Below, piece by piece: positions 1-64,000 of a stretch of 64,000 bases of DNA. A program made the position numbers and the translations under genes. Below the pieces are notes generated by a model. It was not told the DNA's origin. It ran no database searches and worked only from the letters and a program-made list of their open reading frames with translations. The first letter of the stretch is position 1, and every line of letters begins with the position of its first letter. The DNA comes from Alloyangia pacifica (GTDB taxonomy: Bacteria > Pseudomonadota > Alphaproteobacteria > Rhodobacterales > Rhodobacteraceae), in the NCBI RefSeq assembly GCF_020524285.1, contig NZ_JAIVKX010000009.1:186001-250000 (forward strand), in the 5' to 3' direction.

Positions 1-1811
1 AAGGTGTGCCAGACCACGATGTCCTCGCCATCCACCGAACGGTTCGCCGCGGCGTAGGCCGGCAGCCCCGCACCGCCCGGATGCTGGTTCGGCGTGTAGC
101 CCGCCGCCCACATCTCGTCGCGGTCGAACTGCGTGACCCAGAGCGATTTGGTGGCAAAGCCCGCGCGTTGGGTGATCGAGGCCTCGTCATCCGCCAGCAG
201 CAGCGGCAGCCCCTCGGGGGCCAGCACATAGGCTGTGGGCTCGCCGAGGTAGTTGGTCGCCTCCGCCGAGGAGATGCGCCAGACCCGGCCCAGCTCGTTG
301 CGGGCGACGCGCTGCGCGTCCTCTTCGGTCTCGAGCCGGGTGATCTGCCGGGTGAAGGCATTGCCCACCGGGTTGCCCTTGCCCATCGGCACGCGCTTGA
401 CGTCGATCTCGTCCACCTGGTTCTTCAGCCCGTCGATGGCGAAGTCGAGCCGCGCCGAGAACATGTGCTGGTGCTGCGGCGCGCCGAGCTGCGGCGCCAG
501 TTCGGTGGCCCATTCATAGTCGCCCTCGGGGCGGCCCGAGGTGAAGACGATGCCGGTCGCCTTGCACTCCAGCTCGATTTTCCCGTCGAGGTAGAAGTAC
601 CAGTAGAAGCCGTAATCGTAGTTGCCGACCGTCACGAAGAAGGACACCACGAGACGGCGCTGGCGGCGCACGTCGGAGCGGCCGGTGAAGATGTCGGTGT
701 GCTTCCAGAGCGTGCCGAAGTCTTCCTCGTGGATGCAGACGGCGTTCTTGATCTCCATCGGGTTGCAGAAGTCATCGACCACGGTGGCGTCGACGTAGTG
801 GATCTCGCCCAGGCAATCGCAGCCCAGCACCAGCGAGTTCGCCAGACGCCCGAACTGGTACTCGCCCGCGTCGAAGTAGTTCTGCCACTCGTGCGTCGGC
901 TGCGGCTCGCCGTAGGGCACCACCATCTCCGACACCGAGGCGCGGTTCAGGATCGAGCGGTCGCGGTCGCCGTCCTTGAAGCGGATGTCGTGCAGGGTCA
1001 GCCCCTCGCGGCCGTTGAAGCCGACGCGGACCTTCCAGTTCTCCCAGCTCAGCACGTTGTCCTCCATGGTGAAGGACCCGCCCTGCGGCTGGGTGATGTT
1101 GAGCGGCTTCATCGTTTCGCGCTTTTCGATCGCCGGATCGAGGTAGTCGTCGTTCTGCGCGGGCACGGTGGGGAAGCCGGTGTCGACGAAGCGCAGCACC
1201 TTCCGCTCGGTGAGGTCGACGTGGCAGACGACGCCCTCGATCGGATGGGCCCAGAGCGCGTGGATCGCCTCGGCGCTCGGCGCCTGGAAGCTGAGCACGC
1301 GCAGCATGCGGCGGCCTTCCTCCTCCTCGAAGCCGAAGACGCCGGCCGAGAGCGGACAGCAGAAAACGGTGTCGAGGTCGGTGATGCCACGCTTGGCCAG
1401 CGCCTCGACGAAGCGCGGATCGGCCTTGGCGATCTCCTCGGCGGCGACGTAATCCTCGTCGAGCACCGGGCCCCAGCCGTCGACCTTGGGATCGAGGCTG
1501 CGCTGGTGAATGATCGTCTTCGCGGGGACGTCGACGATGACCTCGGTCAGCGCCCCGGCGGCAAGGTCGGTGACCAGCACGCCGATCTCGCGCGGGATGG
1601 CGGCGCCGGGAGTGAAGGCGGCGAGCGTCTCGCGGGCCGGCTCGCGCAGCATGACATAGGAGTAGCGCATGCTCTCCCCGGCAAATCCGGCGGCCTCCAG
1701 AACGGCCTTCAGCGTGGTGATCTCGGTCGCCGTAATCGGGTCCAGCGGGTGCTTGACGGTCTGCGCTGCGGCGGCCTCGGCGGGCGGGGTTTCGGTGATG
1801 GTGTCGGTCAT
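1..1811 (-). CDS. Copper-containing primary-amine oxidase (3' end beyond window)
   Basis: This gene enters from the left edge and is read on the minus strand from an ATG at 1811, preceded by GAGAGGACGAG. The 603 visible codons match topaquinone copper amine oxidases, which oxidise primary amines to aldehydes, ammonia and H2O2. The catalytic base is Asp314 in YFDAGEYQFG. Tyr398 in VGNYDYGF is the residue that becomes topaquinone. His447 and His449 in HQHMFSARLDFAID are two copper ligands. These positions are each 16 higher than in the Arthrobacter globiformis enzyme, so the third copper His would fall near residue 608, just outside the window. No signal peptide is visible, so a cytoplasmic Arthrobacter-like enzyme is likely. 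The AraC gene lies upstream in the same direction and is the obvious candidate regulator, as FeaR is for TynA. Confidence 0.93.
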   Translation of the reverse strand, partial: MTDTITETPPAEAAAAQTVKHPLDPITATEITTLKAVLEAAGFAGESMRYSYVMLREPARETLAAFTPGAAIPREIGVLVTDLAAGALTEVIVDVPAKTIIHQRSLDPKVDGWGPVLDEDYVAAEEIAKADPRFVEALAKRGITDLDTVFCCPLSAGVFGFEEEEGRRMLRVLSFQAPSAEAIHALWAHPIEGVVCHVDLTERKVLRFVDTGFPTVPAQNDDYLDPAIEKRETMKPLNITQPQGGSFTMEDNVLSWENWKVRVGFNGREGLTLHDIRFKDGDRDRSILNRASVSEMVVPYGEPQPTHEWQNYFDAGEYQFGRLANSLVLGCDCLGEIHYVDATVVDDFCNPMEIKNAVCIHEEDFGTLWKHTDIFTGRSDVRRQRRLVVSFFVTVGNYDYGFYWYFYLDGKIELECKATGIVFTSGRPEGDYEWATELAPQLGAPQHQHMFSARLDFAIDGLKNQVDEIDVKRVPMGKGNPVGNAFTRQITRLETEEDAQRVARNELGRVWRISSAEATNYLGEPTAYVLAPEGLPLLLADDEASITQRAGFATKSLWVTQFDRDEMWAAGYTPNQHPGGAGLPAYAAANRSVDGEDIVVWHT

Positions 1812-1880
1812 CTCGTCCTCTCGGGTGTCGCGGTTGTGCAAGAGGCTGAAGAGACGGACGCGGTGCATCTATTGCGAGAT

Positions 1881-1911
1881 GCGCCATAAATTCGATAATT
1901 TGCGCCAAATG
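1881..1911 (-). promoter_or_regulatory. Candidate AraC-type operator: two direct half-sites 21 bp apart
   Basis: Two direct copies of GCGCCAtAAA / GCGCCAaATG start at 1881 and 1902, exactly 21 bp apart, or two helical turns. On the gene-sense strand each reads T(T/A)TGGCGCA. AraC-family proteins typically bind such tandem direct repeats. The sites lie 70 to 100 bp upstream of the amine oxidase ATG, between it and the AraC gene. The second copy also overlaps a small palindrome at 1902-1915 (GCGCC-AAAT-GGCGC). Assignment to this regulator is inference. Confidence 0.45.
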
Positions 1912-2082
1912 GCGCGCAGCACGTCGATTGAAGGAGCCAAAGAGCGCGTTCTGGCACGGCGCGCGCGAAACCTGTTTCCCGGCCGCATCTTTGCTGGGCG
2001 ATTTGTCGCACCCGATGTGCACAACGCTGGCAGACTGCGAATGGCCGGTTTTCCCCGCGCCCGTCCCGGCGCGGTGAGTCGC

Positions 2083-3114
2083 CTAGCTGCGGCTGCGCGA
2101 GGGGGCCTCTCCGGTCCAGTTCCGCCAGGCACGCCAGAACACCGTCTCGTCGGAATAGCCCAGCGTCGCCGCCACCGACTTCAGCCGGGCACCGGGCCGG
2201 GCGAGCTGCTGCTCGGCGATCTGCCGGCGCTCGGCCTGCACCAGGGCGCGCAGCGAGGTGCCCTCCTGCGCGAGGTGGCGCTGCAGGCTGCGCGGCGCCA
2301 TGCCGAGCGCCCCGGCGACCGAGGGCAGGTCCACCGGCGCCCGCCCGAGGTTGCGGCTGACAATCATCCGCACCCGCTCGGCGACGCTCATCTCCGGATC
2401 CTGCGCCCGCACGAGATCGGCGACATGGCGCTCGATCACCGCGATCAGCCCGGCGTCCTCGGTGCGGCGCAAGGTGTCGAGCCCCTCCTCGCCGAAGAGC
2501 AGCCGGTTGGCGCTCTGCTCGAAGCGTACCGGCGCACCGAAGAGCCGCTCCAGAAGATCGGGGCGGCGCGAGGGCGCGTGCGAGAAATGCACCTCGGCGG
2601 GCGACCAGCCCCGGTCGAAGGACTGGCGCAGAAGCTGGCACAGCGAGGACAGCGAGAACTCGGCGTCCTGCGCCCCCGACGACTTGGCGGCGCCACGGAT
2701 CTGGTAGCTGATGCTGTGCCAGCCGTTCTCGTCCGGCTCGTGCGAAAAGATCATTTCGGTGGCGCTCTGCAATGCCGCGAGCGCGCCGAGGAAACGCGTC
2801 ATGCCAAGCCGCAGGGTCGCCGATTGTGCCAGCAGCAGCCCGGTGGGTCCGAGGTCGGCGGGGGTGATCGAGCGACCGAGGCGCGCACCGAGCACCGGGT
2901 CATGCGCGGCGCGGGCGGCGGCCTCGAAGAGCCGCAGGTAGGCGGCGAGCGGGATTTCCTCGTAGGGATCGCGCAGCGCGCCGGGGGCCAGGCCCTCGGC
3001 CTTCAGGATCGCGCCCAGGTCCTCGCCCCGCGCCTCGAAATGCCGCAGCACCGGCGCGAGCGCGGTGGCGCGCACGAAGGGCCGGTCGTCGGGCGGGCGT
3101 CTGGGAAGGGTCAT
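2083..3114 (-). CDS. AraC family transcriptional regulator
   Basis: This 343-residue protein has the AraC layout with an arabinose-binding-type ligand domain (Arabinose_bd-like, about residues 20-200) and a C-terminal double HTH from about residue 235. The first HTH reads VAGALGMAPRSLQRHL and the second contains LGYSDETVFWRAWRNWTG, the usual AraC signature region. It lies 271 bp upstream of the amine oxidase gene on the same strand, so it probably controls that gene in response to an amine or its aldehyde product. The intervening DNA holds a pair of direct repeats spaced like AraC half-sites. Upstream of its start are a 19-bp tandem repeat and an inverted repeat (TGCCGGGCA, 3182-3190, with TGCCCGGCA, 3219-3227) that may be control elements. 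Confidence 0.9.
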   Translation of the reverse strand: MTLPRRPPDDRPFVRATALAPVLRHFEARGEDLGAILKAEGLAPGALRDPYEEIPLAAYLRLFEAAARAAHDPVLGARLGRSITPADLGPTGLLLAQSATLRLGMTRFLGALAALQSATEMIFSHEPDENGWHSISYQIRGAAKSSGAQDAEFSLSSLCQLLRQSFDRGWSPAEVHFSHAPSRRPDLLERLFGAPVRFEQSANRLLFGEEGLDTLRRTEDAGLIAVIERHVADLVRAQDPEMSVAERVRMIVSRNLGRAPVDLPSVAGALGMAPRSLQRHLAQEGTSLRALVQAERRQIAEQQLARPGARLKSVAATLGYSDETVFWRAWRNWTGEAPSRSRS

Positions 3115-3237
3115 GGCGGCGCGGGTTCGGGACTGAACGGATCAGGAATGGCGGGTTCCGGCACTATCCCACCCCCACTCATGCCGGGCAAGCCAAGCGA
3201 TGCGCCGTGTTGCAGCCCTGCCCGGCAATCAAGGCGG

Positions 3238-3275
3238 CCAAACAGTCGGCCATGAACCAAACAGTCGACCATGAA
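3238..3275. repeat. Tandem 19-bp direct repeat (2 copies)
   Basis: Two adjacent 19-bp units, 3238-3256 and 3257-3275, share the sequence CCAAACAGTCGnCCATGAA and differ at one position (G against A). They sit between the AraC start codon (3114) and the acnB terminator, about 125 to 160 bp upstream of the AraC gene. This may be a tandem operator or a recent slippage duplication. Confidence 0.6.
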
Positions 3276-3307
3276 AAAGGCGGCGGGAGCCGAAGCCCCC
3301 GCCGCCG
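3274..3307 (-). terminator. Rho-independent terminator of acnB
   Basis: A stem of GGCGGCGGG (3279-3287) with CCCGCCGCC (3298-3306) is followed on the minus strand by five T residues (complement of 3274-3278). It lies 37 bp past the acnB stop, ending that transcript before the AraC gene. Confidence 0.8.
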
Positions 3308-3343
3308 CGATGTCACACTGCCCCTTGCCGGGGCGGCGGATGA

Positions 3344-6136
3344 TCAGAAGTGCACCGAACGCGCGGTTCCGGGAACCTCGACCGGCGGTGCGAACTTGGT
3401 CAGGTCGATGCCGTCCACCGCGGATTTGTACTCCTCGGCGCTCGGCGTGCGGCCGAGGATGGCCGAGAGCACGACCACCGGTGTCGAGGCGAGCAGCGAC
3501 TCGCCCTTCTTCTCGGCGCTGTCCTCCACGACGCGGCCCTGGAACAGGCGGGTCGAGGTGGCCAGGACGGTGTCGCCCTTGGCAGCCTTCTCCTGGTTGC
3601 CCATGCACAGGTTACAGCCCGGACGCTCGAGGTAGAGGATGTTCTCGTACTCGGTGCGGTTCTGGGTCTTCGGGAAGAGGTCGTCGAACTCGAAGCCCGA
3701 GTACTTCTGCAGGATTTCCCAGTCGCCCTCTTCCTTCAACTCGTCGATGATGTTGTAGGTCGGCGCGGCCACCACGAGCGGCGCCTTGAACTCGACCTTG
3801 CCCTGAGATTTCTCAAGGTTTTTCAGCATCTGCGCGACGATCTTCATGTCACCCTTGTGGACCATGCACGAGCCGACGAAGCCGAGGTCGACCTTCTTCT
3901 CGGCGCCGTAGTAGGACACCGGGCGGATGGTGTCGTGGGTGTAGCGGCGCGACGGGTCGGCGTTGTTGACGTCCGGGTCGGCGATCATCGGCTCGACGAT
4001 CTGATCGAGGTCGACCACCACTTCGGCGAAGTACTTGGCGTTCGCATCCGGGGTCAGCGCGGGCTTCTCGCCCGAGCGGATCTCGGCGATGCGCTTGTCG
4101 GCCTTGGCGATCAGCCCCGCCAGCGTGCCCGCCGCGTTGTCCATGCCCTTGTCGATCATCACCTGGATGCGGTGCTTGGCCAGCTCCAGCGAGCCGATCA
4201 GCGTCTCGTCGTTGGAGATGCAGATCGAGGCCTTGGCCTTCATCTCCGCGGTCCAGTCGGTGAAGGTGAAGGCCTGGTCGGCGAGCAGCGTGCCGATGTG
4301 CACCTCGATGACGCGGCCCTGGAAGACGTTGTCGCCGTGCTGCGCCAGCATCTGCGCCTGGGTGGCGTGCACCACGTCGCGGAAGTCCATGTGATCGGCC
4401 ATCTTGCCCTTGAAGGTGACCTTCACGGACTCGGGGATCGGCATGGTCGCCTCGCCGGTCGCCAGCGCCAGCGCCACGGTGCCGGAGTCGGCGCCGAAGG
4501 CGACGCCCTTCGACATGCGGGTGTGGCTGTCGCCGCCGATGATGATGTCCCAGTCATCCACGGTGATGTCGTTCAGCACCTTGTGGATCACGTCGGTCAT
4601 CGCGTGATACTGGTCCTTCGGGTCACGCGCGGTGATCAGGCCGAAGCTGTTCATGAACTTCATCAGGCGCGGGATGTTGGCCTGGGCCTTCTTGTCCCAG
4701 ACCGAGGCGGTGTGACAGCCGGACTGATAGGCGCCGTCGACGGTCGGCGAGATCACCGTGGCCGCCATCGCCTCGAGCTCCTGGCTGGTCATCAGGCCGG
4801 TGGTGTCCTGCGAGCCCACGATGTTGACCTTCACGCGCACATCCGACCCGGCGTGCAGGGTCTTGCCCGGCGTGCTGCCCACGGCGTTGCGGTTGAAGAT
4901 CTTCTCGACCGCGGTGAGGCCCTGGCCATCGACCGACACCTCTTTCGACGGTGCGTAGACCGGCGCGGGCTCAACGCCCAGCGTCTCGGCGGCAAATGTC
5001 TGCAGCTTCTTGCCGAAGACCACGGCGTAGGAGCTGCCGGCCTTCATGAACTCGACCTTCTGCGGGGTGAAGGCGGAGGAGACATCCACCAGTTCTTCGT
5101 CGCCGGCCTCGTTGTAGAGCTTCTTTTCCTTGGTGTTGATCGTCAGCACGGTGCCGGTGGCCACCGAGTACTTCTGATCGAGGATCGGGTTGCCCTCGTT
5201 GTTGAGGATCGGCTTGCCGTTCTCGTCGAGCTTCTTGACCCAGTTCTTCAGGTCGAGACCGATGCCGCCGGTCACGCCCACGGTGGTCAGGAAGATCGGC
5301 GAGATGCCGTTGGTGCCCGCGACGACCGGGGCGATGTTGACGAAGGGCACGTAGGGGCTGGCCTTCTTGCCGGTCCAGAGCGCCACGTTGTTGACGCCCG
5401 ACATCCGCGACGAGCCGACGCCCATGGTGCCCTTCTCGGCGATCAGCATCACGCGCTTGTCCGGGTGCTGCAGCTTCAGCGCCTCGATTTCCTTCTGTGC
5501 CGCTTCCGAGATCATGCACTTGCCGTGCAGTTCGCGGTCCGAGCGCGAGTGCGCCTGGTTGCCCGGCGACAGCAGGTCGGTCGAGATATCGCCCTCGGCC
5601 GCGATGTAGGTGACGATCTTGATCTCTTCCTCGACGTCAGGAAGCTTGGTGAAGAACTCGGCCTTCGCGTAGCTTTCCAGCACGTCCTTGGCGACGGCGT
5701 TACCGGCCTTGTAGGCGGACTCGAGCCGTTCCATGTCGGCCTCGTAGAGGAACACCTGGGTCTTCAGCACCTCGGCGGCCTGCGCGGCGATCGCCGCGTC
5801 ATCGCCGAGCGCGAGGTCGAGCAGCACCGCGACCGAGGGGCCGCCCTTCATGTGCGACAGCAGTTCGAAGGCGAAGGCGGGGGTGATTTCCGCAACCACG
5901 GCCTCGCCGAGGATGATCTTCTTGAGGAAGTCGGCCTTCACGCCGGCAGCGCTGGTGGTGCCGGGCAGAGTGTTGTAGATGAAGAACTCGAGCGAGTCCT
6001 TGCGGTATTCGTTGTCCGTGTCCTCGATCTGCGCGATCAGCTCTGCGACCAGAGCGCCATCGTCGATCGGCTTCGGGTGCAGACCTTCGGCTTTCCGCGT
6101 TTCGATTTCGGCCAGGTAATCGGTGTACAAGCTCAT
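3344..6136 (-). CDS. acnB: Aconitate hydratase B
   Basis: At 930 residues this is a standard-length bifunctional aconitate hydratase 2 / 2-methylisocitrate dehydratase, the TCA-cycle enzyme that interconverts citrate and isocitrate. The N-terminal HEAT-like domain begins MSLYTDYLAEIETRKAEGL. The three [4Fe-4S] cysteines are recognisable in GFVGSCMVHKGDM and in the CxxC of RPGCNLCMGNQ near the C-terminus. IIGGDSHTR is the family substrate-binding motif. The gene is monocistronic, with a strong terminator downstream and an extended -10 promoter about 90 bp upstream of the ATG. Confidence 0.98.
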   Translation of the reverse strand: MSLYTDYLAEIETRKAEGLHPKPIDDGALVAELIAQIEDTDNEYRKDSLEFFIYNTLPGTTSAAGVKADFLKKIILGEAVVAEITPAFAFELLSHMKGGPSVAVLLDLALGDDAAIAAQAAEVLKTQVFLYEADMERLESAYKAGNAVAKDVLESYAKAEFFTKLPDVEEEIKIVTYIAAEGDISTDLLSPGNQAHSRSDRELHGKCMISEAAQKEIEALKLQHPDKRVMLIAEKGTMGVGSSRMSGVNNVALWTGKKASPYVPFVNIAPVVAGTNGISPIFLTTVGVTGGIGLDLKNWVKKLDENGKPILNNEGNPILDQKYSVATGTVLTINTKEKKLYNEAGDEELVDVSSAFTPQKVEFMKAGSSYAVVFGKKLQTFAAETLGVEPAPVYAPSKEVSVDGQGLTAVEKIFNRNAVGSTPGKTLHAGSDVRVKVNIVGSQDTTGLMTSQELEAMAATVISPTVDGAYQSGCHTASVWDKKAQANIPRLMKFMNSFGLITARDPKDQYHAMTDVIHKVLNDITVDDWDIIIGGDSHTRMSKGVAFGADSGTVALALATGEATMPIPESVKVTFKGKMADHMDFRDVVHATQAQMLAQHGDNVFQGRVIEVHIGTLLADQAFTFTDWTAEMKAKASICISNDETLIGSLELAKHRIQVMIDKGMDNAAGTLAGLIAKADKRIAEIRSGEKPALTPDANAKYFAEVVVDLDQIVEPMIADPDVNNADPSRRYTHDTIRPVSYYGAEKKVDLGFVGSCMVHKGDMKIVAQMLKNLEKSQGKVEFKAPLVVAAPTYNIIDELKEEGDWEILQKYSGFEFDDLFPKTQNRTEYENILYLERPGCNLCMGNQEKAAKGDTVLATSTRLFQGRVVEDSAEKKGESLLASTPVVVLSAILGRTPSAEEYKSAVDGIDLTKFAPPVEVPGTARSVHF

Positions 6137-6216
6137 GGCGATCCCTACGGTTCAATGTTGGATTAAGCTGGAGCACCGGGCGGCGAGGACGTCCGGCGAA
6201 CGGCGGTCGGCTTATT

Positions 6217-6252
6217 GTATGCGGCAGTATACCAGTGGCGGAATGCTGGCAA
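6217..6252 (-). promoter_or_regulatory. Putative acnB promoter overlapping a GTAT/ATAC palindrome
   Basis: On the minus strand an extended -10, TGGTATACT (TATACT is the complement of 6226-6231), lies 15 bp from a TTGCCA -35-like element (complement of 6247-6252). The -10 is embedded in an inverted repeat with GTAT (6217-6220) and ATAC (6229-6232) arms. A repressor bound here would block the promoter. The 15-bp spacer is short, so the -35 is less certain than the -10. Confidence 0.45.
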
Positions 6253-6599
6253 GGGCGAATAGCAGATCGCCTTGCGACACTGGGGCGGAAGCCTGCTGTC
6301 CACCAGTACGAAAGTGCCTCTCAGGGGCGTCCCGCAGCGGCGCGCCCAAGGTATAGGCGTACCTACGTGCCAACGCCCGCCGTCACCTCCCCCGGCGGAC
6401 GTCCGAGGCTGCGGCGCGCTACTGATCCGACACAGCGCGCCCCTTGGGCCGCCGCCGCTCTGCGCACGCTTGACGGCCAAACCGCCCGCGGCCACAGTCC
6501 GCGCAACGATCAGCCTCCGCGCGCTGCGGGCAGCCCCCTCCTCGTGCGCGCCCGGCTGGCCTCATTCACCACGATCCGAAGAACGAAGGACGCCCCCCC
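6253..6599. other. Gene-free stretch between acnB and the DUF1330 gene
   Basis: I see no supportable gene here. The open frames lack ribosome-binding sites and show arginine/proline-rich shadow-type translations. No RNA gene or strong hairpin is evident. It presumably carries promoter DNA for the two divergent neighbours. Confidence 0.5.
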
Positions 6600-6893
6600 A
6601 TGAAAGGCTATTGGCTGGTGCTCGGCACCGATGTGACCGACCCCGAGGCGCAGGCGGAGTACGGCCGTCTCTGGGCCCCCGTCGCCGCCAGGTACGGCGC
6701 GAAAGTGAGACGCGGCGACCACGCACCCGCGCTGCTCGAGGCCGGCGACAAGTCTCGGATCCTGCTGGTGGAATTCGAGAGCCTCGCCAAAGCCAGGGCC
6801 TGCTACGACGACCCCGAGTACCAGGCCGCCCGCGCTTTTGCCATGAAGGCGGCGACGCGCGAGCTGGTGATCTTCGAGGGCGATCTGGGCTGA
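6600..6893 (+). CDS. DUF1330 family protein
   Basis: A 97-residue protein with the compact ferredoxin-like DUF1330 fold: MKGYWLVLGTDVTDPEAQ at the start, a central RILLVEFESLAKARACYDDP and a C-terminal ELVIFEGDLG. Family members are small cytoplasmic dimeric alpha+beta barrels related to antibiotic-biosynthesis monooxygenase folds, and their reaction is unknown. The gene stands alone between acnB (divergent) and the CoA-transferase island, and has its own terminator. Its function cannot be assigned from sequence. Confidence 0.85.
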   Translation: MKGYWLVLGTDVTDPEAQAEYGRLWAPVAARYGAKVRRGDHAPALLEAGDKSRILLVEFESLAKARACYDDPEYQAARAFAMKAATRELVIFEGDLG

Positions 6894-6917
6894 GCGCTCC
6901 CCCAAACGCTGCCATCC

Positions 6918-6953
6918 GCACGCGGCTCCCGGCGACGGGGGCCGCGTGCTTTC
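6918..6953 (+). terminator. Terminator after the DUF1330 gene
   Basis: A hairpin of GCACGCGGC (6918-6926) with GCCGCGTGC (6941-6949), extended by CCC/GGG pairs inside, is followed by TTTCGTC. It begins about 25 bp past the stop codon. Confidence 0.65.
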
Positions 6954-7001
6954 GTCTCGGCGCCGCGCCATCGGGCTTGACGCACCATGGGTGAAGCAGT
7001 C

Positions 7002-7034
7002 ATTCATATGTGAGCAGACCTTTCACAGAAGAAT
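7002..7034. promoter_or_regulatory. Paired IclR-type operators upstream of the CoA-transferase
   Basis: Two 14-bp sites of the form ATTC-N6-GAAT lie 19 bp apart: ATTCATATGTGAGC at 7002 and TTTCACAGAAGAAT at 7021. The same motif recurs at the other three promoters of this island. The second site ends only 9 bp before the ATG of the CoA-transferase, a position suited to repression. Confidence 0.6.
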
Positions 7035-7043
7035 GAGCGCCAG

Positions 7044-8237
7044 ATGACCGCCAGCCCTCCGACCCAGACCGCAAGCAGCCCGGCAGCCCCCCTGCCCGAG
7101 CGCCCGCTCGAGGGGCTCTTGGTGGTCGACCTCAGCCAGTTTCTCTCCGGCCCCTATTGCTCGCTGCGGCTGGCCGATCTGGGCGCGCGGGTGATCAAGA
7201 TAGAGCGCGCCGGTGCCGGGGACCTGTCGCGGCAGCTCTACCTGTCGGACACGGAAATCGGCGGCGACTCGACGATCTTCCACGCCATCAACCGCGGCAA
7301 GGAAAGCCTCGCGCTCGATCTCAAGGATCCGGCCGATCTTGCCGCGCTGAAGCGGCTGGTGGCGCAGGCCGACGTGATGATCCAGAACTTCCGCCCGGGC
7401 GTGGCGGACCGCATCGGCGTCGGATGGGAGGAGATGCACGCGCTCAATCCGCGTCTCGTCTACGGCTCGATCTCGGGCTACGGCGACGACGGGCCCTGGG
7501 TGAAGTTCCCCGGGCAGGACCTTCTGGCGCAGGCGCGCTCGGGGCTGATGTGGCTCACCGGCGACGCGGCGCAGGGGCCGGTGCCCATGGGGCTCGCCGT
7601 GGGCGACATGTTCGCCGGGGTGGCACTGTCGCAGGGCATTCTCGCGGCGCTGGTGCGGCGCGGCATCGACGGCATCGGGCGGCACGTGGAGACCTCGCTG
7701 CTCGAGGCGCTGGTCGATCTGCAGTTCGAGGTGCTGACCACCTGGCTCAACGACGGCCGCCGCCTGCCCACCCGCTCGCAGACCAATGGCGCCCACGCCT
7801 ACCTCGGCGCCCCCTACGGCGTCTATGCCGCCAAGGATGGCTACCTCGCGCTGGCGATGACCCCGCTCGACCGGCTGGCGGCGCTTCTGGAGCTGCCCGA
7901 ACTGGCCGGGCGCCCGGCCAGCGATGCCTTCAGCGCCCGCGACGCGATCAAGGCCCGGCTCGCCGAGCGCGTGGCCGAGAAGACCGTCGCCGACTGGCTC
8001 GCCATCCTGCAGCCCGCCGACATCTGGTGCTCGGAGGTGCTCAACTGGTCCGAGCTGATGCAGGCCGAGGCCTTCACCCGGCTCGACCTGCTGCAGACCG
8101 TGACCCGCGACGACGGCGTGTCGATCGACACCACCCGCGCGCCGCTGACCATCGACGGCCGCCGCCCGGCGGGCCGCCGCGCCGCGCCGCGCGTCGGCGA
8201 GCATTCGGAGACGATCCGCAAGGAGTTCGGACTATGA
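7044..8237 (+). CDS. CaiB/BaiF family CoA-transferase
   Basis: This 397-residue class III CoA-transferase moves CoA between carboxylic acids in the cytoplasm through an aspartyl-CoA anhydride. LSQFLSGPYCSLRLADLGARVIKIE-type N-terminal sequence marks the nucleotide-fold domain, and INRGKESLALDLKDP and MIQNFRPGVADRIGVGW are family signatures. Asp188 in GLAVGDMFAG fits the catalytic aspartate. The substrate cannot be told from sequence. The stop codon overlaps the start of the next gene by 4 bp (ATGA), so the two are translationally coupled. Two copies of the island palindrome lie directly upstream, predicting control by the IclR regulator. Confidence 0.93.
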   Translation: MTASPPTQTASSPAAPLPERPLEGLLVVDLSQFLSGPYCSLRLADLGARVIKIERAGAGDLSRQLYLSDTEIGGDSTIFHAINRGKESLALDLKDPADLAALKRLVAQADVMIQNFRPGVADRIGVGWEEMHALNPRLVYGSISGYGDDGPWVKFPGQDLLAQARSGLMWLTGDAAQGPVPMGLAVGDMFAGVALSQGILAALVRRGIDGIGRHVETSLLEALVDLQFEVLTTWLNDGRRLPTRSQTNGAHAYLGAPYGVYAAKDGYLALAMTPLDRLAALLELPELAGRPASDAFSARDAIKARLAERVAEKTVADWLAILQPADIWCSEVLNWSELMQAEAFTRLDLLQTVTRDDGVSIDTTRAPLTIDGRRPAGRRAAPRVGEHSETIRKEFGL

Positions 8238-9337
8238 TCACCCTCAAGGGCATGACCTGGGACCACCCGCGCGGCTACGACCCGCTCGCCGCCCTGTCGC
8301 GCGAATGGGAGGCCAAGCACGGCGTCTGGATCACCTGGGACCGGCGCTCGCTGCAGGATTTCGAGAGCTACCCGGTGCTCGATCTGGCCAAGGCCTACGA
8401 CCTCGTCATCATCGACCACCCGCACGTCGGGCAGATCACCGGCGAAGCCTGCCTGACCCCCCTGCCCGATGCGCCGGAGATCGCCGCCGGGTCGCTCGGG
8501 CGTTCCTACGAGAGCTACACCTGGGAGGGTCGCCAATGGGCCTACCCCGTGGATGCCGCGGCGCAGGTTCAGGCGGTGCGGCCGGACCTGACGGCGCCGG
8601 TGACCACGTGGGACGAGGTGATGCGGCTCGCCGACGAAGGGCGGGTGCTGATCCCGCTGCGCCCGCCGCACGTGCTGATGAGCTTCTACACGCTCTGCGC
8701 CAACCTCGGGCATCCCTGCCAGGTCGATGGCGCCGCGCCCTTCGTCGACCGAGCCGGCGGCCTGCGCGCGCTGGAACTGCTGACGGCGCTCGCGGCGAAG
8801 GTCGACCCCGCCTGCTTCCAGATGGACCCGATCGCCGTGTTGGCCGAGATGGCGCAGAGCGATCGCATCGCCTGCGCGCCATTGATCTACGGCTACATCA
8901 GCTATTCGCTGCCCGAGGCCACGCCGCACCGCGTCACCTTTCACGACATCCCCGAGGCCGCGCCCGGCGCCGGGCCGAAAGGCAGTGCGCTCGGCGGCAC
9001 GGGGCTCGCGGTCTCGGCCTTCTGCCAGCACCCGGACGCAGCCATCGCCTTTGCCCGCCATGCGGCGGGCCCCGAGGCGCAGGCCGGGCTCTGGGCCTCG
9101 ACGGGCGGTCAGGCCGGGCACCGCGATGCCTGGGTATCGCCGCAGGTGGATGCGGGCGCGGGCGGCTTCTACTCGGGCACCCTCGCGACGCTGGATACCG
9201 CCTGGATGCGCCCCCGCCACGACGGCTACATGCCGTTCCAGCAGGAGGCGTCGGAGCGGATCAACGCGGCGCTGAAGGACGGGGCGTTCGAGGCCGCCCT
9301 GGACGACCTCGACCGGATGTTCGCCGCGACCTTCTGA
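8234..9337 (+). CDS. Solute-binding-fold protein without signal peptide
   Basis: This 367-residue protein resembles family 1 extracellular solute-binding proteins of sugar ABC importers: TWEGRQWAYPVDAAAQVQ, a central TTWDEVMRLADEG and C-terminal PFQQEASERINAAL. It starts directly with MITLKGMTWDHPRGYDPLAA, with no charged-hydrophobic leader, and its ATG overlaps the CoA-transferase stop. So it should be cytoplasmic and made with the CoA-transferase, unlike the normal exported binding protein at 11173. I recall leaderless proteins with this TWDHPRGY start as a recurrent family next to CoA-transferases. A role as a cytoplasmic ligand-binding or scaffold partner is inference. It ends 3 bp from the convergent amidohydrolase gene. 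Confidence 0.85.
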   Translation: MITLKGMTWDHPRGYDPLAALSREWEAKHGVWITWDRRSLQDFESYPVLDLAKAYDLVIIDHPHVGQITGEACLTPLPDAPEIAAGSLGRSYESYTWEGRQWAYPVDAAAQVQAVRPDLTAPVTTWDEVMRLADEGRVLIPLRPPHVLMSFYTLCANLGHPCQVDGAAPFVDRAGGLRALELLTALAAKVDPACFQMDPIAVLAEMAQSDRIACAPLIYGYISYSLPEATPHRVTFHDIPEAAPGAGPKGSALGGTGLAVSAFCQHPDAAIAFARHAAGPEAQAGLWASTGGQAGHRDAWVSPQVDAGAGGFYSGTLATLDTAWMRPRHDGYMPFQQEASERINAALKDGAFEAALDDLDRMFAATF

Positions 9338-9340
9338 GGC

Positions 9341-10186
9341 TCAGAGCTTCCAGATGCGCGCCGCGTTCCCCGCATAAAGCGCGGCGCGCTCATCTGCGCT
9401 CCAGCCGGCAAAGATCGCGCGGGTGGCGGCGACCCAGGTGGAGAGCCCGCCGCCCAGCGTGTTCACCGGCCAGTCGCCGCCCCAGCAGATGCGCTCGGGG
9501 CCGAAGGTCTCGGCGGTGTAGGTGACCCAGCGGGTCAGCTCATCCAGCGACCAGCCCGCCCCGCCATAGGCGACCACGCCGGAGATCTTGGCCGACACGT
9601 TCGGGCGCTTGGCGATCTCGGCAAGGTCGCGCGCCCAGATGTCCCATTGTCCGCCCTCGATATCCGGCACGCCGCAGTGGTCGAGCACGAAGCGGGTGTC
9701 GGGCGCGGAATCGACCAGGTCGATGGCCAGGGGCAACTGCCGGGCGAGCACGCAGAGGTCGAAGGGCAGATCGGGCCCGGCGAGCAGGCGGATGTTCTGC
9801 CGGAAGAGCGCCCCCTGCGAGACCGCGTCGGGCACCACGTGCAGCACGCGGCGGAATCCGACGACGAGATCGCGCGCGGCGGAGCGTTCAAGGAAGGCTG
9901 GGAAATCACCAGACTCCGGACGGCAGGCGGCAATCGCGCCGCGGATCGGGAAGGTTCCGCTGGCGGCCAGTTCCTCGACCCAGGTGGTCTCGTCCTCGAT
10001 GCGCGCATCGGCGACGTCCACTTCCATGTGGATCGCCCCGCCGATGCCGATGCGGCGGGCCTCCTCGGCGTAGGTCTCCAGCAGCCAGTCCCGGTCCAGC
10101 AGCGGCGCGCCGGACAGCCACGGGTAGTCGAGCCGCCTGCGGTCGACGAGGTGAAGGTGGCTGTCCAGAATCGCGGGCTCTTGCAT
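9341..10186 (-). CDS. Amidohydrolase family protein (COG3618, lactonase-like)
   Basis: A 281-residue TIM-barrel metal-dependent hydrolase. The N-terminal HxH is in DSHLHLVD, a metal or substrate His in VLDHCGVPD, and the C-terminal Asp in CWGGDWPVNTLGG. This set is typical of amidohydrolase 2 / COG3618 enzymes such as L-fuconolactonase and L-rhamnonolactonase, which open sugar lactones. I chose the ATG at 10186 because GGGAGGAG stands just before it; a start nine codons upstream lacks such a site. With an L-fuconate-type dehydratase in the same island, a sugar-lactone substrate is likely. Two operator copies lie 22-54 bp upstream. Confidence 0.88.
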   Translation of the reverse strand: MQEPAILDSHLHLVDRRRLDYPWLSGAPLLDRDWLLETYAEEARRIGIGGAIHMEVDVADARIEDETTWVEELAASGTFPIRGAIAACRPESGDFPAFLERSAARDLVVGFRRVLHVVPDAVSQGALFRQNIRLLAGPDLPFDLCVLARQLPLAIDLVDSAPDTRFVLDHCGVPDIEGGQWDIWARDLAEIAKRPNVSAKISGVVAYGGAGWSLDELTRWVTYTAETFGPERICWGGDWPVNTLGGGLSTWVAATRAIFAGWSADERAALYAGNAARIWKL

Positions 10187-10207
10187 GTGCTCCTCCCTGA
10201 GCGAAGT

Positions 10208-10240
10208 ATTCACTCAAGAATGGATCATTCAGATGCGAAT
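10208..10240. promoter_or_regulatory. Paired IclR-type operators upstream of the amidohydrolase
   Basis: ATTCACTCAAGAAT (10208-10221) and ATTCAGATGCGAAT (10227-10240) are both perfect ATTC-N6-GAAT palindromes, with starts 19 bp apart. The right-hand copy overlaps the last codons and stop of the iclR gene, so the operator is built partly from coding sequence. Confidence 0.7.
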
Positions 10241-11022
10241 GTCTCCCCCTCCGCGCCATATCCGGCAAATCGCGACAGCTCGGCCGTGGTCTCGACCAGC
10301 GCCGCCGTCGCGTCCTCGGGGCTGGGCGCGGATTCGCTGTCGACCAGCGGCAGGTAGGGAATGGTGACCGCGGCGATGGCCTCGCCGCTCGGCGCCAGGA
10401 CCGGAGCCGAGAGGTTGGTCACGCCGACCGTCTGCGCCGAGGGCTTCACCTCGTAGCCACGGTCGCGGATGACCTCGAAGCGGGCCTCCAACTCGGCGGG
10501 GATCGCGCGCGCCGGCGCGCCGGTATCGCTGTTCTCGGCCACCATCGCGAGACGCCGCTCCGGGCTGGAGAAGGCCAGCAGCACGTTGCCCGAGCCGGTG
10601 TCGAAGAGGTTGATGTGGCTCCCGACGCGGATCGAGATGCCCCAGTAGCCCGGTGCCTCCTGCTGGGCGATGACCACGGCGTTGCCGCGGTCGAAGACGA
10701 CAAGCTGGTTCGCCTGCCGGGTGCGCTCGGCCAGGTCGCGCAGCAGCGGTGTCGCCAGCGAGGCAAGCCGACGCGTCGGCGCGTGGAACTGCGCCATGCC
10801 GAACATTTTCAGCGTCAGCGCGTAGCGGTCACCCTCGACGCGGGCGACATAGCCACGGCGGGCGAGGCGCTCGAGCATCCGGTAGAACTCGTTGGGGGAA
10901 CGGCCGAGCGCCTTGGCGATCTCGGCCTGGGTGAGCCCGCCCTCGATCCCGGCAAGCAACTCGAGAATGTCGAGCCCCTTGTCGAGCGCCGGCGCGCGGT
11001 AGCGGTCAGTGGTGTCGGTCAT
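10225..11022 (-). CDS. IclR family transcriptional regulator
   Basis: A 265-residue IclR regulator. The N-terminal winged helix (about residues 8-70) contains LTQAEIAKALGRSPNEFYRM. The effector domain (about 85-250) includes VGSHINLFDTGSGNVLLAF and SAQTVGVTNLSAPVLAPSG, the usual small-molecule pocket region. It sits in the middle of the catabolic island with target genes on both sides. Palindromes of the same form occur before its own gene and before the three neighbouring transcription units, consistent with local control plus autoregulation. The inducer is unknown, but a sugar acid or lactone would fit. Confidence 0.95.
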   Translation of the reverse strand: MTDTTDRYRAPALDKGLDILELLAGIEGGLTQAEIAKALGRSPNEFYRMLERLARRGYVARVEGDRYALTLKMFGMAQFHAPTRRLASLATPLLRDLAERTRQANQLVVFDRGNAVVIAQQEAPGYWGISIRVGSHINLFDTGSGNVLLAFSSPERRLAMVAENSDTGAPARAIPAELEARFEVIRDRGYEVKPSAQTVGVTNLSAPVLAPSGEAIAAVTIPYLPLVDSESAPSPEDATAALVETTAELSRFAGYGAEGETFASE

Positions 11023-11044
11023 GCTGCTCTCTGTGAATTACGTC

Positions 11045-11058
11045 ATTCATATAAGAAT
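11045..11058. promoter_or_regulatory. IclR-type operator upstream of iclR
   Basis: ATTCATATAAGAAT is a perfect ATTC-N6-GAAT palindrome 23-36 bp upstream of the iclR ATG, suggesting autoregulation. An isolated GAAT half-site lies nearer the start at 11035. I see no second full copy with 19-bp phasing here. Confidence 0.6.
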
Positions 11059-11084
11059 ACGTTCTGCGCATCCAGCGGATTTCC

Positions 11085-11138
11085 TTGACAGGCGCCTCAC
11101 ATTGTATTTGCATATAAATAGATTATCCATAAGTGAGG
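11085..11138 (+). promoter_or_regulatory. Promoter region and paired degenerate operators of the ABC operon
   Basis: A perfect TTGACA is at 11085-11090. Downstream is AT-rich DNA with a TATAAA-like stretch at 11113-11118; the spacing is longer than ideal, so the -10 is uncertain. Two operator-like palindromes again start 19 bp apart: ATTTGCATATAAAT at 11106 (perfect ATTT/AAAT arms) and ATCCATAAGTGAGG at 11125 (weak). They would cover the -10 and start point. Confidence 0.5.
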
Positions 11139-11172
11139 GGATACCTCTCGCGGATTTTCAGGGAGGAGAACC

Positions 11173-12477
11173 ATGAAATATCTGACAACCGCTTCGGCGG
11201 CGGTGCTGGCCTTGGCAACCGCCGCCTCCGCGCAGGATCTGCCGGGCAGCTTCGAGGGCGTGACCATCGAGGCGAAACTCATCGGCGGGCAGCAATACGA
11301 GCCGCTCTACGCACGGATCGCCGAATGGGAGGCCGCGACCGGTGCCAAGGTCGAGGTGATCTCGAAGAAGAACCACTTCGAGCTCGACCGCGAGATCAAG
11401 TCCGACATCGCCACCGGCCAGCTCGGCTGGTGCGTCGGCTCGAACCACTCGTCCTTTGCGCCGCAGTACCCGGGGATCTACGTCGACCTCCGCGAGTATC
11501 TGCCGGAAGAGGCGCTCGCCGACTTCGTGCCGGGCAACATCCAGTCGGCGACGCTGGACGGCAAGCTGGTGATGCTGCCCCGCGCGCAGTTCGACGTCTC
11601 GGCGCTCTACTACCAGAAGGACCTCTACGAGACCGCCGATGCCGCCGCCTTCGAGGCGGAATACGGCTACCCGCTCGCGGTGCCCGAAACCTGGGACCAG
11701 GTCGCGGATCAGGCGAAGTTCTTCGCCGATGCGCCGAACTTCTACGGCACCCAATACGCCGGCAAGGAAGAGGCCATCGCCGGGCGCTTCTACGAGATCC
11801 TCGTGGCCGACGGCGGCGAATTCCTCGACGCCGACGGGCGTCCCGCCTTCAACTCGGAAGCAGGCGTCGAGGCGCTGAACTGGTTCGTCGATCTCTACCA
11901 GGCGCAGGCCGTGCCCGCGGGCGTGCCGAACTACCTCTGGGACGATCTCGGCCAGGGCTTCGCCTCGGGCACGGTGGCGCTGAACCTCGACTGGCCGGGC
12001 TGGGCCGGGTTCTTCAACGACCCCGAAGCCTCGAAGGTCGCGGGCAACGTCGGCGTCGCGCCGCCGCCCAAGGGATCCGCGGACATCCGTTCGGGCTGGT
12101 CGGGCTTCCACGGGTTCTCGGTCACGCAGGACTGCGAGACCCCCGAGGCCGCCGCCTCGCTGGTCTGGTTCCTGACCAACGAAGACAGCCAGAAGCTGGA
12201 GAGCGCCGCGGGCCCGCTGCCTTCGCGCCAGTCGGTCTGGGATCACGTAATCGCCGAGGCCGAGGGGGACGCCTATCGCACCGAGGTGCTGAAGGCCTTC
12301 CAGGTGGCCGCCGAGACCGCCTTCCCCGTACCGCAGACGCCGAGCTGGATCGAGATCACCAACGTGCTCTACCCGGAACTGCAGGCCGCCATCCTCGGGG
12401 ACAAGACCCCGCAGGAGGCGCTCGACACGGCCGCCGAAGAGGCGACCTACATCCTCGAGGACGCCGGCGAGCTCTGA
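11173..12477 (+). CDS. Sugar ABC transporter substrate-binding protein
   Basis: A 434-residue family 1 extracellular solute-binding protein with a clear Sec signal (MKYLTTASAAVLALATAASA, cleavage after ASA-Q). It would capture a sugar or sugar derivative in the periplasm for the two permeases encoded next. Recognisable regions include the N-terminal domain with EWEAATGAKVEVISKKNHFE and the AVPETWDQVADQAKFF hinge segment common to this family. It opens the operon running to the dehydratase gene at 18169. GGAGGAGAACC precedes the ATG. A 9-bp stem-loop follows the gene, as often seen where the binding protein is made in excess of the membrane subunits. Confidence 0.95.
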   Translation: MKYLTTASAAVLALATAASAQDLPGSFEGVTIEAKLIGGQQYEPLYARIAEWEAATGAKVEVISKKNHFELDREIKSDIATGQLGWCVGSNHSSFAPQYPGIYVDLREYLPEEALADFVPGNIQSATLDGKLVMLPRAQFDVSALYYQKDLYETADAAAFEAEYGYPLAVPETWDQVADQAKFFADAPNFYGTQYAGKEEAIAGRFYEILVADGGEFLDADGRPAFNSEAGVEALNWFVDLYQAQAVPAGVPNYLWDDLGQGFASGTVALNLDWPGWAGFFNDPEASKVAGNVGVAPPPKGSADIRSGWSGFHGFSVTQDCETPEAAASLVWFLTNEDSQKLESAAGPLPSRQSVWDHVIAEAEGDAYRTEVLKAFQVAAETAFPVPQTPSWIEITNVLYPELQAAILGDKTPQEALDTAAEEATYILEDAGEL

Positions 12478-12490
12478 GCCGCGCCGCTTC

Positions 12491-12514
12491 GCGGGCCGCC
12501 CTTGCGCGGCCCGC
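12491..12514 (+). other. Intercistronic stem-loop after the binding-protein gene
   Basis: GCGGGCCGC (12491-12499) pairs with GCGGCCCGC (12506-12514) around a 6-nt loop, with no T-run. Such hairpins commonly stabilise the binding-protein part of ABC operon transcripts or attenuate expression of the downstream genes. Confidence 0.6.
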
Positions 12515-12535
12515 CTCCCCTGACAGGAGACAAAG

Positions 12536-13432
12536 ATGAAGGCCTCGCGCCTCCCCCCGCATATCATGCTGCTGTTGCCTGCGGTGATCGTGCTCGCCGC
12601 CGTGGTGGTGCTGCCGCTGCTGCTGTCGCTCTGGTCGAGCTTCACGCCGTTTCGTCTGACCCGGCCGGAGTCGGTCTACCAGTTCATCGGCATCCGCAAC
12701 TACCAGCGCATCTTCGGCGACATGGATTTCTGGATCGCCTTCGGCCGCACCGTGCTGCTGCTGACGGTGGCGCTGAATCTCGAGATGCTGATCGGCCTCG
12801 GCCTCGCGCTGCTGGTCGACCGGCAGACCCGCGGCCAGCGGCTGCTGCGCACCATCCTGATGTTCCCGATGATGTTCTCGCCGATCCTCGTCGGCTTCCA
12901 GTTCAAGTTCATGTTCAACGACAACGTCGGGCTGGTGAACAACGCCCTGCAGTCGCTGGGCCTCACCGATAAGGCGATCCCCTGGCTGATCGACGGCAAG
13001 CTCGCCTTCCTCGCCATCGCCGCTGCCGAGATCTGGTCCTCCACTGCGGTCTTCGCGATCTTCATCCTGGCGGGTCTCATGGCGATGCCGCGCGATCCGC
13101 AGGAGGCGGCCCGGGTCGACGGCTGCACGCCGTGGCAGACCTTCCGCTATGTCACATGGCCCTTCCTGATGCCCTTCGCCTTCATCGCGATGACCATCCG
13201 CAGCCTCGACGTGGCGCGGGCCTATGACATCATCAAGATCATGACCGACGGCGGCCCCGCCGGCCGGACCGAGGTGCTTTGGACGCTGATCGCCCGCACC
13301 GCCTATTCCGACGCCCGCATGGGGATGGCCAATGCCATGGCCTATGTCGCGATCCTGCTGTCGGTGGCCTTCACGGCGTATTTCTTCTCACAGCTCGGCA
13401 AGGCCCGGGCGCAGGTCGCGGGGGATTGGTGA
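12536..13432 (+). CDS. Sugar ABC transporter permease (MalF-like)
   Basis: A 298-residue inner-membrane permease with about six membrane segments, beginning with a long hydrophobic stretch (IMLLLPAVIVLAAVVVLPLL). The cytoplasmic EAA loop for ATPase docking reads EAARVDGCTPWQTFRYVTWP. It pairs with the following permease to form the channel for the substrate delivered by the 11173 binding protein. The stop (TGA, 13430-13432) shares one base with the next ATG. Confidence 0.95.
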   Translation: MKASRLPPHIMLLLPAVIVLAAVVVLPLLLSLWSSFTPFRLTRPESVYQFIGIRNYQRIFGDMDFWIAFGRTVLLLTVALNLEMLIGLGLALLVDRQTRGQRLLRTILMFPMMFSPILVGFQFKFMFNDNVGLVNNALQSLGLTDKAIPWLIDGKLAFLAIAAAEIWSSTAVFAIFILAGLMAMPRDPQEAARVDGCTPWQTFRYVTWPFLMPFAFIAMTIRSLDVARAYDIIKIMTDGGPAGRTEVLWTLIARTAYSDARMGMANAMAYVAILLSVAFTAYFFSQLGKARAQVAGDW

Positions 13433-14298
13433 TGGACGCGAATGCCTCCGCACGTCTGAAGAAACGCGGCTCGGCCTGGGCGCTCAACATCGCGCTCTTC
13501 ATCTCGATGCTGATCATCTGCCTTCCGGGCCTGTGGATCGTGCTCAACTCGCTGCGGCCCACGGTCGAGATCATGGCCAAGCCGCCGGTCTGGATCCCGC
13601 GCGAGCTGTCGTTCGATGCCTATGTCGACATGTTCTCGGGCGTCGGACAGGGCGGCATCCCGGTGGTCGCGTATTTCCGCAACTCGGTGATCATCGCCGT
13701 CACCTCGACGATCATCTCGCTGGCGATCGGCATGTCCGGCGGCTACGCCTTCGCGCGCTACCGCTTCAAGGGCAAGTCGGCGTGGTTCCTCGGCCTCATG
13801 CTGACCCGCACGGTGCCGGGCATTGCGCTGTCGCTGCCGCTGTTCTTCCTCTACGCCAAGGTCGGGCTGATCGACACCCACGCAGGGATGATCATCGCCT
13901 ACACGGCGCTCAACGTGCCCTTCAGCATCTGGCTGATCGACGGCTTCTTCCGGCAGGTCCCGCGCGATCTGGCCGAGGCGGCGCAGATCGACGGCTGCAC
14001 CCGCTGGCAGGCCTTCTGGCAGGTCGAGTTCCCGCTCGCCCGCCCCGGCATCGCCAGCGCCGGCATCTTCGCCTTCCTCACCTCGTGGAACGAGTTCGCG
14101 CTGGCCAGCCAGCTCACCCGCTCCACCGACAGCAAGACCCTTCCGGTGGGCCTGCTGGATTACACCGCCGAGTTCACCATCGACTGGCGCGGCATGTGCG
14201 CGCTGGCCGTGGTGATGATCATCCCGGCGCTTCTTCTGACTTACGCGGTGCAGAAGCACCTCGTCTCGGGCCTGACCTCGGGCGCGATCAAGGGATAA
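13432..14298 (+). CDS. Sugar ABC transporter permease (MalG-like)
   Basis: This 288-residue partner permease starts at the ATG that overlaps the previous stop as TGATG, indicating coupled translation. It has six predicted membrane helices and the EAA motif EAAQIDGCTRWQAFWQVEFP. The motif LTSWNEFALASQL near the C-terminus is typical of MalG-type (CUT1) carbohydrate permeases, which puts the system among di- or oligosaccharide and polyol importers. The exact ligand is not evident. Confidence 0.95.
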   Translation: MDANASARLKKRGSAWALNIALFISMLIICLPGLWIVLNSLRPTVEIMAKPPVWIPRELSFDAYVDMFSGVGQGGIPVVAYFRNSVIIAVTSTIISLAIGMSGGYAFARYRFKGKSAWFLGLMLTRTVPGIALSLPLFFLYAKVGLIDTHAGMIIAYTALNVPFSIWLIDGFFRQVPRDLAEAAQIDGCTRWQAFWQVEFPLARPGIASAGIFAFLTSWNEFALASQLTRSTDSKTLPVGLLDYTAEFTIDWRGMCALAVVMIIPALLLTYAVQKHLVSGLTSGAIKG

Positions 14299-14301
14299 GA
14301 C

Positions 14302-15393
14302 ATGGCAACGCTCACCCTATCCACACTCGACAAGAAATACGGCGGCTTCCACGCGGTGAAGGGCATCGACCTCGAGGTCGCCGACGGCGAGTTCGTCGCG
14401 CTGGTCGGCCCCTCGGGCTGCGGCAAGTCCACAACGCTGCGGATGATCGCCGGGCTCGAGGACATCTCGGGCGGCGAGCTGCGCATCGGCGAGCGGGTGG
14501 TCAACGACCTGCCGCCGCGCGACCGCAACATCTCGATGGTGTTCCAGAGCTACGCGCTCTACCCGCATATGACGGTGGCCGAGAACATGGGCTTCTCGCT
14601 GAAGATCGCCGGACGCGATGCCGCCACCATCGACACCGCCGTGAAGGAGGCCGCGCGTATCCTCGACATCGAGCTGCTGCTGGAGCGCCGCCCCGCGCAG
14701 CTTTCAGGCGGGCAGCGCCAGCGCGTCGCCATGGGGCGTGCCATCGTGCGCGACCCGGACGTGTTCCTGTTCGACGAGCCGCTGTCGAACCTTGACGCCA
14801 AGCTGCGCGGCCAGATGCGCACCGAGATCAAGCAGTTGCACGCGCGGCTCGGTTCCACGGTGGTCTATGTCACCCACGACCAGATCGAGGCGATGACCCT
14901 CGCGGACCGCATCGTCATCATGCGCGGCGGGGTGATCGAACAGGTCGGAACGCCCGACGAGGTGTTCAACCGCCCCGCCTCGCGCTTTGTTGCCAGCTTC
15001 ATCGGCTCGCCGCCGATGAACATGGCCGAGGCCACGGTCACGCGGGGCGCGCTGCATTTCGATGACGGCACCGAAGTGCCGGTGCCGCCCACCTTCACCG
15101 TCGCCGAGGGGCGGCGCGTGGTGCTTGGTCTGCGTCCGGACGACGTCTATCCCGAGGGGCACGGCATCCACAGCGAAAGCGGCCACGCCGTCGACAGCCG
15201 CGAGCTGCCGGTAAAACTGTCCGAGCCGCTGGGCAACGAGACGCTGCTCTTCACCGAGTTCGGCGGAGAGAACTGGACCGCGCGGATGCTGAACCCCCGC
15301 GTCGTCAAGCGCGGCGAGGTGCTGCGTTTCCACCTCGACCTGTCGCGCGCGCATCTCTTCGACGCCGAGACCGGGCTCACCCTGCGCGGCTGA
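14302..15393 (+). CDS. Sugar ABC transporter ATP-binding protein (UgpC/MsmK-like)
   Basis: A 363-residue ATPase of the CUT1 type that drives the two permeases. It has Walker A GPSGCGKST, the Q-loop in VFQSYALYPHMTVAENMGF, signature LSGGQRQRVAMGRA, Walker B VFLFDEPLSNLDAKLR and switch His in YVTHDQIEAM. The C-terminal third is a TOBE/regulatory domain (from about residue 235), as in MalK and UgpC. It begins 3 bp after the second permease gene. Some UgpC-type ATPases serve several importers, so this one need not be exclusive. Confidence 0.96.
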   Translation: MATLTLSTLDKKYGGFHAVKGIDLEVADGEFVALVGPSGCGKSTTLRMIAGLEDISGGELRIGERVVNDLPPRDRNISMVFQSYALYPHMTVAENMGFSLKIAGRDAATIDTAVKEAARILDIELLLERRPAQLSGGQRQRVAMGRAIVRDPDVFLFDEPLSNLDAKLRGQMRTEIKQLHARLGSTVVYVTHDQIEAMTLADRIVIMRGGVIEQVGTPDEVFNRPASRFVASFIGSPPMNMAEATVTRGALHFDDGTEVPVPPTFTVAEGRRVVLGLRPDDVYPEGHGIHSESGHAVDSRELPVKLSEPLGNETLLFTEFGGENWTARMLNPRVVKRGEVLRFHLDLSRAHLFDAETGLTLRG

Positions 15394-15402
15394 GGAGGCA
15401 CC

Positions 15403-16446
15403 ATGGAGACGCTCAAACAGGACTGGACCCCGCCGGCCACCCGACGCCCGATCGTCATCTTCGGCGCGGGCTCGATCGTGCGCGATGCCCACCTGCCCGC
15501 CTGGGCCGCGGGCGGCTACCAGGTGGCGGGCATCACCGACCCCGACCACGCCAAGGCCGAGGCGCTGGCCGCCGAGCACGGAACGCGGGCGCTGACCGCC
15601 CGCGAGGCGCTGGCGGTGCCGGATGCGGTTTTCGACCTCGCCACCCCGCCCGACGCCCATGCGGGGATACTCGAACGGCTGCCCGAGGGCGCGCCGGTGC
15701 TGATCCAGAAGCCCATGGGCAGCACGCTCGAAGGCGCGAGCGAGATCCTCAGGATCTGCCGCGACCGCGCGCTACTGGCGGCGATGAACTTCCAACTGCG
15801 CTTTGCCCCCATGGCGGTGGCGCTGAAGGACGCCATCGACAAGGGCCTGCTGGGTCAGGTGGTCGACATCGAGATGCACGGGGTGCTCGCCACGCCGTGG
15901 GGCCTCTGGACCTTTCTCGAAGGGCTGCCCCGGATCGAGATCGCCATGCACTCGATCCATTACCTCGACCTGATCCGCCACCTCGTCGGCGACCCCAGGG
16001 GCGTCTCTGCCCGCACCCTCGGCCACCCGAGCCATGCCGTCGCCCAGACCCGCACCGCCGCGATCCTCGACTACGGACCCGAGCTGCGCTGCCTGCTCTC
16101 GGTCAACCACGACTGGGATTTCGGCCGCCCGCACCAGGCCTGCGAGCTGCGCGTCGCGGGCACGAAGGGCGCAGCTTTCATGAAACTGGGCGTGAACCTC
16201 GACTACCCCAAGGGCGAGCCCGACGTGCTGGAGATCAACGACGGCGGCGGCTGGCAAGCGATCCCGCTCACCGGCTCGTGGTTCACCGAGAGCTTCACCG
16301 CCCGCATGCACAACCTTCAGCGCGCCGCCGCGGGCGAGGAGGCGCTGATCGCCCCCGTCGCCGATGGCTGGCGCACCATGGCGCTGGTCGAGGCCTGCTA
16401 CGCCGCCTCTGCCGCGCCGCTGACCCCCATTCAGGAGACCCCGTGA
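15403..16446 (+). CDS. Gfo/Idh/MocA family oxidoreductase
   Basis: A 347-residue NAD(P)-dependent sugar or polyol oxidoreductase. The Rossmann domain (about residues 15-140) has GAGSIVRDAHLPAW, and a C-terminal alpha/beta substrate domain follows. The usual EKP motif reads QKPMG: the catalytic lysine is kept but the glutamate is a glutamine. HSIHYLDLIRHLVG supplies the typical substrate-domain His/Asp region. In this operon it probably oxidises the transported sugar or an acid derived from it. Its stop overlaps the next start (TGATG). Confidence 0.9.
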   Translation: METLKQDWTPPATRRPIVIFGAGSIVRDAHLPAWAAGGYQVAGITDPDHAKAEALAAEHGTRALTAREALAVPDAVFDLATPPDAHAGILERLPEGAPVLIQKPMGSTLEGASEILRICRDRALLAAMNFQLRFAPMAVALKDAIDKGLLGQVVDIEMHGVLATPWGLWTFLEGLPRIEIAMHSIHYLDLIRHLVGDPRGVSARTLGHPSHAVAQTRTAAILDYGPELRCLLSVNHDWDFGRPHQACELRVAGTKGAAFMKLGVNLDYPKGEPDVLEINDGGGWQAIPLTGSWFTESFTARMHNLQRAAAGEEALIAPVADGWRTMALVEACYAASAAPLTPIQETP

Positions 16447-16901
16447 TGGAACGCCCCCGCTACCTTGAAGAGATCGAGATCGGCGAGGTCCGCGAGACCT
16501 ACGGCCGCACGATCACCGAGACCGATTTCGTCGTCCACGCCGGGCACACCGGCGACTTCTTCCCGCACCACATGGACGCCGAGTTCATGGCCAAGTCCGA
16601 GTTCGGCGGCCGCATCGCCCATGGCACGATGATCTTCGCCATCGGCGTCGGGCTGACCGCGACCGAGATCAATCCGCTGGCCTTCTCCTACGGCTACGAC
16701 CGGCTGCGCTTTGTCCGGCCCGTCTTCATCGGCGACACCATCCGCACCCGCATCACCGCCGCCCGCAAGGAAGACGACCCCAAGCGTCCGCAGTCCGGCA
16801 AGCTCTTCGAGACGGTGCAGGTGCTGAACCAGCGAGACGAGGTGGTGCTGGCCTGCGAGCACATCTACGTGGTGCAGAAGAAGGAGGTCGCCGCGGCATG
16901 A
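16446..16901 (+). CDS. MaoC family (R)-hydratase/dehydratase
   Basis: A 151-residue hot-dog-fold protein of the MaoC family, which hydrates enoyl-CoA thioesters or carries out related dehydrations. The catalytic Asp/His region is TGDFFPHHMDAEF, followed by FGGRIAHGTMIFAIGVGL, which matches the conserved GRIAHG of the family. The ATG overlaps the oxidoreductase stop, and its own end overlaps the next gene by 4 bp. A CoA-thioester enzyme inside a sugar-acid operon is unexpected. With the CaiB-type transferase under the same regulator it suggests that part of the pathway runs on CoA esters. Confidence 0.9.
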   Translation: MERPRYLEEIEIGEVRETYGRTITETDFVVHAGHTGDFFPHHMDAEFMAKSEFGGRIAHGTMIFAIGVGLTATEINPLAFSYGYDRLRFVRPVFIGDTIRTRITAARKEDDPKRPQSGKLFETVQVLNQRDEVVLACEHIYVVQKKEVAAA

Positions 16902-18169
16902 CACGGATCACCGGCCTGCGCACATGGGATCTGCGCTTCCCCTCGGAGGGTGGTCTCGACGGCTCCGACGCGATGAACCCCGACCCGGTCTATTCGGCCG
17001 CCTACGTGACTCTGGAGACCGACGGCGGGCACGAGGGCCACGGGCTGACCTTCACCATCGGGCGCGGCAACGAGCTTTGCGTCGCCGCCATCGAGGCGCT
17101 GAAGGGACAGGTGATCGGCCGCGACACCGACGACATCCGCGCCAACCCCGGCGCCTTCTGGCGCGAAATCACCGGCGACAGCCAGCTGCGCTGGGTCGGG
17201 CCGGAAAAAGGCGTCATCCACCTCGCGACCGGCGCACTGGTCAACGCGGTCTGGGATCTCATGGCGCGCGAGGCCGGGCTGCCGGTCTGGCGTTTCGTCT
17301 CCGAGATGAGCCCCGAGGAGCTCGCCCGCATTCCCGACTACCGCTACATGACCGATTTCCTCGACCCGGCACAGGCGCTGGAGCTTCTGCAGGAGGCCGC
17401 ACGCGGCAAGCCCGCCCGCATCGCCACGCTGCTCGAGGAGGGCTATCCCTGCTACACCACCTCGGCGGGCTGGCTGGGCTATCCCGACGACAAGCTGCGG
17501 CGGCTCTGCCGCGAGGCCGGGGCGCAGGGCTTCACCCATGTGAAGATGAAGGTGGGCCGCGATCTGCAGGATGACATCCGCCGCCTGACCATCTTCCGCG
17601 AGGAGCTGGGCCCGGACGTCACGCTGATGATCGACGCCAACCAGGTCTGGGAGGTGCCGCAGGCCATCGACTGGGTGAACCGCCTGTCCTTTGCCAAGCC
17701 GTGGTTCATCGAGGAACCGACGAGCCCCGATGACATCCTCGGGCACAGGGCGATCCGCGAGGGCGTCGCCCCGGTCAAGGTGGCGACCGGCGAGATGTGC
17801 CAGAACCGGGTGATGTTCAAGCAGTTCATCGCTTCGGGCGCGATCGACGTGGTGCAGATCGACGCCTGTCGGCTCGGCGGGCTCAACGAGGTCTTTGCCG
17901 TGCAGCTGATGGCCGCCAAGGCCGGGCTGCCGGTCTGGCCGCACGCGGGCGGGGTCGGCCTGTGCGAATACGTGCAGCACCTGAGCATGATCGACTACGT
18001 GGCGGTCTGCGGCGCGAAGGACGACCGCCGCACCGAATACGTCGACCACCTGCACGAGCATTTCACCGATCCCTGCGTGCTGCGCGGCGGCGCCTATATG
18101 GCGCCCTCCGCCCCCGGCTTCTCGATCGAGATCAAGGACGCCACACGCCGCGCTTTTGCGGTGGACTGA
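16898..18169 (+). CDS. L-fuconate dehydratase-like enolase superfamily protein
   Basis: A 423-residue mandelate racemase / muconate lactonizing superfamily enzyme closely resembling L-fuconate dehydratase. Its catalytic set aligns with the Xanthomonas FucD residues at a constant offset of two: Lys216 and Lys218 (HVKMKVG), metal ligands Asp246 (MIDANQ), Glu272 (FIEEPTSPDD) and Glu299 (VATGEM), and His349 (WPHAGGVGLCEYVQHLSM). FucD dehydrates L-fuconate to 2-keto-3-deoxy-L-fuconate in the non-phosphorylating fucose route. Substrate could also be a stereochemically related sugar acid. The gene ends the operon; the later dehydrogenase and hydrolase of the fucose route are not in this window. Confidence 0.88.
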   Translation: MTRITGLRTWDLRFPSEGGLDGSDAMNPDPVYSAAYVTLETDGGHEGHGLTFTIGRGNELCVAAIEALKGQVIGRDTDDIRANPGAFWREITGDSQLRWVGPEKGVIHLATGALVNAVWDLMAREAGLPVWRFVSEMSPEELARIPDYRYMTDFLDPAQALELLQEAARGKPARIATLLEEGYPCYTTSAGWLGYPDDKLRRLCREAGAQGFTHVKMKVGRDLQDDIRRLTIFREELGPDVTLMIDANQVWEVPQAIDWVNRLSFAKPWFIEEPTSPDDILGHRAIREGVAPVKVATGEMCQNRVMFKQFIASGAIDVVQIDACRLGGLNEVFAVQLMAAKAGLPVWPHAGGVGLCEYVQHLSMIDYVAVCGAKDDRRTEYVDHLHEHFTDPCVLRGGAYMAPSAPGFSIEIKDATRRAFAVD

Positions 18170-18206
18170 AGAAGGCTGATCCGGGCGCAGGCCCTGCTGC
18201 CGCACC

Positions 18207-19412
18207 TCAGAACTGGTAGGCGGCCTGGAACCAGAGCCGCGTCTGATCCTGCGGCGTGCTGCCCTCGGGCTTCGAGAGGATGTGCGACAGGGCGATCTCG
18301 CCGAGGAAATTCCCCTGTAGCGTCCGCACGCCCCAGTTGGCGCTCGACCATTCGTCGCGGTCGCCCGAGAACACCGCGCTGCCCATGTTCCGCAACCGGC
18401 CGCCATCAACGGCGACGAAGCCCTGTGTCCGGCGCAGCGCGCCCGTCGACATGTCCGGCGGCTGGAAGTCCCGCGCCAGCTCGACCCGCCCGCCGAGGCA
18501 CTGGTCGCCCATCACGTAGCTGCGGTCGAAGCCGCGCGCATAGGCATTGGTGCCATAGCCGCAGCGCTGCGAGACCGGCAGGCTGTCGCGGGTGAACTGC
18601 CCGATCACCCCGGCGTTCACGTAGGTCGCGGGCTGCACCGGAATCGAAACCTCTGCACTGAAGGCCACGCGCAGAAACTCCGGCGTCACCCCGCGTGCGC
18701 TCGGCAGCGGATTGTCTGCCTCGGAGGCGCCGAAGCCCGACAACCCCTTGGTCACCGCTAGCGCAAGACGGCGGCGGAAAGCGAAGGGCTTGCCACTGTC
18801 GTAGGTCAGCGCCAGCCGCAGCAGCCGCAGATCCTCGTCCGCCACCTCGAGCCCCATCATCTCGTCCGCGTGCGATTTCGCCGCGAACTCGAACGATCCG
18901 GTCAGCTTGTCCTCGCCCAGCGTCCAGACATGGCGCAGCCCCAGCGCCATGGTCTCGCGCTCGCCGGTCACGTCGAGCGGCATGAGGCGCTCGGTTCCGA
19001 GCAGGTAATCGCCGTAGTCGTAGTTCACGTAGAGCGTCGTGCCGGTGCCGAGCCCGAGCCGATAGCCCAGCCCACCCGCGCGCAGTTCGGGGCCGCCGTC
19101 GATATCGGGCCCGCCGAGCACGCCAAGCACGTCAATCTGGCTGCCATATTCCGTCGCGAAGGGAAATGAGACGCCCAAAGAGCCGACGTAGCGCCCGATC
19201 GGGTCCGAGCCTGTGGACGAAATTGTGGCGACCGCGGTCAATTCCTCGACCTTGCGGATTTGCGAGGTTGATCCCCTGTCCACGCCGGTCACCGGATCGA
19301 CAACAAAATCCGCAAAGAATGCCTGTGCCCGCGCCTCGCCCCCCGAAAGGAGCACAAGTAACCACACGACAGTAAAGGCAAAACGCATAGAAAATTCTAA
19401 TGATCCCGGCAT
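18207..19412 (-). CDS. Omp85/TpsB-like outer-membrane beta-barrel without POTRA domains
   Basis: A 401-residue exported protein. After the signal peptide (hydrophobic FAFTVVWLLVLLSGG, then EARAQA) the chain is a run of amphipathic strands ending in WFQAAYQF, a C-terminal aromatic residue as in outer-membrane barrels. AYARGFDRSYVMGDQCLGG resembles the conserved loop-6 RGF/Y motif of ShlB/FhaC-type two-partner transporters, and GGRVELARDFQPP follows as in that family. Usual TpsB proteins are about 550 residues with two POTRA domains; here there is no room for them. No TpsA exoprotein gene is adjacent. The start could also be the Met at 19388. It is divergent from a winged-helix regulator gene. 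Confidence 0.7.
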   Translation of the reverse strand: MPGSLEFSMRFAFTVVWLLVLLSGGEARAQAFFADFVVDPVTGVDRGSTSQIRKVEELTAVATISSTGSDPIGRYVGSLGVSFPFATEYGSQIDVLGVLGGPDIDGGPELRAGGLGYRLGLGTGTTLYVNYDYGDYLLGTERLMPLDVTGERETMALGLRHVWTLGEDKLTGSFEFAAKSHADEMMGLEVADEDLRLLRLALTYDSGKPFAFRRRLALAVTKGLSGFGASEADNPLPSARGVTPEFLRVAFSAEVSIPVQPATYVNAGVIGQFTRDSLPVSQRCGYGTNAYARGFDRSYVMGDQCLGGRVELARDFQPPDMSTGALRRTQGFVAVDGGRLRNMGSAVFSGDRDEWSSANWGVRTLQGNFLGEIALSHILSKPEGSTPQDQTRLWFQAAYQF

Positions 19413-19583
19413 GCTGAATGGTGTCCTTTCACGGCATACTGTTGGCGCGATGCTTTTGAGTCCGGGAAGGAATTCAACGGGAGGCGAAATTGCGAAAGCT
19501 ATGGTAATCTACCACCAATTGATAAGAAATGAATAATTTCCACGCGGGGTTCGATACAAGCTGCCGCAAATTCGGGGGTCGCC

Positions 19584-21239
19584 ATTACCAACGCCCAACA
19601 GTTTTCCCAGATCACCTTTGCAGAGGATTTCAGCTCCGCGCAGACCAGCGGCGGTCAGACCCTGCGTTTCACCCGGTCCGAGGCGCGGGCGCTCGCCCTG
19701 CTCACCCGCCATCCCGACAGGATTTCCACGCGCGAGATGCTGCTCGACGCGCTGACCGAGGTCGGCTCGGACCGCAGCGAGCGGAATATCGACTTCGTCA
19801 TCAACCGGCTGCGCCGCAAGCTCGCCGACAACGCCCGGAGCCCCCGGTTCATCGCCACTCGCTACGGCGAAGGCTACGTCTGGGTCGCCGGACCGCCGGC
19901 GATGCTGCGCGATCCGGCCCGGGCCGACCTGCTGGTCGGGCCGCTGAACGGGCTCGACATGCTCGGCACGCTGCGGCCCCGCGCGGAGCGTTTCGCCAAG
20001 ACCCTGCACGAGGTGGTCAAGGATGAGATCCCCGACGGGCAGAGCGTGATCTTCATGCCCGACGCCCTGCCGCGCGCGGGCACCGCCGGCCAGGGGCCGA
20101 GCAAGATGATCGAGCTGACCTTCTTCGCCGAGGACGGCGCGGTGCACTGCGTGACCGCGGTCAAGCAGTTCGACACCGCCCGCCTGCTGTCGGTCGGACG
20201 CGTCGGGCTCGAGGACGACGGCCATGCGCTGCTGACCGACCCCGCGGCCATGCGCGGCTTCATCCGGCGTCTGCTCAACGAGGCCTGGCACGCCAAGGCC
20301 GGGGCGACCGACGCCGACGCGCCGCTGCCGGTGTCGATGTACACGGCGGGTTTCTGGAAGATGGACAGCAGCGCCACGGCGACCGAGAGCCTCGCCAAGC
20401 TGACCGCCAAGGCCGAGTCGATCGACCGCAAGTATCTCACCGAGTGGCGCCAGTCCGAGCGCAGGATCATAGAGCTGCAGGACGCCGCCCCCGAGGATGC
20501 AAGCCTGCGGATCATGCACGCGGCGCATCTGCACACGAAATACATCATGCTCGGCCACAAGCTCTTTGCAGATGGCGTCGACGAGCGTGCCGCGGACGAG
20601 GCGGCGATCGAGGCGCTGGTGACCTCGGCCCTGCCGAATGTTCAGGACACGCCGGACCTCGCGATCATGGCGGCAAAGCTGCTGCATTTCCTCGACCGCG
20701 GCTACGACGAGCTGGCCGTCGGGATCGCAGAGCAGGCCTATCGCGCCAGCCTTTCGGTGACCTCGACCCTGCCGCTGATCGGGCAGCTGCGCGCCTTCAT
20801 GGGAAGGATTGATGCCGCAATTCCCTGTATCGAGCAGGTGCTGCAACTGCTCGAGCCGGGCTCCAGGCCGTATCTTTACGCGCTGACCATCAAGTGCCAG
20901 ATCCTCGTCGCCTCCGGCAACCGCGACGCGCTCGGCGACGCCAAGCGCCAGCTCTACAGCGTCTCGGTCCTGGCGCCGCTGTTCTTCGAACCGCTCTTCG
21001 GTGATCCGGACAACCCCACGCTGCGCGGCCGGCTGGCCTCCAGGGCCATGTCCCGGCGCATGGCGCTCGGCTGTCTCAAACACGCCGACTATGTCTCGGC
21101 CCGGCTTTTTGCCGTGGAGGAGCACCGCAACAATGCGATCCACAGCCCGCTGGCGCTGGTCTGCCGCCGCTTCGGGCCCGAGGCGGTGCCGCCCGAGATC
21201 GCCGCGCGCTACCCGGCGATGATGGCGCGTCTTTGCTGA
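19584..21239 (+). CDS. OmpR-type winged-helix regulator with helical repeat C-terminus (start uncertain)
   Basis: The protein has an N-terminal OmpR/PhoB-type winged helix (RFTRSEARALALLTRHPD, then NIDFVINRLRRKL and RYGEGYVW) and no receiver domain. About 400 helical residues follow that look TPR-like. The first ATG in frame (19737) would cut the winged helix in half. The conserved frame is open back to 19533 without ATG, GTG or TTG. An ATT at 19584 stands after a G-rich run and is used here as a provisional start. Alternatively the ATG at 19529 would be in frame if the G5 run at 19574-19578 had four bases. Architecture recalls HilA/CadC-like regulators. It is divergent from the barrel gene, its possible target. 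Confidence 0.72.
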   Translation: MTNAQQFSQITFAEDFSSAQTSGGQTLRFTRSEARALALLTRHPDRISTREMLLDALTEVGSDRSERNIDFVINRLRRKLADNARSPRFIATRYGEGYVWVAGPPAMLRDPARADLLVGPLNGLDMLGTLRPRAERFAKTLHEVVKDEIPDGQSVIFMPDALPRAGTAGQGPSKMIELTFFAEDGAVHCVTAVKQFDTARLLSVGRVGLEDDGHALLTDPAAMRGFIRRLLNEAWHAKAGATDADAPLPVSMYTAGFWKMDSSATATESLAKLTAKAESIDRKYLTEWRQSERRIIELQDAAPEDASLRIMHAAHLHTKYIMLGHKLFADGVDERAADEAAIEALVTSALPNVQDTPDLAIMAAKLLHFLDRGYDELAVGIAEQAYRASLSVTSTLPLIGQLRAFMGRIDAAIPCIEQVLQLLEPGSRPYLYALTIKCQILVASGNRDALGDAKRQLYSVSVLAPLFFEPLFGDPDNPTLRGRLASRAMSRRMALGCLKHADYVSARLFAVEEHRNNAIHSPLALVCRRFGPEAVPPEIAARYPAMMARLC

Positions 21240-21549
21240 TCGCCCCGTTGCGGCGCAAAAATCGCGGTCTGCAACAATTGCGCGAGAATCGTGGTGCAGG
21301 CTGGTCACCGGAGCAAAGGGCAGCTTCCGTCCCGCAAAGCTCCGACCTCGATCCGAAGCGCGGCCTCCTTGGTCCCGCCGCGCCTGCGGACCAGCGATCT
21401 GCCCGGCCCGAACCTTCTTCCGTGGCTCCACGCCGGGCAGATCGTCTCTTTTCAGGAAAGCGCCCCCTCAGGGAAGGGGTTGCCGGTGCAGGCCGGTGCT
21501 CCGGCGGGCAAGAGGCGCGCCTGCTCGGCGCGCCCCCCGGCTCTCGAGA
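21240..21549. other. Gene-free stretch with a 13-bp inverted repeat
   Basis: No gene is supported here. CGATCTGCCCGGC (21395-21407) is perfectly repeated in inverse as GCCGGGCAGATCG (21432-21444), giving a 13-bp stem with a 24-nt loop, followed on the plus strand by TCTCTTTTC. This may be a terminator or small structured RNA. A second inverted repeat, GGCGCGCC twice, lies near 21510-21530, just past the end of the convergent aminotransferase gene. Confidence 0.5.
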
Positions 21550-22674
21550 TCAGAGAACCTCGCCCATCACCTTGTCCAGACGCGCCACCGTGGCGTCCAC
21601 GTCCTTGAGCTTGTCGAGCCCGAAGAGGCCAAGGCGGAAGGTCGAGAAGCCCGCGGGCTCGTCCACCTGCAGCGGCACGCCGGCGGCGATCTGCGTGCCC
21701 TTAGCGGCAAAGGCGCGGCCCGACTGAACCTCGGGATCGGCGGTATAGCTGACCACCACGCCCGGCGCGCCGAAGCCTTCGGCGGCGACCGACACCACAC
21801 CCTTCGACGCCAGAAGCGCGCGCACCTTGCGGCCAAGCTCGAACTGTGCCGCCTTGGCCTCGGAGAAGCCGAACTCGCGGGTCTCGTTCATCGCGTCGCG
21901 GAACATGCGCAGCCCGTCCGTGGGCATGGTGGCGTGATAGGCATGGCCACCCGCCTCGTAGGCCGCGGTGATCTGACGCCACTTCTTGAGGTCCAGAGCG
22001 AAGCTGTCCGAGGTGGTTTCTTCCAGACGCGCCAGCGCGCGCTCGGACATCATCACGAGGCCTGCGCAGGGGGTCGAGCTCCATCCCTTCTGCGGGGCCG
22101 ACAGCAGCACGTCGACGCCGGTTTCCTTCATGTCGACCCAGGCGCAGCCCGAGGCGATGCAATCGAGCACCATCAGCGCGCCGACCTCATGCGCCGCCGC
22201 GGCCAGAGCGCTGATGTAATCGTCGGGCAGGATGATCCCGGCGGCGGTCTCCACGTGCGGCGCGAAAACGATGTCGGGCTGCTCGTCGCGGATCTTGGCG
22301 GTCACCTCCTCGATCGGCGCCGGGGCAAAGGGCACCTGGATGCCGTTGCCGGTGGCGCGGGCCTTCATCACGATGACATCGCCGCCGAATCCGCCGGCCT
22401 CGAAGATCTGGCTCCAGCGGAAGGAGAACCAGCCGTTGCGCACCACCAGCGCCTTTGCGCCGCGGCCGAACTGGCGGGCCACCGCCTCCATGCCGTAGCT
22501 GCCGCCGCCCGGCACCACGGCGATGCCGTCGGCACCGTAGACCTCGCGCAGCCCGGCCGAGATGTCGCGCATCACCTCCTGGAAGGCCGCCGACATGTGG
22601 TTGAGCGAGCGATCCGTGAAGACCACCGAGAATTCGTCGAGACCCGTCGGGTCCACATCCTTGCGCAGCGCCAT
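21550..22674 (-). CDS. Class V aminotransferase (alanine/serine-glyoxylate type)
   Basis: A 374-residue PLP-dependent class V (fold type I) aminotransferase. The PLP lysine is in LLSAPQKGWSS, the Asp that holds the pyridine nitrogen in MVLDCIASGCAWVDM, and the cofactor-binding start in VVPGGGSYGMEAVAR. The family includes alanine-, serine- and ureidoglycine-glyoxylate aminotransferases; which one cannot be decided. The ATG at 22674 is chosen for its excellent AAGGAGGTGGCC site; an upstream in-frame ATG at 22728 has none. Two Lrp-type regulators lie immediately upstream on the same strand and may control it. Confidence 0.9.
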   Translation of the reverse strand: MALRKDVDPTGLDEFSVVFTDRSLNHMSAAFQEVMRDISAGLREVYGADGIAVVPGGGSYGMEAVARQFGRGAKALVVRNGWFSFRWSQIFEAGGFGGDVIVMKARATGNGIQVPFAPAPIEEVTAKIRDEQPDIVFAPHVETAAGIILPDDYISALAAAAHEVGALMVLDCIASGCAWVDMKETGVDVLLSAPQKGWSSTPCAGLVMMSERALARLEETTSDSFALDLKKWRQITAAYEAGGHAYHATMPTDGLRMFRDAMNETREFGFSEAKAAQFELGRKVRALLASKGVVSVAAEGFGAPGVVVSYTADPEVQSGRAFAAKGTQIAAGVPLQVDEPAGFSTFRLGLFGLDKLKDVDATVARLDKVMGEVL

Positions 22675-22749
22675 GGCCACCTCCTTTGTTGTTGCGCAGG
22701 GGTTAGCGCGTTGCGCGCGGATTGGCAAAACCTCCGATGGTCGCGGGCG

Positions 22750-23205
22750 TCAGAGCGGCCCGGGACGGCGCTCCTCGGTCAGCACCACGTTGGCCTCGAC
22801 CCGGCCCACACCGGGCAGGGTCATGATCCGCCGCCGCAGCACCCGTTCGAAATCGGGAATGTCGCGCGCCACCACCCGCAGGCGGTAGTCGAAGGCGCCG
22901 AGCACGTGCTCGACAATCTGCACTTCGGGAATGGCCGAAACAGCCCGCTCGAAGTCCTCGAGGCTGACGCGCCCCTTGGTGGCAAGCTTCACGCCGAGAA
23001 AGACGGTGACGCCAAACCCCAGCGCTTCGAGGTCGAGATCGAGCCGCGGTTTACGGAAGACGCCCATCTCGCGCAGCCGCTGGATGCGCCGCCAGCAGGC
23101 GGGCTGCGAGAGGCCGAGCTGCCGCCCCAGCGCCCCGGCGCTGGCACCCGCGTCCTTGGCCAGCGCCAGAACCAGCGCGCGGTCGGTGTCGTCGAGGTCG
23201 ATCAT
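22750..23205 (-). CDS. Lrp/AsnC family transcriptional regulator (second of pair)
   Basis: A 151-residue Lrp/AsnC protein. The N-terminal HTH includes SAGALGRQLGLSQPACWRRI and the C-terminal RAM (ACT-like) domain spans about residues 65-145, with HVLGAFDYRLRVVARD as the conserved ligand-binding segment. Its ATG overlaps the stop of the first regulator by 4 bp (ATGA), so the two are made together, possibly as a hetero-oligomer. The RAM domain would sense an amino acid. Confidence 0.93.
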   Translation of the reverse strand: MIDLDDTDRALVLALAKDAGASAGALGRQLGLSQPACWRRIQRLREMGVFRKPRLDLDLEALGFGVTVFLGVKLATKGRVSLEDFERAVSAIPEVQIVEHVLGAFDYRLRVVARDIPDFERVLRRRIMTLPGVGRVEANVVLTEERRPGPL

Positions 23206-23657
23206 AGGGGCACCGTCTCGTCGGATTTCACCAGCGCCACGTGCATCAGCGCCTCGATGTCCGAGATATGCGGCAGGGTGAGGATCTGGCCCCGGTAGAG
23301 CTGCTGGTAATGCGCCAGGTCGCGGGCGATGACCGCCAGACGCACGTCGATCGAGCCGAGGAAGGTCTGGATCTCGATCACCTCGGGCACCTGCCGCGCC
23401 GCCGCGATGAATTCGTCGAAGGCGCTGGCGACGGTCTTGTCGAGCGCCACGCGCAGCGAGACCTCCAGATCATATCCCAGGGCGGGCCAGTGGATCACCC
23501 CGCGCGTGCCGCGCAGCACGCCCTTCTCGCGCATCGCCGCGAGTCGCCGCGCCAGGGTCGAGGGCGTGACCCCTGCCCGCTCGGCCAGTTCGGCCCCGGG
23601 CAGGTCCGGCGCCGCCTGGAACTGGCGCAGGATGCGCCGGTCGGTGTCGTCGAGCAT
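23202..23657 (-). CDS. Lrp/AsnC family transcriptional regulator (first of pair)
   Basis: A 151-residue Lrp/AsnC protein of exactly the same length as its downstream partner but clearly divergent from it. HTH: GAELAERAGVTPSTLARRLA; RAM domain with IQTFLGSIDVRLAVIARDL. It is divergent from ilvC with a 177-bp spacer containing AT-rich DNA and a palindrome, so regulation of ilvC by branched-chain amino acids is plausible. The tandem pair upstream of a class V aminotransferase and beside ilvC suggests amino-acid-responsive control of both. Confidence 0.93.
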   Translation of the reverse strand: MLDDTDRRILRQFQAAPDLPGAELAERAGVTPSTLARRLAAMREKGVLRGTRGVIHWPALGYDLEVSLRVALDKTVASAFDEFIAAARQVPEVIEIQTFLGSIDVRLAVIARDLAHYQQLYRGQILTLPHISDIEALMHVALVKSDETVPL

Positions 23658-23674
23658 GTTTTCGCCGTTAATTC

Positions 23675-24857
<1,183 letters not shown>

Positions 24858-24881
24858 TCGGGATTGCCCGAACAGACGAAA

Positions 24882-24912
24882 GGCGCGGGAAATCCCGCGC
24901 CTTTTTCTTTTT
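24882..24912 (+). terminator. Rho-independent terminator of ilvC
   Basis: GGCGCGGG (24882-24889) and CCCGCGCC (24894-24901) form an 8-bp stem with a tetraloop, followed by TTTTTCTTTTT. This is the most canonical terminator in the window. Confidence 0.95.
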
Positions 24913-24951
24913 CGGCTAGGTGTCTTGCGCATCGCGAGCCACGCGAGCGCC

Positions 24952-25116
24952 TCAGTCCTTCTTCTTCGCCTCGTTCTGCGCCTTCATGCGCGCCAGAAGC
25001 TCTTCCTTGCTCGCCTTGCCGCCGGTGCCGGCCTTGCCCTCGCGCTTGAGGTCTTCCGCCTTGAATTTCGGCTTGTTCGAACCGGCGCGCGCGCCGCCCA
25101 TCTTGCTGTAGTCCAT
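24952..25116 (-). CDS. Small Lys-rich hypothetical protein (54 aa)
   Basis: A 54-codon gene with ATG at 25116 and a good GGAAAGGA site. The product starts MDYSKMGGARAGSNKPKF and ends LLARMKAQNEAKKKD. It is highly charged and lysine-rich, with a helical C-terminal half and no membrane segment or cysteine. It lies downstream of the OsmC gene on the same strand and converges on the ilvC terminator. I recall similar small proteins in Rhodobacteraceae but no known function. A nucleic-acid or ribosome association is only a guess from its charge. Confidence 0.75.
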   Translation of the reverse strand: MDYSKMGGARAGSNKPKFKAEDLKREGKAGTGGKASKEELLARMKAQNEAKKKD

Positions 25117-25202
25117 GACACGATCCTTTCCGCTGCCACGAAGATGACGTCACATGCCCCATCCGGCGCGGCTTCACAAGCGGCGCGCGGGGCATGGCCG
25201 CC

Positions 25203-25577
25203 TCACTCCAGGGTGATCTTGCAGTTGAGCGTATTGCTGACCGTGCAGATCGACTTCGCCTCGCGCAGCATCTCCTCGGGCAGTTCGCCCTCGATACGGC
25301 AGACCATCGACTCGATCCGCCCCGGCGCATCGAGCGATTTCTCGGCGGTCACCTTGATCGCATAGGCGGGCAGCGCCACGTCCTCGCGCTTGGCGACGAT
25401 GCGCAGCGATTCCACGAGGCAATGCGCCACCGACGCCATCAGGGTCAGTACCGGCTTGTCGTAGGGCGGATGCGGCAGCGGCTCGGCGCCCTCGCCCGAG
25501 ACGAAGCGCACAGGACCTTCGGGGGCGAAGAGCACCGAGACCGGGCCGAAGCGCTTGGGACGGAGTTTCAGGGCCAT
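25203..25577 (-). CDS. OsmC family protein
   Basis: A 124-residue OsmC/Ohr-fold protein. The central LMASVAHCLVESLRIVAKR helix carries the first conserved Cys region and the C-terminal SICTVSNTLNC the second. Members are thiol-dependent peroxidases or uncharacterised relatives. It starts 16 bp after dctM, with AGGAAAGG before its ATG, so it is probably co-transcribed with the TRAP genes, though a functional connection is not evident. The organic-hydroperoxide activity of true Ohr proteins cannot be assumed here. Confidence 0.85.
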   Translation of the reverse strand: MALKLRPKRFGPVSVLFAPEGPVRFVSGEGAEPLPHPPYDKPVLTLMASVAHCLVESLRIVAKREDVALPAYAIKVTAEKSLDAPGRIESMVCRIEGELPEEMLREAKSICTVSNTLNCKITLE

Positions 25578-25593
25578 GTGGGAAAACCTTTCC

Positions 25594-26883
25594 TCAGAAC
25601 AACAGGTTGGGCAGGTAGAGCGCGATCACCGGGAAGGCGGTCAGCACCCCCAGCGCGAATAGATGGATCAGCCAGTAGGGCACCGTCGCCGTCGCCACCC
25701 GCCCGAGGCTGATCTCGTTCTTGGTCAGGCTCGACAGCACCGAGAGATTGAGCCCCACCGGCGGCGTCACCTGGCCGATCTCGATGACGATGGTGATCAG
25801 CACGCCGACCCAGACCGGATCATAGCCCAGCCCGGTCAGCAGCGGGAAGACCACCGGCAGCGTCATGATCATCAGCGACAGCCCGTCGAAGAAGCAGCCG
25901 AGCAGCAGGTAGATCAGCACCACGATCAGCAGGATGCTGTACTGCCCGAGCCCGCTCGATGCGACGGTGTTCAGGATCTGCTGCGGGATGCCGAGGATGC
26001 TGACCGACTGCGCGAGGATCGTCGCGCCCAGCACCACGAAGCCGATCGCAGCGAAGAGCTGCGTCGAATGGAAGATCGCGTCGAGCAGCTTGCGCAGGGT
26101 CAGATCGCCCCAGAGGAAGGAGATCAACGCCGCCAGCACCACGCCCAGCCCCGCCGCCTCGGTGGGCGTGGCGATGCCGCCGATGATGCTGCCGATCACC
26201 GCGACGATCAGGATCAGCAGCGGCCAGACCTGGCTGAAGCCGCGCAGGATGTCGCGCAGCGGCAGGCCGCTCTCGTCGCGCGGGGCGATCTGCGGGTGGC
26301 GCAGCGCCTTCACCAGAATGTAGCCCATGAACATCAGCCCGATCATCAGCCCCGGCAGGATCCCCGCCATGAAGAGCCGCCCGATCGAGGTCTCAGTGAG
26401 AGCGCCGTAGATCAGGAACGACAGGCTCGGCGGGATCAGCAGCCCCAATGTGCCGCCGCCCGCGAGGCTGCCGACGATGACGTCCTTGTCATAGCCGCGC
26501 CGCACCATCTCGGGGTAGGCGACCGAGCCCACGGCGGCGGCGGTCGACATGCTCGAGCCGCTGACCGCGCCGAAAAGCGTGCAGACCGCGATATTGGTGT
26601 GCAGCAGCCCGCCCGGGACGCGGCGGAAGAGCGGGGCGAAGGCGGAATAGGCGCGGTTGCTCACGCCGCTGTGCAGCAGGATTTCCCCCAGCAGGATGAA
26701 CAGCGGCACGGCGCTGAGGGTGAAGGAGTTGAACACGCTCCAGATCGCATCCACCGCCAGCGAGGTCGCGCCGTTGGAATAGACGTGCAGCAGCACCAGC
26801 CCCGTGAGGCCAAGCGCCGCGCCGAGCGCGACGCCGGTCGAGGCGCAGAACACCATGACGCCGATCAGCGTGGTCCAGAACAT
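25594..26883 (-). CDS. dctM: TRAP transporter large permease (DctM)
   Basis: A 429-residue inner-membrane protein with about 12 segments, the ion-coupled transport subunit of a TRAP system. Family signatures include LLGEILLHSGVSNRAYSAF, FGAVSGSSMSTAAAVGSVAYP, GSLAGGGTLGLLIPPSLSF and TPPVGLNLSVLSSLTKNEISL near the end. It works with the DctQ and DctP proteins encoded just upstream. The ligand is most likely a carboxylate or amino-acid derivative, but sequence alone does not say. Confidence 0.96.
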   Translation of the reverse strand: MFWTTLIGVMVFCASTGVALGAALGLTGLVLLHVYSNGATSLAVDAIWSVFNSFTLSAVPLFILLGEILLHSGVSNRAYSAFAPLFRRVPGGLLHTNIAVCTLFGAVSGSSMSTAAAVGSVAYPEMVRRGYDKDVIVGSLAGGGTLGLLIPPSLSFLIYGALTETSIGRLFMAGILPGLMIGLMFMGYILVKALRHPQIAPRDESGLPLRDILRGFSQVWPLLILIVAVIGSIIGGIATPTEAAGLGVVLAALISFLWGDLTLRKLLDAIFHSTQLFAAIGFVVLGATILAQSVSILGIPQQILNTVASSGLGQYSILLIVVLIYLLLGCFFDGLSLMIMTLPVVFPLLTGLGYDPVWVGVLITIVIEIGQVTPPVGLNLSVLSSLTKNEISLGRVATATVPYWLIHLFALGVLTAFPVIALYLPNLLF

Positions 26884-26912
26884 GGGCTATCTGTCCTTTT
26901 CGGGGGCCGGGA

Positions 26913-27431
26913 TCACTGCACGTCCTCCGGCGCGTGCGGCCGTTCGGGGGCCAGCAGCCCCAGCAGCCGTCCGGCGAAGATCACCCATGTCACACCGACC
27001 GAAAGCGGCAGCGTCGCCATCCACGGGTAGAGCAGCACGCGGGCGGTCTCGGTCTTGAGGTTGCGCTTCCAGGCGAACTCGAGCCAGGGGATCGACTCCA
27101 GCGCGATCCAGCCGAAGAAGAGCACGCCGACCAGCATCGCCGCGATGCGCAACAGGTGCGGGACGCGGCTCCGCAGGGCGTCGGCGACGATCGAGACCCG
27201 CACGTGCTCGGCCCGCAGCGTCACCAGCGGCAGGGCGAGAAACAGCATGGCGCTCAGCATCAGCCCCACCATGTCCTCGGTGATATGGACCGGCGAATTG
27301 AAGAACCGCCGCATGACGACGCTGGTGGTGATGATCCCGACGATCCCCACCATGGCCAGCGCCGCCAGCAGCGCCATGGCGAGGGCCAGAACTTCCAGCC
27401 CCCGCGTCAACCTGTGTCTCAGCGCCACCAT
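26913..27431 (-). CDS. dctQ: TRAP transporter small permease (DctQ)
   Basis: A 172-residue small membrane subunit with four predicted helices. The conserved VMRRFFNSPVHITEDMVGLM follows the first helix and LRAEHVRVSIVADAL precedes the third, as in DctQ proteins. It is encoded between dctP (9-bp gap) and dctM (29-bp gap) on the same strand. It forms the membrane complex with DctM. Confidence 0.94.
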   Translation of the reverse strand: MVALRHRLTRGLEVLALAMALLAALAMVGIVGIITTSVVMRRFFNSPVHITEDMVGLMLSAMLFLALPLVTLRAEHVRVSIVADALRSRVPHLLRIAAMLVGVLFFGWIALESIPWLEFAWKRNLKTETARVLLYPWMATLPLSVGVTWVIFAGRLLGLLAPERPHAPEDVQ

Positions 27432-27440
27432 CGCCGTGGA

Positions 27441-28454
27441 TCAGCGGCCGAGCGCTTCGAGCACGCGGGCGCGGTAGTCCATTGCGTTGCCCCCGGCTTC
27501 CTCGGCGAGCATCGCCCAGGTCTCGGACACGGCCTCCATGAACTGCGCCCGGTCTTCCTCGGGGAAGTCCTCGCCCCAGGTCACGCCCATCTCGCCCAGC
27601 TTCTCGCGCGCGGCCATCTCGGCCTCGGCGTCCTTGTCGTACTGGTTGGTCCGCTCCCAGAGCGCATCCGCCGCCGTGGTGATCGCCGCCTGGATCTCGG
27701 GGTCGGTGGACTCCCAGGTGTCGGTGGCGACGCCCAGCGTGTAGGGCGCCGAGGCCATCGGGTAGAGGAAGGAGGCGTAGTTCGTCACCTCCTGCAGCGA
27801 GATCGTGCTGGCGTAGAGCGCCGGGTAGAGCGCGCAGTCCACCACGCCGGTCTTCAGCGCCACGTAGGTCTCTTCCTGCGGGATGATCTGCGCGGCAACG
27901 CCGAGCTTGGTGAAAGTCTCGACCTGCTCGCGCGCCCAGACCCGCAGCTTGACGTCCTTGAGGTCCTCGAGCGTGTGGATCGGCTCGTCGCGGCAGAAGA
28001 CCGAGACGGAGAGCGTCGGGATCGCCACGAAGCCGACGGTGGTCACGCCCCAGTCGGTGTATTCCTCCTCGTAGATCTCCTGCGCCACCGGCAGCACCGC
28101 CTTCAGCTCGTCGACGGTGCTGATCGCGCCCTGCACGAAAACCGACGACAGCGCCGGCGCATCGCGTCCGAGGTAGTTCGACCACATCAGGCTCATCTCC
28201 ACCGCGCCGCGCGGCAGCACGCGCAGCAGGTCGGTGTTCTTCAGCCCCAGCGAGCCACCGCTGTAGACGGTCAGCGTGAAGTCCTTGTCGGCGAGCGCCG
28301 TGTTCACGTCCTCGGCGAACTGCTCGATCTGCGCGGTCTCCGGCCGGGTCTCGGGCAGGAAGTTGTTGAGGCGCCACTCTTCGGCCACGGCCGAGGTCGC
28401 GGCGGTGCCGGCGATTGCGGCGCCCAGAAGCGCGGTGCGGATGCGGATGTTCAT
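27441..28454 (-). CDS. dctP: TRAP transporter substrate-binding protein (DctP)
   Basis: A 337-residue periplasmic binding protein with a signal peptide ending TSAVAEEWRL. The DctP family features are visible: YSGGSLGLKNTDLLRVLPRG, the long-helix segment, and the conserved Arg in LKDVKLRVWAREQ that salt-bridges the substrate carboxylate. It is the first gene of the TRAP operon; GAGGAGAGACGCC precedes the ATG. No regulator gene is adjacent, so its inducer is not indicated. Confidence 0.95.
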   Translation of the reverse strand: MNIRIRTALLGAAIAGTAATSAVAEEWRLNNFLPETRPETAQIEQFAEDVNTALADKDFTLTVYSGGSLGLKNTDLLRVLPRGAVEMSLMWSNYLGRDAPALSSVFVQGAISTVDELKAVLPVAQEIYEEEYTDWGVTTVGFVAIPTLSVSVFCRDEPIHTLEDLKDVKLRVWAREQVETFTKLGVAAQIIPQEETYVALKTGVVDCALYPALYASTISLQEVTNYASFLYPMASAPYTLGVATDTWESTDPEIQAAITTAADALWERTNQYDKDAEAEMAAREKLGEMGVTWGEDFPEEDRAQFMEAVSETWAMLAEEAGGNAMDYRARVLEALGR

Positions 28455-28640
28455 TGGCGTCTCTCCTCTCGGCCGATCTCGGGGCCGCTCGTGCCCCCTG
28501 TCCGCGGCACATTCAATGGCCGCAACTGGTTGACCTTGGGGCGCAATCGCCTTTTGCGGGTGCGCGCAATCCGCGCCGAGGGCCTTTGCCGCCCGATCTC
28601 GCTGCGCTAGGCTCTCGCCGACACAGACAAGGGGGCGGAG

Positions 28641-29930
28641 ATGGACTTCATGGCACGCGTGACCGCGATTGTCGGCGGCACGATGGTTCTACTGCGGCGC
28701 GCGGGCGCGCCGGGCACACAGGCGTTCGGCGCAAATCCTAGCATACCGGAGGCAAAGAAGCAGGGGATCATGACCCTGAAGATGCCGACCGCCAAGGGCT
28801 GGGAGCCGGGGCAGACCCCGAAGGCCGCGCCGGGGCTGAAGGTCAACGCCTTCGCCTCGGAGCTGCAGCACCCGCGCTGGATCGAGGTGCTGCCGAACGG
28901 CGACGTGCTGGTCGCCGAGGCGATGCAGCAGGGCCGCCCGCCGCAGACGCTCTTCGACCGCGCCATGCATGCCACCATGCGGCGCGCACGGGCGCTCGGA
29001 GACAGCGCCAACCGCATCACGCTCTGGCGCGACGAGGACGGCGACGGCGTGGCCGAGCGGCGGGAGGTCTTCATCGACAAGCAGAACCAGCCCTTCGGCA
29101 TGGCGCTGGTGGACGGCACCTTCTACATCGGCAACACCGACGGCATTGTCGCCTTCCCCTACGAAGAGGGCGCGACCCGGCTGACCGGCGAGGGGCGCAA
29201 GCTGGTCGACTTCAAGCCGGACGGCCACTGGACGCGCAGCCTGATCGTCTCGCCCGACCGCAGCAAGATCTACGCCGGGGTCGGCTCGCTAAGCAATATC
29301 GCCGACGAGGGCGTGGAGGTCGAGCAAGGCCGCGCCGCGATCTGGGAACTGGACCTGAAAACCGAAGAGGCGCGCATCTTCGCCTCGGGCCTGCGCAACC
29401 CCGTCGGCATGGCCTGGGAGCCCACGACGGGCGCGCTCTGGACCGTGGTCAACGAGCGCGACGGCCTGGGCGACGAGACCCCGCCGGATTACCTCACCTC
29501 GGTGCAGGACGGCGGCTTCTACGGCTGGCCCTATTGCTACTGGGGGCAGATCGTCGACGACCGGGTGCCGCAGGACGCCGCGCTGGTCTCGCGTGCGATC
29601 CAGCCCGACTATGCGCTTGGCGGGCACACCGCCTCGCTCGGCCTGTGCTGGATGCCCGCGGGCACCCTGCCCGGCTTCCCGGACGGCATGGTGATCGGCC
29701 AGCACGGCTCATGGAACCGCTCGACCCTGAGCGGCTACAAGCTGGTCTTCGTGCCCTTCGAGAACGGCAAGCCCTCGGGGCCGGCGCGCGACATCCTCTC
29801 GGGGTTCCTCGCCGAGGACGAGAGCGTCTCCTACGGCCGGCCTGTCGGCGTCTGCATCGGGCCGGACGGCAAGTCGCTGCTGATGGCCGATGACGTGGGC
29901 GACATCATCTGGCGGGTGACCGGGGCCTGA
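28641..29930 (+). CDS. Sorbosone dehydrogenase family protein (PQQ-type beta-propeller)
   Basis: A 429-residue six-bladed propeller resembling the L-sorbosone / PQQ-dependent soluble aldose dehydrogenase family. Signatures: HPRWIEVLPNGDVLVAEA, ITLWRDEDGDGVAERREVF (a Ca-type DxDGDG loop), FASGLRNPVGMAWEP, GGFYGWPYCYWG and IGQHGSWNRS. Such enzymes oxidise sugars or aldehydes in the periplasm. The N-terminus has a short hydrophobic stretch (AIVGGTMVLL) followed by RR and no convincing cleavage site, so export is uncertain. GGGGGCGGAG precedes the ATG. It is divergent from the TRAP operon and could share its substrate area. Confidence 0.85.
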   Translation: MDFMARVTAIVGGTMVLLRRAGAPGTQAFGANPSIPEAKKQGIMTLKMPTAKGWEPGQTPKAAPGLKVNAFASELQHPRWIEVLPNGDVLVAEAMQQGRPPQTLFDRAMHATMRRARALGDSANRITLWRDEDGDGVAERREVFIDKQNQPFGMALVDGTFYIGNTDGIVAFPYEEGATRLTGEGRKLVDFKPDGHWTRSLIVSPDRSKIYAGVGSLSNIADEGVEVEQGRAAIWELDLKTEEARIFASGLRNPVGMAWEPTTGALWTVVNERDGLGDETPPDYLTSVQDGGFYGWPYCYWGQIVDDRVPQDAALVSRAIQPDYALGGHTASLGLCWMPAGTLPGFPDGMVIGQHGSWNRSTLSGYKLVFVPFENGKPSGPARDILSGFLAEDESVSYGRPVGVCIGPDGKSLLMADDVGDIIWRVTGA

Positions 29931-29975
29931 GGGCCGTCAGCACAGATCGGAAAAGACAACAGGTCGAAAAAGAGA

Positions 29976-29996
29976 GAGGGGGGCGCTGCCCCCCTC
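29976..29996 (+). terminator. G/C hairpin after the sorbosone dehydrogenase gene
   Basis: GAGGGGGGC (29976-29984) and GCCCCCCTC (29988-29996) pair around a GCT loop. The inner 15 bases equal the first hairpin of the repeated element at 42088. It lies 46 bp past the stop codon and has only a short T-run after it. Confidence 0.6.
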
Positions 29997-30018
29997 TTCG
30001 CCTTGCGGCGAATTCACA

Positions 30019-30052
30019 CCCCGTGACCTTCGTCTAGACGAAGGTCACGGGG
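30019..30052. repeat. Perfect 34-bp palindrome between convergent genes
   Basis: The left arm CCCCGTGACCTTCGTCT (30019-30035) is followed without a spacer by its exact reverse complement (30036-30052), centred on TCTAGA. It lies between two convergent genes and can form a very stable hairpin on either transcript. No T-run follows, so it may be a bidirectional barrier or a protein-binding site. Confidence 0.85.
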
Positions 30053-30066
30053 CCATGCGCTCCGGA

Positions 30067-31881
30067 TCATTCCCAGCAGTTGACCGCCACGGTCATGTCG
30101 CGGGCGGCGGCGGTGAGATCCTCGGGGGCCATGACGCCCTCGCCCTGCGAGGCGTTGCCCGGGATGCCCGCGCCCTGCAGGAAGGCCATCAGCGCCGAGG
30201 CATCGGTGGCAAAGGCCACGTTCTCCGGCAGTTGCTTGGCGCCCGGATCGCGCGGCATCAGCACGCCGACCACCGAGCCGCCGGCGTCGAGCACCGGCCC
30301 GCCGGCATCGCCCGGCGTCGCCTCGACCGCCAGCCGTGCCAGCCTCTCCTCGCCGCCGAGCCCCTTGCTGTCCTCGAGGGCGCCGAAGGTCAGCGTCGGC
30401 GCGCTCAGCACGCCGCCATAGGGGAAGCCCGCCACGGCCACCTCGGAGTTGAGCCGCGGCGTGTCGGTGCGCAGCCGCGCGACCCCGCGCGGCGCCAGGG
30501 CCGCGGTCGGGCGCAGCAGCGCCACGCCGAGATCCGCATCGCTCTGAAGCAACTGCGCGTCGTAGCTGCCGTCGAGGGTCAGCCGGCTGCAGCCCGCCAC
30601 GGAAGCGGCCGAGGTCAGCACCGTGCCGCGCGCATCGACGAAGAACCCCGCCACGGTCTCGCGCGGCTTGCGCACCGGCAGGCCCGAGACCAGGTCGACC
30701 GCCTGCCCGTCGTCGCTGACCGAGGCCGGGTCGAGCACGCCGGAGGTGGCGCGGAAGCTGGTCTTCATCATGTTCACCACGCGCTCGAAGCGCGCCTCGT
30801 CGCCGGCGGGCCAGACCAGCGTCCAGCCCTTGATCTGCCCGTCCTGCAGCTGCACCTCGGTATAGCTGGTGATGTTGGCGTTGGCGCCGGTGAGGGTGAA
30901 GCCGTCGCGGCGCAGGCTGCGCGGGCCGGTCATCGGCACGATCGCCAGCGTCTGCAGGATCTCGTAGAGCCCGCCAAGCGCCTTGCGGTTGCCGGGCTGG
31001 CTGATCAGCAGCGCCTGCGCGCCTTCAAGCTCGCCATTGCCCTTGTAGATCGCGAAGGGGGCCTCGTGGCGGTCGAACTCCAGCACGCCCATCGGCAGCT
31101 CGATGGCGATGCCGGCGCGGGCGTCGGCCACCTTTTCCATGCCGGTGCCCTCGAGCACCGCGTTGTACTTGCCGAGCAGGTCGGCGCGCTGGCGAGAGGT
31201 GAGAATGCCCGTCACCTCGTAGCCGTTGTCGCGCTGCCATGCACCCATGGCCATGCGGGTACCATTGCCGAAGGCGCCGTCGATGGCGCTGTCGTAATGG
31301 CCCGACCAGCGCAGCGCCACCTGCAGCTGCTGGCGCTCGGCGGCGCTGAGCTGCGCCTCGCTGCGGCGGGCCTGCGCCACGGTTTCCTCGGGGATCACGG
31401 GATCGGCCGCGGCGGGGGCTTCCGCCGCGGCCTGCGGCGCCTCGCCCTGATCCTGCGCCAGCGCATCCGCCAGCGCCGCGGTCTGCTCGGCCGGCGCCGG
31501 ATCAAGCGGCGCCGGGGTCACCGGCGCCTGCGCCGCGCCGCCACCGCCCCCCGCCCCGACCGGCCAGAACTGGCGGCCGTACTCGCCGGCCGCGGCGAGG
31601 TAGGAATCGCGCGGGATCTGCCCGGCGGCGCGCAGGCTGCGCAGCTGCGCGGCGGCGAAATCGGGATCGTAGGGGCCGAGCGCGATACCGTACCAGCCGC
31701 CGCCCAGCGAGAAGCCGTTCACGTCGCGCAGCCCGCCGGCGTAATCGCGCAGACGCGCCTCGGCCTCGTTCAGGCTGGGCTGCGCCTCGATCTGGATATA
31801 AACCACGTCGCCCTGCTGCGCTTCCACGCCCTGCGCCAGCATGACGGCCGCAGTGCCTGCTAAAAGAATGGATCTGAACAT
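30067..31881 (-). CDS. SPOR / peptidoglycan-binding / trypsin-fold protein, catalytically degenerate
   Basis: A 604-residue exported protein (signal ending VEAQQG). After an SPOR-like region (about 25-110, with GGGWYGIALGPYD) and an Ala/Pro-rich linker comes a PG-binding-1 domain (about 185-240, HYDSAIDGAFGNGTRMAM) and then a trypsin-like domain (about 400-560). The nucleophile motif reads GDAGGP, with Ala526 in place of Ser. The His site reads TSAASVAGC, with Ser427 instead of His. Asp450 remains (DADLGVALL). So it should be proteolytically inactive and may act as an envelope scaffold. It is transcribed alone, divergent from glyQ. Confidence 0.82.
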   Translation of the reverse strand: MFRSILLAGTAAVMLAQGVEAQQGDVVYIQIEAQPSLNEAEARLRDYAGGLRDVNGFSLGGGWYGIALGPYDPDFAAAQLRSLRAAGQIPRDSYLAAAGEYGRQFWPVGAGGGGGAAQAPVTPAPLDPAPAEQTAALADALAQDQGEAPQAAAEAPAAADPVIPEETVAQARRSEAQLSAAERQQLQVALRWSGHYDSAIDGAFGNGTRMAMGAWQRDNGYEVTGILTSRQRADLLGKYNAVLEGTGMEKVADARAGIAIELPMGVLEFDRHEAPFAIYKGNGELEGAQALLISQPGNRKALGGLYEILQTLAIVPMTGPRSLRRDGFTLTGANANITSYTEVQLQDGQIKGWTLVWPAGDEARFERVVNMMKTSFRATSGVLDPASVSDDGQAVDLVSGLPVRKPRETVAGFFVDARGTVLTSAASVAGCSRLTLDGSYDAQLLQSDADLGVALLRPTAALAPRGVARLRTDTPRLNSEVAVAGFPYGGVLSAPTLTFGALEDSKGLGGEERLARLAVEATPGDAGGPVLDAGGSVVGVLMPRDPGAKQLPENVAFATDASALMAFLQGAGIPGNASQGEGVMAPEDLTAAARDMTVAVNCWE

Positions 31882-31931
31882 GGCTTCACTCGCTCCTCGG
31901 GCCCCGGTCTACTGATCGTCTCTTGTTTTCT

Positions 31932-31960
31932 GAGCCGAGTCTGTAACAGACCCCCGGCTC
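31932..31960. other. Stable hairpin in the divergent glyQ upstream region
   Basis: GAGCCG (31932-31937) pairs with CGGCTC (31955-31960), enclosing a second stem GTCTG-TAA-CAGAC (31939-31951). It is located between the two divergent start codons, 121 bp before glyQ. It may be part of the glyQ leader or a protein-binding site; I recognise no known riboswitch. Confidence 0.45.
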
Positions 31961-32080
31961 GCGTCATCTCAAAAGATGGTCAGGCTGGCGCATTGACCCT
32001 TGACCGTTGCACGCATAATCAGGCAGCCGACCATTGGACGACGGGCGCCCGCACAGGCGGCGCGCAAGGGGAAAGATGCC

Positions 32081-33040
32081 ATGAGCGAGATCCGCAGCGA
32101 GAGCAGCAAGCCGCGCAGCTTCCAGGAAATCATCCTGCGGCTGCAGACCTATTGGGCCGCCAAGGGCTGCGCCGTGCTGCAGCCCTACGACATGGAAGTG
32201 GGCGCCGGCACCTTCCACCCGGCCACGACGCTGCGCGCGCTCGGCTCGAAGCCCTGGGCCGCCGCCTATGTGCAGCCCTCGCGTCGCCCGACCGACGGGC
32301 GCTACGGCGAGAACCCGAACCGACTGCAGCACTACTACCAGTACCAGGTGCTGATCAAACCGAGCCCGCCGGACCTGCAGGCGCTCTATCTGGGCAGCCT
32401 CGAGGCGATCGGCATCGACATGGCGCTGCACGACATCCGCTTCGTTGAGGACGACTGGGAAAGCCCGACGCTGGGCGCCTGGGGCCTTGGCTGGGAGGTC
32501 TGGTGCGACGGCATGGAAGTCTCGCAGTTCACCTATTTCCAGCAGGTCGGCGGCCATGACTGCCACCCGGTGTCGGGCGAGCTGACCTACGGGCTCGAGC
32601 GCCTGGCAATGTACGTGCTCGGCATCGATCACGTGATGGAGATGCCGTTCAACGATCCCGAGTCGCCCATCGCGCTGAAATACGGCGACGTTTTCCGCCA
32701 GACCGAGGAAGAATACTCGCGCTGGAACTTCGACGTGGCCAACACCGAGGTGCTGCTGCGCCACTTCGAGGAGGCCGAGGCCGAATGCGAGGCGATCCTC
32801 GCGCGTGCCCATGACGATCCCAAGACCGGCAAGCGCATCGTCATGGCCCACCCGGCCTACGACCAGTGCATCAAGGCCAGCCACCTGTTCAACCTGCTCG
32901 ACGCGCGCGGCGTGATCTCGGTCACCGAGCGCCAGGCCTATATCGGCCGGGTGCGCACGCTGGCGAAGAAATGCGCCGACGCCTTCGTCAGCACCGAGGC
33001 CGGGGGCTGGAGCCCCGAGGCCGCGGAGAGCGCCGCGTGA
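32081..33040 (+). CDS. glyQ: Glycine--tRNA ligase alpha subunit
   Basis: A 319-residue class II aminoacyl-tRNA synthetase catalytic subunit of the tetrameric alpha2beta2 type. Motifs: [20 protein letters not shown] at the start, [20 protein letters not shown] (motif 2 region) and [20 protein letters not shown] (motif 3). The start at 32081 is preceded by GGGGAAAG. A small gene follows with a 4-bp overlap. The beta subunit gene glyS, which normally follows within one or two genes, is absent from this window. Confidence 0.97.
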
Positions 33041-33549
33041 GCGGCAAGATCCTCGCGATCTTCATCGTTGCGGCCGCACTGATCTTCGGCGCGGTCGTCT
33101 ACTACGCGCAGGTCTACTACTTCTACGAGCCGCTGCCCGAGGCCGAAGCGCGCGTGGTGCTGACGCCGCAGGACCGCGGCGCGCCGCGCGACATCCCGTT
33201 CCGCGACTTCGAGGGGATCGACGCCTCCTCCTCGCCGATCCGCTACCGCGCCTGCTTCACCACGTCCGAGCGGCCCGACACGCTCGATCCGGTGTTCGAA
33301 CGCTACGAGGGCGCCGAGCCGCGCAATGCGCCCGGCTGGTTCGGCTGCTTCGACGCCGAGGCAATCGGCGCGCAGATCGAAGCGGGCACGGCGCATGTCT
33401 ACACCTCGCAGCGTAATATCGAGTTCGGCATCGACCGGGTCGTGGCGATCACCGACGACGGGCAGGGCTACGTCTGGGAAGAGGTGAACGAATGCGGCGA
33501 CAAGGCCTATGACGGCACGCCGCTCGGCGAGGACTGCCCGGAGAGGTAA
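33037..33549 (+). CDS. Membrane-anchored hypothetical protein after glyQ (DUF6446-like)
   Basis: A 170-residue protein starting at a GTG that overlaps the glyQ stop (GTGA). It has one N-terminal membrane anchor ([20 protein letters not shown]) and a periplasmic domain with four cysteines ([32 protein letters not shown]), which could form two disulfides. I associate this with a small Rhodobacterales family (DUF6446, from memory) found between glyQ and glyS. Function unknown; the coupling to glyQ is conserved context and no evidence of a role in translation. Confidence 0.8.
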
Positions 33550-33670
33550 GCGCCATTCGCAGGCTAAGGGCGCGGGGCAAGCGCCGTCCTGTGGGAGGGC
33601 GCTGCCACATGCGTGCCAAGCGCTTCATCCCCGCCGATTTCGGAAGAAATCGAAACGCTGCGCGCCGATG

Positions 33671-33697
33671 AAAAGGCGCCGTCCCGTGGGGACGGCT
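33671..33697 (-). terminator. Rho-independent terminator of hemC
   Basis: On the minus strand the stem formed by GCCGTCCC and GGGACGGC (complement of about 33678-33696) is followed by GCC and four T residues (complement of 33671-33674). It is about 80 bp past the hemC stop. The rest of 33550-33775 shows no gene. Confidence 0.65.
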
Positions 33698-33775
33698 CCG
33701 CGCATCGAGCTTGAACCGACGGCGCCACGATGGTCGACCGCTCGGCCGGCGGTTTCACCTTGAGTCCGGGCGGGT

Positions 33776-34747
33776 TTAGCCCTTCCAGTCGAAGAACCCC
33801 TCGCCCGCCTGCGCCAGCAGCTCCCGCGCCAGGTCGGCCCCCATGCGCGCGCCCTCGGTGATCGGGCCGCGGCGCTCGCCGGAGAGCGCCTCGCTGCCGT
33901 CGGGGCGCAGGATCTCGCCGCGCAGCCACAGCTCCTCGCCCTCCAGCAGCGCCAGCCCGGCGATGGGCGTCTCGCAGCTGCCGTCGAGCGTGCGCAGGAA
34001 AGACCGCTCGGCATCCAGCCGGAATTGCGTCGGACGGTCGTGGATCGCGTCGAGCATCTCGGCGGTGCGGGCGTCATCCGTGCGGCGCTCGATGCCGATG
34101 GCACCCTGCGCAATCGCAGGCAGCATGTCCTCGGGATCGATGGCCGTCATGTGCTCGCCGGCCATGTTCATCCGGTTGAGCCCTGCCATGGCAAGGAAGC
34201 TGCAGGCGGCGATGCCGTCCTCGAGCTTTTTCAGCCGGGTCTGCACGTTGCCGCGGAACTCCACCACCTGCAGGTCGGGGCGGCGGTGCAGCAGCTGCGC
34301 CCGGCGGCGCAGCGACGAGGTGCCGACCACAGTGCCCTCGGGCAGCTCGGCGATGGCCGAATGCGTGGGCGAGATGAAGCAGTCGCGCACGTCCTCGCGC
34401 GGCAGGTAGCAGTCGAGGATCAGCCCCTCGGGCTGCTCGGTCGGCATGTCCTTCATCGAGTGCACCGCGATGTCGATGCCGCCCGAGAGAAGCTGCTCCT
34501 CGATCTCGCGGGTGAACAGCCCCTTGTTGCCGATCTCCTTCAGCGGCCGGTCCGCGGCGATCATCGCGCGGTCGTCGCCGGTGGTCTTGATCACCACCAC
34601 CTCGAAGGCCTCGGCGGGCAGGTCGAAATGCGCGGCCAGCCGGTCGCGGGTCTCATGCGCCTGAGCCAGCGCCAGCGGCGAGCCGCGGGTGCCGATCTTC
34701 AGGGGGGCGTCGGGCGAAGGCAGGGCGATGGGGGTCTCGATTGTCAT
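33776..34747 (-). CDS. hemC: Hydroxymethylbilane synthase (porphobilinogen deaminase)
   Basis: A 323-residue enzyme that polymerises four porphobilinogens to hydroxymethylbilane in tetrapyrrole synthesis. KIGTRGSPLALAQAHETR opens the first domain and VHSMKDMPTEQPEGL the second. SSLRRRAQLLHRRPDL carries the acidic-product-binding arginines. The dipyrromethane cofactor cysteine is in LDGSCETPIAG. The start at 34747 gives the normal length; the frame is open upstream but unconserved. It is divergent from hemE with a 109-bp shared promoter region, allowing joint control of haem and bacteriochlorophyll precursors. Confidence 0.97.
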   Translation of the reverse strand: MTIETPIALPSPDAPLKIGTRGSPLALAQAHETRDRLAAHFDLPAEAFEVVVIKTTGDDRAMIAADRPLKEIGNKGLFTREIEEQLLSGGIDIAVHSMKDMPTEQPEGLILDCYLPREDVRDCFISPTHSAIAELPEGTVVGTSSLRRRAQLLHRRPDLQVVEFRGNVQTRLKKLEDGIAACSFLAMAGLNRMNMAGEHMTAIDPEDMLPAIAQGAIGIERRTDDARTAEMLDAIHDRPTQFRLDAERSFLRTLDGSCETPIAGLALLEGEELWLRGEILRPDGSEALSGERRGPITEGARMGADLARELLAQAGEGFFDWKG

Positions 34748-34856
34748 GGCCCGAGCTTTATGTCGCGGGAGAAGCTGTGGCAATGGGGGGCGTTTTGACA
34801 TATTGCCGCCCCCGAGAGACTGACCAGAAAGCCACGAAAGAAAGACGGGGGTTCCC

Positions 34857-35894
34857 ATGACCAAGACGATCCTGCGCGCGCTCGCCGGCGAGACGCTGCC
34901 CACCCCGCCGATCTGGATGATGCGCCAGGCCGGGCGCTACCTGCCCGAGTACCGCGCCACGCGGGCGCAGGCCGGGGACTTCCTGTCGCTGTGCTACAAC
35001 CCCGAGCTCGCCGCCGAGGTGACCCTGCAGCCGATCCGCCGCTACGGCTTCGACGCGGCGATCCTCTTTGCCGACATCCTGCTGCTGCCGCAGGCGCTGG
35101 GGCTTGACCTTTGGTTCGTCACCGGCGAGGGGCCGCGCCTCTCGACCATCCAGACCGACGCGGATCTGGCCGCGCTGAAGCCGGTCGCGGCGATCCACGA
35201 CACGCTCAACCCGGTCTACGAGACGGTGAAGATCCTCTCAAGCGAACTGCCAAAAGAGACCACGCTGATCGGTTTCGCCGGGGCGCCTTGGACCGTGGCG
35301 ACATACATGATCGCCGGGCGCGGCACCAAGGACCAGGGACCGGCACATGCGCTGAAGGCCGAGAACCGCAAGCTCTTCGAGGGCATCCTCGACGTGCTGA
35401 CGCAGGGCACCATCGAGTATCTCACCAAGCAGGTCGAGGCCGGGGCCGAGGTGGTGAAGATCTTCGACAGCTGGGCCGGCTCGCTTGAAGGGGACGATTT
35501 CCACAAGTACGCGCTGGAGCCCGCCCGCATCATCACCCAGGAGATGAAGGCGCGCTTCCCCGGCCTGCCGGTCATCGCCTTCCCCCGCCAGGCGGGCGAG
35601 AACTACATCGGCTTCCACGCGGCCACCGGGGCGGATTGCGTCGCGGTCGATGACAGCGTGACGCCGGAGTGGGCCGCCGAGCACGTGCAGGTCTCGGGCT
35701 GCGTGCAGGGCAACCTCGCCTCGTCGCACATGGTCACCGGCGGCGATGCGCTGGTGCGCGAGACGCAGCGGGTGGTGCGGGCCTTCTCGAAGGGGCCGCA
35801 CATCTTCAACCTCGGGCACGGCATCACCCCCGATGCCGACCCCGAGAACGTTCAGCTGATGATCGACACCGTGCGCAGCACGGTCACCGCCTAA
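34857..35894 (+). CDS. hemE: Uroporphyrinogen decarboxylase
   Basis: A 345-residue enzyme that removes four acetate carboxyls from uroporphyrinogen III to give coproporphyrinogen III. Both family signatures are present: [16 protein letters not shown] near the start and [17 protein letters not shown] in the middle. The catalytic Asp is in [16 protein letters not shown], and [16 protein letters not shown] closes the barrel. It follows a short GGGGG ribosome-binding site. It lies head-to-head with hemC. Confidence 0.98.
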
Positions 35895-35936
35895 TCATTC
35901 GCTGAAGGTCATCGCCTGACGGTGACCGTCTGAAGA

Positions 35937-36941
35937 TCAACGCCTGACGGCGGTGCTCCCGCGCCGCCGTCCCGGCTGCGGCCGCAACCGCGCCCGCTCG
36001 CGCAGGAAGACCACCAGACCCGCCCCGACGATCAGCGCGCAGCCGATCCAGGTGGCGGGGATGGGCCATTCGCCGAAGATCGCCCAGCCCCAGAAGATCG
36101 CCAGCGGCAGCCCGACGTATTCGAAGGGCGCGATCACCGCCGCATCGGCGAGCCGGTAGGAGGCGCTCAGCGCGTAGCCGACGAAGCCCGAGATGCAGCC
36201 GAGCAGCAGGAAGACCAGCGCGTCGCTCGCGCCGGGGAGAACCCAAGGGCGCAGCAGGAACCGCGCCGCCTCGCTGTCGAAGCTGTCCATGTAGCGCCCG
36301 TCGCCGGCCACCAGGTAGAATCCCGCCGAAACCACCAAGAACATCAGTTGCAGGTGCACCGCCAGCGCCGAGGCGCGGGTGGTCACCCCGAGCTTGCGCG
36401 TCAGCACCTGAAGCAGCGCGTAGAGCAGCGCCGAGACCACCGGCAGCAGCAGCACCAGCCGCGCGCCCGAATTGCCCTCCGGCGAGTCGGCCCAGGGCTG
36501 CTGCATGACCACCACGCCGAGAAAGCCGACAAAGACCGCCCCGAGCCGCCACGGCCCCACCTGCTCGCCGAGGATCGGCACCGACAGCAGCGTGATGAAC
36601 AGCGGCGCCACGAAGAACAGCGCCGTCGCCTGCCCCAGCGGCAGGATCGCCACCGAGGCGTAGAAGGTCATGTTCGCCAGCACCACCAGCACCCCGCGCG
36701 CGAGATGCAGCCAGGGCGTGTCGCTGCGCAGCAGTTTCCAGCCGCCCTCGATCTTCAGCATGACCAGGATGATGCACAGCCCCACCGCCGCGCGCGTCGC
36801 GACGATCTGGTGCAGCGGGTAGCCGCCCGAAAGCAGCTTGATCAGCATGTCGTTGATGGAGATCCCCGCAACCCCCGCGCAGATCAGCGCGATTCCGAGG
36901 CCGGGACGGTGAAGGCTGGTGGCAGATGCGGCGAGTGTCAT
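35937..36941 (-). CDS. DMT superfamily (EamA) transporter
   Basis: A 334-residue inner-membrane protein with ten predicted helices in two EamA repeats of five. SINDMLIKLLSGGYPLHQIV and ARGVLVVLANMTFYASVAIL fit the first repeat, and EYVGLPLAIFWGWAIFGEWP the conserved end of the second. Members export amino acids, nucleosides or other small metabolites; substrate unknown. It ends with an Arg-rich cytoplasmic tail. It converges on hemE and is divergent from the ABC exporter, with no functional tie evident. Confidence 0.9.
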   Translation of the reverse strand: MTLAASATSLHRPGLGIALICAGVAGISINDMLIKLLSGGYPLHQIVATRAAVGLCIILVMLKIEGGWKLLRSDTPWLHLARGVLVVLANMTFYASVAILPLGQATALFFVAPLFITLLSVPILGEQVGPWRLGAVFVGFLGVVVMQQPWADSPEGNSGARLVLLLPVVSALLYALLQVLTRKLGVTTRASALAVHLQLMFLVVSAGFYLVAGDGRYMDSFDSEAARFLLRPWVLPGASDALVFLLLGCISGFVGYALSASYRLADAAVIAPFEYVGLPLAIFWGWAIFGEWPIPATWIGCALIVGAGLVVFLRERARLRPQPGRRRGSTAVRR

Positions 36942-37015
36942 GCCCCGGCTCTAGCCCGGCCCGCAGGCAAGCGCCATATGCAAACACCCGCAACCAACGT
37001 CCTTCGAAGGAGGCT

Positions 37016-37039
37016 GCAAATCTCTTCGAAGAGATTTGC
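37016..37039. repeat. Perfect 24-bp palindrome upstream of the ABC exporter
   Basis: GCAAATCTCTTC (37016-37027) is followed directly by its reverse complement (37028-37039), centred on TTCGAA. It lies in the 219-bp region between divergent genes, so a regulator site for one or both is possible. A nearby CCTTCGAAGG (37011 region, 37001-37010) repeats the TTCGAA core. Confidence 0.8.
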
Positions 37040-37160
37040 CCGCCGCTCCTGACGGAAACCGGCAGCAGACCCCTGCCGCACAGCCCGGCCTGCGGCATCG
37101 CACGTTGCGCTTTGCGCCGGGGGGCCTAGGTTTGCGCTCACACAAGCGGGAGGGCAGCGC

Positions 37161-38093
37161 ATGTCCATGGTCGAGGTGACCCAGGTCACGAAAAAATACG
37201 ATGGCGGCTTCGAGGCGCTGAAGGGCGTCGATCTGACCATCGAGGACGGCGAGATTCTCGCCCTGCTCGGCCCCAACGGCGCGGGCAAGACCACGCTGAT
37301 CTCGATCATCTGCGGGCTGGTCACCCCCTCGGGCGGCCAGCTCCGCGTCGGCGGACACGACGTGGTCACCGACTACCGCGAGACCCGCCGCCTCGTCGGG
37401 CTGGTGCCGCAGGAGATCAACCTCGAACCCTTCGAGAAGGTGCTCAACACGGTGCGCTTCTCGCGCGGACTCTTCGGGCTGAAACGCAACGACGCGCTGA
37501 TCGAGGACGTGCTGCGGCGGCTCTCGCTGTGGGACAAGCGCGACACGCCGATCCGCGCGCTCTCGGGCGGGATGAAGCGCCGGGTGCTGATCGCCAAGGC
37601 GCTGGCGCATGAGCCGAAGGTGCTGTTTCTCGACGAGCCCACCGCCGGGGTCGACGTCGAGCTGCGCCGCGACATGTGGGAGATCGTCGCGGACCTCAAG
37701 GCGCGCGGCACGACGATCATCCTCACCACCCATTACATCGAGGAGGCCGAGGCCATCGCCGACCGCATCGGGGTGATCAACCGCGGCCGCATCCTGCTGG
37801 TCGAGGACAAGCAGAGCCTGATGACCCGACTCGGCCGCAAGGAGCTGCGCATCTCGCTCGATGCCCCCCTGGGTGCCCTGCCGCCGTCGCTGGATGGCCG
37901 CGGGCTCGAGCTGCAGGACGGAGGCCACATGCTGGTGCACCGCTACGACAGCACCGCCGAGCGCAGCGGCATCGCCCGGCTGATGGCCGATCTCGCCGCC
38001 GAGGGCATCGCCGTGCGCGACGTGGCCACGCGGCAAAGCTCGCTCGAGGAGATTTTCGTCAACATGGTGCACAACGAGGAGGACGCGGCATGA
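37161..38093 (+). CDS. ABC-2 type exporter ATP-binding protein
   Basis: A 310-residue ATPase of the DrrA/NodI/YadG type. Walker [12 protein letters not shown]-loop [15 protein letters not shown], signature [15 protein letters not shown], Walker [17 protein letters not shown] and switch His in [16 protein letters not shown] are intact. The C-terminal 80 residues are the usual exporter-specific extension. It ends in an ATGA overlap with the permease gene, its partner. Substrate is unknown; YadGH-like systems remain poorly defined. Confidence 0.94.
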
Positions 38094-38851
38094 ACCTCCG
38101 GGGCGTCTGGGCCATCTACCACTACGAGATGAGCCGCTTCTTCCGCACGCTGATGCAGAGCTTCCTGTCGCCGGTGATCTCGACCTCGCTCTACTTCGTG
38201 GTCTTCGGTGCCGCCATCGGGTCGCGCATCGACGAGGTCGAGGGCGTCAGCTACGGCGCCTTCATCGTGCCGGGTCTGGTGATGCTCTCGGTGATCACCC
38301 AGGCCATCGCCAACGCCAGCTTCGGCATCTACTTCCCGAAGTTCATCGGCACGATCTACGAGCTGCTGTCGGCCCCGGTGAACTTCCTCGAGATCGTCAT
38401 CGGCTACGTCGGCGCGGCGGCGACGAAGGCACTGTTCATCGGCGTGGTGATCCTCGGCACGGCGACGCTCTTCGTCGACCTGCAGGTGGAGCATCCCGTC
38501 GCCATGGTCGCCTTCCTGCTGCTGACCTGTATCAGCTTCGCGCTGCTCGGGTTCATCATCGGCATATGGGCCGGCAACTTCGAGCAGCTTCAGCTCGTGC
38601 CCTTGCTGGTGGTCACGCCGCTGATCTTCCTCGGCGGCAGCTTCTACTCGATCTCGATGCTGCCGCCGGTGTGGCAGACGATCACCCTGTTCAACCCGGT
38701 GGTCTACCTGATCTCCGGCTTTCGCTGGGCCTTCTTCGGCATGGCCGACGTGCCGGTCGGGCTGAGCCTGCTGGCGATCGCCGGCTTCACCGGCCTCTGC
38801 CTCGCGGTGATCTGGTGGATCTTCCGCACCGGCTGGCGGCTGCGCAGCTAG
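38090..38851 (+). CDS. ABC-2 type exporter permease
   Basis: A 253-residue six-helix permease of the NodJ/YadH type. The N-terminal amphipathic [20 protein letters not shown] precedes the first helix, and [20 protein letters not shown] with [16 protein letters not shown] forms the conserved ABC-2 signature near the end. It starts within the ATPase stop (ATGA). Its TAG stop lies in a CTAG tetranucleotide that also supplies the TAG stop of the convergent gene. Confidence 0.94.
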
Positions 38852-39987
38852 GCGCCGAGTTCGAAGGCGGCCTCGGCCACGTCGCGCCCGTTGACCTGCA
38901 CGATCACCGCGTGCGGGCCGGGATGCAGCCGGAACGTGGTGGCGTCGCCCTTCAGGTGGTGACGCTTCTCCAGTCGCAGCGGCACGCCGGGCGCGAGCGT
39001 GGCCGATTTCAGCTTGAACACCTTCTCGGCGCTGCCGTTGGGGCGGTGGAAGCGCAATCGGTAGTCCACCAGAACCGGCCCGCCCTCGGGTGAGCTCAGC
39101 TCGACCGCGATCCCCAGCCTGTCGCCAATCTTCATCTCCGTGGAGGAAAGCGTCACGCGCGCCGCAACCAGCAGATCGGCGCGGTAGCCGAGCAGCGCCA
39201 GCGCCTCGGGCTCGCCGCGCTTGACCGCGGTGCGCAGGGCGTGGCGGGTGATCCAGGCCATTTCCTTCGGCTGCTGCCGGCCCTCGTCCTGCCAGCGGGC
39301 GAGACGGGTAAGCACCTCCGCCGGGGCGATCTTCGTCAGGTCGTTGAGATGGTTGGCCACCGAGCGCGTGACGAAACGGGTGTCATCGGCGTGCAGGGCA
39401 TCGAGATAGCGCAGCGGCACCAGCGGATCGAGCGTTATCCCCATGCCCCAGGGCAGCTTGGGCCGGGTGCCCTCGGAGACGAGCCGCCGCACGTGGTAGT
39501 TCGGATCGTTCACCCAGGTGTCGAGCCGTGCCAGCACCTCCTCGGGCCAGCGGTTGAGAAAGGGCCGCAGCGCGAACTCCATCGAGAAGCGCTGCGTGGC
39601 GGCATGGATCAGATCGAGCGCGCGCGCCGGATGCGCCATGCCATGTTTCACCGCCAGAACGCCCGGCACCGCGTGGATGAAGCGCCCGAAGTCGTCATCC
39701 CCAAGCGTGGGATCGAGAGCCTCCGGCATCGCCGCCTCGACCTGTTCCGCCATTTCGGGAAACCCCAAAGGAAGCTGTTCCGCCAGCGCATCGGCCAGGA
39801 GCTCCAGCCGCGCATGCACCCCGAGCCCCGTGAGCCGCGACAGGGCGGTCTCGACGAAGCGCCCCGCATCGAAGCCGGGCAGCACGGAAAAATCGCGACC
39901 GAGGTCGGTCAGCGACTCGCGGTTGAACAGCTGATCTGAGAGCGAGGAACCCGCGCCCCCGCCCTGCCCGTCCGGCCCTCGTGCCAT
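38848..39987 (-). CDS. DNA alkylation repair protein (HEAT-repeat, AlkC/AlkD-like)
   Basis: A 379-residue protein made of HEAT-like helical repeats, matching the COG4335 branch of the AlkC/AlkD DNA glycosylases that excise 3-methyladenine-type lesions. [20 protein letters not shown] and [18 protein letters not shown] are the family's conserved DNA-facing segments. The last 100 residues form a beta-rich C-terminal domain ([20 protein letters not shown]). The ATG at 39987 follows AGCGGGGC. It lies 11 bp after the SDR gene on the same strand, so the two are probably co-transcribed. Its stop overlaps that of the ABC-2 permease. Confidence 0.88.
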
Positions 39988-39998
39988 GTCTGCCCCGC

Positions 39999-40778
39999 TC
40001 AGATCGTCGCCAGCGTTTCGCCACCGTCGAGCACGATGTTCTGCCCGACGATGAAACGCGCATGAACCGAGCAGAGATAGGCGCACATGCGCCCGAAGTC
40101 CGCCGCCTGCCCGTATGCGCGCGTCGGGATGCCCGCAGCACGCGCCGCGCTGACCTCGGGGATGGGGCGGCCGGTCTTCTCCGACTCGTGCCTGTCCATC
40201 TGTACGATCCGGTCGGTTTCATGCACGCCGGGCAGCAGGTTGTTGATCGTCACGCCCTTCTCCGCCACCTGCCGCGAGGTGCCCGCGACGAAGCCGGTGA
40301 GCCCCGCCCGCGCCGAGTTCGACAGGCCAAGCTGCAGGATCGGTGCCTTCACAGAGCGCGAGGTGATATTGACCACCCGGCCCCAGCCGCGGTCCATCAT
40401 GCCCGGCAGCAGCGCCTGCATGAGCGCGATCGGCGTGAGCATGTTGCCGTCGAGCGCCTTGAGAAAATCGGTGCGGTCCCAGTCGCTCCAGATGCCCGGC
40501 GGCGGGCCGCCGGCGTTGGTCACCAGGATGTCGGCGCCGCGCGCCACCTCGAGCACCTGCGCCCGGCCGTCCTCGGAGACGATGTCGGCGACCACCGTGG
40601 TCACCTCGACGCCATAGGCCCGGCGGATTTCCTCGGCCGTGGCCTCGAGCGTCTCTGCGCCGCGTGCGTTCATCACGAGGCTACAGCCCGCCTCGGCCAG
40701 CGCCTCGGCACAGCCGCGCCCCAGTCCCTTCGACGAGGCGCAGACCAGCGCCGTCTTTCCCGCGATCCCGAGATCCAT
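39999..40778 (-). CDS. Atypical short-chain dehydrogenase/reductase
   Basis: A 259-residue SDR-fold protein. The cofactor motif reads ALVCASSKGLGRGCAEALAE (TGxxxGxG replaced by ASSKGLGRG) and the NAG motif is normal (ILVTNAGGPPPG). The active-site segment is NITSRSVKAPILQLGLSNSA, then RAGL: the Ser is kept, but the canonical YxxxK reads SNSAR, with Ser for Tyr and Arg for Lys. It belongs to a known subgroup annotated as 3-oxoacyl-ACP reductase-like, with unproven activity. AGGGAGAACAGG precedes the ATG at 40778. It leads the alkylation-repair gene. Confidence 0.85.
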   Translation of the reverse strand: MDLGIAGKTALVCASSKGLGRGCAEALAEAGCSLVMNARGAETLEATAEEIRRAYGVEVTTVVADIVSEDGRAQVLEVARGADILVTNAGGPPPGIWSDWDRTDFLKALDGNMLTPIALMQALLPGMMDRGWGRVVNITSRSVKAPILQLGLSNSARAGLTGFVAGTSRQVAEKGVTINNLLPGVHETDRIVQMDRHESEKTGRPIPEVSAARAAGIPTRAYGQAADFGRMCAYLCSVHARFIVGQNIVLDGGETLATI

Positions 40779-41019
40779 CCTGTTCTCCCTTTTCCGTCCA
40801 CCGGCGAAACGCCGGGTCACCTCTGCCGGCAAAACGCCGGGTCCGGGGCCATATGATGACACATTCCCCTGACAGACAATGGCATGTAAGCTGGGACAGC
40901 TTTTCCGGCCAAGCGCCCCGAAGCAAAGACCCCGAATTCAAGACCCGGAAGCCAGGACAGTGCACGCAGGCCCATTTCGGGAAGACCCGAAGAGAGGCTG
41001 GCGCAGGTAGAGACGAGTG

Positions 41020-42063
41020 ATGTCAGACGCCCTTTACACTTCCGCCGGCCCGCGCCCGGCGCACAGCGTGACCGTCTACCGCGGCGCCGATCTTCGCGTG
41101 GTAAGCGGCGCCAATCTCGGCGACGAGCTGAGCTTTGCCGACGACCTGCAGCCCGACGACATCTACGCGCTCTCGCCGCGGGCACGCCCCTGCCGGCTCG
41201 CCGTCCAGCCCTCTGCGGGCGCCCCCGTCCACGTTGCGCCCTTTCACGTCGCACCCGGCAGCGAGACCGGGCACCCCGGCGCCGCGCTGCATCTGGATTG
41301 CTGCGTGATCTTCATGAGCGGCGACGGCGCCATGACCGAGGCGATCGTGCTGGTCGAGACCGATTCCGACGGGCTGGTGGCGCAGGTCTACATCATGCCG
41401 CTGGCGCCGCTGCAGCCCCGCAAGGACTACGCGCTTGTCGGGATTTCCGCCGAGGGCGCGCTGGCCCGCTTCGCCCAGGCCGCCTGCGTGTCCTTCACCC
41501 GCGGCACGCTGATCACCATGGCCTCCGGCGCGCAGCGCCCGATCGAGGATCTGCGCCCGGGCGACCGCGTGCTGACCCGTGACGACGGCCCGCAGGACAT
41601 CCGCTGGATCGGCAACCAGGTGGTGCGCGCCAGCGGCGCCTTCGCGCCGATCCTGATCCGCGCCGGGGCGCTCAACAATGCCCGCGATCTGCTGGTCAGC
41701 CCGGACCACAGGCTGTTCATCTACCAGCGCCGCGACCGGCTCGGCACCGGCCGCGCCGAACTGCTGGTGCGCGCCCGCCACCTGCTGAACGGCGAAAGCA
41801 TCGTGCAACAGGACGGCGGCTTCGTGGAGTACTACCAGATGCTCTTCGACCATCACCAGATCATCTACGCCGAGGGCATCGCGGCGGAATCCATGCTCGT
41901 CGACACGCGCACCCGCGCCGCCCTGCCCGCTGAACTCTCCGAACAACTTGCCGCGCTGCTGCCGCGCCACCGCGCCTCGGACCAGCCGGAGATCGAGGTG
42001 CAGGAAGTGATGCTGCAGAGGCCCGACGCGGCCGAGCTGCTGCGGCGCTCCTCGGTGGGCTGA
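41020..42063 (+). CDS. Hint domain-containing protein
   Basis: A 347-residue protein with a Hint_2 (hedgehog/intein-type) domain from about residue 155: ACVSFTRGTLITMASGAQRP, then GDRVLTRDDGPQDIRWIG. The Cys at the start of the domain is the usual self-splicing nucleophile, and LVSPDHRLFI holds the conserved block-B-like His. The N-terminal 150 residues are unassigned beta-rich sequence, and the C-terminal 60 are charged. Such proteins are numerous in Rhodobacteraceae, often fused to calcium-binding secreted modules; here none is present. Start chosen at the ATG; a GTG one codon earlier is possible. Confidence 0.85.
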   Translation: MSDALYTSAGPRPAHSVTVYRGADLRVVSGANLGDELSFADDLQPDDIYALSPRARPCRLAVQPSAGAPVHVAPFHVAPGSETGHPGAALHLDCCVIFMSGDGAMTEAIVLVETDSDGLVAQVYIMPLAPLQPRKDYALVGISAEGALARFAQAACVSFTRGTLITMASGAQRPIEDLRPGDRVLTRDDGPQDIRWIGNQVVRASGAFAPILIRAGALNNARDLLVSPDHRLFIYQRRDRLGTGRAELLVRARHLLNGESIVQQDGGFVEYYQMLFDHHQIIYAEGIAAESMLVDTRTRAALPAELSEQLAALLPRHRASDQPEIEVQEVMLQRPDAAELLRRSSVG

Positions 42064-42087
42064 GACGGCGGCGGCGCTGACGGTTCC

Positions 42088-42154
42088 GGAAAATGGGGGC
42101 GCTGCCCCCGTCCGCTGACGCGGCCTCCCCCGGGATATTTTCACCTAGGTGAAA
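42088..42154. repeat. Dispersed intergenic hairpin element, copy A
   Basis: A hairpin GGGGGC-GCT-GCCCCC (42095-42109) is followed by a weaker GC stem and then CTCCCCCGGGATATTTT (42125-42141), CACCTAGGTG and AAA. The same layout recurs at 46407, and its first hairpin at 29979. I recognise it as a type of intergenic element common in Rhodobacteraceae. It may terminate the Hint-protein transcript. Confidence 0.7.
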
Positions 42155-42214
42155 GCGCATAGGGCTTCTTCTCTTTCCAAATACGCCGGCCCGAGGCGGC
42201 AGCCCGCGCGGCGC

Positions 42215-42478
42215 TCAGTGGTTGCGCAGCGCGGCGATCAGCTCGTCCTTGCTCATCTGCGAGCGCCCGTCGACGCCGATCTCCTGCGCCCGCTCGTAGA
42301 GGTCTTCCTTGGTCCAGTCCTCGTAGGGCGGCGCCTTGCCGCCCTTCTTCGAGGGGTGCATGTCGGGATTGGCCTTGGCATTCGCGATACGTGCCGCCTT
42401 CTCCGCCGAGTAGCCCTGCCCGCGCAGGTCCTCGTAGAGCTTGTCGTCCTTGATCGAGGGGCCGTGATCCTTGGTCAT
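42215..42478 (-). CDS. Rho N-terminal-domain-like small protein (DUF7218-type)
   Basis: An 87-residue protein widespread in bacteria: KDHGPSIKDDKLYEDLRGQG, EKAARIANAKAN, then a SAP/Rho-N-like helix-extended-helix EDWTKEDLYERAQEIGVDG and SKDELIAALRNH. The C-terminal part resembles the nucleic-acid-binding LEM/SAP-like module of Rho factor. AAAGGAGACCTCCG precedes the ATG. It is divergent from prfC. Function is unknown; single-stranded nucleic-acid binding is a reasonable guess. Confidence 0.85.
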   Translation of the reverse strand: MTKDHGPSIKDDKLYEDLRGQGYSAEKAARIANAKANPDMHPSKKGGKAPPYEDWTKEDLYERAQEIGVDGRSQMSKDELIAALRNH

Positions 42479-42566
42479 CGGAGGTCTCCTTTCAAAGCCT
42501 CAACCGCCGCCCGCGCCGCGCGGTTCCCCATAGACAAAACCCCCGCCCGCACCTATACGCGCGCTC

Positions 42567-44174
42567 ATGCTGGACACCGCTTCGAACCGCCCCACCCTGC
42601 CGCCCGAGATCGCGCGGCGCCGCACCTTCGCGATCATCTCGCACCCGGATGCGGGCAAGACCACGCTGACCGAAAAGTTCCTGCTTTTCGGCGGGGCGAT
42701 CCAGATGGCCGGACAGGTCCGCGCCAAGGGCGAGGCGCGGCGCACCCGCTCGGACTTCATGAAGATGGAGCAGGAGCGCGGCATCTCGGTCTCCGCCTCG
42801 GCGATGTCCTTCGAATATGGGCAGTTCCGCTACAACCTCGTGGACACGCCGGGCCACTCGGACTTCTCGGAAGACACCTATCGCACGCTGACCGCGGTCG
42901 ATGCGGCGATCATGGTGATCGACGGCGCCAAGGGCGTGGAAAGCCAGACCCGCAAGCTCTTCGAAGTCTGCCGGTTGCGCGACCTGCCGATCCTGACCTT
43001 CTGCAACAAGATGGACCGCGAGGCGCGCGACACCTTCGAGATCATCGACGAGATTCAGGAAAACCTTGCCATCGACGTGACGCCCGCCAGCTGGCCGATC
43101 GGCATGGGCCGGGATTTCGTCGGCTGCTACGACATGATCCACGACCGGCTGGAACTCATGGACCGCGCGGATCGCAACCGCGTGGCGGAATCGATCAAGC
43201 TGTCCGGCCTCGACGATCCGAAGCTGGCGGAGCACATTCCGGCAGAGCTGCTCGAGCAGCTGCGCGAGGAGGTCGAGATGGCGCGCGAGCTGCTGCCGGC
43301 GCTCGATCCGCAGTCGGTGCTCGAAGGCCATATGACGCCGATCTGGTTCGGCTCGGCGATCAACTCCTTCGGCGTGAAGGAACTGATGGACGGCATCGGC
43401 GAGCTCGCGCCCGAGCCGCAGCCGACCTCGGCCGCGCCCCGGCAAATTGCCCCCGACGAGAAAAAGGTCGCCGGCTTCGTCTTCAAGGTGCAGGCCAATA
43501 TGGACCCCAAGCACCGCGACCGCGTCGCCTTCGTGCGGCTGTCGTCGGGCCACTTCGAGCGCGGCATGAAGCTGACCCATGTGCGCACCAAGAAGCCCAT
43601 GGCGATCTCCAACCCGGTGCTCTTCCTTGCAGCCGACCGCGAGCTGGCGGAAGAGGCTTGGGCGGGCGACATCATCGGCATCCCCAACCACGGCCAGCTG
43701 CGCATCGGCGACACGCTGACCGAGGGCGAGGCGCTCAAGGTCACCGGCATCCCGTCCTTCGCGCCGGAACTGCTGCAGAGCGTGCGCGCGGGCGATCCGC
43801 TGAAGGCCAAGCACCTGGAAAAGGCGCTGTTCCAATTTGCCGAGGAAGGCGCGGCGAAGGTGTTCAAGCCGTCGATCGGCTCGGGTTATATCGTCGGCGT
43901 CGTCGGCGCGCTGCAATTCGAGGTTCTGGGCGCGCGGATCGAGCAGGAATATTCGCTGCCGGTGCGTTTCGAGCCCTCGCAGTTCACCTCGGCGCGCTGG
44001 GTGCATGGCGAGAAGGCGGCGGTGGAGAAATTCACCAACGCCAACAAGCAGCACATCGCCCACGACAACGACGGCGACATCGTCTACCTGACGCGCATGC
44101 AGTGGGACATCGACCGGGTCGAACGCGACTATCCGGGCGTGACCCTCTCGGCCACCAAGGAGATGATGGTCTGA
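42567..44174 (+). CDS. prfC: Peptide chain release factor 3
   Basis: A 535-residue translational GTPase that recycles RF1/RF2 from the ribosome after termination. G1 ISHPDAGKTTLTEK, switch regions QERGISVSASAMSFEY, G3 DTPGHSDFSEDT and G4 FCNKMDRE are all present. Domain 2 begins near residue 290 and domain 3 follows, without the domain IV/V pair of EF-G, so this is RF3. Length is standard (529 in E. coli). It is followed by a perfect 13-bp-stem terminator. Confidence 0.98.
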   Translation: MLDTASNRPTLPPEIARRRTFAIISHPDAGKTTLTEKFLLFGGAIQMAGQVRAKGEARRTRSDFMKMEQERGISVSASAMSFEYGQFRYNLVDTPGHSDFSEDTYRTLTAVDAAIMVIDGAKGVESQTRKLFEVCRLRDLPILTFCNKMDREARDTFEIIDEIQENLAIDVTPASWPIGMGRDFVGCYDMIHDRLELMDRADRNRVAESIKLSGLDDPKLAEHIPAELLEQLREEVEMARELLPALDPQSVLEGHMTPIWFGSAINSFGVKELMDGIGELAPEPQPTSAAPRQIAPDEKKVAGFVFKVQANMDPKHRDRVAFVRLSSGHFERGMKLTHVRTKKPMAISNPVLFLAADRELAEEAWAGDIIGIPNHGQLRIGDTLTEGEALKVTGIPSFAPELLQSVRAGDPLKAKHLEKALFQFAEEGAAKVFKPSIGSGYIVGVVGALQFEVLGARIEQEYSLPVRFEPSQFTSARWVHGEKAAVEKFTNANKQHIAHDNDGDIVYLTRMQWDIDRVERDYPGVTLSATKEMMV

Positions 44175-44235
44175 GCCGGGCTGTTGCAGCGCTGCACAGG
44201 CTAACAGACTGACCCAAGGTCACTTTCCGCTTCGG

Positions 44236-44270
44236 GACGCCGCGAAATCACAATTTCGCGGCGTCTTTCG
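44236..44270 (+). terminator. Rho-independent terminator of prfC
   Basis: GACGCCGCGAAAT (44236-44248) and ATTTCGCGGCGTC (44253-44265) form a perfect 13-bp stem with a CACA loop, followed by TTTCGCTTTCG. It is 61 bp past the stop codon. Confidence 0.85.
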
Positions 44271-44387
44271 CTTTCGCGGGACAAACCCGGGGCCGCTCTG
44301 GCTATACTGGTGCGGCAGAGGGTGCGAAGCCCCGGGCAGAGCACGTAAACCAACGACAAGAAACGACAAGACAGGCACAGAGGCAGC

Positions 44388-44840
44388 ATGTCCCAAGACA
44401 CCCTGACCATCCGGCCGCTCGAGGCCGGGGACGAGGCCGCGTGGCGCGATCTCTGGACCGGCTATCTCACCTTCTACGAGACATCGGTGCCCGAGGCGGT
44501 CTACGCCAGCACCTTCGCGCGGCTGCTCGGCGACGATCCGCGGGATTTCCGCGGGCTGCTTGCGCTGGTGGACGGCGCGCCGGTCGGGATGGTGCATTAC
44601 CTCTTCCACCGGCATTGCTGGAAGATCGAGGACGTCTGCTACCTGCAGGATCTCTACGCCGCCCCCGAGGCGCGCGGCATGGGCATCGGCCGGGCGCTGA
44701 TCGAGGCGGTCTATGCCGCCGCCGATGAGGCCGGCGCGCCGGGTGTCTACTGGATGACCCAGGACTTCAACACCACCGCGCGCCAGCTCTACGACCGGAT
44801 CGGCACGCACACCCCCTTCATCAAGTACCAGCGGGGCTGA
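44388..44840 (+). CDS. GNAT family N-acetyltransferase
   Basis: A 150-residue acetyl-CoA-dependent acyltransferase with the GNAT fold. The acetyl-CoA motif A is LQDLYAAPEARGMGIGRALI (RGMGIG being the pyrophosphate loop), and motif B ends in YDRIGTHTPFIKYQR. The DLYAAPEARGxGIG form resembles acetyltransferases of the PhnO/YhhY-like small group; substrate unknown. The next gene begins 3 bp after the stop, making an operon with the lipoprotein. Confidence 0.9.
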   Translation: MSQDTLTIRPLEAGDEAAWRDLWTGYLTFYETSVPEAVYASTFARLLGDDPRDFRGLLALVDGAPVGMVHYLFHRHCWKIEDVCYLQDLYAAPEARGMGIGRALIEAVYAAADEAGAPGVYWMTQDFNTTARQLYDRIGTHTPFIKYQRG

Positions 44841-44843
44841 GCC

Positions 44844-46214
44844 ATGCGGCGGCTGGTTCTCTCGCTCGGCCTGCTGATCGGCGCCTGCGCCCCTATGGCG
44901 CCGGAGAGCGTCAGCCGCGCCGCCGGTGCCGCCACCGTGGCACCCGATGTGAGCCCGCCGCTGGCCAGCCGCTTCGGCGCCCCCGACCCCGTGCCGCCGC
45001 GGGCCGGAAACGCGCAGATCGCGCGGGATTTCCTCGATCTTTCCTTCGCGCTGGAATCGGGCCGCGCCCTGCCGGTGCTCAGCCGCTTCGAGGGGCCGGT
45101 GACGCTGCGCGTCGCGGGCAAGGCGCCGGCAAGCCTCGGGCCCGATCTCGACCGGCTGCTGCGCCGGCTCCGCGAGGAGGCCGGGATTGACATCACCGAG
45201 GTGCAGGCGGGCGAGGCCAATATCACGCTGGTCCCGGTGCCGCGCAGCAAGATCCGCAAGCAGCTGCCGCAGGCCGCCTGTTTCGTCATTCCCGGCGTCA
45301 GCTCCTGGAGCGCATACCGCCGCGCGCAGAACGCTGGCGCGGCGAGCTGGACCGAGGTGCGCGAGCGCGAGACCGCCGCCATTTTCCTGCCCGCCGATGC
45401 CGCGCCGCAGGAGCTGCGCGACTGCCTGCACGAGGAGATCGCGCAGGCGCTCGGCCCGCTGAACGATCTCTACCGGCTGGGCGAGAGCGTGTTCAACGAC
45501 GACAACGTGCACACCGTGCTCTCGGGCTACGACATGCTGGTGCTGCGCGCCTATTACGACCCAGCCCTGCACTCGGGAATGGGACGCGGCGAGGTGGCCG
45601 CGGCGCTGCCCGCCCTCCTCGCAAGGCTCAACCCGGCAGGCGAGACCGTGCCCGACCGCCGCCTTGCGCCCGCGCCCCGGCCCTGGATCGAGGCGTTGCA
45701 GACCGCGCTTGGCCGCAGCGAGCCGCTGGCGCAGCGCCGCGCCGCCGCGCAGCGGGCCCTGCAGCTCGCCCGCGCCGAGGGCTGGACCGACCACCGGCTC
45801 GGCTTTTCGCATTTCGCGCTTGGCCGCCTGCTGACCGGCGACGATCCCGCCGCGGCGGAGGTGCAGTTCCGCTCGGCCCGCCGGGTGTTTGCCGCCCTGC
45901 CCGATGCGCGGCTGCACGAAGCCTATGTCGATGCCCAGCTCGCCGCGCTGGCGCTGCGCACCGGCCACGCCGAGCAGGCGCTGGCGCTCACCGCGCCGCA
46001 GGAAGCCGTGGCGCGCCGCCACGAGAATGCCGCGCTGCTGGCCAGCCTGATGACCCTGCGCGCCGAGGCGCTGGATCAGCTCGGACGCGGCACCGAAGCC
46101 GCCTCGGTGCGGCTGGACTCTCTGGGGTGGGCGCGCTACGGCTTCGGCCCGGATTGGGACGGCGGCGCGCAGATGCGCAGGCTCGCCGCGCTCGACCGGG
46201 CGCAAGGGAGCTGA
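44844..46214 (+). CDS. DUF2927-type lipoprotein
   Basis: A 456-residue lipoprotein: signal MRRLVLSLGLLIGAC with a LIGAC lipobox. The first half (about 55-265) matches the DUF2927 domain as I know it, with ACFVIPGVSSWSAYRRAQN and DCLHEEIAQALGPLNDLY, in which HEE recalls a metalloprotease-like HExxH remnant. The second half is alpha-helical and TPR-like (QRALQLARAEGWTDHRLG onward). It probably sits on the outer membrane facing the periplasm. Function unknown. It is co-transcribed with the GNAT gene and followed by a small membrane-protein gene 9 bp on. Confidence 0.85.
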   Translation: MRRLVLSLGLLIGACAPMAPESVSRAAGAATVAPDVSPPLASRFGAPDPVPPRAGNAQIARDFLDLSFALESGRALPVLSRFEGPVTLRVAGKAPASLGPDLDRLLRRLREEAGIDITEVQAGEANITLVPVPRSKIRKQLPQAACFVIPGVSSWSAYRRAQNAGAASWTEVRERETAAIFLPADAAPQELRDCLHEEIAQALGPLNDLYRLGESVFNDDNVHTVLSGYDMLVLRAYYDPALHSGMGRGEVAAALPALLARLNPAGETVPDRRLAPAPRPWIEALQTALGRSEPLAQRRAAAQRALQLARAEGWTDHRLGFSHFALGRLLTGDDPAAAEVQFRSARRVFAALPDARLHEAYVDAQLAALALRTGHAEQALALTAPQEAVARRHENAALLASLMTLRAEALDQLGRGTEAASVRLDSLGWARYGFGPDWDGGAQMRRLAALDRAQGS

Positions 46215-46223
46215 GGACACCAG

Positions 46224-46391
46224 ATGATCGTGATCGCGGGAGCCATTCTTGGCGCCATCATCGGCGGGATGACCGCCGCGCGCCGCAAGGGCAACAGGGC
46301 CGATATCGCGCAATTCGCCGCGGTCTACGGCATCGCCTTCGCGCTGGCCGGGCTGATCCTGACGATCTTCGTGGAGAAGTTGGCGTTCTGA
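46224..46391 (+). CDS. Small two-helix membrane protein (55 aa)
   Basis: A 55-codon gene with GGGAGCTGAGG before its ATG. The product has two hydrophobic helices, IVIAGAILGAIIGGMTA and FAAVYGIAFALAGLILTIFV, joined by a basic hinge ARRKGNRADIAQ, so a hairpin in the inner membrane with the hinge in the cytoplasm is expected. It follows the lipoprotein gene by 9 bp on the same strand and precedes the repeat element, so it ends this operon. I recognise no family. Confidence 0.75.
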   Translation: MIVIAGAILGAIIGGMTAARRKGNRADIAQFAAVYGIAFALAGLILTIFVEKLAF

Positions 46392-46406
46392 GCTTTCGAG
46401 ATGCCT

Positions 46407-46473
46407 GGAAAGAGGGGGCTCTGCCCCCGAGGCGCTGCGCGCCTCTCCCCCGGGATATTTTTGCCTAGAAGAA
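46407..46473. repeat. Dispersed intergenic hairpin element, copy B
   Basis: GGGGGC-TCT-GCCCCC (46414-46428) is followed at once by a second stem GAGGCGC-TGC-GCGCCTC (46429-46445), then TCCCCCGGGATATTTTTG and CCTAGAAGAA. Layout and spacing match copy A at 42088, but with different bases in the stems that keep pairing. It likely terminates the lipoprotein operon. Confidence 0.7.
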
Positions 46474-46530
46474 CGGGCCGGGTTGAGGCTTCGGGGCGGG
46501 CGCGGCATCATCGCCGCCGGGAGGTGAGCC

Positions 46531-47715
46531 ATGTTCCTTCGGTTCTTCGAGACATTGCGACAGGCCCAGGTGCCGGTGTCGCTGCGCGAATTCCTGAGCT
46601 TCCTCGAAGCGCTGAAGGCGGGGCTGGCGCTTTACGACGTGACCGGCTTTTACTACCTCGCGCGCACCGCGCTGGTGAAGGACGAGCGCCATCTCGACCG
46701 CTTCGACCGCGCCTTCGCCGAGGCCTTCAAGGGGCTCGAGGCGATCTCCCTCGACGACATGCTCGAGGCGTTGGACCTGCCCGAGGACTGGCTGCGCAAG
46801 ATGGCCGAGACGCATCTCAGCCCCGAGGAGCGCGCCGAGATCGAGGCGGCGGGCGGCTTCGACAAGCTGATGGAGACGCTCAAGCAGCGGCTGCGCCAGC
46901 AGCAGGGGCGGCACCAGGGCGGCAGCAAATGGATCGGCACCGCTGGCACCTCGCCCTTCGGCGCCTATGGCTACAACCCCGAGGGCGTGCGCATCGGCCA
47001 GGAGGAGAGCCGCCACCAGCGCGCGGTAAAGGTCTGGGACAAGCGCGAGTTCCGCAATCTCGACGACCAGGTCGAGCTCGGCACGCGCAATATCAAGGTG
47101 GCGCTGAAGCGGCTGCGGGCCTGGGCGCGCGACGGCGCGGCGGAGGAGCTCGATCTTGACGGCACCATCCGCGCCACCGCCGAGCACGGCTATCTGGATG
47201 TGCAGACCCGGCCCGAACGGCGCAATGCGGTCAAGGTGCTGCTCTTCCTCGACGTGGGCGGCTCGATGGACCCGCACGTGAAGGTGGTCGAGGAGCTGTT
47301 CTCGGCGGCGCGGGCCGAGTTCAAGCACCTCGAGCACCACTACTTCCACAATTGCCTTTACGAAGGGGTCTGGCGCGACAACCGGCGGCGCTGGGGCGCG
47401 CAGATGCCGACCTGGGAGGTGCTCAATACCTACGGGCCGGACTACAAGTGCATCTTCGTCGGCGACGCCTCGATGAGCCCCTACGAGATCGCCGTGCCGG
47501 GCGGTGCCAACGAGCACTGGAACAAGGAAGCGGGCGAGGTCTGGCTGCGCCGGGCGCGGACCCAATGGCCCGACCACCTGTGGATCAACCCGGTGCCCGA
47601 GAAATACTGGGGCTACACGCAGTCGATCGCTATGATCCGCGAGATTTTCGAGGATCGGATGGTGCCGATGACGCTGGAAGGGATCGAGCGCGGGATTCGC
47701 GAGCTGGCGCGCTAG
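46531..47715 (+). CDS. CoxE-like VWA domain protein
   Basis: A 394-residue protein of the VWA/CoxE family (COG3825 type). The N-terminal helical half (FETLRQAQVPVSLREFLSF) precedes the VWA domain from about residue 225, with a metal-site motif LLFLDVGGSMDPHV (DxGxS rather than the usual DxSxS). HHYFHNCLYEGVWRDNRRRW and IFVGDASMSPYEI follow as in close relatives. Such proteins usually work with a MoxR-type AAA ATPase encoded next door; none is adjacent here. GGGAGGTGAGCC precedes the ATG. Its TAG stop is within a CTAG shared with the convergent GST gene. Confidence 0.9.
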   Translation: MFLRFFETLRQAQVPVSLREFLSFLEALKAGLALYDVTGFYYLARTALVKDERHLDRFDRAFAEAFKGLEAISLDDMLEALDLPEDWLRKMAETHLSPEERAEIEAAGGFDKLMETLKQRLRQQQGRHQGGSKWIGTAGTSPFGAYGYNPEGVRIGQEESRHQRAVKVWDKREFRNLDDQVELGTRNIKVALKRLRAWARDGAAEELDLDGTIRATAEHGYLDVQTRPERRNAVKVLLFLDVGGSMDPHVKVVEELFSAARAEFKHLEHHYFHNCLYEGVWRDNRRRWGAQMPTWEVLNTYGPDYKCIFVGDASMSPYEIAVPGGANEHWNKEAGEVWLRRARTQWPDHLWINPVPEKYWGYTQSIAMIREIFEDRMVPMTLEGIERGIRELAR

Positions 47716-48368
47716 AATTCCACCTCGAGCTCGACGATCTCGTCGGGCTCGGCCAGCGCGCCCGCGGTCCATTCCTTCATCGGCGCCCAGCCCAGGATCG
47801 TGTCCACATAGCCCTCGAGCCGGTCATCGAGCTGCACCGAGTAGGTGCGGAAGCGGGTACAGACCGGCGCATACATGGCATCGGCCACCGAGGGGGTCTC
47901 GCCGAAGAGGAACGGCCCGCCGTGACCGTCGAGGCATTCGTTCCAGATCACCTTGATCCGTTCGACGTCGGGGCGCGCGCCGGAGAAGATCTTGAAGCTC
48001 TGGTGCCGCGCCTTGAGGTTCATCGGCAGCGCCGAGCGCAGGTTGTAGAAGCCCGAGTGCATCTCGCCCGAGATCGAGCGGCAATGCGAGCGCGCGGCGA
48101 TGTCCTCGGGGTAGAGCCCGGCGTCGGGGAAGATCTCGTTGAGGTACTGGGCAATGGCCAGCGTGTCCCAGACCTGCACCCGCCCGTGGATCAGCCGCGG
48201 CACCAGCACCGTCGGCGAGAGCAGCAGCAGCTCCTGACGGGCGGTGGCGTCGGAGGTGTCGACCATTTCCTCGACGAAATCGAGCCCGGCCATGCGGCAC
48301 AGCAGCCAGCCGCGCAGCGACCAGGACGAGTAGTTCTTCGATGAAATGGTGAGCGTTGCTTCCGCCAT
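47712..48368 (-). CDS. Glutathione S-transferase family protein
   Basis: A 218-residue GST. The thioredoxin-like N-terminal domain starts LTISSKNYSSWSLRGWLL (Ser/Tyr region that activates glutathione) and includes VPRLIHGRVQVWDTLAIAQY (cis-Pro and the Glu/Asp-Thr gamma-glutamyl site, here Asp-Thr). The helical C-terminal domain holds GPFLFGETPSVADAMYAP, the N-capping box. The ATG at 48368 follows GGAGGGGCAGAC. Substrate is unknown. It is divergent from the PHA depolymerase gene. Confidence 0.93.
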   Translation of the reverse strand: MAEATLTISSKNYSSWSLRGWLLCRMAGLDFVEEMVDTSDATARQELLLLSPTVLVPRLIHGRVQVWDTLAIAQYLNEIFPDAGLYPEDIAARSHCRSISGEMHSGFYNLRSALPMNLKARHQSFKIFSGARPDVERIKVIWNECLDGHGGPFLFGETPSVADAMYAPVCTRFRTYSVQLDDRLEGYVDTILGWAPMKEWTAGALAEPDEIVELEVEF

Positions 48369-48472
48369 GTCTGCCCCTCCGTGCTGCCTCTCGACGCGAG
48401 ACCTCATTTTCTTGTCGCATCGGGCGCTCCGAACTGGCTAGCGTTTTCCGAAGGCAGCGAGGGGAAAACGAC

Positions 48473-49684
48473 GTGCTCTACGCCGGATACCAGGGACTTG
48501 ATGATTTTATCGCCCCTTTGCGCATGGCGGCGATGCAGGGGATCAACTTTATGCCCCGACTCAACGGCCCCTTCGCGCAGCTCACCCGGCACAACGCCGC
48601 GGCGCTCGAGATGATGTCGCGTTTCCGGCTGAGCCACAGCCGCCCGGCCTTCGGCATCAATTCCGTGCGCGTCGACAACCGCGACGTGCCGGTGGTCGAG
48701 GAGGTCGCGCTGGACCTGCCCTTCGGCACCCTGCTGCGCTTTCGCAAGGACATGGACACGCCACAGCCAAAGGTTCTGGTGACCGCGCCGCTCTCGGGCC
48801 ATTTCGCCACGCTGCTTGCGGGCACGGTGAAAGTGCTGCTGCGCGACCATGACGTCTATGTCACCGACTGGAAGAACGCCCGCGATGTGCCCGTCTCCGA
48901 TGGCGATTTCGGGGTCGAGGATTATATCTCCTACGTCATTCGCTTCCTCGAGGAACTGGGCCCCGGCGCGCATATCCTCGGCGTCTGCCAGCCCTGCGTG
49001 CAGGCGCTCGCGGCGGTGGCGGTCATGTCCGAGGAGCGCAACCCTGCGACGCCGCGCTCGATGACGCTGATGGCCGGGCCGGTGGACGTGCGCGAGAGCC
49101 CCACGATGGTCAACGATCTGGCCAACGAGAAGCCCATCGAATGGTTCGAGCGCAACGTGATCGCCCGCGTGCCCTGGCGCTACGCCGGGGCCGGGCGCAA
49201 GGTCTACCCGGGCTTCGTGCAGCTCACCGCCTTCATGTCGATGAACATGGAGCGCCACCGCGAGCAGCACAAACGGCTCTACGATCACATCGTCGCCGGG
49301 GAGACCGAGCAAGCGCGCAAGATCAAGGAGTTCTACGACGAGTATTTCGCGGTGCTCGACCTCACCGAGGAATTCTACATCGAGACCATCGAGCGGGTCT
49401 TCCAGAAGGCCGAGCTGGCGACCGGCGAGATGACCTACCGCGGTCGCAGGATCGACCCTTCGAAGATCCGCCACACCGCGCTGCTCACGGTCGAGGGTGG
49501 GCGCGACGACATCTGCGGGCTCGGCCAGACCTCGGCGGCGCATGATCTGTGTTCCTCGCTGCGCCCGCACCTCAAGCGCCATCACCTGCAGGCCAACGTC
49601 GGGCACTACGGCGTGTTCAACGGCCGCAAGTGGGAAAACGAGATCTACCCGGTGGTGCGCAACATGATCCTAGCCATGGAATAG
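48473..49684 (+). CDS. phaZ: Intracellular polyhydroxyalkanoate depolymerase
   Basis: A 403-residue alpha/beta-hydrolase of the PHB_depo_C / PhaZ type that mobilises intracellular polyhydroxybutyrate granules. The nucleophile is a cysteine in the lipase-box-like GVCQPCVQALAAVAVM, as in the Ralstonia PhaZ1 group. VEGGRDDICGLGQTSAAHDL carries the conserved acid region and NVGHYGVFNGRKWENEIYPV the catalytic His. It starts at a GTG after GAGGGGAAAACGAC. No phaC synthase is adjacent in this window. Confidence 0.94.
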   Translation: MLYAGYQGLDDFIAPLRMAAMQGINFMPRLNGPFAQLTRHNAAALEMMSRFRLSHSRPAFGINSVRVDNRDVPVVEEVALDLPFGTLLRFRKDMDTPQPKVLVTAPLSGHFATLLAGTVKVLLRDHDVYVTDWKNARDVPVSDGDFGVEDYISYVIRFLEELGPGAHILGVCQPCVQALAAVAVMSEERNPATPRSMTLMAGPVDVRESPTMVNDLANEKPIEWFERNVIARVPWRYAGAGRKVYPGFVQLTAFMSMNMERHREQHKRLYDHIVAGETEQARKIKEFYDEYFAVLDLTEEFYIETIERVFQKAELATGEMTYRGRRIDPSKIRHTALLTVEGGRDDICGLGQTSAAHDLCSSLRPHLKRHHLQANVGHYGVFNGRKWENEIYPVVRNMILAME

Positions 49685-49796
49685 GCCGCGAGCCCCCGAG
49701 ACACGGGACACGGGGGTCGCGACAAGGGGGCCGGGCCGTGGCGGAAAGGCGACGCTGCCGCGCCATGCAGCGGCGCGCGCCTGAGGGAGATTGCCT

Positions 49797-51578
49797 GTGC
49801 CGCGCGATGACGCCAGTCTCCGCGCCATGAGCGGAGAGAAGACACCCCCCTATCCCGGCGGAATCGCAGCCATTCTCACCCAGATGGAGGGGCGCCGCGA
49901 GGCGCTAGACTTCGCCCCGGGCGAAGCGCTGCCGCCCTACGAGACGCCGCTCGCCGGGCTCTCCGCGCAGATAATCTCCGACCCCGATGCCGACCCCGCC
50001 GAGGCGCCGCCCTTCCGCTCGAACCATCACCGCAAGCGCCACGCGCTGCGGCGGGAACTGACCGGCCGGTCGGAGCTGGTGTTTCTCAACGCGCTGCTCA
50101 TCGCCCACCTGCGCAAGCGCGCGTACCCCGCCCACGCCCCGGCGCTGTTCCAGCGGCTCTGGACCGAAGAGGGCGCGGCGCTTCTGGAGCAGCTCGACCC
50201 GCGATGGCTGGTCTCCTCGGTGACCACCTTCGGCGATCACGGGCTGAGCCTGGTGCAGCGCTCGGTGGGGCTGTCGCTGAGCACGCTTTTCGGAACGATG
50301 AAACTCTACGAGAGCGAGCGGCTCTACTCGGGGCTGCCGGCCGACCGCCCCTTCGCGCTGGACACCCGCGACCGCGGGTCGCTGCCGATGGAGATGGACG
50401 GCTACTCGCTGTCCGGCGGCGGGCTCGACGTGAACATGATCGGGCGGCTGTGGCTGGAAGCCGAGGGCGATCCGGTGATCCAGCCGCTCGCCCATCACCT
50501 GCTCGAGATGCTGATCGCCGACGACCGGACGGTGTTCCGCCGGATGATGACCATGCGCAAGCGACAAGCGCGGCGCGCCGGCGCGCGGCCCAAGGGTGAT
50601 CTCTCCGGCAATATCGCGCCCGTCCCCGCCAGCCATCGAGGCCTGACGCCCGAGACGCTGCGCTGGGGGCTGACCTCGACCATCCGTGCACCGCTGCCCG
50701 AGATCGCCCGCTTCGCAGCCCATCACCTCGAGCTTGGCGCTGCGGCGCTGCAGATCCATCTCGACACACCCGATCCCGAGGCCGAGGCCTATCTCACCCG
50801 CCACCCCGCGGTCCGCGTCATCCAATGCGATGCCGCCTACTGGCAGGCCAGCGGCCGCGCCCGGCCCGAGGCGCATCAGGTCCGGCAGGCCTTCAACGCC
50901 ACGCAGGCCCTGCGCGACGGTCTGGGGGTGCACTGGCTGGGACACCTCGACGTCGACGAGTTCCTGCTGCCGCAGCGCCCCATGGCCGCGCTGCTGGCCG
51001 AGGTGCCGCACGCCGCCGCCTTTGCCCGGATCGCCCCCGCCGAGGCGCTGGCGCCCGACGACGGCCTGCCGCACCGCTTCAAGACCACCCACAAGCACGC
51101 GGGGCAGCCCAAGGCGGTGCTGCAGGAAATCTACCCGACCTTCGGCGCGCATCTCTACGGCGGCTTCCTCAGCCACACCTCGGGCAAGGTCTTCGCCCGC
51201 ACCGGCATCGAGGACACAAGGCTCGGCCTGCACAGGCTGAAATACCGCGGCGCGGACGCCAGCAACCGCCACCGGCTGGGCGAGGTCTGGCTGGGCCACC
51301 TGCATGCGCGCAGCTGGGAACAGTTCCGCGCCGATCTCGAATTTCGCCGGACGCGCGGCTCCTACCGGAAAGGCTCGGAGCGTCCCGAGATGGGACAGGC
51401 CGAGCTGATCGGTTTTCTCACGGAGGAAGAGGGCGACGCCGGGCTGCGCGCGCTCTTCGACGAGGTCTGCGCAGACACGCCCGAGCTGCGCAGGCGGCTC
51501 GCGGCGTATGGCATGCTGATCGAGCCGCCCTTCGATCCCGACGCCGCCGTCACCCGCGTCTTCGGGCGCGCGCCGTGA
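49797..51578 (+). CDS. Glycosyltransferase family 2 protein with extra N-terminal domain
   Basis: A 593-residue protein. The C-terminal half (from about residue 285) is a Glyco_tranf_2_4-type transferase: LTSTIRAPLPEIARFAAHHL, a DxD-type motif in LGHLDVDEFLLPQRP and GGFLSHTSGKVFAR. The N-terminal 280 residues are not recognised and include RFRSNHH-like basic sequence and GLSLVQRSVGLSLSTLFGT. I chose GTG at 49797 after GAGGGAGA; TTG at 49791 or ATG at 49827 are alternatives. Its stop overlaps the next gene's GTG. The two are paralogues in tandem, probably acting on a surface polysaccharide. Confidence 0.83.
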   Translation: MPRDDASLRAMSGEKTPPYPGGIAAILTQMEGRREALDFAPGEALPPYETPLAGLSAQIISDPDADPAEAPPFRSNHHRKRHALRRELTGRSELVFLNALLIAHLRKRAYPAHAPALFQRLWTEEGAALLEQLDPRWLVSSVTTFGDHGLSLVQRSVGLSLSTLFGTMKLYESERLYSGLPADRPFALDTRDRGSLPMEMDGYSLSGGGLDVNMIGRLWLEAEGDPVIQPLAHHLLEMLIADDRTVFRRMMTMRKRQARRAGARPKGDLSGNIAPVPASHRGLTPETLRWGLTSTIRAPLPEIARFAAHHLELGAAALQIHLDTPDPEAEAYLTRHPAVRVIQCDAAYWQASGRARPEAHQVRQAFNATQALRDGLGVHWLGHLDVDEFLLPQRPMAALLAEVPHAAAFARIAPAEALAPDDGLPHRFKTTHKHAGQPKAVLQEIYPTFGAHLYGGFLSHTSGKVFARTGIEDTRLGLHRLKYRGADASNRHRLGEVWLGHLHARSWEQFRADLEFRRTRGSYRKGSERPEMGQAELIGFLTEEEGDAGLRALFDEVCADTPELRRRLAAYGMLIEPPFDPDAAVTRVFGRAP

Positions 51579-52519
51579 TCCGCTGGGGCACCGTCACCAC
51601 CACCAATGCGCCGCTGCCCCGCATTCTCGAGTTTGCCGCCTGGCACCTCGAGCAGGGCGCGCAGCGGCTCTACATCTACCTCGACGAGGCCGACCCCGCG
51701 GCGGAAGAGGTGCTCTCCGCCCACCCCAAGATCCGCGCCTTCACCACCGACGCCGCCTGGTGGGCTAAGCGCGGCAGGCGCCCCGAGAAGCACCAGGCCC
51801 GGCAGGCCCGCAACGCACGGCACGCCAACAACCGCAAGCCCGAGGTGGACTGGCTGGCGCATATCGACGTGGATGAGTTCCTGTTGCCCGCCCGCCCCTT
51901 GGCAGTTCAACTGTCCGAGCTGCCGCCAGACTGCCTCTGCGCCCGCGTGCGCCCGGTCGAGGCTCTGGCCAGCGCGCCGGATCAGGCCGAGACGCTGTTC
52001 AAGGCCTTCCCCCTAGACCAGAGCGCCCGCCAGCGCGCCGCCGAAGCCTGCTTTCCCACTTGGGGCCGGCACCTCTCGGGCGGCTTCCTGAGCCACGTGG
52101 CCGGCAAGCTCTTCTTCCGCCCCGGCACCGAGGGGCTCGACATCCGCATCCACAACGTGACCCTCGGCGAGCGGATGAACCCCGGCGAGCGGCCCCTACC
52201 CGAGACCGAGCTAGGCCATTTCCACGCGGCGGACTGGACGCATTTCCTGGCGGCCTACCGCTTCCGCCTGACCCGGGGCTCCTACCGCGCCGACCTGAAG
52301 CCTCAGGCGCGCGGCGCAGGCGCGGTCAACCTCAACACGCTCTTCGCGATGATCGAGGAGGACGGCGGCGAGACGGCGCTGCGCGCCTTCTACAAGGAGG
52401 TCTGCACCGCCACGCCCGACCTTGTGCAGAGGCTCTCGGACCACGGCCTTCTGCGCCGGCGCACCATGACCCTGCCTGCGCTGCGGGCACGACACTTTCC
52501 CGCAGCCCCCGAGACCTGA
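51575..52519 (+). CDS. Glycosyltransferase family 2 protein (paralogue of preceding gene)
   Basis: A 314-residue stand-alone Glyco_tranf_2_4-type protein. RWGTVTTTNAPLPRILEFAA, WLAHIDVDEFLLPARP (DxD site), SGGFLSHVAGKLFFRPGT and RFRLTRGSYRADLK align segment by segment with the C-terminal half of the preceding gene, so one arose from the other by duplication. It starts at a GTG overlapping the upstream stop by 3 bp. It lacks membrane segments; it is probably a cytoplasmic transferase using nucleotide sugars. Confidence 0.87.
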   Translation: MIRWGTVTTTNAPLPRILEFAAWHLEQGAQRLYIYLDEADPAAEEVLSAHPKIRAFTTDAAWWAKRGRRPEKHQARQARNARHANNRKPEVDWLAHIDVDEFLLPARPLAVQLSELPPDCLCARVRPVEALASAPDQAETLFKAFPLDQSARQRAAEACFPTWGRHLSGGFLSHVAGKLFFRPGTEGLDIRIHNVTLGERMNPGERPLPETELGHFHAADWTHFLAAYRFRLTRGSYRADLKPQARGAGAVNLNTLFAMIEEDGGETALRAFYKEVCTATPDLVQRLSDHGLLRRRTMTLPALRARHFPAAPET

Positions 52520-52581
52520 TGGTCGGTTGACCCAGCGGTCGACCCCCCGTCAACTCGAGGCTCCGCAAACCGAGACCCTCC

Positions 52582-53484
52582 ATGCTCACCGTCCTCAGCC
52601 ATGACATCCTGCCGGTCTTCACGCTGCTGGCGCTCGGCTTCCTGCTTGGCCGGCGCGGCATCTTCGCGCGGCAGGACGCGGCCTCGGCCAACCGGGTGGC
52701 GCTGATGGTGATGCAACCGGGGCTGATCTTCCTGGTGATCGCGACGGTGCCCTTTGCCGCGCTCGAACTGCGCAGCCTGCTTGCCTACGGCGCCTGCGAA
52801 GCGCTGGCCTTCGGCGCCTCCTACGCGCTCGCCCGCCGCGCCTTCGGCTGCGAGAAACTCGAGGCGTGGCTGCTGGCCATGGCTGTGGTCTTCGTCAACT
52901 CGCTGCTCTACATCCGCCCGATCGCGCTGCTGCTCTACGGCGAGGACGGCGCGCTTCCGGTGACCGCGGTGGTCGCCTGGGACACGGCCATCGCCTTTGC
53001 CTTCTTCATCATCAGCTCGGATCTCATCGCCCGCCCCTCGGCCGGGCCCTTGCCGGCGCTGAAGCGGCTCTCGGTGAACCCCACGCTGATCGCCATCGGG
53101 CTGGGCGTGGTGGTCAACCTCTCCGGTCTGCCGCTGCCCGAGCCGATCCTCACCGCCTGCCGCTTCGCCGGGGCCGCAACCGCACCACTGGTGCTCTTCG
53201 CGCTTGGCGTGCTGCTCTCGGGGCAGAGCCTGAAACCCTCGCCGGTGGTCGCCACATACTCGGGGCTGAAACTGCTCGGCTTCCCGCTGCTGGTGACGTT
53301 GGCGGTCTGGCTGGCCGGGGCGAGCGATCTGTGGCAGGCGCAGTTCAGCTTGCTGGCGGCGGGACCGTCGGGGGCCATGGCCTTTGCGCTGGCGCTGCTG
53401 CACGGGATCCGCACCGACCGCATCGCGGCGGTCACCATCTGGACCAGCGCGCTGTCCCTGCTCTCGCTGGCGGCGCTGGCCTGA
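52582..53484 (+). CDS. AEC family transporter
   Basis: A 300-residue inner-membrane protein with ten predicted helices in the auxin-efflux-carrier fold. LPVFTLLALGFLLGRRGIFA opens the first repeat, and the second begins near ISSDLIARPSAG-SVNPTLIAIGLGVVVNL. GLKLLGFPLLVTLAVWLAG is the typical late segment. Members export or import small carboxylates such as malate or malonate in bacteria. It stands alone between the glycosyltransferases and the convergent ABC ATPase gene (3-bp gap). Confidence 0.9.
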   Translation: MLTVLSHDILPVFTLLALGFLLGRRGIFARQDAASANRVALMVMQPGLIFLVIATVPFAALELRSLLAYGACEALAFGASYALARRAFGCEKLEAWLLAMAVVFVNSLLYIRPIALLLYGEDGALPVTAVVAWDTAIAFAFFIISSDLIARPSAGPLPALKRLSVNPTLIAIGLGVVVNLSGLPLPEPILTACRFAGAATAPLVLFALGVLLSGQSLKPSPVVATYSGLKLLGFPLLVTLAVWLAGASDLWQAQFSLLAAGPSGAMAFALALLHGIRTDRIAAVTIWTSALSLLSLAALA

Positions 53485-53487
53485 ACG

Positions 53488-54567
53488 TCAGTCCTTCGCC
53501 GGGAAGACGAAGCAGCGGTCGCGGCGCACGGTCAGCCACAGCGGCGTGCCGGGCTTCGGCAGGAAGACGTTGGGCACCGTGGCGCGGATCATGCCGCCGT
53601 CGAAATCCATCCGGAACTCCACGAGGCTCTCCGAGCCCATGAAGCGCGCCCGCTCGACCACGCCGCGCGCCGGGGTGCCGGCCATCTGCGTCGGGTTCGG
53701 GCCGCGCCCGCCGCGGTCGAAATCGATGCCCACGTGCTGCGGGCGGAAGACGATGTCGACCTCGCCGCCGTCGGGCACCCCGGGCGCCAGGAAGGGGCCG
53801 AAGGGCGTATCCGCCAAGGCCCCCTGAACTTTGCCGCGCAGCGAATTGATATCGCTGAAGAATGCGACCGCCGCCTTGTCCGCCGGGGCGTTGTAGATAT
53901 TGTAGGGCGCACCGCGCTGGACGATCTTGCCGCCGCGCATCAGCGCGATCTCGTCGGCCATGCGCATCGCTTCCTCGGGCTCGTGGGTGACCAGCAGGAC
54001 CGAGGCGCCCTCTTCCTTCAGCACCGCCAGCGTCTCGTCGCGGATGCCGTCGCGCAGCCGGTTGTCGAGGCCGGAGAAGGGCTCGTCCATCAGCATGATG
54101 CGCGGTTTCGGCGCCAGCGCGCGGGCCAGCGCCACGCGCTGCTGCTCACCGCCCGACAGCTGGTGCGGGTATTCGTCGATGAAATGCGCCAGCCCGACAC
54201 GATCGAGCAATTCCACCGCCCGTGCCCGCTTGGCGCTGCCCGCGCCCCTGAGGCCGAAGGCGACGTTCTCGCCCACCGACAGATGCGGAAAGAGCGCGAA
54301 ATCCTGGAACATCAGGCCGATGGCCCGGCGCTCCGGCGGAATGCGGAAGACCGTGTCGCAGATCAGCGTGCCGTCGACGAAGATCGAACCGCTGTCCTGC
54401 ATGTCGACCCCGGCGATCATCCGCAGCGTCGTCGACTTGCCGCAGCCCGAGGGGCCCAGCAGACAGGTCACGTGCCCCGGCTCGATGGTCAGCGAGACGT
54501 CGTCCACGACGGCGCGCCCCTCGAACCGCCGCACGAGGTTCCGGATCTCCAGTCGGGGGTGCGCCAC
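53488..54567 (-). CDS. ABC transporter ATP-binding protein, FbpC/PotA-like, orphan
   Basis: A 359-residue ATPase of the iron(III)/spermidine/putrescine class. Walker A GPSGCGKSTTLRMIAG, Q-loop LMFQDFALFPHLSVGENVAF, signature LSGGEQQRVALARAL, Walker B IMLMDEPFSGLDNRL and switch His LLVTHEPEEAMRMAD are intact. The C-terminal domain (from about residue 240) is an OB/TOBE-like regulatory module with RPQHVGIDFDRGG. The permease and binding-protein genes such systems need are not adjacent, so partners must be elsewhere. GAMES of the FbpC kind import ferric iron, but the substrate here is unproven. Confidence 0.88.
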   Translation of the reverse strand: MAHPRLEIRNLVRRFEGRAVVDDVSLTIEPGHVTCLLGPSGCGKSTTLRMIAGVDMQDSGSIFVDGTLICDTVFRIPPERRAIGLMFQDFALFPHLSVGENVAFGLRGAGSAKRARAVELLDRVGLAHFIDEYPHQLSGGEQQRVALARALAPKPRIMLMDEPFSGLDNRLRDGIRDETLAVLKEEGASVLLVTHEPEEAMRMADEIALMRGGKIVQRGAPYNIYNAPADKAAVAFFSDINSLRGKVQGALADTPFGPFLAPGVPDGGEVDIVFRPQHVGIDFDRGGRGPNPTQMAGTPARGVVERARFMGSESLVEFRMDFDGGMIRATVPNVFLPKPGTPLWLTVRRDRCFVFPAKD

Positions 54568-55025
54568 TGCTGCCTGCCTCGCGTTGTTCCCGAAGAAAAG
54601 CGTCGGGGATTGAGCTTATCCGCCGGAGTAGCAGCCCCCAAAGCGGCAGACAAGAACAAGGGACCCACGCGCCAGGCCAACTCCTGCCCCCTGCGCGCTC
54701 CGCACAAGGAGCACGCAGCCTCCAAGGCAGAATTTCCCGCAAGAGACCACCGGAGTCGGGCGCGTCGGGACTGCGTCAAATACGCACACGGACCATGCAA
54801 TCAGGGGTTGATCTTGAGCCCGCCTGCGCTACCAAAAAGGCCTCACGGCCATAGTAACTCAAAGTAACATTCGCAATACTTCATTAGAATTTTTCGACCT
54901 GACATTACCGTTAGAATTCGGCTAACTTTGCTAAAATTCACGTCAGCGTGGCCGTTTTCGGGTTGTGATACCGTGTGAAATCGGCTGCCTTCTCTCGACG
55001 CCGCCAACGACGATCAGGGAGTTCC
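54568..55025 (+). promoter_or_regulatory. Upstream region of the mrp operon with an AT-rich tract
   Basis: No gene is supported in these 458 bp. From about 54850 to 54945 the DNA turns AT-rich, unlike the flanks. It contains direct repeats TTAGAATT at 54884 and 54911 (27 bp apart) and GTAAC at 54854 and 54864. TAAAAT at 54932-54937 could be a -10 for mrpA, about 90 bp upstream of its ATG, with TTAGAA at 54911 as a poorly spaced -35. The repeats could be regulator sites. Confidence 0.4.
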
Positions 55026-57881
55026 ATGTCACTATTCATCATTGCGCTCCTTCCCTTTCTCGGAGCCCTGCTGCCGGGCCTGATGATTCAGGCCGGTCGC
55101 CGGGCCTGCGGAATGACGACGCTGTTCGTCACCCTCGCCGCGCTGCTCGGATTGGTCACCCACCTGCCCGCGGTCTGGGCCGGCGAGACGATCACTGCCT
55201 CGGTCGAGTGGATGCCGACGCTCGGGCTGAACATGACGCTCTTCCTCGACGGGCTGGGCATGATGTTCGCCATGCTGATCCTCGGGATCGGCGCGCTGGT
55301 GATCATCTATGCCCGCTACTACCTGACGCGCGATGACAACATGGGCGAGTTCTACACCTACCTGCTGCTCTTCCAGGGCGCGATGGTGGGCATCGTCCTG
55401 TCGAACAACATCCTGCTCCTGCTGATCTTCTGGGAGCTGACCTCGCTGTCGTCCTTCCTGCTCATCGGCTTCTGGAAACACCTGCCCGAGGGCCGCCAAG
55501 GCGCACGCATGGCGCTCACGGTGACCGGCATGGGCGGTCTGGCCCTGATCGGGGGCATGCTGCTGCTGGGCGCGGCGGCGGGCACCTACGAGATCACCGA
55601 GATCATCGCGCGGCGCGATGTCATCCAGGCCTCGCCCTACTACCTTCCGGCGCTGCTGCTGATCCTGCTCGGCTGCTTCACCAAGTCGGCGCAGTTCCCC
55701 TTCCATTTCTGGCTGCCGCACGCCATGGCCGCGCCGACGCCAGTGTCGTCCTACCTGCACTCGGCGACCATGGTGAAGGCGGGCATCTTCCTGATGGCGC
55801 GGCTCTGGCCGGCGCTCTCCGGCACCGAGGAATGGTTCTGGATCGTCACCTCGGCGGGGCTGATCACCATGGTGCTGGGCGCCGTCATCGGCCTGTTCAA
55901 GCACGACCTCAAGGCGCTGCTGGCCTTCTCGACGGTCTCGCACCTCGGGCTCATCACCATGCTGCTCGGCACCGGCACCGCCTATGGCGCGATGGCGGCG
56001 GTGTTCCACATCCTCAACCACGCGGCCTTCAAATGCTCGCTCTTCATGAGCGCGGGCATCGTCGACCACGAGGCCCACACCCGCGACATCCGCCGCCTTG
56101 GCGGGCTGCGCCACCTGATGCCGATCACCGCGACCATCGCCATCGTCGGATCGCTGGCGATGGCCGGCATCCCGCTGTTCAACGGCTTCCTGTCGAAGGA
56201 GATGTTCCTCGAGGAAGCCTCGCACACGGTGCTCTTCGGCTCGCACTGGCTGGTGCCGGTGCTGGCGACGTTGGGGGCGATCTTCTCGGCCGCCTACAGC
56301 TTCCGCTTCATCGGCCATGCCTTCCTCGGGAAGACCCGCGACGACTATCCGCACACGCCGCATGACCCGAACTTCGGCATGTGGGGACCGCCGGCCTTCC
56401 TGGGGCTGATCGTGGTCACCGTGGGCTGCCTGCCCTTCCTCGCCGAACCGGTGGTCAAGCTGGTGACCGCCGCGGTGATCGGCGAGGTGGCCGAGGTTCC
56501 GGGCGCCCACCTCGCGCTCTGGCACGGGGTCACCCCGGCGCTGATCATGTCGATCATCGCCACCGTCGGCGGCCTGATCCTGCTGGCGCTCTTCACCCCG
56601 CTGCTGAAGGGCTGGGACGCCGCGCCGCGCCCCGAGGCCAAGCAGATCTTCGACGCGCTGATAGGTGCCTGCGCCCGCGGAGCAGAGCGCCTGACCTTCG
56701 GGCTGCACAACGGCAGCTTCTCGCGCTACGCCGCGATCTTCACCGTGACCGTGCTGGCGGTTTCCGCACACGCCTGGTTCACCGGCACCCTGGGGCCGGT
56801 GACGCGCGAGATGCTGCCGATCCAGCCGCTGCCGCTGGCGGGCTGGGTGCTCATCGTCAGCGCCACCGGGTTCATCGTCTTCTTCCACCGCAACCGGCTT
56901 GCGGCGCTGATCCTCATGGGGGTCATCGGCACCATGGTGTCGATCGCCTTCAACTACCTCTCGGCCCCGGACCTCGCGCTGACGCAGATCTCGGTCGAGG
57001 TGGTGACGATCATCCTGCTGCTGCTGGCGCTGAACTTCCTGCCCAACACCACGCCGATCGAATCGTCGGTCTCGCGCCGGGTGCGCGACGGGCTGCTGGC
57101 GGGCGTCGCCGGGCTCGGCGCGGCCGGGCTCACCTATGCCATCCTGCGCCGCGACTTCTCGATGGGCACGATCTCGGACTACATGCTCGAGAACTCCTAC
57201 TACGGCGGTGGCGGCACCAACGTGGTGAACGTGATCCTCGTGGACTTCCGGGGCTATGACACCTTCGGCGAGATCATCGTGCTCGGCATCGCCGCGCTGG
57301 TGATCTACGCGGTGACCGAGGCGCTGCTGACCGGCCCGGTGCGGGCGCGGCTGCTCAACCGCGTGCCCGACCAGGACCAGGCCGGGGACGCGCACCCGCT
57401 GATGATGGTGGTGGTCACCCGGCTGCTGCTGCCGGTGGTGCTGATGGTCGGCGCCTACATCTTCCTGCGCGGCCACAACGAGCCGGGCGGCGGCTTCGTC
57501 GCGGGTCTCGTGGTGTCGATCGCCGTGGTCATGCAGTACATGGCCTCGGGCTTCGCCTGGGCCAACGAGCGCCAGCGCTACCCCTACCACGGGGTGATCG
57601 GCGCGGGCGTGCTGATCGCCGGGCTCACCGGCATCGGTGCCTGGCTCTTCGGCCGCCCCTTCCTGACCTCGACCTTTGGCTACGTGAAACTGCCCGGTCT
57701 TGAGGAGTTCGAGCTCGCCTCGGCCATGGCCTTCGACCTCGGCGTCTTCCTCGCGGTCGTGGGGGCCGTGCTGCTGTCGCTCGAGAGCTTCTCGCGCATG
57801 GCGCGCCGCTCCGGCGACGAGACCAGCGAGCATGCGATGGACATCGACCCCTCGCGCGACACCGAAAACGAGGGGGCCTGA
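55026..57881 (+). CDS. mrpA: Monovalent cation/H+ antiporter subunit A with fused B domain
   Basis: A 951-residue multi-spanning subunit of the Mrp (Mnh/Pha) antiporter, homologous to NuoL of complex I. Key residues are the membrane Glu in LLIFWELTSLSSFLLIG and the Lys in HSATMVKAGIFLMARLWP. The C-terminal part (from about residue 790) is an MrpB-like domain with FLRGHNEPGGGFVAGLVVS, so subunits A and B are one polypeptide. There is no separate mrpB. AGGGAG precedes the ATG at 55026. The complex exports Na+ or K+ in exchange for H+, for salt and alkali tolerance. Confidence 0.96.
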   Translation: MSLFIIALLPFLGALLPGLMIQAGRRACGMTTLFVTLAALLGLVTHLPAVWAGETITASVEWMPTLGLNMTLFLDGLGMMFAMLILGIGALVIIYARYYLTRDDNMGEFYTYLLLFQGAMVGIVLSNNILLLLIFWELTSLSSFLLIGFWKHLPEGRQGARMALTVTGMGGLALIGGMLLLGAAAGTYEITEIIARRDVIQASPYYLPALLLILLGCFTKSAQFPFHFWLPHAMAAPTPVSSYLHSATMVKAGIFLMARLWPALSGTEEWFWIVTSAGLITMVLGAVIGLFKHDLKALLAFSTVSHLGLITMLLGTGTAYGAMAAVFHILNHAAFKCSLFMSAGIVDHEAHTRDIRRLGGLRHLMPITATIAIVGSLAMAGIPLFNGFLSKEMFLEEASHTVLFGSHWLVPVLATLGAIFSAAYSFRFIGHAFLGKTRDDYPHTPHDPNFGMWGPPAFLGLIVVTVGCLPFLAEPVVKLVTAAVIGEVAEVPGAHLALWHGVTPALIMSIIATVGGLILLALFTPLLKGWDAAPRPEAKQIFDALIGACARGAERLTFGLHNGSFSRYAAIFTVTVLAVSAHAWFTGTLGPVTREMLPIQPLPLAGWVLIVSATGFIVFFHRNRLAALILMGVIGTMVSIAFNYLSAPDLALTQISVEVVTIILLLLALNFLPNTTPIESSVSRRVRDGLLAGVAGLGAAGLTYAILRRDFSMGTISDYMLENSYYGGGGTNVVNVILVDFRGYDTFGEIIVLGIAALVIYAVTEALLTGPVRARLLNRVPDQDQAGDAHPLMMVVVTRLLLPVVLMVGAYIFLRGHNEPGGGFVAGLVVSIAVVMQYMASGFAWANERQRYPYHGVIGAGVLIAGLTGIGAWLFGRPFLTSTFGYVKLPGLEEFELASAMAFDLGVFLAVVGAVLLSLESFSRMARRSGDETSEHAMDIDPSRDTENEGA

Positions 57882-57884
57882 TCC

Positions 57885-58292
57885 ATGGAGTTTCTCATCG
57901 CGACCACCATCGGCGTGCTGACCGCCGCGGGCATCTACATGGTGATGCGGCTGCGCACCTTCCCGGTGATCATCGGCACCTCGCTGCTGACCTACGCCGT
58001 GAACCTCTTCCTCTTCGCCTCGGGCCGGCTGGTGATCAACCAGCCGCCGATCCTGCGCGACGACGTGTCGAGCTACACCGACCCGCTGCCGCAGGCGCTG
58101 GTGCTGACCGCCATCGTGATCTCCTTCGGCATGACCGCCGTCGTGGTGATGATCGCGCTCGCCTCCTACCTCAACGCCGATGACGACCACGTCGACGAGG
58201 CAGGGCATCTGGCAAAGGAGCGCCGCGCCGGAGACGACCCCAAAGAAGACCCTGAGACGCAACAGGGCGAGAACAAGGAGTTCCGCGCATGA
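57885..58292 (+). CDS. mrpC: Mrp antiporter subunit C (NuoK-like)
   Basis: A 135-residue protein with three helices like NuoK. IGVLTAAGIYMVMRLRTFPV is the first, and LLTYAVNLFLFASGRLVINQ the second; DPLPQALVLTAIVISFGMTA is the conserved stretch of the third. The final 35 residues are a charged tail, DDHVDEAGHLAKERRAGDDP onward, longer than in minimal MrpC proteins. It begins 3 bp after mrpA and overlaps mrpD by 4 bp. Confidence 0.95.
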   Translation: MEFLIATTIGVLTAAGIYMVMRLRTFPVIIGTSLLTYAVNLFLFASGRLVINQPPILRDDVSSYTDPLPQALVLTAIVISFGMTAVVVMIALASYLNADDDHVDEAGHLAKERRAGDDPKEDPETQQGENKEFRA

Positions 58293-60001
58293 TGCACTGG
58301 ATCATCGCCCCCGTGCTGCTGCCCGCGATGATGGCCGCCATCATCGTGCTGGCCGCGCGCTTCCACGAGAGCCTTCAGCGCATCTTCTCGGTCGCCTCGC
58401 TGGTGGCCACGCTCGCCATCGCCATCGGCCTCTACGTGCAGGCCAGCGACGGCACGGTGACGCTCTACCAGCTCGGCGACTGGCAGGCGCCCTTCGGCAT
58501 CGTGCTGGTGGCCGACCGGCTGGCGACCACGATGGTCCTGCTGACCGCCGTGCTCGCGCTGCCGGTGCTGGTCTATGCCATCGGCTCGGGCTGGGACCGG
58601 CGCGGGCAGCATTTCCACGCGCTCTTCCAGTTCCAGATCATGGGGATCATGGGCGCCTTCCTGACCGGCGACGCCTTCAACCTGTTCGTGTTCTTCGAGG
58701 TGCTGCTGATCGCCTCCTACGGGCTCATGGTCCACTCGGGCGGCGCGACGCGCACCCGGGCGGGCGTGCAGTACATGCTCTACAACCTGCTTGGCTCGAC
58801 GCTCTTCCTGTTCGCGCTCGGCACGCTCTACGCGCAGGCGGGCACGCTGAACATGGCCGATCTCGCGCAGCGCGTGGCGCAGGCCGATCCGGGCAATTCG
58901 GCGGGCCTGCGCGTCGCCGCCGTGCTGCTGCTGCTGGTCTTCGCGATCAAGGCCGCGCTGCTGCCGCTGCACTTCTGGCTGCCCTCGAGCTATGCCGAGG
59001 CGCCCGCCCCGGTGGCCGCGCTCTTCGCCATCATGACCAAGGTCGGCGCCTATTGCATCATCCGCGTGCACACGATGATCTTCCCGCCGAGCTCGCCGCT
59101 GATGGCGGGCGCGCATGAGGAATGGCTGCTGCCGCTGGCGCTGATCACCCTGGCGATCGGCATGATCGGTGTGCTCGGCGCGCGCGAGATCGGGCGTCTG
59201 GTGGCCTTCTCGGTGGTCGGCTCGATGGGCATGCTGCTCGCTTCCGTGGCGCAGTTCACCCCCGCCGGCATCGCCTCCGCGCTCTATTACGCGCTACATT
59301 CGACGCTGACCACGGCGGCGCTGTTCCTGATCGTCGACGTGATCCGCGAACGGCGCGGCAGCGTGGCCGGCACCGTCCGGGAAACCCTGCCCATGGCGGG
59401 CGGCGCGCTGGTCGCCGGTCTGTTCTTCGTGGCCTGCATCGCCATGGCGGGCCTGCCGCCGCTGTCGGGCTTCGTCGGCAAGCTGCTGATCCTCGAAGCC
59501 TCGCAGGGCAGCGCGGCGATGAGCTGGGTCTGGGCCGTAGTGCTCGGCTCGTCGCTTGTCGCGGTCGTCGGCTTCTCGCGCGCGGGCTCGACGATCTTCT
59601 GGAAGCCGCACCAGCTCGCGGTCGAGCACTGCGGCACGGCAGAGGATCCCGAGGACGAACAGGGCGCCCGCGAAGTGCGTGACCCCACCGACGGCCATGC
59701 GCCGCTGCCGATGCTCGCCATCGGGACCCTGGTCGCCCTGCTGGTCGCCCTGACGATCTTCGCCGGTCCGGTGATGCGGCACCTCGACGCCACCGCCGCG
59801 CAGCTCTTTGCACCGGAGCCCTATATCTCCACCGTGCTCGAGACGCCCGGCAAGGAGATCGTGAAACACTCTGACGATCACTCCGAAGACGGGTCGGAAG
59901 ACCATGGCGAGACCGGCTCGGGCGGTGGGGACGTGCCCGCCGACGAGGGGCATGACCCGGGTGCCGAGGCGGCAACTGACGACGCATTGGGAGGACACTG
60001 A
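58289..60001 (+). CDS. mrpD: Mrp antiporter subunit D
   Basis: A 570-residue NuoM/NuoN-like subunit. The key Glu is in LFVFFEVLLIASYGLMV and the Lys in ALFAIMTKVGAYCIIRV; LPLHFWLPSSYAEAPAPVAA is the conserved antiporter signature. After the last helix a cytoplasmic or periplasmic tail of about 55 residues is very rich in Asp, Glu, His and Gly (IVKHSDDHSEDGSEDHGETG), which is unusual for the family. It starts inside the mrpC stop (ATGA) and shares the A of its TGA with the mrpE ATG. Confidence 0.95.
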   Translation: MMHWIIAPVLLPAMMAAIIVLAARFHESLQRIFSVASLVATLAIAIGLYVQASDGTVTLYQLGDWQAPFGIVLVADRLATTMVLLTAVLALPVLVYAIGSGWDRRGQHFHALFQFQIMGIMGAFLTGDAFNLFVFFEVLLIASYGLMVHSGGATRTRAGVQYMLYNLLGSTLFLFALGTLYAQAGTLNMADLAQRVAQADPGNSAGLRVAAVLLLLVFAIKAALLPLHFWLPSSYAEAPAPVAALFAIMTKVGAYCIIRVHTMIFPPSSPLMAGAHEEWLLPLALITLAIGMIGVLGAREIGRLVAFSVVGSMGMLLASVAQFTPAGIASALYYALHSTLTTAALFLIVDVIRERRGSVAGTVRETLPMAGGALVAGLFFVACIAMAGLPPLSGFVGKLLILEASQGSAAMSWVWAVVLGSSLVAVVGFSRAGSTIFWKPHQLAVEHCGTAEDPEDEQGAREVRDPTDGHAPLPMLAIGTLVALLVALTIFAGPVMRHLDATAAQLFAPEPYISTVLETPGKEIVKHSDDHSEDGSEDHGETGSGGGDVPADEGHDPGAEAATDDALGGH

Positions 60002-60504
60002 TGGCCACGCGTTTCGTGCAAAGGCTCTTTCCGCACCCGCTGCTCTCGGTGGCGCTGGTGATCATCTGGCAGCTGCTGGCGAACGAGCCTTCAATCAACA
60101 GCCTCGTCTTCGGGGCGATCCTCGGCGTGCTGCTGCCCTTCGCCACCGCCGCCTACTGGCCGAACCGCCCGCAGGTGACCCGGCCCTGGATGCTGATCCC
60201 CTACGGCCTCGTCGTTGCCTGGGACATCATCACCGCCAATATCACCGTCGCGCTGATCGTGTTGTTCAAACCCAACCGCAACATCCGCTCGGCCTGGGTC
60301 AACGTGCCGCTCGACATCCGCACCCCCGAGGCGATCACCGCGCTCGCCGGAACCATCACCCTGACGCCCGGCACCGTTTCGGTGGATCTCTCGGACGAGG
60401 GCCACGCGCTGCTGGTGCACGCGCTGCACACCGATGATCCCGAGGCAGTTGCCCGCAAGATCAAGCACCGCTACGAACGCCGCCTGAAGGAGATTTTCGA
60501 ATGA
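60001..60504 (+). CDS. mrpE: Mrp antiporter subunit E
   Basis: A 167-residue subunit with two or three N-terminal helices (FPHPLLSVALVIIWQLLANE; SLVFGAILGVLLPFATAAYW) and a soluble C-terminal domain. NRNIRSAWVNVPLDIRTPEA and ALAGTITLTPGTVSVDLSDE are the standard MrpE signatures. Start TGATG overlaps mrpD and its end overlaps mrpF (ATGA), so expression is coupled. Confidence 0.95.
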   Translation: MATRFVQRLFPHPLLSVALVIIWQLLANEPSINSLVFGAILGVLLPFATAAYWPNRPQVTRPWMLIPYGLVVAWDIITANITVALIVLFKPNRNIRSAWVNVPLDIRTPEAITALAGTITLTPGTVSVDLSDEGHALLVHALHTDDPEAVARKIKHRYERRLKEIFE

Positions 60505-60773
60505 TCGTCACCTATGCGCTCATCTTCGCCTTCGCCGCCGTGAGCCTGTCGCTCCTGCTGACCATGATCCGGCTGGTGAAGGGCCCCCGGAGCGGCGACC
60601 GCATCCTTGCGCTCGACACGCTGTCGATCAACGCCGTGGCGCTGATCATCCTCGTCGGCATCGCCGGGGCGACGCAAATCTACTTCGAGGCGGCGATCAT
60701 CATCGCCATGCTCGGCTTCGTGTCGACCGTGGCCGTGGCCCGCTTCGTGCTGAGGGGAGACATCATCGAATGA
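60501..60773 (+). CDS. mrpF: Mrp antiporter subunit F
   Basis: A 90-residue three-helix subunit. TMIRLVKGPRSGDRILALDT and the following VALIILVGIAGATQIYFEAA are the typical MrpF sequence, with the conserved RxxxGP and D region in the first loop. Both ends overlap neighbours by 4 bp. Confidence 0.95.
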   Translation: MIVTYALIFAFAAVSLSLLLTMIRLVKGPRSGDRILALDTLSINAVALIILVGIAGATQIYFEAAIIIAMLGFVSTVAVARFVLRGDIIE

Positions 60774-61165
60774 GCCACGGCATCCTCGACATCGCCATTG
60801 CCGCCGCGCTGGTCATCGGCGGGCTGTTCACTCTGGTGGGCTCGATCGGCCTGCTGAAGCTGGAGGCGCCCATGGCCCGGCTGCACGCGCCGACAAAAGC
60901 CTCGACCCTGGGCGTGGGCTCGATCCTGCTGGCCTCGGTGCTCTACGCCTATGCCTCCGGCGCCCCGTCCTACCACGAGTTGCTGATCATCGCCTTCCTG
61001 TTCATGACGGCGCCGGTCTCGGCCTATTTCATCGGCAAGGTGCACATCCACCTCGGCCAGAACCGCAAGCCGCTGCCGAAACCCGCGCGCGACCGCCTCT
61101 GGGCGACCGAGGCCAAGCGCGAGGAGGACACGCCGAGCGTGCCCGAGATGAAGGCCGACGCGTAA
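60770..61165 (+). CDS. mrpG: Mrp antiporter subunit G
   Basis: A 131-residue three-helix subunit. GGLFTLVGSIGLLKLEAPMA and RLHAPTKASTLGVGSILLAS match the MrpG core (MxRLHAPTKAxTLG), followed by LLIIAFLFMTAPVSAYFIGK. A hydrophilic tail of about 45 residues follows. It closes the mrp operon, whose six genes all overlap or nearly touch. Confidence 0.95.
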   Translation: MSHGILDIAIAAALVIGGLFTLVGSIGLLKLEAPMARLHAPTKASTLGVGSILLASVLYAYASGAPSYHELLIIAFLFMTAPVSAYFIGKVHIHLGQNRKPLPKPARDRLWATEAKREEDTPSVPEMKADA

Positions 61166-61169
61166 GCGC

Positions 61170-61194
61170 AAAAGGCGGCGGTCAGCCCGCCGCC
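61170..61194 (-). terminator. Terminator overlapping the stop of the PIN-domain gene
   Basis: GGCGGCGG (61174-61181) and CCGCCGCC (61187-61194) pair around the PIN gene stop codon (complement of 61182-61184), and the minus strand continues TTTT (complement of 61170-61173). The stop codon thus lies in the hairpin loop. It also lies just past mrpG on the plus strand and may slow that transcript. Confidence 0.65.
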
Positions 61195-61730
61195 TCGAGC
61201 GCCTTGCCGAGCCGCGGCAGCCGCGCCTTCTTGAGCAGCCCGCGCATGCTCCAGTCCTCGCCCGACAGCCGCCGCGCCTCTGCGAGGACCGCCTCGCAGG
61301 CGTCCTTCACGTGGCCCGGGTTGGCCTCGCAGAGACCGCGCAGGAAGCCGTCGGCATCGACGCGCGAGAGCCCTTCCTCGGCGAGGATGTTGCGCGGGAA
61401 ATCCTTGGCGTTCTCCGTGACGATGAGATCGGCACTGCCGGAGATGGCCGCCGCCAGAACGTGCAGGTCTGCCGGATCGGGCAGCCAGAGCCGGTCTTCC
61501 ATGGCGGGTTGGTACCGCACCTCGGAGCCCGGCCATGCGGCGCGCACCTGCGCGATCTCGCCGCGCGCCTGCACCTCGCCCATCGGGCCGAGCTTGCGCG
61601 CCGCCAGCGCCCATTCTTCCAGGATGCGCCCCGACCACAGCGGCTGGTAGAGCCCCTGCGCCGCGACGCCCAGCAGCACCTCGCGCATCACCGTCGGGTA
61701 GATGACGCAGGTGTCGAGCAGCACCTTCAC
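61182..61730 (-). CDS. PIN domain-containing protein (RSP_2648-like)
   Basis: A 182-residue PIN-fold protein. The first acidic residue is in [19 protein letters not shown], a Glu in [14 protein letters not shown], and Asp residues in [14 protein letters not shown] and [11 protein letters not shown], giving the expected PIN nuclease metal cluster. I associate it with a Rhodobacterales family named for RSP_2648. There is no antitoxin gene next to it; instead its ATG overlaps the stop of a methyltransferase gene (ATGA). So it is probably an RNA-processing or orphan PIN protein and not a standard VapC. Confidence 0.85.
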
Positions 61731-62923
61731 AGGCGGAACACCAGCGCCTTCAGGTAGCCCGACTCCGCCAGCTGCGGCAGCAGCGGGTGATCCGGCCCGG
61801 CAAAGCCGGTGTGCAGCAGCTGCGCCCGGCGCCCGGCCCGGCCGATGCCGCGCAGGCAGGCGCCGGTGAAGCTCGACAGGTCCGCCGCGTGGGAGCAGGA
61901 GCAGAGCACAAGGTAGCCGCCCTCTTCGACCAGCGGGGCCGAGAGCCGCGCGACCTTCTCGTAGGCGCGCAGGCCAGCTTCCAGCGCCGGCTTGGCCGGA
62001 GCGAAGGCGGGCGGGTCACAGACCACGAGGCCGAAGCGCTCGCCCTCGGTCCCCAGCGCCTCGAGCGTGTCGAAGGCATCGCCCTGGCGGGTGGCGAAGC
62101 GGTCCGCCGCGCCCATCCGCTTGGCGCCCTCCTCGGCCAGCGCCAGCGCCGAGGCCGAACCGTCGACCGACAGCGCGCTTGCCGCGCCGCCCGCCAGCGC
62201 CGCCAGGGCAAAGCCGCCGACGTGCGAAAAGACGTCGAGCATCTTCTGCCCGCTCGCCAGCCGCGCCGCGAAGCCGTGGTTCGGGCGCTGGTCGTAGAAC
62301 AGGCCGGTCTTCTGGCCGCCGGTGAGGTCGGCCATGTATGTCGCGCCGTTCATCTCGACCGGCAGCGGCGCCTCGGGCGCCTGGCCCAGCAGCACCGCAT
62401 CCTGATCGTCGAGCCCCTCGAGCTGACGGCCGCGACCGCCGGCGTTCTTGAGGATGTTCGTCACCCCGGCAACCTCGGCCAGCGCCTCGGTCAGCTCCGG
62501 CAGCAGCAGCTCGGCCCAGGCGGCGTTGGGCTGGATCACCGCAGTGTCGCCGAAACGGTCGATGATCACCCCGGGCAGCCCGTCGGCCTCGGCATGCACC
62601 AGCCGGTAGTAGGGCGCCGGGAAGAGGCGCGTCCGCAGCTCCAGCGCGCGGGTCAGCTTGGCGACGAGCCAGGCCTTGTCGATCTGTGCCTCGGGATCGC
62701 GGTCGAGCATCCGGCAGATGATCTTCGAGCTCGGCGTCACGCCGACCAGCCCCAGCACCTTGCGGTCATTGTCCTCGAGCCGCGCGACGGTGCCGGCGGC
62801 GAGGTTGCGGGTCCGGCGGTCAACCACCAGCTCGTTGGCATAGACCCAAGGGTAGCCCCGGCGCAGCGCCTGCGGCTTGGCCTTGGGAAGGAGACGGACG
62901 GTAGGGAGATCGGGCTGTGTCAT
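61727..62923 (-). CDS. RlmI-like SAM-dependent RNA methyltransferase (RSP_2647-like)
   Basis: A 398-residue protein of the RlmI/RlmK 23S rRNA m5C methyltransferase type. An N-terminal PUA domain ([20 protein letters not shown]) leads into a Rossmann domain with [16 protein letters not shown], the SAM motif [15 protein letters not shown] and the catalytic region [16 protein letters not shown], with Cys in [11 protein letters not shown]. The target base is not deducible. The downstream PIN gene overlaps by 4 bp, so RNA modification and an RNA nuclease are coupled. Confidence 0.93.
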
Positions 62924-63108
62924 CTGGCCCCTTTAGCGCCGCGCGGGGACGTTGGGAAGCACCTTCGCAGCGACCAGGGCGCATATCGCGCCTCCCCGAC
63001 GTGCGGGCGTAGCGGGGACGCGGCCATTTCATCGCAAGGGCGCAGGACCTGCCCCAATTTCGCGCGTGCGCGCCCGGAGGCGCTCTCCCGCCACCGTTGC
63101 GGCTTTAC

Positions 63109-63122
63109 TGATAGCGCTAACC
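63109..63122. promoter_or_regulatory. LacI-type operator upstream of edd
   Basis: TGATAGCGCTAACC has the AGCGCT-centred palindrome of many LacI-family sugar regulators. It lies 66 bp before the edd ATG in a region with a TTGCGG -35-like hexamer at 63097. The region 62924-63187 holds no other recognisable feature. Confidence 0.5.
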
Positions 63123-63187
63123 GGGTTACATCCTCCCCAAGGACGCCAGACCGGGCCGACCCCGGACAGCGAAAGGAGCCCCCTCTC

Positions 63188-64000
63188 ATGTCGCTCAACG
63201 CCACCATCGCAAAGGTCACCGCCGAGATCGAGGCGCGCTCGGAGAACCTCCGCGGCACCTATCTCGACCGCATGCGCCGCGCCGCCGAGGAAGGCCCGCG
63301 CCGCGCCCACCTGACCTGCGGCAACCAGGCCCACGCCTATGCCGCCACCGGCCAGGACCAGCACGCGCTGGCGACGGGCCGCGCCCCGAACCTCGGCATC
63401 GTCACCGCCTACAACGACATGCTCTCGGCCCACCAGCCCTACGAGCGCTACCCCGAATTGCTGCGCGCCGCCGCGCGCTCGGTCGGCAGCACGGCGCAGG
63501 TGGCGGGCGGGGTTCCGGCCATGTGCGACGGCGTCACCCAGGGCCAGGTCGGCATGGAGCTATCGCTGTTCTCGCGCGACGTGATCGCGCTGGCCACCGG
63601 AGTTTCGCTCTCCCACAACACCTATGACGCCGCCGTCTACCTCGGCGTCTGCGACAAGATCGTGCCCGGCCTCGTCATCGCCGCGGCCACCTTCGGCTAC
63701 ATCCCCGGCCTCTTCCTGCCCGCCGGGCCGATGACCTCCGGCCTGCCCAACGACGAGAAGGCCCGCGTCCGCCAGCAATACGCCACCGGCGAGGTCGGCC
63801 GCGACAAGCTGATGGAAGCCGAGATGAAGAGCTACCACGGCCCCGGCACCTGCACCTTCTACGGCACCGCCAACTCCAACCAGATGCTGATGGAGTTCAT
63901 GGGGCTGCACCTGCCCGGCAGTTCCTTCATCAACCCCAACACCCCGCTACGCGATGCGCTGACCGAGGCCGGGGCGAAGCGGGCGCTGGCGATCACCGCG
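63188..64000 (+). CDS. edd: Phosphogluconate dehydratase (3' end beyond window)
   Basis: The first 271 codons of 6-phosphogluconate dehydratase, which makes 2-keto-3-deoxy-6-phosphogluconate in the Entner-Doudoroff pathway. [20 protein letters not shown] starts the chain. Fe-S cysteines are in [20 protein letters not shown] and [20 protein letters not shown], and [20 protein letters not shown] is a substrate-domain signature. Full-length enzymes have about 600 residues, so over half lies to the right of the window. A LacI-type operator stands upstream. The typical partner gene eda would be expected further right. Confidence 0.96.

Follow-up and report, generated by a model that had tools for sequence, protein, structure and literature searches.

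Paired palindromic operators of a predicted IclR-family 6-deoxysugar regulon in Alloyangia pacifica

Introduction

Regulators of the IclR family are known to have tandem binding sites. Parts of the work of Suvorova and Gelfand (2021, PMC8222616) describe such sites, with centres 18–22 nt apart, in 94 orthologous groups, and report that COG3254 and COG3618 are frequently associated in IclR regulogs. The same parts describe the three-box operators of PcaU and PobR, with alternating half-sites and two pairing modes, and TtgV, which binds its operator as a tetramer (Lu et al. 2010, as given in PMC8222616). In Paracoccus denitrificans, the IclR-family protein BhcR is encoded divergently from its target operon, and sections of PMC11323563 propose that it regulates itself. 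Closer in function, Figure 3 of PMC5507952 draws L-fucose loci from a microbial-mat Rhodobacteraceae bin and other organisms and marks on them the sites predicted for FucR.

Here we analyse a 64,000-nt stretch of the alphaproteobacterium Alloyangia pacifica (the window), in which four promoters carry paired palindromes. We read these four sites, with a probability of about 85%, as operators of the IclR-family protein encoded at 10225–11022, which would repress a 6-deoxysugar regulon split over two loci. The arrangement shares with the tandem operators of PMC8222616, as far as its described parts go, an IclR-family regulator, TYC/GRA half-sites and a centre distance (19 or 20) within the 18–22 nt range. 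The outer dyads, TTC-N6-GAA, are one to two bases shorter than that paper's group 1 (TYC-N7 or N8-GRA), whereas the inner dyads, TGAA-N7/8-TTCA, fit the geometry of group 2 (TGRA-N7 or N8-TYCA). Tandem IclR sites are thus already known from PMC8222616; the freshest part of our results is a rule of 19-bp spacing at target promoters and 20-bp spacing at the iclR promoter. Neither this regulator nor the 19/20 rule was described in the literature searched, which covered papers in part and without supplements, and the regulator's orthologous group may already be listed in the supplements of PMC8222616.

The other systems differ in more ways. PcaU and PobR operators share the alternating half-sites and two pairing modes but have three boxes against four here, and the window protein scores 86.8 bits on the PcaR/PcaU/PobR model TIGR02431 (cutoff 284.75). 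BhcR resembles it in family, alphaproteobacterial host, divergent orientation and proposed autoregulation (sections of PMC11323563) but serves a different pathway, and the window protein reaches 95.6 bits on the BhcR equivalog model NF045644 (cutoff 350). From TtgV we borrow the model of a tetramer on its operator for a protein known from its sequence alone. The FucR loci have L-fucose/L-fuconate pathway genes, an ABC transporter and predicted regulator sites in common with the window; the portion of PMC5507952 at hand names neither the family nor the motif of FucR, so it may or may not be the same regulator.

These sites offer a testable regulator–operator set for the deoxysugar pathway of marine Rhodobacterales and rhizobia, tie a second genomic locus to the deoxysugar regulon, and include natural operators differing by a single spacer base, which are useful for learning how IclR-family proteins read half-site spacing.

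Results

Four paired operators in the window

The presumed binder is a 265-residue protein encoded on the minus strand (10225–11022), with an N-terminal HTH_IclR domain (45.7 bits, cutoff 22) and a C-terminal IclR_C domain (59.7 bits, cutoff 24). Each of the four operators consists of two dyads. Those of the CaiB/SBP2 operon (7002–7034, plus strand, score 28.7), the ABC-transporter operon (11106–11138, plus strand, score 22.2) and the amidohydrolase gene (10208–10240, upstream of the gene on the minus strand, score 21.9) have their dyads 19 bp apart, and that of iclR itself (11025–11058, minus strand, score 20.9) has them 20 bp apart. The amidohydrolase operator extends into the final codons of iclR; an alternative pairing exists there at 10212, with 15-bp spacing and a score of 17.5.

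The original prediction had placed the pattern ATTC-N6-GAAT at the same four promoters. Exact copies occur in the window only at 10208, 10227 and 11045; the copy at 7021 (TTTCACAGAAGAAT) has one mismatch and that at 7002 (ATTCATATGTGAGC) has two. The dyads at 11106 (ATTTGCATATAAAT) and 11125 (ATCCATAAGTGAGG) are degenerate, as it had said, and its 19-bp start-to-start distance is true of all three pairs that it named. It called the best copies perfect palindromes, which describes their outer 4-bp arms; the inner six bases are not palindromic. What it took for a single iclR site at 11045 is half of the pair at 11025–11058, in which one outer box is degenerate. The ABC sites, which it had supposed to be weaker and so perhaps to grade the responses, form an operator whose matrix score (22.2) does not fall below those of the amidohydrolase (21.9) and iclR (20.9) operators; several relatives have ABC operators with higher scores.

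Each operator comprises four half-sites, ATTC-N6-GAAT-N5-ATTC-N6-GAAT, with a middle N6 at the iclR promoter, so that two dimers or one tetramer could bind on almost one side of the double helix. The suggestion of paired IclR dimers is consistent with the tandem sites described in parts of PMC8222616. Within the window, the inner dyad TGAA-N8-TTCA is exact only at iclR, and TGAA-N7-TTCA has one mismatch at the CaiB and amidohydrolase operators and is degenerate at the ABC operator.

Spacing is conserved in relatives

We scored 215 dereplicated promoter regions from 80 loci of Rhodobacterales and Rhizobiales with a matrix whose training regions all lay outside Rhodobacterales. With any spacing from 13 to 26 bp allowed, 166 of the 215 exceeded the 99% level of shuffled sequence. 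Target operators had 19-bp spacing in 104 of 111 detected cases (150 regions) and iclR operators 20-bp spacing in 48 of 55 (65 regions), counts that are not independent events because the relatives share ancestry. Across the 80 loci, 157 pairs above 18 had 19-bp and 46 had 20-bp spacing; no other spacing between 12 and 30 bp accounted for more than 7. When each promoter class was left out of training in turn, 19-bp spacing was found in 25 of 30 matches at ABC (43 regions examined), 32 of 37 at amidohydrolase (52 regions) and 37 of 39 at CaiB (55 regions), and 20-bp spacing in 36 of 46 at iclR (65 regions). Outside Rhodobacterales, only 31 of 46 CaiB regions and 29 of 43 amidohydrolase regions yielded an operator, with 19-bp spacing in 30 of the CaiB cases. 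The expectation that the same promoters in relatives would share the motif was thus borne out, for orthologous promoters and also beside more distant IclR homologues.

A count of all 4-mer dyads in regions outside Rhodobacterales was topped by TGAA-N7-TTCA at CaiB (24 of 46) and by TGAA-N8-TTCA at iclR (29 of 49). At amidohydrolase TATT-N2-AATA came first (14 of 42) and ATTC-N6-GAAT ranked third. At iclR promoters ATTC-N6-GAAT was rare (1 of 49 regions, 0.3 expected), the inner dyad being conserved instead. Each of the ten plasmid loci outside the training set had one or more pairs above 16 with 19- or 20-bp spacing. No pair above 18 was found in 7 of 15 atypical loci (L065, L102, L104, L120, L121, L125 and L126), and none above 14 within the 3.8 kb examined at L023, whose IclR is 66% identical. 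Class-wide sampling yielded no new orthologs, the one genome of 385 with a match at E 1e-75 being the window's own.

The inner dyad spans 16 bp at iclR (20-bp phase) against 15 bp at the targets (19-bp phase), a difference kept across two diverged orders. Tentatively, and with the odds somewhat against it, IclR may use this 1-bp spacer-length code to tell its own promoter apart from the target promoters, which would give another oligomer geometry and a different affinity or regulatory sign for autoregulation.

Operator position suggests repression

A −35-like TTGACA (11085–11090, plus strand) lies 21 nt before the ABC operator, and a −10 element at the usual distance from it would fall inside the operator. 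Among relatives, TTGAC stands 21–22 nt ahead of 37 of 42 ABC operators. The CaiB operon is a weaker case, with TTGACG (6977–6982, plus strand) 25 nt before the operator, a distance found for 7 of 37 operators. A consensus promoter scan of 6800–11300 did not report the proposed TTGACA promoters; its sole promoter-like site lies within the ABC operator region and reads on the minus strand.

The operator at the ABC promoter, and likewise the one at a fifth promoter described below, would sit over the −10 region. This fits a repressor that shuts out RNA polymerase until it is released by an effector derived from a sugar; at the iclR promoter such binding would mean autoregulation. It is also conceivable, if unlikely, that the IclR protein, bound at the pairs, activates transcription, or that it activates at some promoters and represses at its own. 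Sections of PMC11323563 propose such a double role for BhcR, and the iclR operator, with its 20-bp spacing, stands apart as a class from the target operators with 19 bp. Against this, the ABC and fifth operators start 21 nt after TTGAC and so would cover the −10, a position typical of repression; the argument is limited to these two promoters, TTGAC being found near 0 of 34 amidohydrolase and 0 of 52 iclR operators.

The distances from the iclR operator to the ABC operator at first looked quantised (54 loci), as helical phasing would require, but some ABC operators had apparently been registered one dyad off. With TTGAC as landmark, the distances in the inspected loci showed no 10-bp steps, which leaves phasing unsupported.

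Neighbouring genes and a fifth operator

Behind the first operator lie a family III CoA-transferase of the CaiB/BaiF type (7044–8237, plus strand; PF02515, 336.9 bits) and SBP2, a solute-binding-protein homologue without an evident signal peptide, judging by its translation and the N-termini of relatives (8234–9337, plus strand). The lactonase-like Amidohydro_2 protein (9341–10186, minus strand; PF04909, 148.3 bits) is assumed to start at 10186, the longest ORF beginning at 10213. The ABC operator precedes a transporter with SBP1, two permeases and an ATPase (11173–15393, plus strand), followed on the same strand by a Gfo/Idh-type oxidoreductase, a MaoC-type dehydratase and an MR/MLE-family dehydratase (15403–18169), of which set the MR/MLE-family ortholog is annotated as L-fuconate dehydratase in two relatives (L136 and L146). 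We take COG3254 to be the mutarotase family and COG3618 the amidohydrolase family.

A covariance model derived from 33 operators in other genomes gave six matches in the 5.73-Mb genome, of which the best five were the four window operators, one of them matched on both strands; the motif is thus not scattered, as the original prediction required. The sixth (C21:27733, E 0.49) had a matrix score of 11.0 and looks like chance. A fifth operator, which this model did not report at E values up to 10, stands on another contig (C4) ahead of an operon for a mutarotase, a dehydratase, an SDR and a hydrolase. It begins 21 nt after TTGACA, the same distance as at the ABC promoter, and recurs in all three close relatives whose mutarotase gene heads its own operon; in relatives, the genes behind it are kept within the main cluster. 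The predicted regulon, first placed in an island of about 11 kb, appears to reach beyond it to this distant operon.

Lactonase, aldonate dehydratase, SDR dehydrogenase and FAH-type hydrolase families are all present in the genome, two of them on C4. The regulon would serve a non-phosphorylative pathway for a 6-deoxysugar of the L-fucose/L-rhamnose type, split between two places in the genome. The substrate is only inferred, because both the L-fucono-1,5-lactonase model on the amidohydrolase (92.7 bits, cutoff 400) and the hydrolase model (413.4, cutoff 500) score under their curated cutoffs; repression of L-fucose/L-rhamnose-type catabolism by the IclR-family protein is our best reading.

The sites could instead belong to another regulator of the same pathway, since a search of C4 turned up no IclR homologue with E ≤ 0.001 and an ORF about 3 kb from the fifth operator is, presumably, LysR-like. 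We consider this improbable. The motif stays beside IclR homologues of 40–52% identity, some with other neighbours (18 of 26 loci have a pair of at least 18), and two Rhizobium loci (L137 and L143) that are left with iclR and a few enzymes retain the iclR-proximal pair. The half-sites and tandem distance also match IclR-family motifs in the described parts of PMC8222616, in favour of the adjoining IclR protein.

Chance and the paired pattern

It is scarcely credible that the pairs are AT-rich promoter sequence matching a loose palindrome by chance: the sites are indeed AT-rich stretches in GC-rich DNA, and single dyads with one mismatch allowed occur in the window at chance level (11 against 10.06 expected), but the conservation of 19- or 20-bp spacing in most detected operators of two orders already contradicts it. 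For 286 bp with the composition of promoters, only 0.0003 pairs scoring at least 20 are expected. By the same matrix from outside Rhodobacterales, the four operators are the only such pairs in the 64 kb, whatever the spacing between 12 and 30 bp, and 200 random (Markov) windows had none at 19 or 20 bp against four in the real window. Half-site columns are rich in information and spacer columns poor at iclR, CaiB and amidohydrolase, the ABC spacer having some. The paired pattern is real. A lone dyad is weak evidence, given the chance-level count above. Exact dyads number 18 in the genome against 5 for the reversed control pattern, and three of the 18 fall within 851 bp in the window.

Paired dyads mark four promoters in the window

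The window occupies positions 186001-250000 of contig C9 within a 5.73-Mb genome. Its IclR-family regulator, the presumed binder, is 97% identical to Alloyangia pacifica and Salipiger mangrovisoli copies in a search that may omit very near records. In the same region as iclR (10225-11022), the plus strand carries CaiB (a CoA-transferase, 7044-8237) and SBP2, and also the ABC operon followed by genes for the Gfo, MaoC and MR/MLE enzymes (15403-18169); the minus strand carries the amidohydrolase and iclR.

The original prediction placed one palindrome, ATTC-N6-GAAT, at all four promoters of this island. The exact form is present at 10208, 10227 and 11045, but the copies at 7021 and 7002 have one and two mismatches, respectively. 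Single dyads with one mismatch number 11 in the window against 10.06 expected, which is chance level. Genome-wide there are 18 exact copies, three of them in the window, and five of the reversed control pattern. The distinctive feature is the pairing of dyads, not the single dyad.

Scored with a trained matrix, the CaiB (7002-7034; 28.7), ABC (11106-11138; 22.2) and amidohydrolase (10208-10240; 21.9) operators all have a start-to-start spacing of 19 bp. The promoter of iclR, earlier credited with a single site, also holds a pair (11025-11058; 20.9), spaced by 20 bp. At spacings of 12-30 bp the only other window pairs above 16 were 17.5 at 10212 (15 bp) and 16.6 at 6983 (19 bp), both overlapping the four operators, and 200 Markov windows contained no pair of 20 or more.

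In relatives the iclR operator differs from the target operators by one base

We retrieved 80 loci using the IclR protein as query and tallied all 4-mer dyads in upstream regions outside Rhodobacterales. The most enriched were TGAA-N7-TTCA at CaiB (24/46), TGAA-N8-TTCA at iclR (29/49) and TATT-N2-AATA at the amidohydrolase (14/42); at iclR some GC-rich dyads (CCGG-N8, CGGC-N6) stood high in the ranking as well. ATTC-N6-GAAT came third at both CaiB (15/46) and the amidohydrolase (14/42), but at iclR it was present in only 1/49.

The symmetric 14-bp matrix was trained by EM from two hand-typed seeds on 177 dereplicated regions outside Rhodobacterales, with the best 70% used per round and the inter-dyad distance free from 13 to 26. 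Regions upstream of iclR were trimmed to 95 bases, which kept them separate from the ABC operator. Outside Rhodobacterales, iclR operators were detected in 48 of 54 regions, 41 at 20 bp, five at 19 and two at 15. The target operators favored 19 bp: 26 of 29 detected at ABC (34 regions), 27 of 29 at the amidohydrolase (43 regions) and 30 of 31 at CaiB (46 regions). Within Rhodobacterales the spacing was 20 bp in all iclR operators (detected in 7/11), 19 bp in all ABC (8/9) and CaiB (7/9) operators, and 19 bp in six of the seven detected at the amidohydrolase (nine regions). Paired operators are conserved in most orthologous regions of all four classes, a comparison that the original prediction had proposed for related Rhodobacteraceae.

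Shuffled regions had no such spacing preference, and retraining from a single seed with each promoter class left out in turn gave the same distances. Counting pairs above 18 over all 1.55 Mb of the 80 loci gave 157 at 19 bp, 46 at 20 bp and between 0 and 7 at any other spacing in the 12-30 range. Because the loci share ancestry and this tally was not dereplicated, it does not represent independent events; the argument lies in the constant length, kept while the spacer bases at iclR, CaiB and the amidohydrolase are little informative. At ABC, some information resides in two spacer columns.

Each of ten plasmid loci kept out of training had one or more pairs above 16 with a spacing of 19 or 20 bp. 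An iclR-proximal pair was found in five, always at 20 bp; the other five had none above 16. Of 26 loci whose IclR homologue shares 40-52% identity, 18 had a pair of at least 18 at spacings of 18-21, and the operator specificity seems, from these sequences, to belong to a wider IclR subfamily. No pair above 14 at these spacings was found in relatives' loci L037, L042, L046-L049 and L023 (66%-identical IclR), and none above 18 in seven of 15 atypical loci (L065, L102, L104, L120, L121, L125, L126). In L023 and these seven the regulator has an ortholog, but no paired operator can be recognised. In most loci examined among L024-L045, the 40-52%-identity homologues lie near the 19-bp paired motif.

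Paired operators themselves are an already-known IclR-family arrangement. The available part of one study (PMC8222616) describes tandem sites for 94 orthologous groups, separated by 18-22 nt, as well as three-box sites that can pair in two ways. The inner dyad of the present operator matches the group 2 geometry described there, whereas the outer dyads do not match group 1. Of the one-base difference between iclR's own operator (20 bp) and the target operators (19 bp), we found no description in the literature searched.

A candidate fifth operator lies on another contig

A sequence-only model built from 33 operators of other genomes was run against the genome (E up to 10; best 150 of 170 candidates scored). 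Five of its six matches were the four window operators, CaiB being matched on both strands; the sixth, on contig C21, had an E of 0.49.

In four stretches from relatives, the cluster additionally contains an L-rhamnose-mutarotase-like gene, an SDR and an FAH-family hydrolase, all absent from the window's cluster. On contig C4, the SDR (62%) and the hydrolase (73%) have orthologs that are grouped in an apparent operon, headed by the mutarotase (112.6 bits for PF05336) together with a split galactarate/altronate-dehydratase-like enzyme (C4:289158-292649; L154:5159-8650). This group, apart from the main cluster, has its own putative operator copy at C4:292718-292750, 68 nt upstream of the mutarotase start (pair score 17.4, 19 bp), which argues against a regulon confined to the ~11-kb island.

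The case for this candidate rests on location and conservation, not on score. Pairs at its threshold average 3.2 per 1.55 Mb at other distances, so about 12 would arise by chance genome-wide at one distance, and it is not among the 33-operator model's matches with E up to 10 in the best 150 of 170 candidates. A TTGACA starts 21 nt upstream of it, matching the ABC operator; a TTGACA-plus-operator pattern written from these two promoters had no third genome match with two mismatches allowed. The mutarotase gene likewise precedes the dehydratase-like pair in two close relatives (L176, L177) and SDR plus hydrolase in a third (L178); at 19 bp, its promoters in these three carry pairs scoring 18.5, 20.1 and 19.3, with TTGAC equally far upstream. 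In the remaining four genomes searched (L179-L182) the gene lies between MR2 and Gfo, as if inside the ABC operon, and no pair above 14 was found near it; L183, a more remote homologue, likewise had none. None of 19 further family loci (L157-L175) had a pair above 15; in 15 of them the mutarotase gene is directly 3' of MR2.

Promoter position and pathway

TTGAC lies 21-22 nt upstream of the operator in 37 of 42 ABC promoters. A -10 element at the usual distance would then sit within the operator, a placement typical of repression. CaiB shows this relation in 7 of 37 (distance 25), and iclR (0/52) and the amidohydrolase (0/34) in none. A simple consensus promoter scan did not report the proposed TTGAC promoters. 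Because the 3' end of iclR, which lies 38 bp from the assumed next start codon, falls within the amidohydrolase operator, this operator may act at an internal promoter or as a roadblock. ABC promoters of Rhizobiales (e.g. L146:9872-9923) may have a third dyad, in 19-bp phase toward the -35.

The probable pathway type was deduced from enzyme families and relatives' annotations, including an L-fuconate dehydratase in three of the four stretches; the enzyme models fell below cutoffs, so L-fucose and L-rhamnose are not distinguishable. In the available part of PMC5507952, FucR sites are predicted in L-fucose loci, one Rhodobacteraceae bin included; that FucR may or may not be the present regulator.

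SBP2 (8234-9337), the solute-binding-protein homologue next to CaiB, may be a cytoplasmic binding protein. By hydropathy, its orthologs in six of six relatives (L050, L053, L059, L080, L092, L122; a seventh locus, L064, gave no match) have no hydrophobic signal-like N-terminus, whereas SBP1 in the same loci has one.
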